Shown: positions 1-44,523 of the stretch, piece after piece
How positions within the stretch are numbered: position 1 is the first letter of the stretch
Layout: every line of letters starts with the position of its first letter
Source: Candidatus Omnitrophota bacterium
Lineage (GTDB): Bacteria; Omnitrophota; Gorgyraeia; Aquiviventales; Aquiviventaceae
NCBI GenBank assembly: GCA_016209275.1
Contig: JACQWM010000013.1
Coordinates: 1-44,523 of the forward strand
Length of the DNA stretch: 44,523 nt
Direction of reading: 5' to 3'
Position numbers and translations under genes: made by a program
Notes under the pieces: model-generated
The model's input: only the letters and a program-made list of their open reading frames with translations
Told to the model about the DNA's origin: nothing
Databases searched by the model: none

Positions 1-1640
1 GAGCGCGGCGCTGATGTAAACGTTTGTCCCATGGAGGAGGTCGCCCGAGTGAGATCATGGCTCAACTGCGTTGGAGAGAACGTCTGCCAATCGCCGACAT
101 ACCAGGTGGGTGGCTGCGTGTAGAGCCCTTCAAACGCCCGCGCCCACTGGTGAGCCACTCCAAACACCATCGCGTATGCCAAGCACCGCTCAAACAGGCT
201 CGGATCATTCATCCGTCGGACCCGGTCCTGATCAGCCCGGTAGAGGAACTCCCGAAGCCCAATCACTTTGTTCAGGATCTTCGCACCTTTCAGCGTGCGG
301 CGGGGCATCACCACCGCAAAAAGAGTCATGGCAAGCCAGGATAGCCCAGCCGCGATGAACTCAGGAAGAAACACGCTCTCGCCTCGAGAGGTGCGATACA
401 GCATCAGCAATATCCAGACGCCCACACCGACCCCCGCGGCTCCGAGGAGGTACAACGTGCGAATCGTGTTGGGGTCGCCGTCGAAATATTTTTTGGCGAT
501 GAGCGCGTCATAAATCGATGACCTCACTTCAGCGAAGGTGTCATAAAATTTCATTTCCAGCTCGGAGAGCAACCGCGTGTCGTAGCCGGCGGCGTTGCCG
601 CTTCCGAAAATACCCTTCAACATCTTGCGTTCGTGGAGTGCCAGAGCGGGGTCGTCCCAGAAGTCTTTGCGCCGCGTGAATCGATAATCCCGGTTCCACC
701 AGCGCGTGGAGGCCACCTCAATGGTGAGATACCCGCGCACGGCTAAATCGATCAGTGTGGCGGTCACATCCTGCAGGCCGGCTTTGTAATCCAACAGCGT
801 GCCCATCTCGGCGGGCGTTAATCCATCCGGCGGCTCGTATTGCACGACGATGGACTCGCCGGTTTGTGGATCACGACCCCGCACCCACCACAACCAGGTC
901 ATGAAACCGAGGATCGCCAAGGGAATGCCATAGACCCAGTTGTCGCGGATCCACCAGGAAAAGACTTGGGCCGGTGATGGCGAGTGGACAAGACCCTTCT
1001 CCCATCCAACCACGGCGGTTAACCCTTCATACGAGCCAAGCGGCCGAGGCGGATCAAGAATCACTTGCGTGCTCGTCGTTCGGATCTGCTGCAACTGTTC
1101 GGTTGAGCCGTACGGACCGATGAAGGCGATGGCGCGCAACTGCTTTGCTGCGGCCGGTAGTGAAATTTCCGCGTGAACCTGCCGCATCGGCACGGCCCAC
1201 TCGTTGCCGGTGAGATTCCAATAACACTCATCGTGATCCGGAAAAAACCGGATCGCGCCGCGCTCCACCTGATACACGATGCGATACGTCTGCTCGCCGG
1301 TGATGTAGCGATCCGGGTCGCCGATCCGGACGCGCTGGTAGCGTCCGGCCGATTCCAGCCGATACGGCCAGGGGCGGCCGGCCTGGTCAGTGACCGAGGT
1401 GACGCGCAGCCGTAGCCGAAAATGCTGGCCGGCGCGGTCGGTATAGTGGATGGGGATGTCGCGGAACAGTCCGTGGCGGGACTCGCCGTCGAAATCCGCG
1501 ACGATCGTTTCGGTGACCGTCGCCGTGGCGTTTCGATGGATGGCAACGCGCGTCTCAAAGCTGGCGATCTCCCAGCCGTAGGCGAACGATGGCAGAAGAA
1601 AGCCAATGAAGAACGCAAGCGTGGACCCGAAGCGTTTCAT
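1..1640 (-). CDS. DUF2207 family predicted membrane protein (3' end cut by window edge)
   Basis: About 546 residues are visible from ATG at 1640; the frame is still open at base 1, so the C-terminus is missing. The protein starts with a signal peptide (MKRFGSTLAFFIGFLLPSFA), followed by a beta-rich extracytoplasmic part containing the DUF2207-type stretch GLFRDIPIHY. A membrane segment near residues 230-250 (GIPLAILGFMTWLWW) leads to a cytoplasmic part with the sequence EPPDGLTPAEMGTLLDYKA. Two further membrane segments follow near residues 415-455. DUF2207 proteins have no firmly known biochemical role. The start lies 15 bp after the lemA stop, and LemA-DUF2207 pairs are common in bacteria, which supports the call. 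The usual glycine-rich tail would lie beyond the edge. Confidence 0.85.
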   Translation of the reverse strand, partial: MKRFGSTLAFFIGFLLPSFAYGWEIASFETRVAIHRNATATVTETIVADFDGESRHGLFRDIPIHYTDRAGQHFRLRLRVTSVTDQAGRPWPYRLESAGRYQRVRIGDPDRYITGEQTYRIVYQVERGAIRFFPDHDECYWNLTGNEWAVPMRQVHAEISLPAAAKQLRAIAFIGPYGSTEQLQQIRTTSTQVILDPPRPLGSYEGLTAVVGWEKGLVHSPSPAQVFSWWIRDNWVYGIPLAILGFMTWLWWVRGRDPQTGESIVVQYEPPDGLTPAEMGTLLDYKAGLQDVTATLIDLAVRGYLTIEVASTRWWNRDYRFTRRKDFWDDPALALHERKMLKGIFGSGNAAGYDTRLLSELEMKFYDTFAEVRSSIYDALIAKKYFDGDPNTIRTLYLLGAAGVGVGVWILLMLYRTSRGESVFLPEFIAAGLSWLAMTLFAVVMPRRTLKGAKILNKVIGLREFLYRADQDRVRRMNDPSLFERCLAYAMVFGVAHQWARAFEGLYTQPPTWYVGDWQTFSPTQLSHDLTRATSSMGQTFTSAPR

Positions 1641-1655
1641 CGACACGAGCAAGCG

Positions 1656-2201
1656 TTAGGAAAAGGAAACTTTCGGTGCTTTCGCTTCTTCCGAGCTCTC
1701 GAGCTGGAAGAACTCTTTGGACGTAAATCCGGCCATGGTGGCAATGAGGCTGGTGGGCACTTGCTGGCATTGGGTATTGTAGTCGCGCACGACGGCGTTG
1801 TAGTAGCGGCGGGAGTTCTGCAGCGCATCTTCCACGTTGGTGAGCGACTGCTGTAGGCTCATGAAATTCTGATTCGCCTTTAACTCCGGATAATTTTCCG
1901 CCACCGCAAAGAGCGTTTTGAGCGAGGTCGCGAGCATGCCTTCAGCGTTGCCTTTCTCTTTCGGACCATTCGCTTGCATCGCCAGCGAGCGCGCCGTCGT
2001 CACTTGCACGAAGAGCGTTTTCTCATGCGTGGCATAGCCTCTGACCGCTTCCACGATATTCGGAATCAAGTCGTAGCGGCGCTTCAGTTGGACATTGATG
2101 TCCGACCAGGCCCCGTCCGCCCGCACGCGCAATCGCACCAACCCGTTATAGATCACGACCAACCAAACCGCCACAACCGCCACAATGAGCAAGAACCACA
2201 T
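1656..2201 (-). CDS. lemA: LemA family protein
   Basis: 181 residues. An N-terminal membrane anchor (MWFLLIVAVVAVWLVVIYNG) is followed by the hallmark LemA sequence with DINVQLKRRYDLIPNIVEAV. The rest is predicted helical and includes AENYPELKANQNF, another conserved LemA segment. LemA proteins are membrane-anchored helical bundles of unclear function that are often encoded beside DUF2207 or TPM-domain proteins, as here. The ATG at 2201 is preceded by a strong AAGGAGG Shine-Dalgarno site 5 nt upstream. The downstream DUF2207 gene begins 15 bp after the stop, so the two are probably co-transcribed. Confidence 0.95.
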   Translation of the reverse strand: MWFLLIVAVVAVWLVVIYNGLVRLRVRADGAWSDINVQLKRRYDLIPNIVEAVRGYATHEKTLFVQVTTARSLAMQANGPKEKGNAEGMLATSLKTLFAVAENYPELKANQNFMSLQQSLTNVEDALQNSRRYYNAVVRDYNTQCQQVPTSLIATMAGFTSKEFFQLESSEEAKAPKVSFS

Positions 2202-2227
2202 CGGAACCTCCTTGGTCTGGGTCTATC

Positions 2228-2482
2228 TTATGCTGAGGCGCCCTCCGACGCAATCTTCATCAACTGCCAACGCAGCGCCCGCGTGTCAAATCGCAGCTCG
2301 TAGAGCGTCTGCCCATCGGTGACCGCAAAGCACCGGTGCAGCAGCACGCCATCACGCTCGCTCCAAACGCACGTCACCTGCCGGATCATGCGCCGCCGCC
2401 CCTGCCAGACCAACGCCACCGGCCGCATGCCGCGCGTTCCAAACCGCGCCTCCACCTCCACCAGCTCCCCTAGCTCTTCCAT
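2228..2482 (-). CDS. small hypothetical protein, possibly DUF6504-like
   Basis: 84 residues with no signal peptide or membrane segment. The middle holds a tryptophan-rich pattern (VALVWQGRRRMIRQVTCVWS, then LYELRFDTRALRWQL) that resembles small proteins in which a short beta barrel carries a W-x-G-R-R segment, as in DUF6504. That match is from memory of the pattern only. It precedes lemA by 26 bp on the same strand. The ATG at 2482 is directly abutted by a GATATC repeat array, leaving no normal Shine-Dalgarno site. It is probably a real gene because it is intact and in line with its neighbours, but its function is not known. Confidence 0.55.
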   Translation of the reverse strand: MEELGELVEVEARFGTRGMRPVALVWQGRRRMIRQVTCVWSERDGVLLHRCFAVTDGQTLYELRFDTRALRWQLMKIASEGASA

Positions 2483-2560
2483 CGATATCAGATATCCCCC
2501 GCCTTACCCAATATCAGATATGAAAAGTCCATATAAAAGCAGATATGGCCTTTGATATAC
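2483..2560. repeat. GATATCA-type heptad repeat cluster
   Basis: This gap between the 84-residue gene and endonuclease III contains GATATCAGATATC (2484-2496), ATATCAGATAT (2511-2521) and a degenerate copy around 2540. The first copy touches the start codon of the gene at 2482. The same word builds a perfect inverted repeat at 10385-10420, so it is a dispersed word and not a local accident. Confidence 0.7.
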
Positions 2561-2578
2561 CAGACGGAAGTCTAGGTG

Positions 2579-3229
2579 TCAACGAGAATAAGTGACGCCA
2601 ATCTTGGCGCACTGGCGCTCAAGCGGGCAGCGGCTGCACCAGGGCGAGGTGGGATGGCACAGATTTTGGCCGAAGGTCACGAGCAGATCGTTATAGATCT
2701 GCCAATAGCGGCGCGGCAGTTTTTTGCGCAGCGCGATCTCAGTCTGCTCCGGCGTCTTCGTGCGCACATAGCCCCAGCGATTGCTGATGCGGTGGACGTG
2801 AGTATCGACACAAATGCCATCTTTCCGAAACGCCAACGTCACGACGAGATTCGCCGTCTTGCGCCCAACGCCCTTGATCGTTAACAGCTCCTCCAGCATC
2901 GACGGCACCTGGCCCTGATAGCGATCGATCAGCGTCTGGCAGACGGTGTGAAGCGTCCTGGCCTTCGTCTTATAGAAGCCGACGGGATAGATCGCCCGCT
3001 CGATTGTCGGAATCGATAGCCTGAGCATCTGCTGCGGGGTTGCGGCCAGGCGGAACAGCCGCTCTGAGGCAACCTGCGTCACGGCGTCTTTGGTGCGCAG
3101 GCTGAGCAAGCAGCTGATCAGCGTCGCAAACGGATCGGCCTTGTAGTGGCCGACCACCGGCTCCTGCCATTGGCAGATGAGCCGCTTCAACGTTCGAATC
3201 GCGCCATCAATATGGCGATTAGTGACCAT
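2579..3229 (-). CDS. nth: endonuclease III (base excision repair glycosylase/AP lyase)
   Basis: 216 residues from ATG at 3229. A GTG two codons upstream (3235) is possible but is badly placed relative to the AGG of the leader. Endonuclease III removes oxidised pyrimidines from DNA and cleaves the abasic site. A helix-hairpin-helix motif (LLTIKGVGRKTANLVV) holds the catalytic lysine at about residue 124. The catalytic aspartate is in ICVDTHVHRISNRWG at about residue 142. The C-terminus has the 4Fe-4S loop with spacing C-x6-C-x2-C-x5-C (about residues 191, 198, 201, 207). Length and motif order are normal for the family. It stands alone between repeats on the left and a divergent riboswitch-controlled gene on the right. 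Confidence 0.96.
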   Translation of the reverse strand: MVTNRHIDGAIRTLKRLICQWQEPVVGHYKADPFATLISCLLSLRTKDAVTQVASERLFRLAATPQQMLRLSIPTIERAIYPVGFYKTKARTLHTVCQTLIDRYQGQVPSMLEELLTIKGVGRKTANLVVTLAFRKDGICVDTHVHRISNRWGYVRTKTPEQTEIALRKKLPRRYWQIYNDLLVTFGQNLCHPTSPWCSRCPLERQCAKIGVTYSR

Positions 3230-3243
3230 CGACACCTGCCCTA

Positions 3244-3273
3244 TTGTTAACGCAATGACTGATCAGGTATAGT
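3244..3273 (+). promoter_or_regulatory. predicted sigma-70 promoter of the subtilase operon
   Basis: TTGTTA (3244-3249) and TATAGT (3268-3273) are separated by 18 bp. The predicted start near 3280 lies just upstream of the riboswitch aptamer, which supports the assignment. It is not experimentally shown. Confidence 0.55.
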
Positions 3274-3302
3274 TCTTATAGAAGTTAAAAAAGTAAAAAC
3301 TC

Positions 3303-3378
3303 CCGATAAAGGCAAACTCACGGTAACGTGAGGGCGCAAAGCTACGGGTCCTCTGAAACGGATCGCCTAGCTGCCGAA
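3303..3378 (+). promoter_or_regulatory. GEMM-I riboswitch, cyclic di-GMP-I type
   Basis: The leader carries the GEMM-I signature in order. GATAAAGGCAAAC begins at 3305. A hairpin CTCACG-GTAA-CGTGAG with a GNRA tetraloop follows, then GGGCGCAAAGC, then a second stem beginning GGGTCC and closing with the conserved 3' piece AGCTGCCGAAG. The GGCAAAC plus CGCAAAGC form matches the cyclic di-GMP class better than the cyclic GMP-AMP variant, which usually has CUAAAC and CGGAAAGC. A terminator (3404-3440) follows before the subtilase start at 3471, which makes transcription termination the likely output. Whether ligand turns the genes on or off cannot be read from the sequence with confidence. Confidence 0.85.
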
Positions 3379-3403
3379 GAGCGACAACGATTTCAGACAG
3401 GAT

Positions 3404-3440
3404 TGCCGAGCTACCGAAGGAGCGGTGGTTCGGCATTTTT
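3404..3440 (+). terminator. rho-independent terminator, riboswitch expression platform
   Basis: GCCGAGCTACCG (3405-3416) pairs with CGGTGGTTCGGC (3423-3434), including two G-U pairs, and is followed by ATTTTT. It sits between the aptamer and the first subtilase, so it is probably the conditional terminator of the riboswitch. Confidence 0.85.
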
Positions 3441-3470
3441 CTTTATAACATTTTAACACGGGAGGCTGGG

Positions 3471-5252
3471 ATGGAAAAGATGCGAAATCGGTTGGTAGGA
3501 TATGCCGGCATTGTTGGATTCGTCGCTTTGATAATTGGTCTCTCCTCATCAGCCAATGCGGCGAACGATGAACGACCAGCCGATCCGCATGACGCCTTCA
3601 TCCTCGTCAAATTCAAACCGTCTGTCAGCTCTGCGAAGAGACAAGATGTGTTCAGGCGGCATCGCCTCAAGGTCGCGGGTGAGATCAAACAACTTGGCGT
3701 GCACGTGATGCAGGTGTCTGACGAGGACACCCGGGAGGAAGCGCTGGACCGCCTGCGCATGAAGGATGCGGGTAAGATTGAGTCCGTTGAGATTGATGCG
3801 GCTCATGAACCCATCCTGATTCCCAATGACCCGACCTACTCGAGCGAGTGGCATTTGCCGAAAATGAACGCGCCGGCGGCGTGGGATACTATCACCGGCT
3901 CAGGCATCACCATCGGCATTGCCGACAGCGGCATCGATCCGACGCATCCGGATTTGGCTTCGCACCTGGTTCCGGGATGGAACTTCTACGACAATAACTC
4001 CACCACCAGCGATGTGTACGGCCACGGGACGAAAGTGGCCGGCAGTGCCGGGGCGATCGGCAACAATGCCGTCGGGGTAGCTGGAGTCGCGTTTAATGCC
4101 AAGCTCATGCCGCTTCGGGTCACCGATACGAGTGGATACGGTTACTCTTCTACGATCTCGAATGCGATCACCTATGCGGCGGATCATGGGGTCAAATTGG
4201 TCAATGTGAGTTTTGGCGGTGTTTGCAGCAGCAGCACCATCGCTTCGGCGAGCCAATACCTCTTTAATAAAGGGGGCTTGACCGTCGTCGCGGCCGGTAA
4301 CACCGGAGCGCTGGATTCCTGCAGTGGTAATTCAACACAGGTCTATGCCGCGGCCACCGACAGCGCCGATGCGCGGGCGAGTTTCTCGACATACGGCAAT
4401 TCTGTGGATGTGGCAGCTCCCGGGGTGTCCATCTATACGACGACCAATGGAGGCGGCTATGGCGCGGTTTCCGGAACCTCATTTGCCTCCCCGAATACCG
4501 CCGGCGCGCTGGCGCTCATCTGGTCGGCCAATCCGGGGTTAAGTCCGTCGCAAGCCCAGGATACGTTATTCACCACCGTCAAGGATCTGGGAACGGCTGG
4601 ATGGGATCAGTATTACGGTTGGGGCCGGGTCGATGCCGCGGCTGCGGTGGCCAAAGCCTTGACGATTTCAGCACCCGCACCGGATACCACCGCGCCAAGC
4701 GCTCCGGCGAATCTGACTGGCACGGCTCCGACGAGCAGCCAAGTCAGTTTGTCGTGGGTAGCCTCGACGGATAACGTCGGGGTCAGCGGCTACAAGGTCT
4801 TTCGTGGCAGCAGCCTGCTGGGGACAACCACGTCCACGAGCTATGCTGATAACTCTGTGGCGGCCTCGACCACCTACTCCTACACAACCCAGGCGTATGA
4901 CGCGGCCAACAATCTCTCGCTCGCCAGCAATGTGGCGACGGTGACAACCCCGCAAGCGCCGTTTAGCATCACCAGCTACGCGGTGACGAGCAAGACCTCG
5001 ACGACCGCGACGATCACCTGGACGAGCAACAAAGCGTCGACCGGTACCGTCTGGTACGGTCTGACCGGCCGCAAAGGGGCGACAACCACGCTATCACTCT
5101 CCGCTACCGATAGCATCAGTGCGACCACACACACGGTGGTCTTGAGTGGCTTGACGAAGGCGACGAGCTACAGCTACCAGATTCGTGCCCAAAGCAGCAC
5201 CGGCGAAAGCGTGAGCTCTCCCGTCTCAACGTTTAAGACGCTGCGGCGCTAA
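3471..5252 (+). CDS. secreted subtilisin-like serine protease with C-terminal FN3 domains (copy 1)
   Basis: 593 residues. A signal peptide (residues 1-30, ending SSSANA) is followed by an inhibitor-type propeptide (about 41-115). The S8 peptidase domain has D152 (GIADSGIDPTHPDL), H185 (GHGTKVAG), oxyanion N277 (AAGNTG) and S337 (GTSFASP). A fibronectin type III domain (about 408-495) and a second FN3-like domain (about 498-592) end the protein, suggesting an extracellular or surface enzyme acting on proteins or anchored to glycans. A GGAGG Shine-Dalgarno site lies 5 nt before the ATG. It is transcribed from the GEMM-I riboswitch leader. A close paralogue follows at once. Its substrate is unknown. 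Confidence 0.95.
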   Translation: MEKMRNRLVGYAGIVGFVALIIGLSSSANAANDERPADPHDAFILVKFKPSVSSAKRQDVFRRHRLKVAGEIKQLGVHVMQVSDEDTREEALDRLRMKDAGKIESVEIDAAHEPILIPNDPTYSSEWHLPKMNAPAAWDTITGSGITIGIADSGIDPTHPDLASHLVPGWNFYDNNSTTSDVYGHGTKVAGSAGAIGNNAVGVAGVAFNAKLMPLRVTDTSGYGYSSTISNAITYAADHGVKLVNVSFGGVCSSSTIASASQYLFNKGGLTVVAAGNTGALDSCSGNSTQVYAAATDSADARASFSTYGNSVDVAAPGVSIYTTTNGGGYGAVSGTSFASPNTAGALALIWSANPGLSPSQAQDTLFTTVKDLGTAGWDQYYGWGRVDAAAAVAKALTISAPAPDTTAPSAPANLTGTAPTSSQVSLSWVASTDNVGVSGYKVFRGSSLLGTTTSTSYADNSVAASTTYSYTTQAYDAANNLSLASNVATVTTPQAPFSITSYAVTSKTSTTATITWTSNKASTGTVWYGLTGRKGATTTLSLSATDSISATTHTVVLSGLTKATSYSYQIRAQSSTGESVSSPVSTFKTLRR

Positions 5253-5292
5253 GCACGTGCAGAGTGTTCACCTTACCCATAGGGCAGCAAGA

Positions 5293-7056
5293 ATGAAAGA
5301 GCGGGCCATGGTTGTCGCGATGGGGTTGATCGCTCTCCTACTCATGCTTCCCCTACCGCTCGACGCCGCAAGCGATAATTCCTCGGCAGACCCTCACGAT
5401 GCCTTCATCATAGTCAAATTCAAACCCTCTGTCAGCTCTGCGAAGCGACAAGATGTGTTCAGGCGGCATCGCCTCAAGGCTGCGGGTGAGATCAAACAAC
5501 TTGGCGTGCACGTGATGCAGGTGTCTGACGAGGACACCCGCGAGGAAGTCTTGGATCGATTGAGAGCCAAAGAGAAGGACAAACTTGAGCTCATGGAAAT
5601 TGATGGGCGATGCGAACCAATCGCCATCCTTAATGACCCCAGCATCTCGAGTCAATGGCACCACACCAAGATCAACTCAGCGCTCGCCTGGGATCACGCG
5701 ACTGGGGCGAATTTGACCGTGGGCATCGCGGATACAGGCGTCGATGCCTCCCATCCCGATCTGGCCGCCCATATGGTCCCAGGATGGAACTTTTATGACA
5801 ACACCTCGGATACGTCAGATGTGCATGGACATGGGACCAAGGTGGCTGGTACACAAGCCGCGATTGGCAACAATGCCCTGCAGGTCGCGGGACTGGCCTG
5901 GGATGCCAAGATCATGCCATTGCGTGTTAGCGACGCCAGTGGGTATGCCTATTATTCCACAATCTCCAACGCGATCACCTATGCCGCCGATCGCGGGGCC
6001 AAAACCGTGAATGTGAGTTTCGGAGGCGTCTGTCAGAGCTCCACAATTGCCAGTGCTGGCAATTATATGCGCAATAAAAACGGGTGGGTCGTGGTCGGAG
6101 CTGATAATACGGGCGGAGATCCTGGCTGCGCCTCAGTTCCTGACCTGCTGTTTGCTTCGGCGACGGACAGCAACGATGCAAAGGCAAGTTTTTCTTCCTA
6201 TGGCAACCACGTGGACATCGCTGCTCCTGGCGTGTCGATCCTGACGACTACGCGGGGTGGCGGGACAGGATCAGTTTCCGGCACGTCGTTCTCCTCTCCC
6301 GTGACTGCAGGGGTTGTGACACTCATTTGGTCAGCCAATCCCACGCTCACTTCTGATCAAGTCGAAGACATCCTGTTCAGATCAGCGAAGGATCTGGGTG
6401 CTGCCGGTTGGGATCCGTACTTCGGATGGGGACGAGTCGATGCTGGGGCTGCGGTGGCGTTAGCAAAGAGCACCTCGGGGCCAACGCTCGATACGACTGC
6501 ACCCAGCGCCCCAACCAATCTCACCGCCAGTGCTCCAGAGAGCACCAAGGTCAATCTATCCTGGGGGGCCTCGGTGGATGACGTGGGGGTCACTGGCTAC
6601 CAGGTCTTCCGCGGCAGTGCCCTGTTGGGAACGACGACCGCGACGACCTACACAGACACGACGGTCACAGGGAGCACGACCTACTCGTATACCACCAAAG
6701 GCTATGACGCGGCCAACAATGTCTCACTTGCCAGCAACGTCGCCACCGTGACCACTCCACAAGCCCCGTTTAGCATCACCAGCTACGCGGTGACGAGCAA
6801 GACCTCCAGCACCGCGACGATCACCTGGACGAGCAACACACCCTCGACCGGGGCGGTCTGGTATGGCTTGACAGGCCGCAAAGGAAAAACCACCACGCTC
6901 TCGCTCTCAGCCACCGATAGCATCAGCGCGACCACACACACGGTGGTCTTGAGCGGCCTGACCCGAGCCACCAGCTACTCGTATCAGGTTCGCGCGCAAA
7001 GCAGCACGGGAGAAATCGCCAACTCCACAACGTCAACGTTTAAGACGACGCGATAA
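5293..7056 (+). CDS. secreted subtilisin-like serine protease with C-terminal FN3 domains (copy 2)
   Basis: 587 residues from ATG at 5293; the frame extends to a GTG at 5257, but the signal peptide begins sensibly at MKERAMVVAMGLIALLLM. The architecture matches copy 1: propeptide, S8 domain with D147 (GIADTGVDASHPDL), H180 (HGHGTKVAG) and S332 (GTSFSSP), then two FN3-type domains. The oxyanion asparagine is kept (N272), but the residue before it is Asp instead of the usual Gly (GADNTG against AAGNTG in copy 1). The gap to copy 1 is 40 bp, so the two are co-transcribed. Propeptide and C-terminal stretches are almost identical to copy 1, while the catalytic domain has diverged. Confidence 0.93.
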   Translation: MKERAMVVAMGLIALLLMLPLPLDAASDNSSADPHDAFIIVKFKPSVSSAKRQDVFRRHRLKAAGEIKQLGVHVMQVSDEDTREEVLDRLRAKEKDKLELMEIDGRCEPIAILNDPSISSQWHHTKINSALAWDHATGANLTVGIADTGVDASHPDLAAHMVPGWNFYDNTSDTSDVHGHGTKVAGTQAAIGNNALQVAGLAWDAKIMPLRVSDASGYAYYSTISNAITYAADRGAKTVNVSFGGVCQSSTIASAGNYMRNKNGWVVVGADNTGGDPGCASVPDLLFASATDSNDAKASFSSYGNHVDIAAPGVSILTTTRGGGTGSVSGTSFSSPVTAGVVTLIWSANPTLTSDQVEDILFRSAKDLGAAGWDPYFGWGRVDAGAAVALAKSTSGPTLDTTAPSAPTNLTASAPESTKVNLSWGASVDDVGVTGYQVFRGSALLGTTTATTYTDTTVTGSTTYSYTTKGYDAANNVSLASNVATVTTPQAPFSITSYAVTSKTSSTATITWTSNTPSTGAVWYGLTGRKGKTTTLSLSATDSISATTHTVVLSGLTRATSYSYQVRAQSSTGEIANSTTSTFKTTR

Positions 7057-7068
7057 CGCCAACATCGC

Positions 7069-8010
7069 TCACGGCGCAAGGAGTTCGCGCACGTGCGTCT
7101 CGACGCTGCACGCAAGCGCCCGAGGATCATAGCCGCCCTCTAAGACCGAAACCATCCGTCCCTGGCAGCACCGATCCGCAATCTGCCGCACCATACGCGT
7201 CAATGCTGCATACCCGGCTTCGGTAACCGCCAAACCGGCCAACGGATCGTCGCGATGGGCGTCAAATCCCGCCGAAACCAGCACGAGCTCCGGATGAAAC
7301 TCGCCCGCTTTCGGCAGCAAGTGCTGTTGAAATGCCATGATGACCTCGCGATCCCCTGCCCCGGCTGGCAACGCCACGTTCATGGTGAAACCCGCCCCAG
7401 CCCCACGCCCGGTCTCTTCTCGCCGCCCCGTCCCCGGATAGAAGGGAAACTGATGCGTGCTGAAATACAGGATGGAGGGATCGTCGTAAAAAATCGTCTG
7501 CGTGCCGTTGCCGTGATGCACATCCCAATCGACGATGAGCACGCGCTTGAGATGATGGCGCTGCTGCGCATACCGCGCCCCGATGGCCACGTTGTTGAAC
7601 AAGCAAAAACCCATGGCGCGATCGGCGAGCGCATGATGCCCAGGAGGACGCACCGCGCAAAAGGCGCAGGCGAGCCGGCCGCTGACCACCTCATCGATCG
7701 CCAGCGTCACCGCACCCACCGCCCGCGCGGCGGCTTCCCATGAGCCTGGCGACGCGATGGTATCCGGATCCAACGCCGACGGACCGAGCTGGCACGCGCG
7801 CTTGATCTGATCGACATAGGAGGGGAGGTGTATGAGCTGAAGCGTCTCGTCCGAAGCGGGCTGCGGATCAAGCGGGATCAGCAACGACCACAGGTCCGAC
7901 GATGCCAGATGGCTGACGATCGCCCGCACTCGCTGCGGCTGCTCAGGATGCGCCGGCCCGGCATCGTGCTGAAGAAATGAGGGGTGGTAGGCAAAACCGA
8001 CGGGGCGCAC
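7069..8010 (-). CDS. histone deacetylase-like zinc amidohydrolase
   Basis: 313 residues from GTG at 8010, one base after the trpC stop; a GTG at 8049 would overlap trpC by 38 bp. The family hydrolyses acetyl-lysine, acetylpolyamine or related amides with a zinc ion. Family motifs are all present: RPPGHHA (paired histidines about 125-126), [24 protein letters not shown] (zinc ligands Asp163 and His165), [11 protein letters not shown] (zinc ligand Asp250) and LEGGYD (Tyr294). It is the last gene of the his-trp operon. That position suggests co-expression but does not reveal a substrate; AcuC-like or polyamine deacetylase roles are both possible. Confidence 0.9.
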
Positions 8011-8011
8011 G

Positions 8012-8791
8012 TTACCACGTCCCGTCGAAGAGTTCCTTAATCTTAGCACCCGGGCTTGGAGCGGTCATGAGGGCTTCACCAATCAATACCGCATGGACCC
8101 CCAGCTGCTTCATGCGCTTGACGCCCTCAGGCGTGTGAATGCCGCTTTCGGCGATGATGATCTTTCCCGACGGGATTTTTGGCACGAGCTGTTCGGTCAG
8201 CGCGGGGTCGACCTTCAATGTCCGCAGATCCCGGTGATTGATGCCGATGACGCGCGTCCCAACACTCAGCGCTGTTCGAAGCTCGGCTTCCGAATGCACT
8301 TCCACACATGGCTCCAGGCCAGCGGTATCGGCCGCCTGCATGCATTGGGTCAACACGTCTTCCGTCAGAAGGCGCACGATGAGCAACACGGCATCAGCGC
8401 CATGCGCGGCCGCTTCATAGACTTGGTAGGGGTCCACAATGAAATCCTTGCGCAACACCGGGACCTCGGTGAAATCCTTCACATCTTTGAGAAAATCGAG
8501 ATGGCCGCCGAAATAGAACTCATCGGTCAGGACCGAGAGTGCCGCGGCACCGGCATGCTGCATCTCCTGGGCTAGACTCACCGGATCAAACCGCTCGCGC
8601 AACGTGCCCTTGGACGGCGAACGGCGTTTGAGCTCGGCGATGAGCGATAATTTCCCGGGCACATGGATGGCTTTGCGGAAATCCCGCTCAGCGATATGGT
8701 GTTTCACCCGGGCTTGCAGATCCTCAAATGGCAAGCGCGCCTTGGCTTCAGCAACTTCCCGTTCTTTTGTGGAGACAATTTCCTCAAGCAT
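8012..8791 (-). CDS. trpC: indole-3-glycerol phosphate synthase
   Basis: 259 residues. It converts carboxyphenylamino-deoxyribulose phosphate to indole-3-glycerol phosphate in tryptophan synthesis. The beta/alpha barrel signatures are clear: [12 protein letters not shown] with the catalytic lysine, [36 protein letters not shown] and [13 protein letters not shown]. The length is normal for a stand-alone TrpC. Its start overlaps the end of trpD by 8 bp, consistent with translational coupling. Confidence 0.97.
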
Positions 8792-9776
8792 GGGTCGTCA
8801 ACTCCGTCAGATGCTGGAGAAGCCTGGCGGCTTCTCCTTGATCAATCGCCGCGGCGGCCTTCCTTAGCCCCTCCTGGATGGTCGGCGCGCCATCCGCCAC
8901 GTACATCGCGCAGGCGGCATTGAGCACAATGATATCACGAAAGGCCGACGGCCGGCCAGCCAGGACCTCGCGCGCGATTTGCGCATTCTGCGACGGATCC
9001 CCGCCGCGCAACGCCGCCAGACCGACTCGGGGAATGCCCATGGTCTCGGGCTGAATCGGCTGTTCGGTCGCGCGGCCGTCGCGAATCTCAATGGCGGCGG
9101 TCACCTCGGTCGTCGTCACTTCATCCAACCCATCGCGGCCATGCACCACCATTCCATGGCGGATGCCCAACCGCAACAGAGCTTCGGCCATGGGACGCAT
9201 CAACCGTGGCTCTGAAACGCCGACGAGTTGAAAGGTCAGCGGAGCCGGATTGGCCAGCGGCCCGACCAGGTTAAAAATCGTCCGAATGCCGAGGGTTTTG
9301 CGGACCGGGGCGACAACTTTCATGGCCGGGTGGAACGCCGGCGCAAAACAAAACCCGAAGCCGAGTTCCTCGATGCAGCGTGCGACGCACGCTGGGCTCG
9401 CCGCCAAACTCACCCCCAGCGCTTCCATGAGATCGGCGCTGCCGCAGCGGCTGGAGGCCGCGCGATTGCCGTGCTTGGACATCCGCACGCCGGCCGCAGC
9501 CGCCACGAGTGCGGCGACCGTCGACACATTCATCGTGCCCTGCCCATCGCCGCCGGTGCCGCACGTATCGCACAGCGCATACGATTTCGAAAGCGGCAGC
9601 GGGACCGCGTGCTCACGCAACACCTCGACAGCTGTCGCAATCTCCTCGGCGGTCTCGCCGCGCGCCGCGAGTGTTCGGAGAAATTGCGCGATGTTCTCGG
9701 CTGATGTGCTGCCATCCATGATAGCGCCGAGCGCTTCGCGCATCTGCGCTGGGGTCAGCGGCTGATCGTATCGCAT
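8784..9776 (-). CDS. trpD: anthranilate phosphoribosyltransferase
   Basis: 330 residues from ATG at 9776, 2 bp after the trpG stop; an upstream in-frame start at 9803 would overlap trpG. The enzyme transfers phosphoribose from PRPP to anthranilate. Diagnostic motifs are CDTCGTGGDGQGTMNVST (PRPP/glycine loop) and MSKHGNRAASSRCGSADLME, followed by GVRTIFN-like and HGRDGLDEVT segments. It lies between trpG and trpC in the trp part of the operon. Confidence 0.97.
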   Translation of the reverse strand: MRYDQPLTPAQMREALGAIMDGSTSAENIAQFLRTLAARGETAEEIATAVEVLREHAVPLPLSKSYALCDTCGTGGDGQGTMNVSTVAALVAAAAGVRMSKHGNRAASSRCGSADLMEALGVSLAASPACVARCIEELGFGFCFAPAFHPAMKVVAPVRKTLGIRTIFNLVGPLANPAPLTFQLVGVSEPRLMRPMAEALLRLGIRHGMVVHGRDGLDEVTTTEVTAAIEIRDGRATEQPIQPETMGIPRVGLAALRGGDPSQNAQIAREVLAGRPSAFRDIIVLNAACAMYVADGAPTIQEGLRKAAAAIDQGEAARLLQHLTELTTHA

Positions 9777-9778
9777 GA

Positions 9779-10372
9779 TCAACGCTTGGTGCGGCGGGAA
9801 CACGCGCGGGACATGGCGAGAAAATTCTTGAGCAGATCTTTGCCGACGGCGGTCAAAATGGATTCCGGATGAAATTGCACGCCATACACTGGGGCGTGGC
9901 GATGCTGCAACCCCATGATTTCTTTTTCCGAGGTCCAGGCGGTCACGGCAAGCACCGGCGGCAAGGTTTCTCGCTTCACAATGAGCGAATGGTAGCGCGT
10001 CGCCTCAAACGGATCCGGCAATCCCTTGAACAGTCCTCCCTTGACATGAAAGATCTTCGACACCTTGCCGTGCATCGATCGCTTCGCGCGCACCACATCG
10101 CCGCCGAACACTTCGCCGATGCATTGATGGCCGAGACAGACGCCGAGGATCGGGATGCTGCCGGCAAACGTTCGGATCAGCTCATTCGACACGCCGGCGT
10201 CCGACGGCGTTCCCGGCCCTGGGGAAATGACGATGCTGGAAGGGTGAAGCCGCGCAACCTGCTTTGGCGTAATGGCATCGTTGCGCTTCACCACCAGCTC
10301 CTCGCCTAGCTCGCTGAGATATTGCACGAGGTTGTAGGTGAAGGAATCATAGTTATCGATCATCAAGATCAT
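9779..10372 (-). CDS. trpG: anthranilate synthase component II, glutamine amidotransferase
   Basis: 197 residues. It releases ammonia from glutamine for TrpE. Class I amidotransferase motifs are present: [30 protein letters not shown] with the nucleophilic cysteine, and GVQFHPES with the His-Glu pair. A GGAG site lies 6 nt before the ATG at 10372; an internal ATG at 10363 is an alternative start. It may also serve folate synthesis as PabA, a common dual role that cannot be decided here. It is separated from trpE by a perfect repeat hairpin. Confidence 0.95.
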
Positions 10373-10384
10373 TCGACGCTCCAG

Positions 10385-10420
10385 GCGATATCAGATATCA
10401 CATTCGATATCTGATATCGC
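10385..10420. repeat. perfect 15-bp inverted repeat of GATATCA heptads
   Basis: GCGATATCAGATATC (10385-10399) and its exact reverse complement (10406-10420) flank a 6-nt loop, filling most of the 52-bp trpE-trpG gap. The arms are built from the same word as the array at 2483-2560. There is no T-tract, so it is not an obvious terminator; it could stabilise or process the mRNA. Confidence 0.85.
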
Positions 10421-10424
10421 TCTC

Positions 10425-11921
10425 TCACTTTCTAAATCGCTGCTCGGCTAACTCGATGGCTTTCAGCATGCCTTGCGCTTTACTGAGGGTTTCCTGATAC
10501 TCGCGGGCCGGCTGGGAATCCGCGACGATGCCGGCACCGGCTTGCACATAGGCATGGCTATCTTTCACCAGCACGGTGCGGATCGTAATGCAGGTATCCA
10601 GATTGCCTGAGTAGCTGAAATAGCCGACCGCACCGGCATACGGGCCGCGGTCATACCGTTCAAGATCGGCGATGATTTCCATCGCCCGGATTTTGGGCGC
10701 TCCGGCCACGGTGCCCGCAGGAAATGTCGCGCGCAACACATCGAAGGCGTTTTTGCCTGGTTTCAGCTTGCCCGTCACACTGCTGACCAAATGCAACACA
10801 TGGGAATATTTTTCAATCACTATCAGCTCCGGCGTCTTGACCGAGCCGGCAACTGCCACGCGCCCCACATCATTGCGGCCAAGATCCACCAGCATCAAAT
10901 GCTCAGCCCGCTCTTTGGGGCTGCTCAGCAATTGATGGATCAGACGCTCATCCTCCCGTTCCGTGGCTCCCCGACGCCGCGTGCCGGCGATGGGACGCGT
11001 CTCAAGCTGCCCGTCCTCGCAGCGCACCAACATTTCCGGAGAGGCCCCCACCAACGCCATCGAACCGAACCGAAGCAAAAACATGTACGGCGATGGATTG
11101 ACGGACCGTAACATCCGATAGATATCCAGCGGCTGACACGACACCTTCCGCTGGAGCCGCTGCGATACGACGACCTGGATGATGTCGCCGGAGCGAATAT
11201 GCTCCTTCGCCTTCGCCACCATCCGCTCAAATTCCGCGCGTGGAATATTGGCCTGCACGGTCTGCGGTCGTCCTGCGCGTCGGCGCAGGCTCTTCGGCAG
11301 GGGCCCGCGCAATCGTGACGCCATCTCATGAACCTCCCGCACCGCCTGACGGTACGCGGCCCGAGCATTCGCGCGATCCGTCTGGACGTTTGCAACGAGC
11401 AGGAGTTTATGCTGCGAATGATCGAAGATCGCCATCGTGCCGGTCAGCATCAGCATCAGGTCGGGCACGCGGAGCGTGTCGATCTGATGCGGCGGCAGCC
11501 GCTCAAGAAACCGCGCGGTGTTGTAGCCAAGATACCCGACCAACCCGCCGGTGAAGCGCGGAAGCCCTGGCACCGGCACGAATCGAAACTGGCTCATGAG
11601 CCTTTCAATCTCTGCAAGCGGATCATCTTTCGTCTCAAACCGTTTCACCTGTACCCGGCCATGACTCAAGGACGAGATCTCCATGTGACGACCAGTGGCC
11701 GTGATGAGCATCCGAGGACGACTGCCAAGAAAGGAAAATCTCGCGACTTTCTCTGTTCCTGCGACGGACTCCAGCAAGTAGCTGAAGCGCCCGTCGTCGA
11801 GCTTCAAGAACGCGCTGACCGGTGTTTCCAGATCCGCCAGCAGCTCGCCGTACACCGGGATGACATTGCCCTGCTTGGCCAATCTCAGAAACTCAGCTTC
11901 CGTGGGATGAATGTGAATCAT
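10425..11921 (-). CDS. trpE: anthranilate synthase component I
   Basis: 498 residues. It makes anthranilate from chorismate with ammonia supplied by TrpG. The C-terminal chorismate-binding domain is complete: ETRPIAGTRRRGATEREDE, LVDLGRNDVGRVA, TFPAGTVAGAPKIRAMEII, YAGAVGYFSYSGNLDTCITI and QAGAGIVADS. The N-terminal segment FLKLDDGRFSYLLESV fits TrpE and its tryptophan feedback region. The ATG at 11921 overlaps the hisI stop as ATGA, so the his and trp genes are translationally coupled. Confidence 0.97.
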   Translation of the reverse strand: MIHIHPTEAEFLRLAKQGNVIPVYGELLADLETPVSAFLKLDDGRFSYLLESVAGTEKVARFSFLGSRPRMLITATGRHMEISSLSHGRVQVKRFETKDDPLAEIERLMSQFRFVPVPGLPRFTGGLVGYLGYNTARFLERLPPHQIDTLRVPDLMLMLTGTMAIFDHSQHKLLLVANVQTDRANARAAYRQAVREVHEMASRLRGPLPKSLRRRAGRPQTVQANIPRAEFERMVAKAKEHIRSGDIIQVVVSQRLQRKVSCQPLDIYRMLRSVNPSPYMFLLRFGSMALVGASPEMLVRCEDGQLETRPIAGTRRRGATEREDERLIHQLLSSPKERAEHLMLVDLGRNDVGRVAVAGSVKTPELIVIEKYSHVLHLVSSVTGKLKPGKNAFDVLRATFPAGTVAGAPKIRAMEIIADLERYDRGPYAGAVGYFSYSGNLDTCITIRTVLVKDSHAYVQAGAGIVADSQPAREYQETLSKAQGMLKAIELAEQRFRK

Positions 11922-12322
11922 GCGTAGACTTTCGAGGGATCGAACACGCGGCGGCCTACGGTTACCAGTTTCCCTTTAGAGTTGAGGCGACGAAAATAGC
12001 ACGTCACGTATCCCGTGTGGCAGCCGGCGACTTTTTGCGCGACCAACAGCAGCAGCGACTTGCCCTCGCAGTCGACGTGGACCGCACGGATCGTTTGGAT
12101 GTGGCCGGAGGTTTCGCCTTTCTTCATCAGCGCACTCTGTGAGCGGCGGAAGACGTAGACCAACCCCGTCTCCAGGCTCTTCTTGATCGCCTCGCGGTTC
12201 AGGTAGCACAGCGTCAGCACCTGCTTCGTGCCAGCATCCTGGATGACGGTCGGAATCAGCCCCTGCTGGTCAAAATGGAGCACATCGACCAATGACTCAT
12301 AGCTCTTCATCTTTGCGGTCAT
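11918..12322 (-). CDS. hisI: phosphoribosyl-AMP cyclohydrolase
   Basis: 134 residues from ATG at 12322, one base after the hisF stop; a TTG at 12340 would overlap hisF. It opens the purine ring of phosphoribosyl-AMP in histidine synthesis. Motifs include LMKKGETSGHIQ, HVDCEGKSLLLLV and CHTGYVTCYFRR, which carry the metal-binding cysteines and histidine. The length fits the single-domain enzyme: the HisE pyrophosphohydrolase domain is absent and must be encoded elsewhere. It overlaps trpE by 4 bp. Confidence 0.95.
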   Translation of the reverse strand: MTAKMKSYESLVDVLHFDQQGLIPTVIQDAGTKQVLTLCYLNREAIKKSLETGLVYVFRRSQSALMKKGETSGHIQTIRAVHVDCEGKSLLLLVAQKVAGCHTGYVTCYFRRLNSKGKLVTVGRRVFDPSKVYA

Positions 12323-12323
12323 G

Positions 12324-13100
12324 TTATGAGCGTACCACAACGTGGTGGGAGGCTAAATACCGTTTCACATCGCCAATCGACAGCTCACCGAAGTGGAAGA
12401 GCGAGGCGGCCAGGGCCGCATCTGCCCCACCACTAGTGAGCGCATCGACAAAATGCTGCAGGGTGCCTGCCCCGCCCGAAGCGATGACTGGAATGCTGAC
12501 GGCTGAACTGATGGCTTCCGTCAATTCCAGATCGTAGCCGGCCTTCGTGCCGTCCCGGTCCATGCTGGTGAGCAGAATTTCTCCAGCGCCGCGCTGCTCC
12601 GCTTCCTTTGCCCACTGTACCGCATCCTTGCCCGTGGGTTTGCGCCCACCATGCGTGTAGACTTCCCATCCGGCCACTTGGCCACTTGGCCACTTGGCCA
12701 CCTTCTTCGCATCAATGGCAACCACGATGCATTGATTGCCGAATCGCTCAGACGATTGATTAATGAAATCCGGCCGCTCGACAGCGCTAGTGTTCAACGA
12801 AACTTTGTCCGCGCCGGCGTTCAGCAGCGCACGGATGTCCTCGATGGTCCGAATGCCGCCGCCCACAGTCAGCGGCATGAACGCCACCGCTGCGGTCCGC
12901 TCCACGACATCCAAAATGATCGGACGCGCCTCGTGGCTGGCCGTGATGTCAAGGAAGACCAGCTCATCCGCGCCGGCGTCGTTGTATGCCTTGGCGGCTT
13001 CGACCGGATCACCGGCATCCCGGATACTCACGAATTTGATGCCCTTCACCACCCGGCCCTTGTCGACGTCAAGACATGGGATAATGCGTTTGGCTAGCAT
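12324..13100 (-). CDS. hisF: imidazole glycerol phosphate synthase, cyclase subunit
   Basis: 258 residues from ATG at 13100; the open frame continues upstream only because it reads through the neighbouring repeat array. HisF is the beta/alpha barrel that joins PRFAR and HisH-derived ammonia into IGP and AICAR. Catalytic aspartates are D11 ([15 protein letters not shown]) and D130 (VVAIDAKKV). Other motifs are [33 protein letters not shown] and [10 protein letters not shown]. Residues 134-143 (AKWPSGQVA) are extra compared with the short turn in typical HisF and are encoded by an in-frame octad repeat. No Shine-Dalgarno site is visible, because the array abuts the ATG. Confidence 0.97.
12672..12700. 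repeat. GGCCACTT octad array inside hisF
   Basis: Three exact copies of GGCCACTT (12672, 12680, 12688) and a partial fourth lie within hisF. Three 8-nt units make 24 nt, so the frame is kept. They encode the unusual AKWPSGQVA stretch. The same word (GGCCAAGT on the other strand) occurs between hisB and hisH and near 38280. Confidence 0.9.
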
Positions 13101-13172
13101 AGCAGATAGCAGATAGCAGATAGCAGATAGCAAGTCGCATTTTCTATTTGCTATCTGCTATTTGCTATGTGC
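13098..13172. repeat. GATAGCA heptad array with inverted copy, hisA-hisF gap
   Basis: A left array of GATAGCA heptads (about 13098-13133) is followed after about 10 nt by an inverted array of CTATCTG/CTATTTG heptads (13144-13172), giving a long hairpin. The left end touches the hisF ATG. The right end supplies the hisA stop codon (TAG at 13167-13165) and extends into its last two sense codons. Confidence 0.9.
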
Positions 13173-13890
13173 TGAGCTCCTCGATCGCTTGTTTCAGATT
13201 GATCTTGCCTTCGTACAACGCTTTGCCGATGATGGCGCCGACAACACCGGACGGCTCGAGTTGCTTCAGGATCTTCAGATCCTCCAGCGAGGCAATGCCC
13301 CCTGAGGCAATCAACTGCTTAGCACCCGCATCCAACACTTCTCTGAGCAATGTCGTGTTCGGGCCTTGCAGCATGCCGTCGCGGCTGACGTCCGTGCAAA
13401 TCAGCGTCTGCACACCTAGTTTCAGGATGCTGGACGCCAGCGCCCTGGGGGTCAGGTTCGTCGAGGAGACCCAGCCGCGCGAGACGACTTGGCCGGCTTT
13501 GGCGTCGATGGCCACAGCGATCTTCGCCCCGTATCGTTTCACCGCGTCCTCCACGAACGTGGGATCCTCGCACGCCTTGGTGCCAAGCACCACCCGGGAC
13601 GCGCCGATCTCGATCGCGTTGTCCAATGTTTGCTTCGTGCGAATGCCACCGCTGAGTTCGACATGGATGCCGCACGCTTCAATCACACGGCGCGCAAATG
13701 GCAGATTGATATATGTGCCGTCGAACGCCCCGTTGAGATCAACCACATGGAGCCATATGGCACCGGCCTCGGCCCAGCGCCGGGCGATCTCAACCGGATC
13801 CTTGGAATACACCGTCACGTCGTCGCGCTTGCCTTGGGCTAAGCGCACGACGTGGCCGTCAAGTAGATCAATAGCAGGTAAAATAATCAT
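13165..13890 (-). CDS. hisA: ProFAR isomerase
   Basis: 241 residues from ATG at 13890; upstream in-frame codons come from the repeat array. HisA performs the Amadori rearrangement of ProFAR to PRFAR. The barrel starts MIILPAIDLLDGHVVRLAQG with catalytic Asp8, and the second catalytic aspartate is in CTDVSRDGMLQGPN. ELSGGIRTKQTLDNAI and IASGGIASLEDL are phosphate-binding strands. The final two codons and the TAG stop lie within a repeat array. No Shine-Dalgarno site is visible in the repeat-filled leader. Confidence 0.97.
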   Translation of the reverse strand: MIILPAIDLLDGHVVRLAQGKRDDVTVYSKDPVEIARRWAEAGAIWLHVVDLNGAFDGTYINLPFARRVIEACGIHVELSGGIRTKQTLDNAIEIGASRVVLGTKACEDPTFVEDAVKRYGAKIAVAIDAKAGQVVSRGWVSSTNLTPRALASSILKLGVQTLICTDVSRDGMLQGPNTTLLREVLDAGAKQLIASGGIASLEDLKILKQLEPSGVVGAIIGKALYEGKINLKQAIEELST

Positions 13891-13900
13891 GGTTAAGTTC

Positions 13901-13981
13901 GACACATGACACATGACTCACGACCCATGACTAAAACCGCGCGTTAGTCATGTGTCGTGGGTCATGAGTCGAGAGTCGCAT
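13901..13981. repeat. GACNCAT heptad array with inverted copy, hisH-hisA gap
   Basis: Five degenerate heptads starting GAC (13901 to 13935, for example GACACAT and GACTCAC) are followed by five starting GTC (13947 to 13981, for example GTCATGT and GTCGTGG). The two arms can fold back on each other imperfectly. The array fills almost the whole 90-bp gap and ends at the hisH stop codon. Confidence 0.9.
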
Positions 13982-14667
13982 TATAAGCTGATGAAATTTT
14001 TAAGCAGTTGGAGACCGACCGCCTGGCTTTTCTCCGGGTGGAATTGGGTCGCATAGAGATTCTTGCGCCACACCATGGAGGCGAAACGGCTGCCATACTC
14101 TGTCTCGCCGGCGATGACCGACCGATCGACAGGATCACCGTAGTACGAGTGCACGAAGTAGAAGAAACTGCTGTCCGGGATATTGGTGAGCAACGGGCAT
14201 GTCTGTGTGCTGTGTGCTGTGCCCGCCACCCTGCTTGGCGGGTCCGCCACGCCGTGTGGTGGATGCTGTGTGCTGATTTGATTCCACCCCATGTGGGGGA
14301 TTTTCAATGCGGAGTGCGGAGTGCGGAGTGCGGAATCAAAAGCGAACCGCCTCACTCTTCCCTTCAGCACACCGAATCCGGCGGCTCCTTCCCCCTCTTC
14401 GCCATATTCGAATAACAGTTGAAGCCCGAGGCAGATGCCAAGATATGGCTTGCCAGACTCAATGGCGACTTTGATCGGCTCAATCAACCTTCGGGCGGCG
14501 AGCTCGCGCATGGCGGCGGGAAAAGCACCCACGCCGGGCAGAATCACTTTCTCGGCGCGCCCCACATCCTCGGGTAAACTCGACACGCGCACCTCGGCCC
14601 CCAGCGACTCCAACGCTTTGGAAACGCTCCGCAGATTCCCCATGCCGTAATCGACGATGACAATCAT
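13981..14667 (-). CDS. hisH: imidazole glycerol phosphate synthase, glutaminase subunit, with repeat-encoded insertions
   Basis: 228 residues, longer than the usual roughly 200. HisH hydrolyses glutamine and channels ammonia to HisF. The amidotransferase triad is intact: Cys79 (GICLGLQLL), His210 and Glu212 (QFHPEKSQ). MIVIVDYGMGNLRSVSKAL and YFVHSYYGDP are standard. Two extra stretches flank the conserved PHMGWNQ segment: about residues 111-121, from a TGCGGAG heptad array, and about 132-157, from a CTGTGTG array enclosing a CCGCCA palindrome. Both are in frame without stops, so the protein looks functional but structurally altered on a surface near PHMGWN. Confidence 0.95.
   Translation of the reverse strand: MIVIVDYGMGNLRSVSKALESLGAEVRVSSLPEDVGRAEKVILPGVGAFPAAMRELAARRLIEPIKVAIESGKPYLGICLGLQLLFEYGEEGEGAAGFGVLKGRVRRFAFDSALRTPHSALKIPHMGWNQISTQHPPHGVADPPSRVAGTAHSTQTCPLLTNIPDSSFFYFVHSYYGDPVDRSVIAGETEYGSRFASMVWRKNLYATQFHPEKSQAVGLQLLKNFISL
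14200..14274. repeat. CTGTGTG heptads bracketing a CCGCCA palindrome, inside hisH
   Basis: CTGTGTG-type heptads at 14203-14220 and 14255-14274 enclose a GC-rich element with paired CCGCCA/TGGCGG boxes (about 14223-14263). The element closely resembles the one at 43879-43924 in the pilA leader, and the heptads resemble those at 24823-24846. It encodes HisH residues of about 132-157. Confidence 0.88.
14307..14338. repeat. TGCGGAG heptad array inside hisH
   Basis: Three exact TGCGGAG heptads (14309, 14316, 14323) and a TGCGGAA variant (14330) lie in frame in hisH and encode an extra stretch just before the conserved PHMGWN segment. Confidence 0.88.
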
Positions 14668-14674
14668 CTACTGT

Positions 14675-14750
14675 TGTGACCAAGTAGCCCAGTGACCGAG
14701 TGGCCAAGTGGCTTGTGGCCACTTGGTCACCTGGCCACGGGGCCACAGTT
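14675..14750. repeat. GGCCAAGT octad array with inverted copy, hisB-hisH gap
   Basis: Degenerate octads such as TGACCAAG and TGGCCAAG (14677-14712) are followed by inverted octads such as GGCCACTT and GGTCACCT (14716-14748). Together they form a hairpin filling the 84-bp gap. The word is the same as in hisF (12672) and near 38280. Confidence 0.9.
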
Positions 14751-14751
14751 C

Positions 14752-15360
14752 TTATAGTCGGCCTTTCGAGGATGGCACGCCTTTGACGCGGGGGTGGATG
14801 CGCGTCGCTTGCTCCAGCGCCCGGCCCAATGCCTTAAAGACCGCCTCGCAGGTGTGGTGGAAGTCAGAGCCGGCGAGCACATCGATGTGCAGCGTGATAT
14901 TGGACTTGCGCACCAGCGACTCCAAAAAGTGTTCGACATCGCCCCATGTGTACGCGGTACTTTTTGACGCAAAGCTGCGCGCGAGGTTCTTCCCCCGCGC
15001 ATCGCGCAGAATCAGCTTCGGGCGGCCGGAGATATCCAGCACCACGCGCGCCAATGCCTCATCCATCGGCACATAGGACACGCCGAATCGCGTAATGCCT
15101 TTGCGGTCGCCGAGTGCTGTGTCCAACACCTGCCCGAGCACTAAGCCAATATCCTCATTGGTGTGGTGCAGATCGATGTCCAAATCTCCCGTCGCTTTGA
15201 GGGTAAGATCCATCAGGCCGTGCGTTCCCAGCAGCGTGAGCATGTGATCAAGAAACGGGATCCCGGTTCTGACCGACGTTTTCCCCGCGCCGTCCAAATT
15301 CACTGTTGCGGCGATATTGGTTTCTTTGCTTTTTCTTGTGACGGTCGCTCGTCTCATCAT
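14752..15360 (-). CDS. hisB: imidazoleglycerol-phosphate dehydratase
   Basis: 202 residues, the monofunctional dehydratase length. It converts IGP to imidazole acetol phosphate with a manganese centre. Motifs: GIPFLDHMLTLLGTHG, DIDLHHTNEDIGLVLG (metal-binding histidines), RFGVSYVPMDEALARVVLDI, VEHFLESL and HIDVLAGSDFHHTCEAVFKALG. The start is 11 bp after hisD. The phosphatase (HisN or HisB-N type) is not in this window. Confidence 0.97.
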   Translation of the reverse strand: MMRRATVTRKSKETNIAATVNLDGAGKTSVRTGIPFLDHMLTLLGTHGLMDLTLKATGDLDIDLHHTNEDIGLVLGQVLDTALGDRKGITRFGVSYVPMDEALARVVLDISGRPKLILRDARGKNLARSFASKSTAYTWGDVEHFLESLVRKSNITLHIDVLAGSDFHHTCEAVFKALGRALEQATRIHPRVKGVPSSKGRL

Positions 15361-15371
15361 TTTCCAAGCCT

Positions 15372-16592
15372 TTAGGTTAGTCGCACTTTGACGGCATCAA
15401 AATGGCGAGGCAGACCTTCGACGGCCGTCAGGCGCTCCAGCGGCTCTCGCATGCGTTCCAACGCCTTCTTCGTATAGGAAATGATGTGGGTGCGGCGCGT
15501 GAAATCATCGATGCCTAAGCCGGAAAACACCCGAGCCGCCCCGCCGGTCGGCAGCACGTGGCTTGGCCCGGCGACGTAGTCACCCACGGTCACTGGCGAG
15601 TACGGTCCGAGGAATATCGCGCCGGCGGCAGTGATCCGCTTGGCCAATTTCTGCGGCGAGCGCACCATGAGCTCCAGATGCTCCGGGGCCAGCTGATTCG
15701 CCACCGCCACCGCCTCATCAAGATTCTTCACTTTCATGCAGTAGCCGCCGGGAATCTGCTTGCGTGATAGCTTCGCCAACGCTCTGGATGTGGTCACCAA
15801 AAAGCCGATGCCGCCGGCATGCTCGGTTTCGCCCATCAAATCTGCGAGCACATAGTCGGGGTTCGCGTACCGATCCGCGATCACCGCAATTTCCGACGGG
15901 CCGGCGATCGTATCAATGTCGATGTACCCGAAGAGCTGCCGTTTGGCTTCGGCCACATAGGCGTTGCCCGGGCCGACGATCTTATCCACCTTCGGGATCG
16001 TCTTCGTGCCGAAGGCCATGGCCGCAATGGCCTGGGCTCCGCCCATCCGATAGACTTCATCGACGTCGAGCAAGCTGGCGACCGCCAGGATGTGCGGATC
16101 AACGGCGCCATCCCTGCGCGGCGGTGTGGCCAGAATGAGGCGCTTGACCCCGGCCTTGCGCGCTGGAATCACCGTCATGTAGACCGTCGACACGAGGCTC
16201 GCGGTGCCGCCGGGGATGTAGACCCCGACCCGCTCCAGCGGATCAAACTTCTCGCTGAGTACTACGCCATCGCCATCGATGGCGCGAACGGGTTTGAGCC
16301 GCGGCCGGCTGTAGAAGGCATTGACGTTTTGAATCGCGCTCTTCAGCTGCAGCGCAAACTTCGGGTCCAAATGCTGAAACGCGCCGGAAATTTCCGCTTC
16401 GGTGACGCGGAGTTGTCTGGGTGCGAGCTTGACCTTGTCGAACTTGCGCGTCAAACGCAGCAGCGCCTCATCCCCGCCGTCGTACACCGCATCGATGATC
16501 TGCCGCACGCGTTCTTCAAGCTTTCGTTTTCGCACGGTCAGTCGCGCGCACAATTTTTGCCACTCCTGGCTGTTCGTCGAGATGAGTTTCAT
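15372..16592 (-). CDS. hisD: histidinol dehydrogenase
   Basis: 406 residues. It carries out the last two oxidations to histidine with NAD and zinc. Motifs are conserved: GVYIPGGTASLVSTVYMTVI, MGGAQAIAAMAFGT, VDKIVGPGNAYVAEAKR, IDTIAGPSEIAVIAD, ETEHAGGIG, APEHLEL and GPSHVLPTGGAARVFSGL. The ATG overlaps the alaS stop by 4 bp, so the his-trp genes run on from the recA-degP-recX-alaS block without a visible terminator. Confidence 0.97.
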   Translation of the reverse strand: MKLISTNSQEWQKLCARLTVRKRKLEERVRQIIDAVYDGGDEALLRLTRKFDKVKLAPRQLRVTEAEISGAFQHLDPKFALQLKSAIQNVNAFYSRPRLKPVRAIDGDGVVLSEKFDPLERVGVYIPGGTASLVSTVYMTVIPARKAGVKRLILATPPRRDGAVDPHILAVASLLDVDEVYRMGGAQAIAAMAFGTKTIPKVDKIVGPGNAYVAEAKRQLFGYIDIDTIAGPSEIAVIADRYANPDYVLADLMGETEHAGGIGFLVTTSRALAKLSRKQIPGGYCMKVKNLDEAVAVANQLAPEHLELMVRSPQKLAKRITAAGAIFLGPYSPVTVGDYVAGPSHVLPTGGAARVFSGLGIDDFTRRTHIISYTKKALERMREPLERLTAVEGLPRHFDAVKVRLT

Positions 16593-19327
16593 GCCAACGC
16601 TGCTCGTATCAGTTCTTCCGCTCGTTGCAACGCCGCCGGGATCCCGGAGGGATCCTTGCCGCCGGCTTGGGCGAACTCCGGACGGCCGCCGCCGCTGCCC
16701 TGTGTGAGCGGCGCAATGGTTTTGAGCATCTGCCCGGCATGAATCTTGGACGTCAGATCGCTCGTCACGGCCATGACCAGCGCCGCCTCGGATGAACCGT
16801 TGGAAGACGCTAAGATCACGACCCCTTCGCGCCCCATCGTTCCTCGGATCGCATCGGCCAGCACGGCCAGCAGCTCTCGATCCGCTTGCTTGATTGTTGA
16901 CGTCACGAGTGTCACACCATTGAGCTTCTTGCCCTCGGCAATGTAGCGAGCCGCCTGCACCTTGGCCAATTCGTGCTGCAAGTTTTTCCGCGCATGCTCA
17001 AGCGTCTTGATCTGCTCAAGCAGCTCTTCAAGGCCGGCCACCACGTCATGCGCCGGCCGGCCCAGCCGCTTGGCCGCCTCGTACAACACGCGGCGGTGTT
17101 TGGCTTCATAGGCCGAGGCCGCCTCGCCGACCAGCGCTTCAACGCGGCGCGTGCCGGCGGCGATGGAGCTTTCCCCGACGATCATCAACGCGCCGACAAA
17201 CCCGGTGTGCGGCACATGCGTGCCGCCGCAGAGCTCTTTCGAATAATCGCCGATCGTCACCACGCGGACCTTGCCGCCGTATTTTTCGCCGAAGAGGGCG
17301 AGCGCACCTTGTCGTTTCGCTTCCTCCAGCGACAACTGATCGGTGCTGACATCGTCAACCAGTCGAACGCGATTGTTGACCAGTGTTTCCACGTCATACC
17401 GCTGCTCTTCCTGCAGCGGTTTCAGCGATGAAAAGTCAAACCGCACGCGCTCAGCTTCCACAGAGGAGCCGGCCTGCACCGCATCGGGCCCGAGCACCTT
17501 GCGCAGCGCCCAGTGCAGCAAGTGTGTTGCCGTGTGGCTGCGGGCGATTTTCAAACGCCGCGCAGCATCTACCGCCGCCCGAACCGGGTCATTGACGCTG
17601 AGCGTTCCCTGCTCCACCGTCGCGTGATGGATCAGCACATCATCCGCCCAGAGGGTGTGCTGAACCTTCGCGGCTCCTTTGGGCGCTTCGATGACTCCCG
17701 TATCGCCAGCTTGGCCGCCGGCTTCGCCGTAAAACGGCGAGCGATCGAGCACGATCCCGATGGATTGCCCAGCACGGGCTTGATTGACCCACGCCTTGCC
17801 GTCCCACAACCCTTTGATCACCGCATCGGATTGCAGCTGCTCATAGCCCACGAAGAGCTGCTCTTTGGGCGGCAGCGCTGGGATGGCCGAGCGAACCTGC
17901 ATGGCGTCGGTCACAAACACCCCGCCGCCGAACTGGCTGCCGATACGCGAGCGTTCCTGCTGGGTTTTCATCGCAGCGTCGAACCCCGCCCGATCCACCG
18001 TCAACCCTCGGTCACGAGCCACATCAACGGTCAACTCGACCGGAAACCCATACGTGTCATACAGCTTGAAAGCCTCCTCGCCAGGGATGACGGATATCTT
18101 CGTTGCGCGCAATTTCTCGATGAGTTCGTTCAGCTTCGATGTTCCGCTGACGAGCGTCTCGACAAACTGCGCCTCTTCCTGCAGAATTGCCTGCTGGATG
18201 ACCTGCCGGCGAGCATTCAGGCTCTTTTCATATGGGGAGCCGGACATCACCGCAATGACCGATGGAACAAGGTGAACAAGCAATGCCTGGGATCTCGGAT
18301 CTGTTGATTTCCAGCTTTTCCCAGGGCTGCTTGGTTTCAGATCCAGCACGCTGCGGCCAAGCCGGTGTGCGCGACGGATGAGCATCCGCAGCACATACCC
18401 GCGAGAATCATTCGAAGGCAGCAACCCCTCAGCCAGCAAGAATACGATCGCCCGCACATGATCCGCAATGGCTCGCTCCGCAAATTCGACCTGATCGGGT
18501 TTCACGTTCTTGCCGCGTGGCCAAGCACGGATGTCATGCATCATGAGGTTAAACAAGTCCGTGTCGTAGTCTGTTTCTACTTTTCTGTTCGTTTCCACCT
18601 CTTGGAGCACCCGCGTCAGCCGCTCCAGCCCCATGCCGGTGTCGATGTTGGGCTTGGGCAGCGGTTTCAAGGCGCCATCGGGTTGCCGATCAAACTGGGT
18701 AAAGACCAGATTCCACACCTCAACCGACGCAGGACCGCCGATCTTCCCCTCAGGATCGTAATACACTTCCGAGCATGGCCCGCATGGGCCATTCGGCCCC
18801 GCCGTAGGCGCATTGGCCGGCCAGAAGTTCTCGGCTTGGCCGAAGCGCTTGATCCGCTCCGCCGGAACTCCCAGTGCTCGCCACAGGGCTGCCGCCTCTT
18901 CATCTTCCTCGTAGATGCTGACCCACAATTTCTCTTTTGGAAGCGGCAGGCAGAGCTTCTCGCGATCGCGGCTTGGCGTGCCGGCGTAATCCGTGGTGCC
19001 GGTCAAAAATTCCCAGGCCCACGCGATGGCGTCCTTCTTGAAGTAATCGCCGAAGGAAAAGTTGCCGAGCATTTCAAAGAACGAGTGGTGGCTGGCACTT
19101 CGGCCGACATGATCCAAGTCGCCCGTCCGCAAGCACATCTGGCATGAGGCTGCGCGTTTGATATCGGTGCGCTTGCCAAGAAAATAGTCTTTAAACTGAT
19201 TCATCCCGGCGGAGGTAAAGAGCACCGTCGGATCGCCGCTGGGAATCAGCGCATCGCTCTCCTTGAGCGTATGGCCGCGCGCCTTGAAAAAATCCAGGAA
19301 TCGCTTGCGAAGCTCAGTGCTCTGCAT
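16589..19327 (-). CDS. alaS: alanyl-tRNA synthetase
   Basis: 912 residues with full architecture: class II catalytic core beginning with ELRKRFLDFFKARGHT and HHSFFEMLGNFSFGDYFKK, tRNA-recognition region, editing domain with zinc-binding HTATHLLH and CGGTH, and a C-terminal DHHA1 domain ending GSGGGRPEFAQAGG. It charges tRNA-Ala and clears mischarged Ser or Gly. It starts inside the end of recX (14-bp overlap). About 15-20 extra residues (around SSPGKSWKSTDPRS) lie between the helical region and a conserved LVPSV segment; they coincide with a short CTGGGAT heptad array and may be a repeat-derived insertion. Confidence 0.97.
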   Translation of the reverse strand: MQSTELRKRFLDFFKARGHTLKESDALIPSGDPTVLFTSAGMNQFKDYFLGKRTDIKRAASCQMCLRTGDLDHVGRSASHHSFFEMLGNFSFGDYFKKDAIAWAWEFLTGTTDYAGTPSRDREKLCLPLPKEKLWVSIYEEDEEAAALWRALGVPAERIKRFGQAENFWPANAPTAGPNGPCGPCSEVYYDPEGKIGGPASVEVWNLVFTQFDRQPDGALKPLPKPNIDTGMGLERLTRVLQEVETNRKVETDYDTDLFNLMMHDIRAWPRGKNVKPDQVEFAERAIADHVRAIVFLLAEGLLPSNDSRGYVLRMLIRRAHRLGRSVLDLKPSSPGKSWKSTDPRSQALLVHLVPSVIAVMSGSPYEKSLNARRQVIQQAILQEEAQFVETLVSGTSKLNELIEKLRATKISVIPGEEAFKLYDTYGFPVELTVDVARDRGLTVDRAGFDAAMKTQQERSRIGSQFGGGVFVTDAMQVRSAIPALPPKEQLFVGYEQLQSDAVIKGLWDGKAWVNQARAGQSIGIVLDRSPFYGEAGGQAGDTGVIEAPKGAAKVQHTLWADDVLIHHATVEQGTLSVNDPVRAAVDAARRLKIARSHTATHLLHWALRKVLGPDAVQAGSSVEAERVRFDFSSLKPLQEEQRYDVETLVNNRVRLVDDVSTDQLSLEEAKRQGALALFGEKYGGKVRVVTIGDYSKELCGGTHVPHTGFVGALMIVGESSIAAGTRRVEALVGEAASAYEAKHRRVLYEAAKRLGRPAHDVVAGLEELLEQIKTLEHARKNLQHELAKVQAARYIAEGKKLNGVTLVTSTIKQADRELLAVLADAIRGTMGREGVVILASSNGSSEAALVMAVTSDLTSKIHAGQMLKTIAPLTQGSGGGRPEFAQAGGKDPSGIPAALQRAEELIRAALA
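18287..18308. repeat. short CTGGGAT heptad array inside alaS
   Basis: CTGGGAT and CTCGGAT followed by a CTGTTGAT variant give three period-7 to period-8 units within the extra segment of alaS. With only three units the case is weaker than for hisH and hisF. Confidence 0.5.
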
Positions 19328-19835
19328 GAAGGACGCGCTCGATGATGTCCGTAGTGAATCCTCTAGAGGCTAACCGCCGAGCCAAGCGCTCAACAGGTGA
19401 ATGATGCCGATCAGACTGGAGGGCCAGCCACGCTGCGACGCGGCGCTCGTCATCCGCATCCGTTGCACCCACCGCACGCGCCGCCTGGTCAATGGCCGCC
19501 CCATCAAGACCCTTGGCGGCCAGACGCTGCGCAATCGCGCGCCACGCGAACCCTGCCCGCGCCCAGTGATCCGCCCACAGCCGCGCGCACGCCCCATCAT
19601 CAAGAATCCCGCGCCGTCGACACTCAGTGACCATGCGCGGGATCTGCGGGCTCGGAACGCCATGCGAGCTCAAATAGCGGCTCACCTCGTCGGTGGATCG
19701 AACGCGCCGCCCGGCATATCGCACCGCAAGGCCGAGGCCGCGAGCCTCGTCATCGCGCTTTGATGACGAAGTAGCCTCGGGTGGTCCGAACGAGCGTGTC
19801 GCCTTTTTCTTGCGCAATCGCGGCGCGGTAGTCAT
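19314..19835 (-). CDS. recX: recombination regulatory protein RecX
   Basis: 173 residues from the ATG at 19835, overlapping the degP end by 86 bp; a GTG at 19724 would give a 136-residue form with almost no overlap. The true start is uncertain. RecX binds and restrains RecA filaments. The sequence shows the three-helix RecX repeats: RRVRSTDEVSRYLSSHGV, then RRRGILDDGACARLWADHWA, then RRVAAWLALQ and LARRLASRGFTTDIIERVL. Its place in the recA operon strengthens the call. The end overlaps alaS by 14 bp. Confidence 0.85.
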   Translation of the reverse strand: MTTAPRLRKKKATRSFGPPEATSSSKRDDEARGLGLAVRYAGRRVRSTDEVSRYLSSHGVPSPQIPRMVTECRRRGILDDGACARLWADHWARAGFAWRAIAQRLAAKGLDGAAIDQAARAVGATDADDERRVAAWLALQSDRHHSPVERLARRLASRGFTTDIIERVLHAEH

Positions 19836-21261
19836 TCACATTGGCAATCGGCAATTTCCCAACCTGATTGATCACATCGCCGGGACGCAGCCCCGCCTGC
19901 TCAGCCGGGCTGTTTTGCTCCACATCAACCACCAACACGCCCGTCGTGTCAGACGGCATCGTGAATCGCTCCGCTTGCTCCGGGGTGAGATTCGACACCT
20001 GCAAGCCGCGCCAGGCCGTCTCTGATGTGGCCGCGCTGCCGGGTTCAAGGTCTGAGCGCTCGCCAATCTCCACGGTGAGCTTCTGGGCTGCGCCGTCCCG
20101 AAGCAGATCCAGGATCATCTTCTGCCCCGGCTTGGCATGGCTGACCCGATCGATGAGCTCCCGGGAGTAGCGGATCGCCTGGCCGTCAATCGCCTTGATA
20201 ATATCGCCGTCCCGCAAGCCCGCCTTGATCGCCGGGCTCTCGCGGAGGACGGAATAGACCAGCACCCCGTTTCGATCGGTCAAGCGATAATAGTCGGCCA
20301 CGTCATCCGTGATATCCTGGATCTGAATGCCGAGCCAGCCGTAGGCCACCTTTTTGCCCTCGATGAGCGCATCCAGGACGTTCTTCGCCTTGTTAATGGG
20401 AATGGCAAACCCGATGCCCTCGGAGCCACGCGAGCTCGTCAGGATCGCCACATTAATACCGATCACTTCCCCTTGGATGTTGAGCAGCGGCCCGCCGCTG
20501 TTGCCCGGATTGATCGCCGCATCAGTTTGAAAGAGATCCGAATAGTCCCGGTCGAAGCGCGTCGTCCGCGGCAGCTGACGGTTCAGCGCGCTGACCACAC
20601 CAACGGTCAAGGTCGGCTCTGAGCCGATGACCCGCGAGGCCGGCCCGGCACCCATCAGGCCGAAGGGGTTGCCCAAGGCAATCGCCCACTGGCCGGTTCT
20701 CACGATCGACGAATCGCCAAGCTTCGCCACAGGAAGATTCTTGGCATCGATCTTGATGACCGCCAGATCCGACCGAGGATCCTTGCCCTTCACTTCGCCG
20801 GAAAATTCCCGCCCGTCAGCCAGCGTCACCGTGATCTTATCCGCGTTGGCCACCACGTGCTCATTCGTCAGAATCAACCCGCGCTCATCGATGATCACGC
20901 CGGAGCCCAAGCCAAACCGGCGCAATTCGCGCTCCGGCAGCTCGCCGTAAAACTGCCGGAAAAAATCTTCCGGATCCTCGAAGCCAAAGAACGGATGCCC
21001 GCGGAAGTACTGCCGGATTTGCTCCACTTGCTCCGTCGAAATGCTGACCACGGCAGGCCCGACCTGCTGGCTGATGCGCATGAAGGCGTTCTGCAGGTTT
21101 TCGGCTTCGCTCGTGGCAGCCTGCGCGGTGCTCCGAGCGCCTCCCGCGGAGGCCGTCGTGCTCGCCGGGGGATTGGACCAGAGGTCCCCGCCGCCCGCCA
21201 CACCGAAGATGATTGCCACAACAACCGCGCCAATCCCCGCCCTCGACCACCGGCCTGCCAT
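19750..21261 (-). CDS. degP: Do-like serine protease, DegP/HtrA family, two PDZ domains
   Basis: 503 residues. An N-terminal signal or anchor segment (residues 8-25) places it in the periplasm. The trypsin-like domain has H135 (LTNEHVVANAD), D165 (RSDLAVIKI) and S255 (NPGNSGGPL). Two PDZ domains follow (about 310-395 and 415-500; GLRDGDIIKAIDGQ and GLRPGDVINQVGK). Such proteins degrade or refold damaged envelope proteins. The loop with RQYFRGHPFFGFEDPEDFF is typical of LA loops. It sits 16 bp after recA, an arrangement not tied to a shared function. Confidence 0.95.
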   Translation of the reverse strand: MAGRWSRAGIGAVVVAIIFGVAGGGDLWSNPPASTTASAGGARSTAQAATSEAENLQNAFMRISQQVGPAVVSISTEQVEQIRQYFRGHPFFGFEDPEDFFRQFYGELPERELRRFGLGSGVIIDERGLILTNEHVVANADKITVTLADGREFSGEVKGKDPRSDLAVIKIDAKNLPVAKLGDSSIVRTGQWAIALGNPFGLMGAGPASRVIGSEPTLTVGVVSALNRQLPRTTRFDRDYSDLFQTDAAINPGNSGGPLLNIQGEVIGINVAILTSSRGSEGIGFAIPINKAKNVLDALIEGKKVAYGWLGIQIQDITDDVADYYRLTDRNGVLVYSVLRESPAIKAGLRDGDIIKAIDGQAIRYSRELIDRVSHAKPGQKMILDLLRDGAAQKLTVEIGERSDLEPGSAATSETAWRGLQVSNLTPEQAERFTMPSDTTGVLVVDVEQNSPAEQAGLRPGDVINQVGKLPIANVNDYRAAIAQEKGDTLVRTTRGYFVIKAR

Positions 21262-21277
21262 GGTTGCTTGTCCCCTG

Positions 21278-22363
21278 TTATGCCCGCTGTCCTGCGGGTT
21301 CCGCCACGTCTTTTGCCTTTGAAGCGTCTTTCGGCTCCTTCACGCCCTCTTGGGCGTCGTGCTTGCGAATCTGATCCTCCAGCTGCTTCATGAGCTTCGG
21401 ATTCTCTCGCAGGAAGAGCCTCGCACTCTCCCGCCCCTGGCCAAGCTTCGTCTCCCCCCACGACAGCCAGCTCCCTTGCCGCTGGATGACGGCGGTGGTT
21501 TCGCCCACATCAAGAATGCCGCCCGCCTTGGAAATCCCTTCGTCAAAGAGGATATCAAACTCCGCCTGGCGGAACGGGGCGGCCACTTTATTCTTCACGA
21601 CCTTCGCCCGCACCCGATTGCCGATGGCGCGATCGCCCACTTTAATGGTCTCGATGCGGCGCAGATCGATCCGCACCGACGAGTAGAACTTCAGCGCGCG
21701 GCCGCCAGGTGTCGTCTCGGGATTGCCGAACATGACGCCGATTTTCTCGCGCAGCTGGTTGATGAAGACGCAGCACGTTTTCGATCGGGCAATCGCCGCG
21801 GTCAGCTTGCGCAGGGCTTGGCTCATCAGCCGCGCTTGCAGCCCCACGTGCTGATCGCCCATCTCGCCTTCAATTTCCGCGCGGGGGACGAGCGCTGCGA
21901 CCGAGTCTATCACGATCACATCGACGGCGTTGGAGCGGACCAGCGTTTCCGCGATTTCCAGCGCCTGCTCACCGGTGTCGGGCTGCGAGACCAGCAAATC
22001 ATCGAGATTGACCCCAAGCGTCTTAGCGTAGGTGGGATCCAGCGCATGCTCCGCATCGATGAACGCGGCCACCCCGCCGGTGCGCTGCGCCTCAACAATC
22101 AGACTGAGGCTCAGCGTGGTCTTGCCTGAGGACTCCGGGCCGAAGATTTCCACCACCCGGCCGCGCGGGACACCGCCGATGCCCAGGGCGAGGTCAAGCG
22201 CCAGTGACCCTGTCGGTAGGGCTGGAATGTCCAATTTTGTGTCCTGGCCCAGCCGCATGATCGAGCCTTTGCCGAATTGCTTCTCAATTTGGCTGAGGGT
22301 CAGCTCAAGCGCCTTCTGCCGATCGGTCCGTTCCTTCTCCTGTTGCTCCTTGCCTGTGGCCAT
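21278..22363 (-). CDS. recA: recombinase RecA
   Basis: 361 residues from ATG at 22363, preceded by AAGGAG; longer upstream frames lack such a site. RecA forms filaments on single-stranded DNA for homologous recombination. Walker A is GPESSGKT (75-82), with [22 protein letters not shown] (Walker B) and the DNA-binding loop region [19 protein letters not shown]. The C-terminal tail is acidic/lysine-rich, as usual. No clear LexA box was seen in the divergent promoter region. Confidence 0.98.
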
Positions 22364-22457
22364 GACCGTTCTCCTTCGTGTTTCAGCCTGTGATGCGTGC
22401 GATAGTTCGGTGGGCGGGGCGCAGCGGCCCTCCGTATCTGTCGACTCTGAACGCCTT

Positions 22458-22487
22458 ATTATACAAGCTACAGGCTCCACGCTGCAA
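22458..22487 (-). promoter_or_regulatory. predicted recA promoter, -35 inside a repeat array
   Basis: On the minus strand, TTGCAG (22487-22482) and a perfect TATAAT (22463-22458) are 18 bp apart, with a predicted start near 22451. The -35 box and spacer lie in the CANGCTN heptad array, so the repeat forms part of the promoter. Confidence 0.65.
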
Positions 22488-22491
22488 GCTG
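22464..22491. repeat. CANGCTN heptad array between divergent recA and cinA
   Basis: Four consecutive heptads (starting at 22464, 22471, 22478, 22485) share CA-x-GCT-x, with only positions 3 and 7 varying. The array lies between the two divergent -10 boxes. Confidence 0.85.
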
Positions 22492-22494
22492 CGG

Positions 22495-22500
22495 TATAAT
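22495..22500 (+). promoter_or_regulatory. cinA -10 box, probably giving a leaderless or near-leaderless mRNA
   Basis: A perfect TATAAT ends 6 bp before the cinA ATG at 22507. A transcript starting at the usual distance would begin at or within a base or two of the ATG. No good -35 box was found upstream. Confidence 0.55.
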
Positions 22501-22506
22501 GGCTCC

Positions 22507-23790
22507 ATGCAAGCGGAGATTCTGGCGATTGGCTCGGAGCTGACCAGCGGGGCCACCGTCAATACCAACGCCGCGTATCTCGCCAGGCGGCTCGCGGAGC
22601 GTGGCCTGCGTTGCGCGCGGCAGGTCGTGGTGAGCGATGAGCCGGACGCGCTGGCTGGCGCGCTGCGCCAAGCGCTCGCCCAGTGCGACGTGCTCATCAC
22701 CACCGGCGGCCTGGGGCCGACGTTCGACGATATGACGATCGAGCTGATTTCCCGGGTCACCGCGCGGCCCCTCACTTACTCGGCGGCGGCGGCCGCAACC
22801 ATCAAGCGCTTCTATAGCCGAAGGCACCGACCGCTGCAACACGCGGCACTCCGGCAAGCCTACCTTCCCCAAGGCGGCGAGGCGCTCCCCAATCCCATCG
22901 GCACCGCCCCAGGATTGTGGCTCTCCTATGAGGGTCAAACCCTGATTGCCCTGCCTGGCGTGCCCTCGGAGATGCGGGCGATCATGGAGCAGTCGGTGCT
23001 GCCGCGATTGACGCGGCTCGGCGGTGCCACCATTATTCAGACCCGAACCTTGCGAACGGCAGGACTCGTCGAACTCTCCATCGAAGCCATCCTGAAGGCG
23101 CTCCGCATCCCGCCCGCGATCGAGGTCGGACTCTATCCATCGCTGCGAATGGTGGATATCCGGCTCACCGCCACCGCGAATTCCCCAAGCACTGCCACCA
23201 CCGCCCTGGCGCGCCTGGAATCTCGCCTGCGAGGGCGGCTCGGCCGGAATGTCTACGGCACCGGCGATGAAACCCTTGAAGAAGTGCTTGGCGCTCTGCT
23301 GGTGCGCCAACGAACCACCTTGGCGATCGCCGAATCGTGCACCGGCGGGCTGGTGTCCGATCGGATCACCAATATTTCAGGAAGCTCGAGGTATGTGCGG
23401 GGCGCGGTCGTGGCGTATCACAATGAGGTGAAACACCGGCCGCTTGGCGTCTCGAAGGATGTGCTCACGCGCTGGGGTGCGGTGAGCGCTCAAACCGCGG
23501 CGGCGATGGCCGAGGGTGTGCGCCGCTTGGTTGGCGCAGACATCGGATTATCAGTGACAGGCATCGCCGGCCCTACCGGAGGCACCGTGAAAAAACCGGT
23601 CGGGTTAGTCTACCTCGGGCTGTCGGATGGCCGCGGCACCCACACCCAGCGCCACCAGTTCTTCGGCGATCGGCTCTCGATCAAAATGCAGGCGGCACAG
23701 ACCGCCCTCGATTGGCTTCGACGTTATTTGCTCAAGGGAATCTCTGCGAGGACGGAATGGGTGGGACCCGCCGAAGTCAGAACGCTCTGA
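22507..23790 (+). CDS. cinA: CinA-like protein (nicotinamide mononucleotide deamidase / competence-damage protein)
   Basis: 427 residues from ATG at 22507, where the family N-terminus [15 protein letters not shown] begins; the frame extends further upstream without support. The N-terminal domain is MoaB-like ([26 protein letters not shown]). The C-terminal CinA domain has the catalytic [13 protein letters not shown] and [11 protein letters not shown]. The C-terminal domain recycles NMN to nicotinate mononucleotide in studied homologues. It is the only plus-strand gene in this part, divergent from recA, and its last 67 bp overlap thpR tail to tail. Confidence 0.95.
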
Positions 23791-24284
23791 TAGAGGGTGA
23801 CGGACGTGGCCTGCCAGGCAGTCGGTGGAGTCCAGTGCGGATTCCGCAACCCTTCAATGAAGTCATGCTTTCCACGAGGCGACCTCACGCGGCCGATCGT
23901 CGCATGAGCGGAATAGGGCCACTCCTCTTTCTTTAAGCCCAACGCTCGGCTTTCCTTTTCGATCGCGTCCGCCAACCGAATCACGTCATTCTTCCCTTCG
24001 CTGACTCCGACCCAAATGATGCGCGGGTCGTTGAGCGACGGAAACGCCCCGAGCTCCTGAAGGCCCATCGTAAACGCGGATGTGTGTTGCGCGATCTTCA
24101 TCAGAAACCCTTCCACCTGCTGCCGCTGCGCCTCGGTAATCTCATCGAGAAACTTCAGTGTGACATGAAGCTGCTCAGCGTCTACCCATTTCACATCGGC
24201 GTGCGATTTCGACAGTTCCTGCTGTAGCACAGTTAATGCCGCACGTGCCTCCTCTGAAAGACCAATCCCAATAAACGCTCGCAT
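23724..24284 (-). CDS. thpR: RNA 2',3'-cyclic phosphodiesterase (2H family)
   Basis: 186 residues from ATG at 24284 (MRAFIGIGLSEEARAAL, the usual family start). The two catalytic H-x-T motifs are LHVTLKFL and AHATIGRVR. The enzyme opens 2',3'-cyclic phosphates on RNA ends and was first described as a 2'-5' RNA ligase. It lies 19 bp after pgpA and ends inside cinA on the other strand, so the two mRNAs are complementary over 67 nt. Confidence 0.93.
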   Translation of the reverse strand: MRAFIGIGLSEEARAALTVLQQELSKSHADVKWVDAEQLHVTLKFLDEITEAQRQQVEGFLMKIAQHTSAFTMGLQELGAFPSLNDPRIIWVGVSEGKNDVIRLADAIEKESRALGLKKEEWPYSAHATIGRVRSPRGKHDFIEGLRNPHWTPPTAWQATSVTLYQSVLTSAGPTHSVLAEIPLSK

Positions 24285-24303
24285 GTGGGCGATCTCTTTT
24301 GGC

Positions 24304-24813
24304 TTAGTGAATGTGCGAAGCAAAGAACAAGACGATGGCCGCGATGACGCACCAAATGAACGTGATCGTATATGCTGCTGCTCCTAGATCATCAGCCATA
24401 ATGCCCCAGCCGCCAGGTAATCGCTCGAGCCAATTTAAAGGAAATGGCTTTAGGATATCGAATGCGCGAAACAGAAGAAAAGCTCCCACAAACCAATACC
24501 AAGAGGCAAGCGTCCACCATGGGCCGAGGATTACAACCGCGGCCATAGCCCACACTTCATCAAGAATGATGGCTGGTGCATCGTGGAGACCAATTTCACG
24601 TTCTGCAATTGTGCAGACTATGGCACACAGAATAAATGCGATAACTAAAAACCCCACCAACAGCAACAAGGTCCATGTCCATTGCCATGCTATCCCTCTC
24701 ACGATAAACCCCACAACGACTCCCGCGAGACTTCCCCACGTCCCTGGCGCCCAGCGGATTTTTCCAAGACCCCCTATCGTTGCCAGAAAGACGGCCGCTG
24801 ATCGAATATTCAT
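24304..24813 (-). CDS. pgpA: phosphatidylglycerophosphatase A
   Basis: 169 residues from ATG at 24813, with a TTG one codon upstream. It dephosphorylates phosphatidylglycerophosphate to phosphatidylglycerol. Family motifs are GGLGKIRWAPGTWGSL, DAPAIILDEVWAM, FDILKPFPLNWLE and GGWGIMADDLGA. Several hydrophobic segments mark it as an inner-membrane protein. It directly follows pgsA, which makes its substrate, so the two form one phosphatidylglycerol synthesis step pair. Confidence 0.96.
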   Translation of the reverse strand: MNIRSAAVFLATIGGLGKIRWAPGTWGSLAGVVVGFIVRGIAWQWTWTLLLLVGFLVIAFILCAIVCTIAEREIGLHDAPAIILDEVWAMAAVVILGPWWTLASWYWFVGAFLLFRAFDILKPFPLNWLERLPGGWGIMADDLGAAAYTITFIWCVIAAIVLFFASHIH

Positions 24814-24822
24814 CAACGTCTA

Positions 24823-24846
24823 CTGTGTGCTGTGTGCTGTGTGCTA
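24823..24846. repeat. CTGTGTG heptad array in the pgsA-pgpA gap
   Basis: Three exact CTGTGTG heptads (24823, 24830, 24837) end in CTAG, whose complement supplies the TAG stop codon of pgsA. The array fills the 30-bp gap between the genes. The same word occurs inside hisH. Confidence 0.88.
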
Positions 24847-25407
24847 GTGTCCAATAGTTTCTCTCAATACTGCCCGGTGGCGCCAGCAGAAGCTGGCTCC
24901 GGAAATCACCGTCAGGATGAGCGCAACCCACATGCTCGCGTGAATCAGCTCGCGCCGCCAGACCTGCGCGGCCGATCGCTCTTGAAGGATCAACGCGAGC
25001 AGCACGATGCCGATCGCCACCATTTGCGACACCGTCTTGTGCTTGCCGGCTTTCTCCGCGGGCAGCACGATCTGCCGGTTCGCCGCGACCAGCCGCAAGC
25101 CGGTAATCACAAACTCGCGCAGGGCGATCAGCAGCACCATCCAGGCCTGGACAAGCCCTAACTGGACAAACGACAGCAGCAGGCCAAGCACGAGGATTTT
25201 ATCCGCAATAGGATCCAGCAACGCTCCGAGCGGGCTGGTTTGACGCCGCCGTCGCGCGAGCCAGCCATCCAGCCAATCCGTCAGGCTCGCCAGAAGAAAG
25301 CAGGCCAAGGCAACGGACTTCGCCGCCACCCCTGGCGCAAAGATCAGCGCCATGATGAGGAACGTCAGCAGAATCCGAGCAAGAGTAAGTTTGGTGGGCA
25401 GCGTCAT
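24844..25407 (-). CDS. pgsA: CDP-diacylglycerol--glycerol-3-phosphate 3-phosphatidyltransferase
   Basis: 187 residues, multi-pass membrane enzyme making phosphatidylglycerophosphate. The CDP-alcohol phosphotransferase signature D-G-x2-A-R-x8-G-x3-D-x3-D is exact, beginning DGWLARRRRQ and ending LLDPIADK. The ATG overlaps the rimO stop as ATGA. The TAG stop is contributed by the adjoining CTGTGTG repeat. Confidence 0.96.
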   Translation of the reverse strand: MTLPTKLTLARILLTFLIMALIFAPGVAAKSVALACFLLASLTDWLDGWLARRRRQTSPLGALLDPIADKILVLGLLLSFVQLGLVQAWMVLLIALREFVITGLRLVAANRQIVLPAEKAGKHKTVSQMVAIGIVLLALILQERSAAQVWRRELIHASMWVALILTVISGASFCWRHRAVLRETIGH

Positions 25408-26777
25408 CGCTGGGAGATGGAAGTAGCAACTCCGATGAGGTCATACTCCAAGCTCTCGGTGATCTGCACGCGGATAAGATCGCCGGGCGCCAGCGGTGCG
25501 GCGCTGCGGACATAGACAAGACCGTCAACCTCCGGAGCATCTGCGCTCGTGCGCCCGAGATATTGGGTGGCATCCTCCGCATCGCGTTCATCGATGATCA
25601 CCTCGCAGGTCGTGCCGACGGCCCGCGCCGTGACCTCTGCCGCAATCTCCTGCTGCAGCTGCATCAGCTGATCGAACCGGCGCTTCGCGTCCTCTTGCGG
25701 CACCTGCTCCGGATAACGAAACGCGGCGCTGCCCTCTTCGTTGGAATAGGTGAAGGCGCCGAGCCGCTCAAACTTCACCTCGCGCAAGAATTCCAAGAGA
25801 CGCTGGAACGCCGCCTCGGTTTCGCCAGGAAATCCCACGATCACGGACGTGCGCAGCGCCATGCCGGGGATCTCTTGCCTCAGCCGCTGAATCGTCTCGC
25901 GCAGCTGGGCCTGCGTCATCTGGCGATTCATCCGTGCGAGCATTAGATCATCCGCATGCTCGATCGCTGAGTCCAGATATTTGCAGATCGTCGGCTCATC
26001 GCGGATCGTCTGGATCAGCTCGCGAGAGATGCCGCGCGGATGGCAGTAGAGCAGCCGGATCCACCGCACGCCGCTGATCTTCGCCAGTGCCGACATCAGC
26101 TCGGCGATGCGCGGCCGATGGTAGAGATCCACACCGTAATCCGAGGTATCCTGGCCAACGACGACCAACTCCGTGATGCCCCGCTCTTCGACAAGTTGCG
26201 TGGCCTCTTCCACGACCGCGTCAATCGGCCGACTGGAAAGCGGCCCCTTGATCTTCGGAATGATGCAAAAGCTGCAGCCTTTGAGGCAGCCTTCGGAGAT
26301 TTTCAGATAGGCGTAATGCGTCGGCGTCAGCGGGACTCGCGCGACACGGATATCCCGATGCGGCACCTGGGGCCGCGGCCGCACGCGCTGCGATGGCTGG
26401 CCTTGTAACGCGCGCTGCACCACGGTTTCGATGTCGCCGAAGCCATCGACGCCGATGAAGCCATCGACGTCGGGCAGCTCCTTGATGAGCTCCTGCTTGA
26501 ACCGCTGCACCAGGCAGCCGGCGACCACCACCGCTTTGATCTTGCCCTGTTTTTTTAACTCCACCGCCTGCAGCACCGTGTCGATCGACTCCTTGATCGC
26601 GTCTTGCACGAAACTGCAGGTATTAATCATGACGACGTCAGAGCCTTCGGCGGCATCCGCCACGGTGAATCCCTGCTGCTTCAGCCGGCCGAGCAGCAAC
26701 TCAGAATCCACCAACGTGCGGGGACAGCCGAGGCTGATCATGCTGACAGTCGGGGAGACGATAGGAAGCGGTTTCAT
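25404..26777 (-). CDS. rimO: ribosomal protein S12 methylthiotransferase
   Basis: 457 residues from ATG at 26777; an in-frame extension to 26870 overlaps the preceding gene and lacks family similarity. RimO adds a methylthio group to an aspartate of ribosomal protein S12. The N-terminal UPF0004 domain has Cys18 (ISLGCPRTLVDSE), Cys54 and Cys88. The radical SAM motif C-x3-C-x2-C is at 164, 168 and 171 (SEGCLKGCSFCIIP), and a TRAM domain ends the protein. The LVDSE sequence favours RimO over the tRNA enzyme MiaB. Confidence 0.95.
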   Translation of the reverse strand: MKPLPIVSPTVSMISLGCPRTLVDSELLLGRLKQQGFTVADAAEGSDVVMINTCSFVQDAIKESIDTVLQAVELKKQGKIKAVVVAGCLVQRFKQELIKELPDVDGFIGVDGFGDIETVVQRALQGQPSQRVRPRPQVPHRDIRVARVPLTPTHYAYLKISEGCLKGCSFCIIPKIKGPLSSRPIDAVVEEATQLVEERGITELVVVGQDTSDYGVDLYHRPRIAELMSALAKISGVRWIRLLYCHPRGISRELIQTIRDEPTICKYLDSAIEHADDLMLARMNRQMTQAQLRETIQRLRQEIPGMALRTSVIVGFPGETEAAFQRLLEFLREVKFERLGAFTYSNEEGSAAFRYPEQVPQEDAKRRFDQLMQLQQEIAAEVTARAVGTTCEVIIDERDAEDATQYLGRTSADAPEVDGLVYVRSAAPLAPGDLIRVQITESLEYDLIGVATSISQR

Positions 26778-26796
26778 GAGACGAGGCAAGCGCCTG

Positions 26797-27567
26797 TCAG
26801 CGCAAATCGCTGCGCAGTTGCGTAACGCCGCGATGTGTGATGAGCAGGCGTCCGCGATGGGCGAGCGCAAACGGGCTGATGGACTGGCCGTTGAGTGTCA
26901 CTTCGACATCGGCCGGCTGCGCGATGATGAGCTCGAGCTCTTTTCTGGCACTCCACTGCTCCTTCGCGCCTCGGAGGAGGCGCTGCTGAGCCAGGAGCTT
27001 GCCGTCGGCCCGCACGGTGATCCAGGTCGTGCGAAGCGCGGTCATGTGGAGCTCAAGCGGCTGGGTCGCCAACAGTGTCAGGGTCGGCAGCTCGGGCAGT
27101 TTAGGGATGCGATCGCCTGACGTGAGGCTCGCCGTCTTAGCCGCGCCAATGCTCGGCATCGGCAGCCGAGCCATCCACCGGCGCGCCGGTCTGATCGCGG
27201 CCACGACCAGCAGCACCGCAGCGCTCAGCGCCGCTGCCGTCGCGACATGACGGACCAGCGGAACGGACCAGAGCTCGCGCCATGAGACCGTGACGACGGC
27301 CGCGGGAGGCGGCAGCGTCTGCTGGATCCCAGGCTCCGGAGTCGGCCACGTCACGCCCGCGAGCAGCGGCTCCGGCTCAAGATGCAGATACCGCGCGTAC
27401 GACGTGAGGAATCCCTTGACGTAGATCGGGCTCATCAACTGCGGCAAGCGATCTTCTTCAATGGCCTCAAGCACCCAGGGTTGGATTTTCGTGTCTTTCG
27501 TCACGTCGCTATGCGATCGCTTCAGTTGCTCACGCGCCTGCCGAAGCTGCTCTCCGACGCTACTCAT
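26797..27567 (-). CDS. RodZ-like helix-turn-helix membrane protein
   Basis: 256 residues from ATG at 27567, overlapping the ftsK stop by 8 bp. The N-terminal HTH_25 domain (about 1-75; GEQLRQAREQLKRSHSDVTK, YVKGFLTSYARYLHLE) is followed by a linker and one membrane helix near residues 105-125 (AALSAAVLLVVAAI). The C-terminal periplasmic domain matches the DUF4115 type (TWITVRADGKLLAQQRLL, VEVTLNGQ). RodZ links MreB filaments to the membrane for rod shape. No mreB is in the window, so the role is by domain layout. Confidence 0.88.
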   Translation of the reverse strand: MSSVGEQLRQAREQLKRSHSDVTKDTKIQPWVLEAIEEDRLPQLMSPIYVKGFLTSYARYLHLEPEPLLAGVTWPTPEPGIQQTLPPPAAVVTVSWRELWSVPLVRHVATAAALSAAVLLVVAAIRPARRWMARLPMPSIGAAKTASLTSGDRIPKLPELPTLTLLATQPLELHMTALRTTWITVRADGKLLAQQRLLRGAKEQWSARKELELIIAQPADVEVTLNGQSISPFALAHRGRLLITHRGVTQLRSDLR

Positions 27568-29845
27568 TCGGGGTTCCCGCCGATTGTTTGAGGGCTTCAC
27601 GCGTCACAAGGACTTCCCGGGGACGGCTGCCTTGCGGAGGGCCAACCAGGCCTTCCTGCTCCATCAAATCCAAGATCCGCGCGGCCCGGCCATACCCGAG
27701 CCGCAGGCGGCGCTGCAGCAGCGATGTGGAGGCTTGCCCGGTGTCCAGCACGAGCGACTTGGCTTGCTCATAGAGTTCGTCCTTCTCCCCCATCGGGCCG
27801 CTACCTTCCGGCTGGCGCTCGCGCTCCATCAATCGCACATCATACGCCGGTGCCCCCTGCTGTTTCAAGAAGGAAGTGATCTGTTCAATTTCCGCATCGG
27901 TCACAAACGCCCCTTGGGCCCGCACCGGCTTGGCACTCCCGGGCTTCAGGAACAAGAGGTCGCCGCGGCCCAGCAATTTGTCCGCGCCATTGGCATCGAG
28001 GATCGTGCGCGAGTCCACTTTCGAGGCCACCTGAAACGCGATGCGCGCCGGGAAGTTCGCCTTGATCACCCCGGTGATGACATCGACTGACGGGCGCTGG
28101 GTGGCAAGAATCATGTGCAGCCCAACGGCCCTCGAGAGCTGGGCCAGGCGCGTAATCGCGCCTTCGACATCCTGGGCCGCGATCATCATCAGATCAGCCA
28201 ATTCATCAACCACGATCACGAGATACGGCAGCGGGCGGCCGTCGTCCACAGGACCCTCGTCTTCTCCCGCTGAGGGCTCTGCCGGTTGCGGCGAAGGCGG
28301 CGGAGCCCCCGTTCCAGTCACCCGCTTCTTATTGTACATGTCGATGTTGCGCACGCCGGCCTTCGCCAGCAATTGGTAGCGGCGCTCCATTTCATCGACG
28401 GCCCAGTGGAGCGCCACCGACGCTTTCTTGGCATTCGTGACGACCGGGGCGATGAGGTGCGGGATGCTGTTGAACATCGCCAGCTCCACCATTTTCGGAT
28501 CGATCATGAGAAACCGAACCTGCTCCGGGCTCGCACGCGTCAGCATGCCAAGGAGCAAGCTGTTAAGACACACCGTCTTGCCGGACCCCGTGGCTCCGGC
28601 GATCAGCAGATGCGGGCACTCGCGCAAGTCGGTCACGAGGGCGTGGCCCGACACATCTTGGCCGATCGGCAGCGCAATCGGCGAAGGGTTGCCGGCGAAC
28701 TCCTGCGCGCCGATGATCTCCTTGAGGTAGACCGTCGTCGTCTTGGTGTTGGGGACGTCGACGCCGACCGTGCCCTTGCCCGGGATCGGGGCGACGACAT
28801 GGCAGCTGGCGGCCTTCATCACGAGCGCGATATCATCCGACAGCGAGACGATCTTCGTCAGTTTCACGCCGGGTGCCGGGGTCAGCTCATACCGCGTCAC
28901 CGTCGGGCCGCGGTCGATGTTCACCACGGTCGCTTCAATCCCGAATTCCCGCAAGGTTTCTTCCAAGATGCGGGCGTTGCGCGCCACATCTTCATTGATC
29001 TGCCGTTCGGCGACCGGCGGCGGGTTCGTGAGCAATTGATGCGGCGGCAGCTGAAAACCGCCTGGGGCTTGTCGTCGGGGGGGGATTGGAATGGCGTTGG
29101 ACGTTGGCTCCACCGTCGAGCGGATCCGCGCGCGGGGCGAGTCAAGCGCTCGTGTCAGCGGCTGGGGATCCTCGCGAGGCTCGCGGTCGCGCTCACGCTG
29201 AGGTTGGCGCGCGCGCAGACGGCTGGCGTCCGAGGAGAGCCGGGGTGCCGGGGACGCCGACGGCGATGGCTCAGGCCGGCGCAGGCCTTGGGCCAGCGCG
29301 CCCCAGATGCGCCGCCAAATCCCCCAGCCTGCTCCATGTCCGGAGACCACCACCCACGCAATCAAGGCCACGCAGGAGGCCGTCAACATCGTCCCGACGG
29401 CGCCCAAGTAATAGGCTCCGGCCTGTGCGAGCAGCAATCCCACCATGCCGCCACGATGCGCTTGCGCCTCACCCTGGGGTCCGATCAAGGCCAGCAGCGT
29501 CGCCGCGCTGGCCAGCAGGCAGAGGGCGCCGAGGGTCATGGACACCTTGTGCATCGGCTCTCCGCGCCCTTGCCATAGCGCCGCAGCCCAAAGCCAACAG
29601 AGCGCTCCCAGCAGATACGCCGCCAGGCCGAATCCGCCGCGGCCGATGGCCGCGAGCCACGCCCCGAGGGCGCCGCCAAGATTGCCCGGCGGACTATTCG
29701 GCGGAAAGCTGAAGAACGCGCTATCGGCGGGTGTGAAGGTGAGAAACGCGAGGGTTAAAAATACGCCGGCTGAGGCGAAAAGCGCGCTGCCGACTTTGGC
29801 CGGCCACTGCCGCGGGACTGGAGAGTGTCCTGCCCGTCGTTCCAT
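27560..29845 (-). CDS. ftsK: DNA translocase FtsK/SpoIIIE
   Basis: 761 residues. About four N-terminal membrane helices (residues 18-170) anchor it to the division site. A proline/arginine-rich linker (about 190-280) is followed by the motor: alpha domain, Walker A GATGSGKT (417-424), Walker B VVDELADLMM and the RPSVDVITGVIKANFPARI segment. A C-terminal winged-helix gamma domain (LLQRRLRLGYGRAARILDLM) reads the orienting KOPS sequences in known homologues. It pumps chromosome ends during division. It lies 11 bp downstream of pnp. Confidence 0.97.
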   Translation of the reverse strand: MERRAGHSPVPRQWPAKVGSALFASAGVFLTLAFLTFTPADSAFFSFPPNSPPGNLGGALGAWLAAIGRGGFGLAAYLLGALCWLWAAALWQGRGEPMHKVSMTLGALCLLASAATLLALIGPQGEAQAHRGGMVGLLLAQAGAYYLGAVGTMLTASCVALIAWVVVSGHGAGWGIWRRIWGALAQGLRRPEPSPSASPAPRLSSDASRLRARQPQRERDREPREDPQPLTRALDSPRARIRSTVEPTSNAIPIPPRRQAPGGFQLPPHQLLTNPPPVAERQINEDVARNARILEETLREFGIEATVVNIDRGPTVTRYELTPAPGVKLTKIVSLSDDIALVMKAASCHVVAPIPGKGTVGVDVPNTKTTTVYLKEIIGAQEFAGNPSPIALPIGQDVSGHALVTDLRECPHLLIAGATGSGKTVCLNSLLLGMLTRASPEQVRFLMIDPKMVELAMFNSIPHLIAPVVTNAKKASVALHWAVDEMERRYQLLAKAGVRNIDMYNKKRVTGTGAPPPSPQPAEPSAGEDEGPVDDGRPLPYLVIVVDELADLMMIAAQDVEGAITRLAQLSRAVGLHMILATQRPSVDVITGVIKANFPARIAFQVASKVDSRTILDANGADKLLGRGDLLFLKPGSAKPVRAQGAFVTDAEIEQITSFLKQQGAPAYDVRLMERERQPEGSGPMGEKDELYEQAKSLVLDTGQASTSLLQRRLRLGYGRAARILDLMEQEGLVGPPQGSRPREVLVTREALKQSAGTPNE

Positions 29846-29856
29846 GGAGTTCGCGG

Positions 29857-31974
29857 CTATCCGCGGGAATCAGCTTCCTCGGATTTCGATCCGTCTTGCG
29901 GCAGGGCGCGCTTGCGGGAGAGGTTGATGCGCCCCTGCTCGTCGATCTCAATCACTTTCACGGGAAACTCATCGCCGAGTTTCACCACGTCTTCAACTTT
30001 ATTCACGTACTTCTCGGCCAGCTCAGACACATGCACCAGGCCTTCTTTCCCAGGCAAGATCTCGCAAAAGGCGCCAAAGTTCATGATGCGCTTGACCTTG
30101 GCTTTGTAGATCTTGCCGACTTCGACGTCTTCGGTCAGGGTGCGGATAATTTCAATCGCGCGCGCTGATTTTTCCGCGTCGTTGGAGGCCACCACCACGC
30201 TGCCGTCATCCTCAACGTTGATTTCGGCACCCGTCTCTTCAATGATCTTGCGGATCGTCCGGCCGCCGGAGCCGATGACATCGCGGATGCGCTCCGGATT
30301 GATTTTGATCGTGGTGATCCGCGGCGCGTAGGCGGAGAGCTCTGTCCGCGGCTTCTCGATGGCGCCGGCCATCAGATCGAGCACCGCCATGCGGGCCGGG
30401 TGCGCCTGCGCCAAAATCTTGTTGATGAGCTCAACGCTCAACCCCTCGCGGATTTTCACATCCACCTGCACCGCCGTCGTGCCCAATCGGGTGCCGGCCA
30501 CCTTGAAATCCATATCGCCGACATGATCCTCAAGGCCGGAGATATCGGTGAGAATCGCGACCTCGGCCCCCTCCTTCACCAGCCCCATCGCCACACCGCT
30601 GACCGCGGCCTTGATCGGCACCCCGGCATCCATCAAGGAGAGCGTTCCGGCGCACACCGTGGCCATGCTGGAGGATCCGTTTGATTCGAGGATGTCGGAG
30701 ACCACGCGGATCGTGTACGGGAATTCGTCTTTCGAGGGGATCATCGGCTCAATCGCCCGTTCCGCGAGCGCGCCATGGCCGATTTCCCGGCGGCCGGGCC
30801 CCCGAAGCGGCCGCACCTCGCCGACGCTAAACGGCGGAAAATTGTAGTGGAGCATGAAGCGTTTGTAGCTTTCGCCCTCAAGGGCTTCGATGAGCTGCTC
30901 ATCATCGCTCGTGCCGAGTGTGGCCACCGACAAGCTCTGCGTCTCGCCCCGGGTAAAGAGCCCTGAGCCGTGCGTCCTCGGCAGCACCCCCACCTGACAG
31001 GCAATGTCGCGCAGCTGGGTGTACGCGCGCCCGTCCATCCGGATCTTCCGATCCAGAATCGCCCGGCGCGCTTCATCGTGATCCACGATCTCAAAGGCCG
31101 CCGCCACCTGATCCGCGGTGATCGCGCCGCCGGCGGTCAGTTGCTCCGTCACGCGCTGCTTCAGCGCCGCAAGCGCCTCATGCCGCTCGTGCTTCTTCTT
31201 CGGCTCGTTGATCGCCGCCAGCGCCGTCCGCGCGGCGGAGCGCACCTGCTCCAGCAGCTCGGGCGAGGGTTGAGCGATCTGAAACGCCGGGTTCTTCGGC
31301 TTGCCGGCTTTCGCCACCAATTCCTCTTGCATCGCGATGACCGTTTTCAGATGCTGCGCGCCGAAGGCGATCGCCTCCACCACTTGCTGCTCGGGCACTT
31401 CTTTCATTCCGGATTCGATCATGGTGATGCCGTGGCGCGTTCCGGCCACCACCAAATCAATCGAGCTCTGTGCGAGCTCCTGATAGGTCGGATTCACCAC
31501 CAAGCGGCCGTCGATGAGCCCGACGCGGAGGGCACCCAACGCATCGGGAAACGGGATCGAGGAGAGCCGCAACGCGCACGAGGCTCCCGCCACCGCAAGC
31601 ACATCAGGATCATATTCCCCGTCGGAGGAGAGGACCGCCGCCATCACTTGCAGCTCATGCAAGAACCCGTTGGGAAACAGCGGACGGATCGGACGGTCGA
31701 TCAGGCGGGAGGTCAGAATTTCCTTTTCGGTGGGCCGCCCCTCTCGCTTAAAAAACCCGCCGGGGATCTTGCCGGCGGCGTAGGTCTTCTCGCGGTAATC
31801 GCACGTTAAGGGCACCATACCAAGGGCTTCGCGAGGAAGTTCGCTCGCCACCGCCGTCACCAGCACGACGGTGCCCCCTTGCTGGATCACGACCGACCCG
31901 TCGGCCTGCCGCGCCCAAGCGCCGGTTTCAAACGAGAGCGTTGACGTTCCGAGTTGTGTGGAGACTTTCAACAT
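29857..31974 (-). CDS. pnp: polynucleotide phosphorylase
   Basis: 705 residues from ATG at 31974 (MLKVSTQLGTSTLSFETGAW); the longer open frame would overlap rpsO. It degrades RNA by phosphorolysis, releasing nucleoside diphosphates. Two RNase PH domains (TFNFPPFSVGE-like LHYNFPPFSVGEVRPLRGPG; HGSGLFTRGETQSL; ESNGSSSMATVCAGTLSLMD), a KH domain (RDVIGSGGRTIRKIIEETGA) and an S1 domain (RIMNFGAFCEILPGKEGLVH) are in the normal order. It follows rpsO, the classic bacterial pair. Confidence 0.98.
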   Translation of the reverse strand: MLKVSTQLGTSTLSFETGAWARQADGSVVIQQGGTVVLVTAVASELPREALGMVPLTCDYREKTYAAGKIPGGFFKREGRPTEKEILTSRLIDRPIRPLFPNGFLHELQVMAAVLSSDGEYDPDVLAVAGASCALRLSSIPFPDALGALRVGLIDGRLVVNPTYQELAQSSIDLVVAGTRHGITMIESGMKEVPEQQVVEAIAFGAQHLKTVIAMQEELVAKAGKPKNPAFQIAQPSPELLEQVRSAARTALAAINEPKKKHERHEALAALKQRVTEQLTAGGAITADQVAAAFEIVDHDEARRAILDRKIRMDGRAYTQLRDIACQVGVLPRTHGSGLFTRGETQSLSVATLGTSDDEQLIEALEGESYKRFMLHYNFPPFSVGEVRPLRGPGRREIGHGALAERAIEPMIPSKDEFPYTIRVVSDILESNGSSSMATVCAGTLSLMDAGVPIKAAVSGVAMGLVKEGAEVAILTDISGLEDHVGDMDFKVAGTRLGTTAVQVDVKIREGLSVELINKILAQAHPARMAVLDLMAGAIEKPRTELSAYAPRITTIKINPERIRDVIGSGGRTIRKIIEETGAEINVEDDGSVVVASNDAEKSARAIEIIRTLTEDVEVGKIYKAKVKRIMNFGAFCEILPGKEGLVHVSELAEKYVNKVEDVVKLGDEFPVKVIEIDEQGRINLSRKRALPQDGSKSEEADSRG

Positions 31975-31990
31975 GGGGCGAGCCGAGGGG

Positions 31991-32257
31991 TCATTTGCGG
32001 AGGCTGAGGGCTTCAAGGATCTTGCGATAGGCGTCCTCGTCATGGCGCTTGAGATACTCCAGCAGCCGGCGGCGCCGGCCGACCATGATCAGCAGCCCTC
32101 GGCGGGAGTTGAAATCCCGTTGATGCGTCGTGATGTGCGAGGTGAGACTGGTGATCCGCTCGGTCAGCAGCGCAATTTGCACTTGGGGCGAGCCGGTGTC
32201 GCGCTCATGCACGCGGAACTTCTGGATCACAGGCTTCACCGTGGTCGTCGAACTCAT
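31991..32257 (-). CDS. rpsO: 30S ribosomal protein S15
   Basis: 88 residues from ATG at 32257, preceded by AAGGAG with 6-nt spacing. S15 binds 16S rRNA early in small-subunit assembly. The core [38 protein letters not shown] and [14 protein letters not shown] is nearly invariant across bacteria. It is the first gene after a strong promoter at 32306-32334. Confidence 0.98.
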
Positions 32258-32305
32258 CCGTGCTCCTTCACATTCTCTCTTCTTTTCGCTCGCAAGTAAC
32301 GTTCT

Positions 32306-32334
32306 ATCATACGCTGGAACATCGTCGTCGTCAA
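32306..32334 (-). promoter_or_regulatory. predicted sigma-70 promoter for rpsO-pnp-ftsK
   Basis: On the minus strand, TTGACG (32334-32329) and TATGAT (32311-32306) are 17 bp apart, close to consensus. The predicted start near 32299 leaves a leader of about 40 nt before rpsO. Confidence 0.8.
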
Positions 32335-32340
32335 GCACTT

Positions 32341-32376
32341 CTGCTTCGCCGTGGTCTTAACGCCACGGCTTCGCAG
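32341..32376 (-). other. dyad-symmetric hairpin upstream of the rpsO promoter
   Basis: GCCGTGG (32348-32354) and CCACGGC (32363-32369) form a stem with further partial pairing outside (GCTTC-type flanks), lying between RNase P RNA and the rpsO -35 box. No T-tract follows. It may be a 3' processing or protection signal for the upstream transcript. Confidence 0.45.
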
Positions 32377-32380
32377 CAAT

Positions 32381-32409
32381 ACTCTCCTTCCTTTCCGGCG
32401 AAGGAGAGT
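32381..32409 (-). terminator. probable 3' hairpin after RNase P RNA
   Basis: ACTCTCCTTC pairs with GGAAGGAGAGT around a short loop immediately after the P1 helix of RNase P RNA. The stem is strong, but the bases after it (ATTGC) are not a T-run, so termination efficiency is uncertain. Confidence 0.55.
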
Positions 32410-32833
32410 GACACCGCAGCCGCCAGGGGCCGATAAGCCGAGTTCTGTTCTCCTTCGCTCCCCAGCTTTCGCAGGGGAGCTTCGGAGCAATGGTCATCCA
32501 TCTGGGCCTTGCCTTGCGGCAGGGCTCTTGCGGCCTACCTCCCTAACCTGTTTGGCGGGCAACCGTATCCCCGCCAGTGATTGCTCACGGCGGGGTGTTA
32601 GGATCTTTGGCCTTGCTCCGCGTAGAGATTGCCGCGTTTCACCTCGGATCTAAAGGCCAGATACCTTGCGGTGTCTGGCCCCATGACGACCCTACTCGTC
32701 TCTGTGGCTCTAATCCGCCCTATTGCTAGAGGAAGGGGGGTTACCCCTTTACGCTGCCCTATGGAGCTCGGACTTTCCTCCCCGCCACGATTCGTGGCGA
32801 GGCGACCATCTAGCCTCTGTCGACTGCGGTGTC
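32410..32833 (-). ncRNA. rnpB: RNase P RNA, bacterial class A
   Basis: About 424 nt. The 5' and 3' ends are set by a P1 helix: GACACCGCAG (32833-32824) pairs exactly with CTGCGGTGTC (32419-32410). The conserved P4 strand GAGGAAAGTCCGAGCTCC, the GAAACGCGGCAA region and the 3' core ACAGAACTCGGCTTATCGG are present. The RNA is the catalytic part of the enzyme that trims tRNA 5' leaders. The 5' end overlaps the stop codon of rnhA, suggesting it is released from a joint transcript. Confidence 0.96.
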
Positions 32834-33248
32834 AATGAACGCGGTCTGCGGCTGCCCCAGCGAGCCGATCCGCCTGGCGGTTGTGCTCGCGCGGCACATG
32901 CTGCACAGCACAGTGCTCGAAGCCTTCGCGCAAATGCCTCACCAGGTCGTGCAGAATTTTCAACCACGGATCTTTCACGCGATACTGACCGGACAGCTGC
33001 CTGGCCAGCAGTTCGCTATCTGTCTTGACCACCACCGAGGTCTGCCCGCGCTTCAGCGCCTCTTGCAGCGCATACACCAGGGCGAGATATTCGGCGACGT
33101 TATTGGTCGTTGGCCCGAGAAATTGTGACAGCTGCCATGCCGGCTCGCCGTTGCCGTCGTAACACACGGCGCCGATGCCAGCCGGGCCGGGGTTGCCGCG
33201 GCTAGCACCATCGATCAAGATCTCACAGCTTCGAATGCGCTTCATCAA
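32832..33248 (-). CDS. rnhA: ribonuclease HI family protein
   Basis: 138 residues; two adjacent ATG codons (33248, 33245) are possible starts, both inside the preceding gene. RNase HI cleaves RNA in RNA-DNA hybrids. The catalytic acids are visible: Asp in ILIDGASRGNPGPAG, Glu in TTNNVAEYLALVYAL, Asp in VVKTDSELLARQLSG and the final Asp in NRQADRLAG. The compact form resembles the archaeal/Bacillus-type enzymes with NxADRLA ends. The stop codon lies at the 5' edge of RNase P RNA. Confidence 0.93.
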   Translation of the reverse strand: MMKRIRSCEILIDGASRGNPGPAGIGAVCYDGNGEPAWQLSQFLGPTTNNVAEYLALVYALQEALKRGQTSVVVKTDSELLARQLSGQYRVKDPWLKILHDLVRHLREGFEHCAVQHVPREHNRQADRLAGAAADRVH

Positions 33249-33942
33249 AAAAGAGAATGCGATTGCAACTTTCGCATGTGACGAGCTTCGCTTTCAAGTA
33301 GACCTCGTTCACGACCTGCGGCGGCATCCGCCGGTGGCACCCCCCGCACGCATCATTGACCAAGGACACCAGCGCTAATCCGTGTCGCAGCACGAGCACC
33401 CGTTCGTAGACGTCCAACGCCGCCTTCGGCACGTCCGGCAAAGCCGCCTCGCGCTGCCGCTCCAGCTTGCCGATCGAATCGGCGATGATCGCCAGGTCTT
33501 CTTCGATGCGCTGCCGCTCCTTCGCCAAGCGCGCCTGCTCCTGGACCACGCGCGCGTGCTCGGTCTGACGCTCCTTCGTCGCCTGCTCAATGGCGTCGAA
33601 GAGCTTAATGATGTCTTCCTCCAGCACCGAGTTGTCGGCCTTGTGCGCGTCGATTTCCCGCTGCATCGCCGCGTATTCTTTGTTGGTCTTCAGCTGAAAG
33701 AGCTGCCCTTGAAGCTTTTTGACATTGGCCTCGCGCGTCTGCAGATCCAGCTCCTTCTCTTTCTGCGCAAGCTGCAGCGACTTCATCCGCTCAGTGGCGG
33801 CGGCCAGCTTCGCCTCTTCGGCAGCCACCGCAGCCGCCACGCGCTCAAGCTCCTTCGGCTTCTCGACCTGCTGCCGCTTCAGCTGATACAGCTGCGCGTC
33901 GATGGCTTGCAACTTTTTGAGCGACTCCAGTTGGTCGGGCAT
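33223..33942 (-). CDS. coiled-coil protein with C-terminal C4 zinc ribbon
   Basis: 239 residues. Residues of about 1-170 are a long heptad-patterned coiled coil rich in Glu, Lys and Gln (LKKLQAIDAQLYQLKRQQVE; KTNKEYAAMQREIDAHK). The C-terminus has paired CxxC motifs, CGGCHRRMPPQ and CESCNRILF, forming a zinc ribbon (zf-RING_7 type). Members are widespread and often lie next to rnhA, as here, but their function is not established; nucleic-acid binding is a reasonable guess. The end overlaps rnhA by 26 bp. Confidence 0.9.
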   Translation of the reverse strand: MPDQLESLKKLQAIDAQLYQLKRQQVEKPKELERVAAAVAAEEAKLAAATERMKSLQLAQKEKELDLQTREANVKKLQGQLFQLKTNKEYAAMQREIDAHKADNSVLEEDIIKLFDAIEQATKERQTEHARVVQEQARLAKERQRIEEDLAIIADSIGKLERQREAALPDVPKAALDVYERVLVLRHGLALVSLVNDACGGCHRRMPPQVVNEVYLKAKLVTCESCNRILFFDEAHSKL

Positions 33943-33953
33943 GGCACTCTACG

Positions 33954-34030
33954 TGGTGGGCGCAAGAGGATTTGAACCTCTGACCTCTACCATGTGAGGG
34001 TAGCGCTCTAACCAGCTGAGCTATGCGCCC
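33954..34030 (-). tRNA. tRNA-Val (CAC)
   Basis: A full cloverleaf: acceptor GGGCGCA/TGCGCCC, anticodon stem CTACC/GGTAG with loop CTCACAT, giving anticodon CAC, and T-arm GAGGTTCAAATCCTC. The 3' CCA is encoded (33956-33954). It lies 11 bp upstream of the zinc-ribbon gene. Confidence 0.97.
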
Positions 34031-34077
34031 TAAGGTCTAAACTTTTATTTTAGCGCACAAATGGCGAGGTGGATAGC

Positions 34078-34106
34078 AGAATCAGAGGAGGTGTCAGAAT
34101 CAGAGG
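34078..34106. repeat. 12-bp direct repeat between the two tRNA genes
   Basis: CAGAATCAGAGG occurs twice, 18 bp apart, in the tRNA-Met to tRNA-Val spacer. It does not have the 7 to 8-nt period of the other arrays. The rest of the spacer is AT-rich near 34045 (TAAAAT on the minus strand), a possible weak -10 box. Confidence 0.6.
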
Positions 34107-34178
34107 TGGGCCGTGGAGGAATCGAACCTCCGACCAAGTGGTTATGAGCCACCTGCTCTGCCACTGAGCTACCGGCCC
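34107..34178 (-). tRNA. tRNA-Met (CAT), elongator type
   Basis: The cloverleaf has acceptor GGGCCGG, D-arm GCTCAGTGGCAGAGC, anticodon arm GTGG-CTCATAA-CCAC (anticodon CAT) and T-arm GGAGGTTCGATTCCTCC. The first acceptor pair is G-C, so it is not the initiator. The seventh acceptor pair is a G-A mismatch. The CCA is not encoded. A tRNA-Ile2 with modified CAT cannot be fully excluded. Confidence 0.93.
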
Positions 34179-34190
34179 GTCGCCGCCTGC

Positions 34191-35794
<1,604 letters not shown>

Positions 35795-35795
<1 letters not shown>

Positions 35796-37570
35796 TATCG
35801 CTCCTCCTCGTGATGGACCAGCTCCTGCACTTGGCTCAATAACTGCTGCACCGTCTCATGCCGCCCGGAGGCTTCCGCTGACCGCAGCTGCTCTTGCAGC
35901 CGTTCGATGCGCTGCTGCTTGGTTTTAGCCCCGATGCGGCGGATGCATTCCTCCAGCGCGCCCTCTTTTGACGCGGTGGTCTGCGCGAGCTCCACGAGCA
36001 TGGCCACGATGCTCTGCTCCTCGGCGTCGGTCAACCGGGACATCACTTGGGCCGCGGTGGCCTGGCCTGACGCGCTCATCATATCGCTCACCTGGATGAG
36101 GATGCGCCGCAGCGCGGCATCGCGGATCTCCTCCAATGACAGCCGCCCTTGCAAGGCGGACAGGCGCTGCGGCTCCTCGATAATCAGCGCGGTCAAGAGC
36201 TGTTCGGCTCCTGTCGCCATGCTGCGGTCGCGGCGGCTTGCCGCCGGCTGGCGTTCTGGCTCCGTCATCCGGAGGGATGCGGCGAGGCGACGCCCGCTCT
36301 TGGCTAATTCCGTCGCCACCGCCGACTCATCCAGGGCGAGGCGCTCCGCCAGCAGCCGCAGATACTCGCTGCGCAGCATCGCGTCAGGCACCTTGGCAAT
36401 CGTCGGCAGCACGAATTGCGCGGCCTGCACCTTGCCTTCAATATGATCGACGTCGCACCGGCTGATCGCCGTCTCAATCAGCATGTCAAAGACGCTCATA
36501 CTGCGCGCCAAGAGGGCCTCAAAGGCCGGCCGTCCCATGGAGCGCAGGCACTCATCCGGATCCACCCCGGCGGGCAGGCGCGCGATGCGCACCTCAAGCC
36601 CCTGCTCCACCAGCACGTCGATGCCCCGCAGCGTCGCGGTTTCGCCGGCGGCATCCGGATCAAACGCCAAGATCGCGCGCGGCGCATACCGTTTCAGCAA
36701 TGCGGCCTGCTCGACGGTCAGCGCCGTGCCTAAGGGCGAGACCACATGCGCGATCCCTTCCTGTGCGAGCAGCACGCAGTCAAAATAGCCTTCGACCAGC
36801 ACCGCGGTTTGCTCCCGCAGGATGGCCTCCTTCGCTTGAGCCAATCCAAACAGGTGCTGCCCCTTGCGATAGAGCGCCGTCTCCGGACTATTCAGGTATT
36901 TGGGTTCCTGGGCGTCCAAACTGCGGCCCCCGAACCCGACGATGCGCCCTCGAACATCCATGATGGGAAAGATCAACCGATCGCGAAACCGATCATACGT
37001 GCCCTTGGGGCCCTTGACGATGAGACCGGAGGCCTCCAGCAGCGGCTGTGTCACCCCGCGCTTTTCCGCCGCGGTCAGCAGGCCCCGCCAACCGGAGGGG
37101 GCCACCCCCAAACGAAACGCGCGCTGGGTGGGCTCCGTCACTCCCCGCTTCGCCAGATAGGCCCGCGCGGTCTGGCCATGCTGCGGATGCTGCAGCAGCC
37201 GCTCGAAATATTCGCACGTCTGCGCGAGCAGCTCAGCCAGCGGCTTCGTCGATTCGCTCTTGCCCTGCTCCGAGGGCTCGGGCAGGCTGACCCCGGCATG
37301 GTCGGCGAGCTGGCGCACCGCCTCGGGAAAGCTGAGCCGGTCGTGCTGCATCAAAAAGCTGAACACATTGCCTCCCACCCCGCAGCCAAAACAGTGAAAG
37401 ATTTGCTTCGCCGGGTTGACCATGAACGACGGGGTCTTCTCCCGATGAAACGGGCAGTTCGCCTTGAAATGCCGCCCGGAGAGCTTGAGCGGCACGTAGC
37501 GGCCAATCAGCTCCGCGATATCGGTTCTGGATTGAATCTCGTCGATGAGATGTTCAGGAATCAGCGGCAT
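35795..37570 (-). CDS. dnaG: DNA primase
   Basis: 591 residues. The N-terminal CHC2 zinc finger has Cys39, His42, Cys60 and Cys63 ([18 protein letters not shown]). The TOPRIM catalytic core has the EGYFD and [11 protein letters not shown] motifs that bind metal. A C-terminal helical domain for DnaB helicase contact follows (about 430-590). It makes RNA primers at the replication fork. No Shine-Dalgarno site is visible before the ATG at 37570, because a repeat lies there. Confidence 0.97.
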
Positions 37571-37579
37571 CGAAGATAT

Positions 37580-37613
37580 GATTACGGTGATGGCAAAAAA
37601 CGATTACGGTGAT
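37580..37613. repeat. repeated GATTACGGTGATG in the cvpA-dnaG gap
   Basis: GATTACGGTGATG occurs at 37580-37592 and 37602-37614, flanking an A-rich stretch. The complement of the second copy contains the TAA stop codon of cvpA. The spacing is 22 bp, so it is not a simple 7-mer array. Confidence 0.65.
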
Positions 37614-38155
37614 GCGCCTGCAACGAGCGGCGGGATCAGCGGGCCGGCGTTCGCCCGCCCTCCCTGGACGATATCGCTGAACTGCTCCACGGCGTTTTTC
37701 ACCGGAGGCAGCACGTACGACTCCAACGCGGAGCGCTCCACAACGCTTTTCTGAAGATAGGGGACCCCGCTTGACGTCAGCGCCAGCAGCAGAAACCCCG
37801 CCCACCACGCTCCCCGGACAAGCCCGGCGACAGCCGCCAGGATCTGTGTCACGATATTCAGCTTCTCCCACGTGAACAGGCGGCTGATCACCTTCATCAC
37901 CTGGTACATGGTCAGCAACCCAATGAGAAAGAGACACCAGAAGATGACGAAGGTCGAGAACGCCTGATCAGTTTTCAGCCACGGCAGCACGAGGGTGATC
38001 ACATCATCGGCGTAACTGACGACGAGCACTGTCGTGGCGATTGAGCCGGCAAGCCCCAGCAGCCCTGTCAAGAGCCCTCGGTGAAACGCTCTATAACCAG
38101 TTGTCAAAACAATGGTTACGATAACCAGGTCAACCCAATTCGGCCACGTCACCAC
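37604..38155 (-). CDS. CvpA family membrane protein
   Basis: 183 residues starting at GTG 38155 (GTG 38152 is an alternative), with AGGGG upstream. Four hydrophobic segments (about 8-25, 30-50, 68-88, 100-125) and the family start WVDLVIVTIVLTTGYRAFHRGLLTGLLG identify it as CvpA, a membrane family first named for colicin V production and linked to envelope stress and biofilm traits. The C-terminal 50 residues are soluble. It heads the cvpA-dnaG-rpoD operon. Confidence 0.87.
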   Translation of the reverse strand: MVTWPNWVDLVIVTIVLTTGYRAFHRGLLTGLLGLAGSIATTVLVVSYADDVITLVLPWLKTDQAFSTFVIFWCLFLIGLLTMYQVMKVISRLFTWEKLNIVTQILAAVAGLVRGAWWAGFLLLALTSSGVPYLQKSVVERSALESYVLPPVKNAVEQFSDIVQGGRANAGPLIPPLVAGASP

Positions 38156-38186
38156 GTCAGACCCCTCGCTGTGCGACTGCAGGTGA

Positions 38187-38216
38187 AGTATACCATATGC
38201 AAAATCGAAGCGTCAA
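38187..38216 (-). promoter_or_regulatory. near-consensus sigma-70 promoter for cvpA-dnaG-rpoD
   Basis: On the minus strand, TTGACG (38216-38211) and TATACT (38192-38187) are 18 bp apart. The predicted start near 38180 leaves a short leader before cvpA. Upstream lies an AGGAAGCG/CGCTTCCC inverted repeat (about 38217-38260), which may end the pil transcript. Confidence 0.85.
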
Positions 38217-38279
38217 GGAAGCGCTACCTTTTTTCTGGATCGCACGGGAAAACGCTTCCCTGATGAGTGGTGGCGCGGT

Positions 38280-38303
38280 GGCCAAGTGGCCCAGTGGCCG
38301 GAG
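38280..38303. repeat. GGCCAAGT octad array downstream of the pil operon
   Basis: GGCCAAGT, GGCCCAGT and a GGCCGGAG variant lie in succession 10 bp after the end of the small exported protein gene. It is the third locus with this word, besides hisF and the hisB-hisH gap. Confidence 0.8.
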
Positions 38304-38312
38304 AGCGAACGA

Positions 38313-38627
38313 CTAGGAGCCGCCGCGGGAGGCAGCGATGGTAGCGCGGACCTTAATAATCTTCAATTCCTCCATCACCGCGTCAAACCGCTTGAGAATG
38401 TCTTGCTGGTTGGCCAAGATCTCATCAAGCTTCTTTTCCAGCTTCGCGTTGCCGCTGCTGCTGCTGGTCGTTGAGGCCGCGGCACTCTTCGTGGTGGCAC
38501 GGGATGAGCGAACCGGCGGTGTGGCGTCCTCTTCAGCCGCCCACACGGCTGGCCGGCTCATCCATCCGATCCCGATCCCCACGCTGAGCGCGACCAGCAG
38601 GCCGATCGCTTGAGACCAGCGGTTCAT
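38313..38627 (-). CDS. small exported or membrane-anchored protein at the end of the pil operon
   Basis: 104 residues from ATG at 38627, with AGGAG overlapping the pilQ stop. The N-terminus is a signal peptide or anchor (SQAIGLLVALSVGIGIGWMS, then PAVWAAEE). A Ser/Thr/Ala-rich linker (about 35-58) precedes a short coiled coil (LEKKLDEILANQQDILKRFD to about residue 95). I do not recognise a family. Its place directly after pilQ suggests a role around the pilus secretin, for example as an assembly partner, but that is inference from position only. Confidence 0.7.
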   Translation of the reverse strand: MNRWSQAIGLLVALSVGIGIGWMSRPAVWAAEEDATPPVRSSRATTKSAAASTTSSSSGNAKLEKKLDEILANQQDILKRFDAVMEELKIIKVRATIAASRGGS

Positions 38628-38637
38628 GGCGCAACTC

Positions 38638-40236
38638 CTATTCTGCTGCGGTGGCTGCCGCAATGGCCTGTTCACGGTTCTGTTCCTCCAACAGCTTGAC
38701 GGTGAGGAAAATGAGGAGATCTTGGCGGACCGGATCGCTTTGGCCGGCGGATGACCCGTAGCGGTTGATGTTCTTAAATAACAATCCGACCACCGGAATG
38801 TCGCCAAGCACCGGGACTTTCGTCTGTTGCTTGACCTCGGCCGCCTTGACTAATCCCCCGATCGCGATGGTATCCCCGCTTTGAATGCGCACTTGGGTCT
38901 GCGCATTTTGAATGGAAAAGCGCGGCAGCTGCAAGGTGCTGCCGCCGGTGGTGAATGACACGTTTTCAATCAGCGTGATGATCTCGGGCTTTAAGTCCAC
39001 CACGATTTCGTTGCTGGGGTTCACATGCGGGGTCACGGTGAGAATCGTGCCCAAATTTTTCGCCGTGTAGCCGCTGATCGACACCCGGCCCGTCGTGCTG
39101 TCAATCGTGTAGTTGGGAATCGGATATTGTTCGCCGATGTGCACACTCGCTTCTTTATTGTTCAGCACGGCGATGCTGGGATTGGACACGATATGCGTAT
39201 CCGTGCGCGTATTGAGGAAATTGATCGTATTGCCGAGGTTGCCTGCGTTGAGCGTGCCGAAGCTAAAGGTGGTGGCTTGCGAGGGAACCCTCGGCGTCTC
39301 GGCCCCGGTCCTTGGGATAAACCGGTTGCCGAAAATACCGTAGTTGGCCCCCATCGTAAAGGGAAACGTCGAGGGAAGCGTTGGGCTGACCGCTGTCAAG
39401 GTGAGCGCATCCGACCAGTCGATGCCTAATTTCTCATCTTTGGTCAGCCGGGTTTCCACCACCTTCGACTCGATCAGCACCTGCGGCGTGCGCTGGTCGA
39501 TGCGCTGCACAACTTGCTTGACCGCAGACAGATTGGTGGCGATGTCGGTGACGATGAGCGTGTTGGTCCGCTCATCAAACTTCACCTTGCCGCGATCCGA
39601 GAGGACTTCGGAGATAATGTCCGGGACTTCTTTGGCCTTGGCGTAATCCAGGGGAAAGACTTCGGTGGAGAGCGCTTCTTTCTCCATTTCATCGGCGGTC
39701 AGAACGCGGACGATGTTGCCTTTGCGCTCATAGGTGTAGCCGTAGGTTTTCAAAATCACCTCGAGTGCCTGCTCCCAGGGCACGTTGGAGAGCTTGATCG
39801 TCACCAGCCCCTCGACTTCCGGCCCGGAGACGATGTCGACCCCGGCCTTTAAGGCGATGATGCGCAACACCTGCTTGATGTCCGCTTCCTTAAAGTCCAG
39901 GTTCACATTGCCGCCCTTGACTGCCGCAGGTTTTGGAGCCGGGGTGGGTGGTGCCGCCGGTGCTGCAGCCGGTGTTGCGGTTGTTGTGGACGGAGCCGAC
40001 GGCTCGGTCGTTGACGGCTCGCTCGCGCTCGTTGACGCTGGCGGCGTTTCGGAGGCGGGCTTTGCCGAGTCATCAGCCGGCGAAGACGAAGACGCCTCGG
40101 CCGCCTCAGTCGCCGGCTGGGGGTCATGCTGAGCCTCCTGCCCTGCCGGCTCTTCGGCGCGCGCGCTGGTCGCTGCAACGCCACACATCGCAGAACCTAA
40201 GATCGCGGCGATGGTCCACACGAGAAGTTTTTTCAC
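38638..40236 (-). CDS. pilQ: type IV pilus secretin PilQ
   Basis: 532 residues. A signal peptide ends near residue 27 (TSARAEE), then an Ala/Ser/Pro/Thr-rich linker to about 105. The N0-type STN domain (NLDFKEADIKQVLRIIALKA) is followed by an N1/KH-like secretin_N domain (FPLDYAKAKEVPDIISEVLS) and the C-terminal secretin barrel with the signature VPVLGDIPVVGLLF. It forms the outer-membrane pore for pili, showing the cell is a diderm. It is shorter than many PilQ proteins because AMIN domains are missing. A GspD-like role is less likely beside pilMNOP. Confidence 0.95.
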   Translation of the reverse strand: MKKLLVWTIAAILGSAMCGVAATSARAEEPAGQEAQHDPQPATEAAEASSSSPADDSAKPASETPPASTSASEPSTTEPSAPSTTTATPAAAPAAPPTPAPKPAAVKGGNVNLDFKEADIKQVLRIIALKAGVDIVSGPEVEGLVTIKLSNVPWEQALEVILKTYGYTYERKGNIVRVLTADEMEKEALSTEVFPLDYAKAKEVPDIISEVLSDRGKVKFDERTNTLIVTDIATNLSAVKQVVQRIDQRTPQVLIESKVVETRLTKDEKLGIDWSDALTLTAVSPTLPSTFPFTMGANYGIFGNRFIPRTGAETPRVPSQATTFSFGTLNAGNLGNTINFLNTRTDTHIVSNPSIAVLNNKEASVHIGEQYPIPNYTIDSTTGRVSISGYTAKNLGTILTVTPHVNPSNEIVVDLKPEIITLIENVSFTTGGSTLQLPRFSIQNAQTQVRIQSGDTIAIGGLVKAAEVKQQTKVPVLGDIPVVGLLFKNINRYGSSAGQSDPVRQDLLIFLTVKLLEEQNREQAIAAATAAE

Positions 40237-40251
40237 CGTGGCTCCCTCCTG

Positions 40252-40638
40252 TTAAAATGCTGTCTGCTTAATCTCAAACCGCGCCCCTTCGGAATCTTCG
40301 AGAATGACGGAGCTTTCACGGATCTCCACCACTTTATAATCATCAAACGCATCGCCGACGGTCAATTCCCTGTCGCCGATCATCGCAATAGGATTCTCCG
40401 GGTCCCACAAAATCCCTCCCAGCTCCGGCAGGCTGCCCTCGGTCTTGCCGCCGATCAGCTTGCCATCCTTGACCAGGGGCACAAACGGATCGCGTTTGCC
40501 CTGGGCGTCGTAGGTGGCTTTCGGAGATGACGCCACCGGCTGCTCTGCAGCCTCTATCGGAGCAAGCACCAAGCACCACATTCCAAGCACCAAGCAAGCA
40601 CCAAGCACCACATTCCAAGCACCAAACTTGTGGTTCAT
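40252..40638 (-). CDS. pilP: PilP-like pilus assembly protein with repeat-encoded signal segment
   Basis: 128 residues. The ATG at 40638 overlaps the pilO stop as ATGA, fixing the start. The mature part has the PilP pattern GKRDPFVPL and a small beta domain (LGGILWDPENPIAMIGDREL, YKVVEIRESSVILED). PilP links PilN/PilO to PilQ. The hydrophobic N-terminus (residues 5-26) is encoded by two direct 32-bp copies of an AAGCACC-type array read in two different frames. It contains a possible lipobox LGAC ending at Cys15, but strong hydrophobicity after it makes a normal signal peptide cut near EAAEQ equally possible. Confidence 0.88.
   Translation of the reverse strand: MNHKFGAWNVVLGACLVLGMWCLVLAPIEAAEQPVASSPKATYDAQGKRDPFVPLVKDGKLIGGKTEGSLPELGGILWDPENPIAMIGDRELTVGDAFDDYKVVEIRESSVILEDSEGARFEIKQTAF
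40564..40627. repeat. two direct 32-bp copies of an AAGCACC heptad array inside pilP
   Basis: Copy one is 40564-40595 and copy two 40596-40627, differing at one base near the end. Each is made of AAGCACC heptads with one ACATTCC variant. Since 32 is not a multiple of 3, the copies are read in different frames, yet both encode hydrophobic residues. Confidence 0.93.
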
Positions 40639-41249
40639 CCTTTTGACGCTTCCTCAGTAGAAGCCACATAGGCGCGGAGCACGAGCTTGATCCGATGCCG
40701 CTTCGGACTTTTCAGGTTGCCCTGAATCTGCAAGCTGGCCAGTTGCATGGGCTTGTCCACTCCCTCCACCAAGCTAAGAAACGTGCCCAACTGGTGGTAT
40801 CCGGATGATCCTTCAATCTGGATATTCACCGGTTGGTATTCGTCGCGGAGGGCTTTTGGTTTTTGGTCTTTCGGATTTTTTGGGTCCTTTGAATCGCTGC
40901 TCGACCGCTCTGGAAAGATATTCTCAATTTTCATCTGGGCCGTGTTGGCCAAATCGGTGAGCTGGGCCACCAGAACGGCCACATCGTTTTCAAGCGGCAG
41001 TTGGCTCTTCAGGGCTTTGACGGCTCGCTCTTTCTCATCATGCTGTCGTTGAACCGCGCCGATATTTTGGGCGGCAAGCTCCAGCTCCCTGATGCGAGCG
41101 CTTTGCTGCTGGATCGTCCGCTGGGTCTTCCGGATCTCCTTCCACATCGGGCCAAGGACGTAGACGACATAGACCCAGCCGATGAAAAGTGCGAGGACGG
41201 CGACTAAGAGCACCGTGCGCTGCTCTTGCTGCGAGAGGTTCACCTTCAT
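40635..41249 (-). CDS. pilO: type IV pilus inner-membrane protein PilO
   Basis: 204 residues. A short cytoplasmic start, one membrane helix (residues 13-33, TVLLVAVLALFIGWVYVVYV), a coiled coil (about 36-75) and a ferredoxin-like periplasmic domain (VNIQIEGSSGYHQLGTFLSL). It pairs with PilN in the alignment complex. Residues of about 115-133 (SKDPKNPKDQKPKAL) form an unusual hydrophilic stretch before the conserved domain, encoded by a GGTTTTT-type array. Overlaps with pilN and pilP are both ATGA. Confidence 0.92.
   Translation of the reverse strand: MKVNLSQQEQRTVLLVAVLALFIGWVYVVYVLGPMWKEIRKTQRTIQQQSARIRELELAAQNIGAVQRQHDEKERAVKALKSQLPLENDVAVLVAQLTDLANTAQMKIENIFPERSSSDSKDPKNPKDQKPKALRDEYQPVNIQIEGSSGYHQLGTFLSLVEGVDKPMQLASLQIQGNLKSPKRHRIKLVLRAYVASTEEASKG
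40851..40889. repeat. GGNTTTT heptad array inside pilO
   Basis: GGCTTTT, GGTTTTT and further GG-plus-T-rich units with roughly 7-nt spacing encode the Lys/Pro/Asp-rich linker of PilO. The regularity is weaker than in the other arrays. Confidence 0.5.
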
Positions 41250-41830
41250 GGCTTTGCAGCGCCCTGCAGCACGCCGGTGAGCGTAAACTGCACGATTTCC
41301 ACTTGGCCATCCTGCACCCGTTTGATGGACTCGATCCGCACTTCCTTCACCGCCGAGGTCACATCTTTGCTCGCCTTGAGACTCTGGACAAATTCGGTCA
41401 CGCTGGCCATGCCGCTTTCCTTTTGATCCACAGCCGAGCCTTGGATCACCAATCCTTTCTGCGGATCCAGGGTCATCTCCCGGAACCAGAGCCCATCAGG
41501 CGTATGGGTCGACATCTCATTTAATCGCGCCGACCATAAATCATGCCCAGGCTTAATGATTGCATTCATGGCGTCTTCCTGCCCGCGCAGGCGCTGCAGG
41601 GATTGCTGGAGTTGATCAAGCTGCTGCTTTTTCGGCTCAAGCGCTGCAATCCGCTGCTGATCTTGCTCCGCGCGCCGATGCACCACGGACACGGAGACTC
41701 CTAAGGCGATAGGGATAACGAAGATGAGGCTGGCGAGGATGGCAGCCAGCGGGGTGCGATGAAAGTGCTCAACGGTTGAGGTGGCCGCCCGCCGCTCCCG
41801 CTCCGGTAAGAGATTAACCTTCAACATCAT
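41246..41830 (-). CDS. pilN: type IV pilus inner-membrane protein PilN
   Basis: 194 residues from ATG at 41830 (TGATG overlap with the pilM stop). The N-terminal LKVNLLPERERR is the cytoplasmic peptide that docks into PilM in known systems. One membrane helix (about 29-50) leads to a coiled coil and a periplasmic fold (GLVIQGSAVDQKESGMASVT; VREVRIESIKRV-like end). It works with PilM, PilO and PilP in pilus alignment. Confidence 0.93.
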   Translation of the reverse strand: MMLKVNLLPERERRAATSTVEHFHRTPLAAILASLIFVIPIALGVSVSVVHRRAEQDQQRIAALEPKKQQLDQLQQSLQRLRGQEDAMNAIIKPGHDLWSARLNEMSTHTPDGLWFREMTLDPQKGLVIQGSAVDQKESGMASVTEFVQSLKASKDVTSAVKEVRIESIKRVQDGQVEIVQFTLTGVLQGAAKP

Positions 41831-42870
41831 CAATGGTCTGTTCGTAATGCCAACCCATACGCGATGGAAAACTGGCCTGAGAGATTCTCCGCCGGCGCCC
41901 AGGTCTGGACGGCTTGGGCCAATAAGCCTTTGAGCACCTCGATAAACCGCGCCGACTGACTTAAGCCCCCGGTCACCAGCACTTTGTCAGGAGGCTGGCT
42001 GAATCGATTCTCAAAATAATCGAAAGAAAGCTGCAACTCCGTGACCAGGGATTCCGCTGCCAGCTTCATGGCCTCGGCGGTTTCAGCGCCCAACTCGCCC
42101 TTCAGGAGCTGCTGGCGGATTTCCTCGGCCTCGATGCCAAGCTGCTCGCCCACATGGCGAATCAGGCGCTCGCCGCCCCAGGGAATGTCCCGCACGAGAT
42201 ACGGCACCGGCCCTTTAAACACGACCAAATTGGTCAACAGCGAGCCGACGTTGATGAGCGCTGAAGTACCCTCAGCAGGCTTGCCGTTGCTTTGCTCAAG
42301 AAACGCGTTGGCGAGGGCGAGCGCATCCACATCGATCAGGCTCACATTGACACCGGCCCGCTTGGCCCAATCGATGCGCCGCTCCACCAATTCTTTTTTA
42401 CAGGCGACAATCAGCACCCACACTTTTTTGCCTTCCGAAGGACCGAGCATCGCGCCATCGAGGATCACATCTTGGATGTTAAACGGCAGATACCGCTGGG
42501 CTTCGAACGGGAGGGCTTGCTTCAACTCATTGTCTTTCATGGCCGGCATCTCGATGATGCGCATGATGACCCATTGGCCGCTGACCGCCATGTTCACGGT
42601 TGAAATCGGCATCGGGAGATTGCCCACCGCGGCCTTGAGTGCTTCAGAGGCATCCACGTCTTGGCCTGGCTTGAGTGCCACGACCTGCTGTGCCAGAATC
42701 GGGGGCGACCCCTCGCTTTTCCGAGCGCCAAGCACCACCACCTTCACTGATGACGCACCCAGATCCAACCCAACGGTGTACTTGGGCTCTTTGCGTTGAA
42801 TCGTGGCAAGACGCTTCAGCAACCCTGTTGCGCGTTGACGAGCTTCACGGGGTGATGCGGTGGCAGGCAT
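41830..42870 (-). CDS. pilM: type IV pilus assembly ATPase-like protein PilM
   Basis: 346 residues. Actin-like fold with the phosphate 1 motif VGLDLGASSVKVVVL, a connecting segment RRIDWAKRAGVNVSLIDVDA, phosphate 2 SALINVGSLLTNLVV, and the adenosine motif DKVLVTGGLSQSARFI. PilM is a cytoplasmic partner of PilN. An N-terminal extension of about 30 residues precedes the fold. It follows the pilA terminator; no clear promoter was found in the short gap. Confidence 0.95.
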   Translation of the reverse strand: MPATASPREARQRATGLLKRLATIQRKEPKYTVGLDLGASSVKVVVLGARKSEGSPPILAQQVVALKPGQDVDASEALKAAVGNLPMPISTVNMAVSGQWVIMRIIEMPAMKDNELKQALPFEAQRYLPFNIQDVILDGAMLGPSEGKKVWVLIVACKKELVERRIDWAKRAGVNVSLIDVDALALANAFLEQSNGKPAEGTSALINVGSLLTNLVVFKGPVPYLVRDIPWGGERLIRHVGEQLGIEAEEIRQQLLKGELGAETAEAMKLAAESLVTELQLSFDYFENRFSQPPDKVLVTGGLSQSARFIEVLKGLLAQAVQTWAPAENLSGQFSIAYGLALRTDH

Positions 42871-42900
42871 CCAGTTAACGCTTCATGAATATGTCACGGT

Positions 42901-42947
42901 GAAAAGAGAAGAGCAGCCCACCCATAAACGAGCAGGCTGCTCTTCTC
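42901..42947 (-). terminator. rho-independent terminator after pilA
   Basis: GAGAAGAGCAGCC (minus strand, 42947-42935) pairs perfectly with GGCTGCTCTTCTC (42918-42906), followed by TTTTC. It sits between pilA and pilM, so the pilin can be made in large excess over the assembly proteins. Confidence 0.93.
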
Positions 42948-42996
42948 ATACAACGTGTGATCGTTCTCCTCACACAATTCCCAGCTGGTCAACCGC

Positions 42997-43533
42997 TCAC
43001 GGACAGGCAGCTTTGGGTGCCTGGTCAATGGTCGCAGCCCCTGCCAAGGTAGGATCTGGCGCGACAATCCCAGAGCAGTGGTAAATCAAACCGGCCTCAG
43101 TCACGACAAACGATCGACTTCCTGTACTTGCTGACTGAGGGACCGCTCCGAGTTGATATGTTAGGCCATTGACTCCGGTGAAGGTATACAGATACCCTTG
43201 AACTACCGCGTTCGTCAAGACCCTACAGAACGACGGAGGTCCGAAGTCCGGGTCAGGGCTGACACCAGCGGCACAACCGGCTGGGACCCCGCCGAGCCCG
43301 TACATGCTATTAATAAACGCCGTCCCATCAGGAGCTGGATACGCCTGGTACACCGAGCGGTACATTTCCAGCGAGGAGAGCAGCGCGCGCATGTTGCCGA
43401 TGGCGGCTGACTCATTCGCCGTGGTGCGTCCACGCAACACGTTGGGAATCGCGATCGCGGCCAATAAGGCGATGATAGCCACCACGATCATGATCTCAAC
43501 GAGCGTGAACCCTGCTTTGGTTGCTCGTCTCAT
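42997..43533 (-). CDS. pilA: type IV major pilin-like protein
   Basis: 178 residues from ATG at 43533, with AAGGAG about 7 nt upstream. The class III signal MRRATKAG is cut before Phe9 by prepilin peptidase, and Glu13 is the conserved Glu5. The hydrophobic helix FTLVEIMIVVAIIALLAAIA is standard. The globular part has NVLRGRTTANESAAIGNMRA and four cysteines able to form two disulfides. It could be a pseudopilin of a secretion system, but the pil neighbours favour pilin. Expression is from its own promoter through a GEMM-I-like leader and conditional terminator. Confidence 0.93.
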   Translation of the reverse strand: MRRATKAGFTLVEIMIVVAIIALLAAIAIPNVLRGRTTANESAAIGNMRALLSSLEMYRSVYQAYPAPDGTAFINSMYGLGGVPAGCAAGVSPDPDFGPPSFCRVLTNAVVQGYLYTFTGVNGLTYQLGAVPQSASTGSRSFVVTEAGLIYHCSGIVAPDPTLAGAATIDQAPKAACP

Positions 43534-43594
43534 CGTGATCTCCTTGTTATTTCCCACACAATAAACAATGATAACCCGCCTTCTCTAACTTTCT

Positions 43595-43626
43595 CAATCA
43601 CCCATCACTGAATCACTCAATCACTC
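43595..43626. repeat. AATCACTC octad array in the pilA leader, near the gene
   Basis: Four octads (43595, 43603, 43611, 43619), two of them exact AATCACTC, lie between the terminator and pilA. They are inverted relative to the array at 43733-43764 and could pair with it across the terminator. Confidence 0.85.
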
Positions 43627-43650
43627 TCTTGTCCCCGGAACACCTCCTTC

Positions 43651-43687
43651 CTTAAAATAAACAAGCCACTGCCGCTAGGCAATGGCC
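43651..43687 (-). terminator. rho-independent terminator in the pilA leader
   Basis: GCCATTGCC pairs with GGCAGTGGC around loop TAGC (one G-U pair), followed by TTGTTTATTTT on the minus strand. It lies directly after the riboswitch-like 3' end and before pilA, as in the subtilase leader. Confidence 0.85.
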
Positions 43688-43732
43688 TCAAATCGCTTCC
43701 CAGCGGCAACCCAGCTACCCTGTGAACTACAG

Positions 43733-43764
43733 TGATGAAGTGATTGAGTGAGTAAGTGATTCAG
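43733..43764. repeat. TGATTNAG octad array within the pilA riboswitch P2 loop
   Basis: Four octads (43733, 43741, 43749, 43757) of the form TGA-x-x-x-AG. A related inverted stretch at about 43818-43836 can pair with it to extend the P2 stem, and the array at 43595-43626 is a competing partner. Confidence 0.88.
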
Positions 43765-43878
43765 CAGATCCTCTCCTGCCATGCAGCCTTGAGTCCCGGG
43801 AAGGCTCATTGCTGCTGCTTACTCACCTCACTCGCCTTTCCAACAGGGCCTGTGGCTTTCCGGCCTCGCCTCACGGCG

Positions 43879-43924
43879 TCCGCCACCTTACTTGGCGGAT
43901 CCCCGCCACAGTTCGTTGGCGGGG
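43879..43924. repeat. double CCGCCA/TGGCGG palindrome in the pilA leader
   Basis: CCGCCA (43880-43885) pairs with TGGCGG (43893-43898), and CCCCGCCA (43901-43908) with TGGCGGGG (43917-43924). The first half shares the CCGCCAAG-x-A-xx-GTGGCGG form with the element inside hisH. Confidence 0.85.
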
Positions 43925-43953
43925 AAGTGTGGCTTTATCGCTTGTCATTACTA

Positions 43954-43983
43954 ACTATGCCATATCTCGTTAGGCGGGGTCAA
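43954..43983 (-). promoter_or_regulatory. predicted sigma-70 promoter of pilA
   Basis: On the minus strand, TTGACC (43983-43978, overlapping the TGA stop of the preceding gene) and CATAGT (43959-43954) are 18 bp apart. The predicted start near 43947 falls immediately before the riboswitch-like leader. Confidence 0.6.
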
Positions 43984-44523
43984 GGATTTTCTTTCGCGGC
44001 GCGCAAAGCGTAGGCTAAGTTCGGGTCGCGCCGCTTCGCCTGCCGGAAGGCCTCATCCGCCCCGGCCGCATCGCCTAAGTGCGATCGTGTTTGGCCGAGC
44101 CGGAACCACGCAAATCCCAGCCACGGGCTGCGGGCGACGACCCGCTGATAGGCGGCAGCGGCCTGAGGGACTTGGGCCGCCCGCAGGCATCGCTCGCCTT
44201 GCTCCAACGGAAAGCGGCTGTTCCATGGATCCGATCGTTCAGCGCGTTGCCACAGCGCGATGGTGCGTTGAATGGGAGCTGATGACAGCTCCTGCCATGC
44301 CGCCCTGGCTGCCCAGGCATCAGCCATCGCAAACCTTGCCGTAAGAAGCAATACAAGAGACGCGATGACTGCTGGTAAACTTCTCACAAACCTCACGCGG
44401 CTAGGAGCTAGGAGCTGGGAGCTAGGAGCAACCACAACGGTAGTTCCAGACAAGAGCCCTAAAACGCTCCACCAGAACGGTGCGGTGACCGCCTCATAGA
44501 ATGTCTGCTCAAGCACGCTGTGC
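43980..44523 (-). CDS. C-terminal part of an O-antigen ligase-like membrane protein with TPR tail (5' end cut by window edge)
   Basis: About 180 residues; the frame is open at the right edge (HSVLEQTFYEAV), so the N-terminus lies outside. The visible part begins with the end of a membrane protein: two hydrophobic segments (FWWSVLGLLSG and SLPAVIASLVLLLTARFAM) flank a linker encoded by a GCTAGGA repeat array (APSSQLLAPS). A tetratricopeptide region follows (QAAAAYQRVVARSPWLGFAW; FRLGQTRSHLGDAAGADEAF). This layout fits Wzy/O-antigen ligase-like proteins with periplasmic TPRs, sometimes found near pilin genes as pilin glycosyl ligases. That role is inference. Confidence 0.7.
   Translation of the reverse strand, partial: HSVLEQTFYEAVTAPFWWSVLGLLSGTTVVVAPSSQLLAPSRVRFVRSLPAVIASLVLLLTARFAMADAWAARAAWQELSSAPIQRTIALWQRAERSDPWNSRFPLEQGERCLRAAQVPQAAAAYQRVVARSPWLGFAWFRLGQTRSHLGDAAGADEAFRQAKRRDPNLAYALRAAKENP
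44400..44429. repeat. GCTAGGA heptad array inside the TPR membrane protein
   Basis: GCTAGGA, GCTAGGA, then GCTGGGA and GCTAGGA follow in strict 7-nt register (44400, 44407, 44414, 44421). They encode the linker between two membrane segments. Confidence 0.9.

Follow-up and report, generated by a model that had tools for sequence, protein, structure and literature searches.

The pilA leader of an Omnitrophota bacterium as a probable c-di-GMP class I riboswitch with a twin-hairpin insertion in P2 and a family-specific P3 arm

Introduction

Does the long leader of the type IV pilin gene pilA in this Candidatus Omnitrophota bacterium contain a c-di-GMP riboswitch, and could such an aptamer still act when its conserved pieces lie far apart? 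The window, by which we mean the whole 44,523-nt stretch of DNA analysed, had been given a preliminary description in which a promoter, a GEMM-I-like core, a terminator and pilA followed one another. That order holds on the minus strand, where the features are as follows.

43954-43983, minus strand: sigma70-type promoter, TTGACC-18 nt-CATAGT, with TG before the -10 (read from the sequence)
43697-43946, minus strand: c-di-GMP-I (GEMM-I) aptamer, P1-P2-P3 (Rfam RF03167 and covariance model R1)
43939-43942, minus strand: P1 5' strand AGCG, pairing with CGCU at 43705-43702 (read from the sequence)
43933, minus strand: G, equivalent of Vc2 G20, ligand contact (invariant)
43879-43925, minus strand: 47-nt twin hairpin in the P2 5' strand, TCCCCGCCA-N8-TGGCGGGGA and TCCGCCA-N7-TGGCGGA
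43867-43878, minus strand: P2 cap CGCC-GUGA-GGCG with GNRA tetraloop GUGA (43874-43871), intact beyond the insert
43862, minus strand: C, equivalent of Vc2 C44, interhelical pair with G83 (invariant)
43859, minus strand: A, equivalent of Vc2 A47, ligand contact (invariant)
43720-43845, minus strand: long P3 arm of 126 nt, one irregular hairpin when folded
43796-43802, minus strand: P3 apical loop UUCCCGG (alignment and folding)
43731-43762, minus strand: octad repeats of the TCAATCAC type, 3' side of the P3 arm
43702-43719, minus strand: 3' strand of the aptamer, GGUAGCUGGGUUGCCGCU; it includes the P1 3' strand and the equivalents of G83 (43715) and C92 (43706)
43699-43709, minus strand: candidate antiterminator 5' strand UUGCCGCUGGG, overlapping P1 (3' strand) and the equivalent of C92
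43669-43679, minus strand: candidate antiterminator 3' strand CCUAGCGGCAG, overlapping the terminator loop and 3' arm
43663-43688, minus strand: intrinsic terminator stem-loop, followed by GTTTATTTT
43592-43626, minus strand: second octad array, between terminator and pilA
43000-43533, minus strand: pilA, type IV pilin, ATG at 43533 and AAGGAG at 43545-43540 (Pfam N_methyl)

The promoter block TRTGGCATAGT(T) recurs at the equivalent place in many orthologous leaders. Downstream of pilA, whose product has the N-terminal methylation motif (Pfam N_methyl), come pilM, pilN, pilO and a gene for a secretin. Far 5' of the pilA start, at window 43641-43647, lies a GGAGGUG(A) motif that is found after the terminator in most relatives' leaders and even in L058, a leader without a riboswitch; it could be a standby site or part of a leader ORF. 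A short tandem repeat of the GCTAGGAG type occurs at window 44396-44430, in the region of the upstream ORF for a TPR protein.

Results

Identification of the aptamer

In a permissive cmscan of positions 43500-44100 (601 b), RF03167 (c-di-GMP-I-GGC), a model of the same clan as c-di-GMP-I (RF01051, clan CL00126), matched the minus strand at 43942-43701 over the full model (1-80) with 27.1 bits and an E-value of 3.2e-4, its alignment to the window aptamer containing inserts of 51 and 123 nt. The check suggested earlier, a run of the Rfam GEMM models with large loop insertions allowed, thus gives a match of full extent, with a score below the curated gathering score of 59 bits. The window aptamer scores 13.8 bits in a whole-genome Rfam search, and no match to it was obtained at Rfam gathering thresholds. 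The gathering score is a cut-off that insertions penalise and does not itself describe the structure. Matches to mir-550, sR and similar Rfam families in the pilA leader region were dismissed as chance.

A score so far under gathering would also be expected of a chance resemblance in a repeat-rich leader that contains no riboswitch, a reading to which we give almost no credence. Conservation at the same place across the family and covariation speak against it, and it is refuted by R1, a covariance model made from seven orthologous pilA leaders without P2 inserts and with the window excluded, because this model finds the window aptamer with 71.2 bits and an E-value of 5.5e-20 (84 kb searched). 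Three of the orthologues (L045, L053 and L056) pass the RF01051 gathering threshold themselves, at 42.5-43.8 bits against 35. Judged by these comparisons, the pilA leader carries a genuine c-di-GMP-I (GEMM-I) aptamer that is common to relatives, which bears out the identity first proposed for it.

Of 59 genomes, 42 yielded a PilA relative. The leader precedes pilA in 14 of 19 other loci from Omnitrophota of the same family (L042, L043, L045, L046, L047, L049, L050, L052-L057 and L060), so that the suggested comparison of pilA orthologues came out in its favour; it is truncated in L050, where most of P3 is lost, and no aptamer match was obtained in the remaining five same-family loci (L044, L048, L051, L058 and L059). 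Twelve public motif-scan records with the leader, confirmed by R1, have Omnitrophota or Omnitrophica labels, except for one labelled Planctomycetales. Within the order, 27 of 28 genomes contain some GEMM-I that R1 matches, as do 55 of 117 genomes sampled from the class, and one match from another family lies just 5' of pilA (G031:C2:144350-144461, with pilA at 144024-144209). A tblastn search against plasmids gave no match.

Conserved core, class and ligand

In the Vc2 riboswitch, G20, A47 and C92 contact the ligand and C44-G83 is a universally conserved interhelical pair (PMC4744006). The equivalents of all five bases are invariant in the 14 leaders of alignment A2, a core alignment from which inserts were left out. 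P1, P2, P3 and the terminator are paired in 97.4% of cells, compared with 24-50% in slid-strand controls, a percentage that leans towards structure because the inserts were trimmed out of A2 manually. The stronger part of the covariation evidence is the double-sided changes: seven pairs have both partners altered, where shuffles give 1.4 (0/500). Among 13 distinct leaders P1 is 84.6% paired, while the terminator helix is 100% paired and has both sides changed at two pairs.

Although RF03167 gives the best Rfam score, assignment to its GGC variant was rejected, as its consensus has G at position 47 and all 14 leaders, the window included (43859), have A; the binding site therefore looks like that of the ordinary class. 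Most members of the cGAMP (GEMM-Ib) class have A at position 20. The pilA leaders do not fit this class, the base at 43933 being an invariant G. All four of the GGDEF domains that could be read in the same genome retain the GD of the substrate site, which fits synthesis of c-di-GMP and not of cGAMP. The predicted ligand of the pilA leader is c-di-GMP.

The P2 insertion and mobile palindromes

The two CCGCCA palindromes that had been placed near the first hairpin are real and exact, and they lie inside the P2 stem, on its 5' strand: the 47-nt insert consists of two exact CCGCCA/TGGCGG hairpins between CACACU and CGCC-GUGA-GGCG. When it is taken out, 40 of 43 positions are identical to insert-free relatives. 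By this comparison the twin hairpin is a true insertion, drawn from a mobile palindrome family, and it leaves the GNRA-capped end of P2 and all of the ligand-contact bases in place.

At the same point of P2, L043 has four hairpins, some of them nested, and L047 has two; on the other P2 strand, inserts lie between the C44 and G45 equivalents in L042, L046, L049 and L060. P2 has received comparable hairpins in other genera too, and genus g20 offers a clear case, with an insert in L043 and none in L050. The PilA tree on which the P2 insertions were to be counted was mostly without resolution. A twin hairpin also lies in the J1/2 strand of L155, a GEMM-I that does not precede pilA. The idea that the GEMM-I periphery tolerates inserted hairpins is strengthened by these cases, since L042, L043, L046, L047, L049, L060 and L155 are all likewise inserted.

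Pattern searches found the twin hairpin (CCGCCA-N5..9-TGGCGG-N-TCCGCCA-N5..9-TGGCGG) in 9 of 28 genomes of the order, with at least 17 copies in one of them (G019) and none for the reversed-pattern control. Another type of palindrome, CAGATATCGNNNNCGATATCTG, is present 33 times in the bacterium's own genome. Five are in P3 loops of GEMM-I aptamers, where 0.2-0.4 would be expected if, as we assume, the aptamers amount to about 1.8 kb and intergenic DNA to 150-250 kb; two of the five may represent one duplicated locus (C29).

In the same genome, GATATC palindromes occupy GEMM-I P3 loops at C2:17708, C14:19983, C29:9872, C29:12897 and C56:7022, and GATATC-N-GATATC has 170 matches genome-wide, with none for the reversed control. 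The P3 loops of the GEMM-I loci L030 (C42:11931-12072) and L034 (C14:20173-20314) share an extended palindromic block, CCTGCTGG...CCAGCAGG, and L030 is closely followed by a twin CCGCCA hairpin. In the window itself, the RNase P RNA (32418-32821) has a CCCCGCC...GGCGGGG hairpin in a variable region that resembles those of the pilA leader.

The P3 arm

The larger of the two supposed insertions, about 120 nt of octad repeats in the P2 loop, is neither in P2 nor an insertion. The segment is the P3 arm. Of 14 leaders, 13 have an arm of 53-130 nt (126 nt for the window copy), the exception being L049 with 16 nt, and the long arm is therefore regarded as ancestral; the octads account for only some 32 nt on its 3' side (43762-43731). 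Thus, of the large insertions thought to have been accepted at peripheral loops, the 47-nt element stands, within the P2 stem, and the longer one does not. The apical UUCCCGG is present in 10 of the 13 long P3 arms compared, the window included; it is varied in L055 and L060 and absent from L052. On alignment, the long arm with this tip is inherited family-wide.

Octad-side CTTACTCAC pairs with GTGAGTAAG (43826-43818) inside the arm. The octads are also complementary to the second array (22 nt, 91%), and the two arrays flank the terminator. Octad arrays elsewhere in the genome occur as opposed pairs too, for example at C4:158339-158429. UUCCC of the P3 tip might form a kissing or pseudoknot contact with GGGAG at the P3 base, where the window copy reads GGAA; these bases show little variation.

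A broader proposal is that in this Omnitrophota family short mobile hairpins repeatedly enter c-di-GMP-I helices and loops without destroying them, adding RNA domains, and that the conserved, UUCCCGG-tipped P3 arm serves as another module, for sensing or for binding a protein, through which the pilA leader would integrate c-di-GMP with another signal. We hold this as a speculation with rather poor odds.

Terminator, antiterminator and direction of switching

The candidate antiterminator would pair UUGCCGCUGGG with CCUAGCGGCAG over 11 bp, with a duplex energy of -21.6 kcal/mol that is as low in 9 of 500 shuffles; cognate pairing is barely better than non-cognate (-20.5 vs -19.1). The helix gives no covariation signal either way in the aligned leaders. 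The terminator-loop bases GC, which the antiterminator needs and the terminator leaves unpaired, are kept in 11/13 and 13/13 leaders.

Aptamer (43946-43697) and terminator (43688-43663) do not overlap and can coexist. The same holds for Cd1, a c-di-GMP OFF switch before a flagellar gene of Clostridioides difficile, whereas in the Geobacter pilM riboswitch the two overlap (PMC9262584). From this arrangement we infer that c-di-GMP would lower pilA transcription. With c-di-GMP bound, P1 (AGCG/CGCU) and the C92 equivalent would be held in the aptamer, the terminator would form and pilA would not be transcribed; with the ligand absent, the terminator segment CCUAGCGGCAG would instead be taken up by UUGCCGCUGGG of the aptamer 3' strand, and RNA polymerase would read through. 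By analogy, then, switching is probably OFF, through exchange between antiterminator and terminator.

The opposite direction, an ON switch in which bound ligand prevents termination as in Geobacter pilM, draws on other GEMM-I of this genome, such as that at window 3302-3460, in which one arm of the terminator is formed by a second copy of the aptamer 3' strand, a layout like that of pilM. The pilA terminator is built without the aptamer 3' strand and coexists with the aptamer as in Cd1, and we consider an ON switch improbable here.

The genome (G000) is unusually dense in these elements, with about 20 GEMM-I above the cut-off and at least 20 loci (L001-L020 / L021-L040) in 1.8 Mb. Several consist of one 5' half followed by two complete 3' halves (GGAUNGCCgrGyyrCCGAA), namely window 3302-3460, L023, L024, L025, L027, L028, L032 and L036, and the same form occurs in other genera (L148, L149 and L161). 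In most, the second 3' half doubles as the 5' arm of a terminator, which suggests a strand-exchange platform with two 3' halves in competition for a single 5' half.

Fold energy and the state of the window copy

Insert-free relatives fold with aptamer and terminator together at 0-4.4 kcal/mol above the MFE, and in L045, L054, L055, L056 and L057 this fold is the MFE or within 1 kcal/mol of it. For the window the computed cost is 12.4 kcal/mol, and two other P2-inserted leaders, L047 (15.9) and L060 (9.8), are similarly expensive. These values would suit a decayed riboswitch whose aptamer was broken by the recent twin-hairpin insertion, leaving a constitutive terminator/antiterminator leader; losses do exist in the family, in the five loci without an aptamer and in L050. 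Against decay, the P2-inserted L042, L043 and L046 cost just 2.8-4.0 kcal/mol (2.8-6.0 with L049), and the window copy has the P1-P2-P3 architecture with every contact base unchanged and all core pairs kept except the outermost P1 pair. A U-G to U-A change beside the insert also preserves its pair. Since nearest-neighbour energies leave tertiary contacts and the ligand out of account and put a penalty on multiloops, the 12.4 kcal/mol is a warning and not a refutation. We regard decay as the most serious of the alternatives, though an unlikely one, and infer that the window copy may still be functional despite its insert.

Discussion

We consider it likely that a c-di-GMP class I riboswitch in the pilA leader controls transcription termination, probably as an OFF switch, with a P3 arm common to the family and a twin-hairpin insert in P2. 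What distinguishes this genuine c-di-GMP-I leader is the well-located insertion of a mobile hairpin and the family-specific P3 arm. The finding would connect expression of type IV pili with c-di-GMP in a phylum that is large and uncultured; our literature searches found no paper joining Omnitrophota and riboswitch, nor any that combined Omnitrophota with the phrase cyclic di-GMP. The relatives also form a natural series, in which one aptamer has 0, 1, 2 or more hairpins at two defined points of P2, and the tolerance of a riboswitch helix to interruption is therefore directly testable.

Compared with known systems, the pilA leaders resemble RF01051 (GEMM-I) in having P1, P2 and P3, a GNRA loop on P2, the G20, A47 and C92 contacts, the C44-G83 pair and a terminator and pilin gene downstream. 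They differ in that the first P2 pair is flipped to C-G (GCC..GG), the P3 arm reaches 53-130 nt with its apical UUCCCGG, and P2 has hairpin inserts in 7 of 14 aligned leaders. The likeness to RF03167 is one of score, as no other Rfam model scores higher for the window aptamer or for most of its relatives, and stops at position 47. Rickettsia palindromic elements are one example of dispersed palindromic repeats. The Omnitrophota hairpins share with dispersed bacterial palindromic and stem-loop repeats (e.g., PMC2267715) a short, scattered form and conserved stems, but those described here lie inside a riboswitch helix. The closest parallel in mechanism is Cd1, where the antiterminator likewise uses the aptamer 3' strand and the strand topology is the same, while the gene is different and the available part of the account describes no long P3 arm or inserts (PMC9262584).
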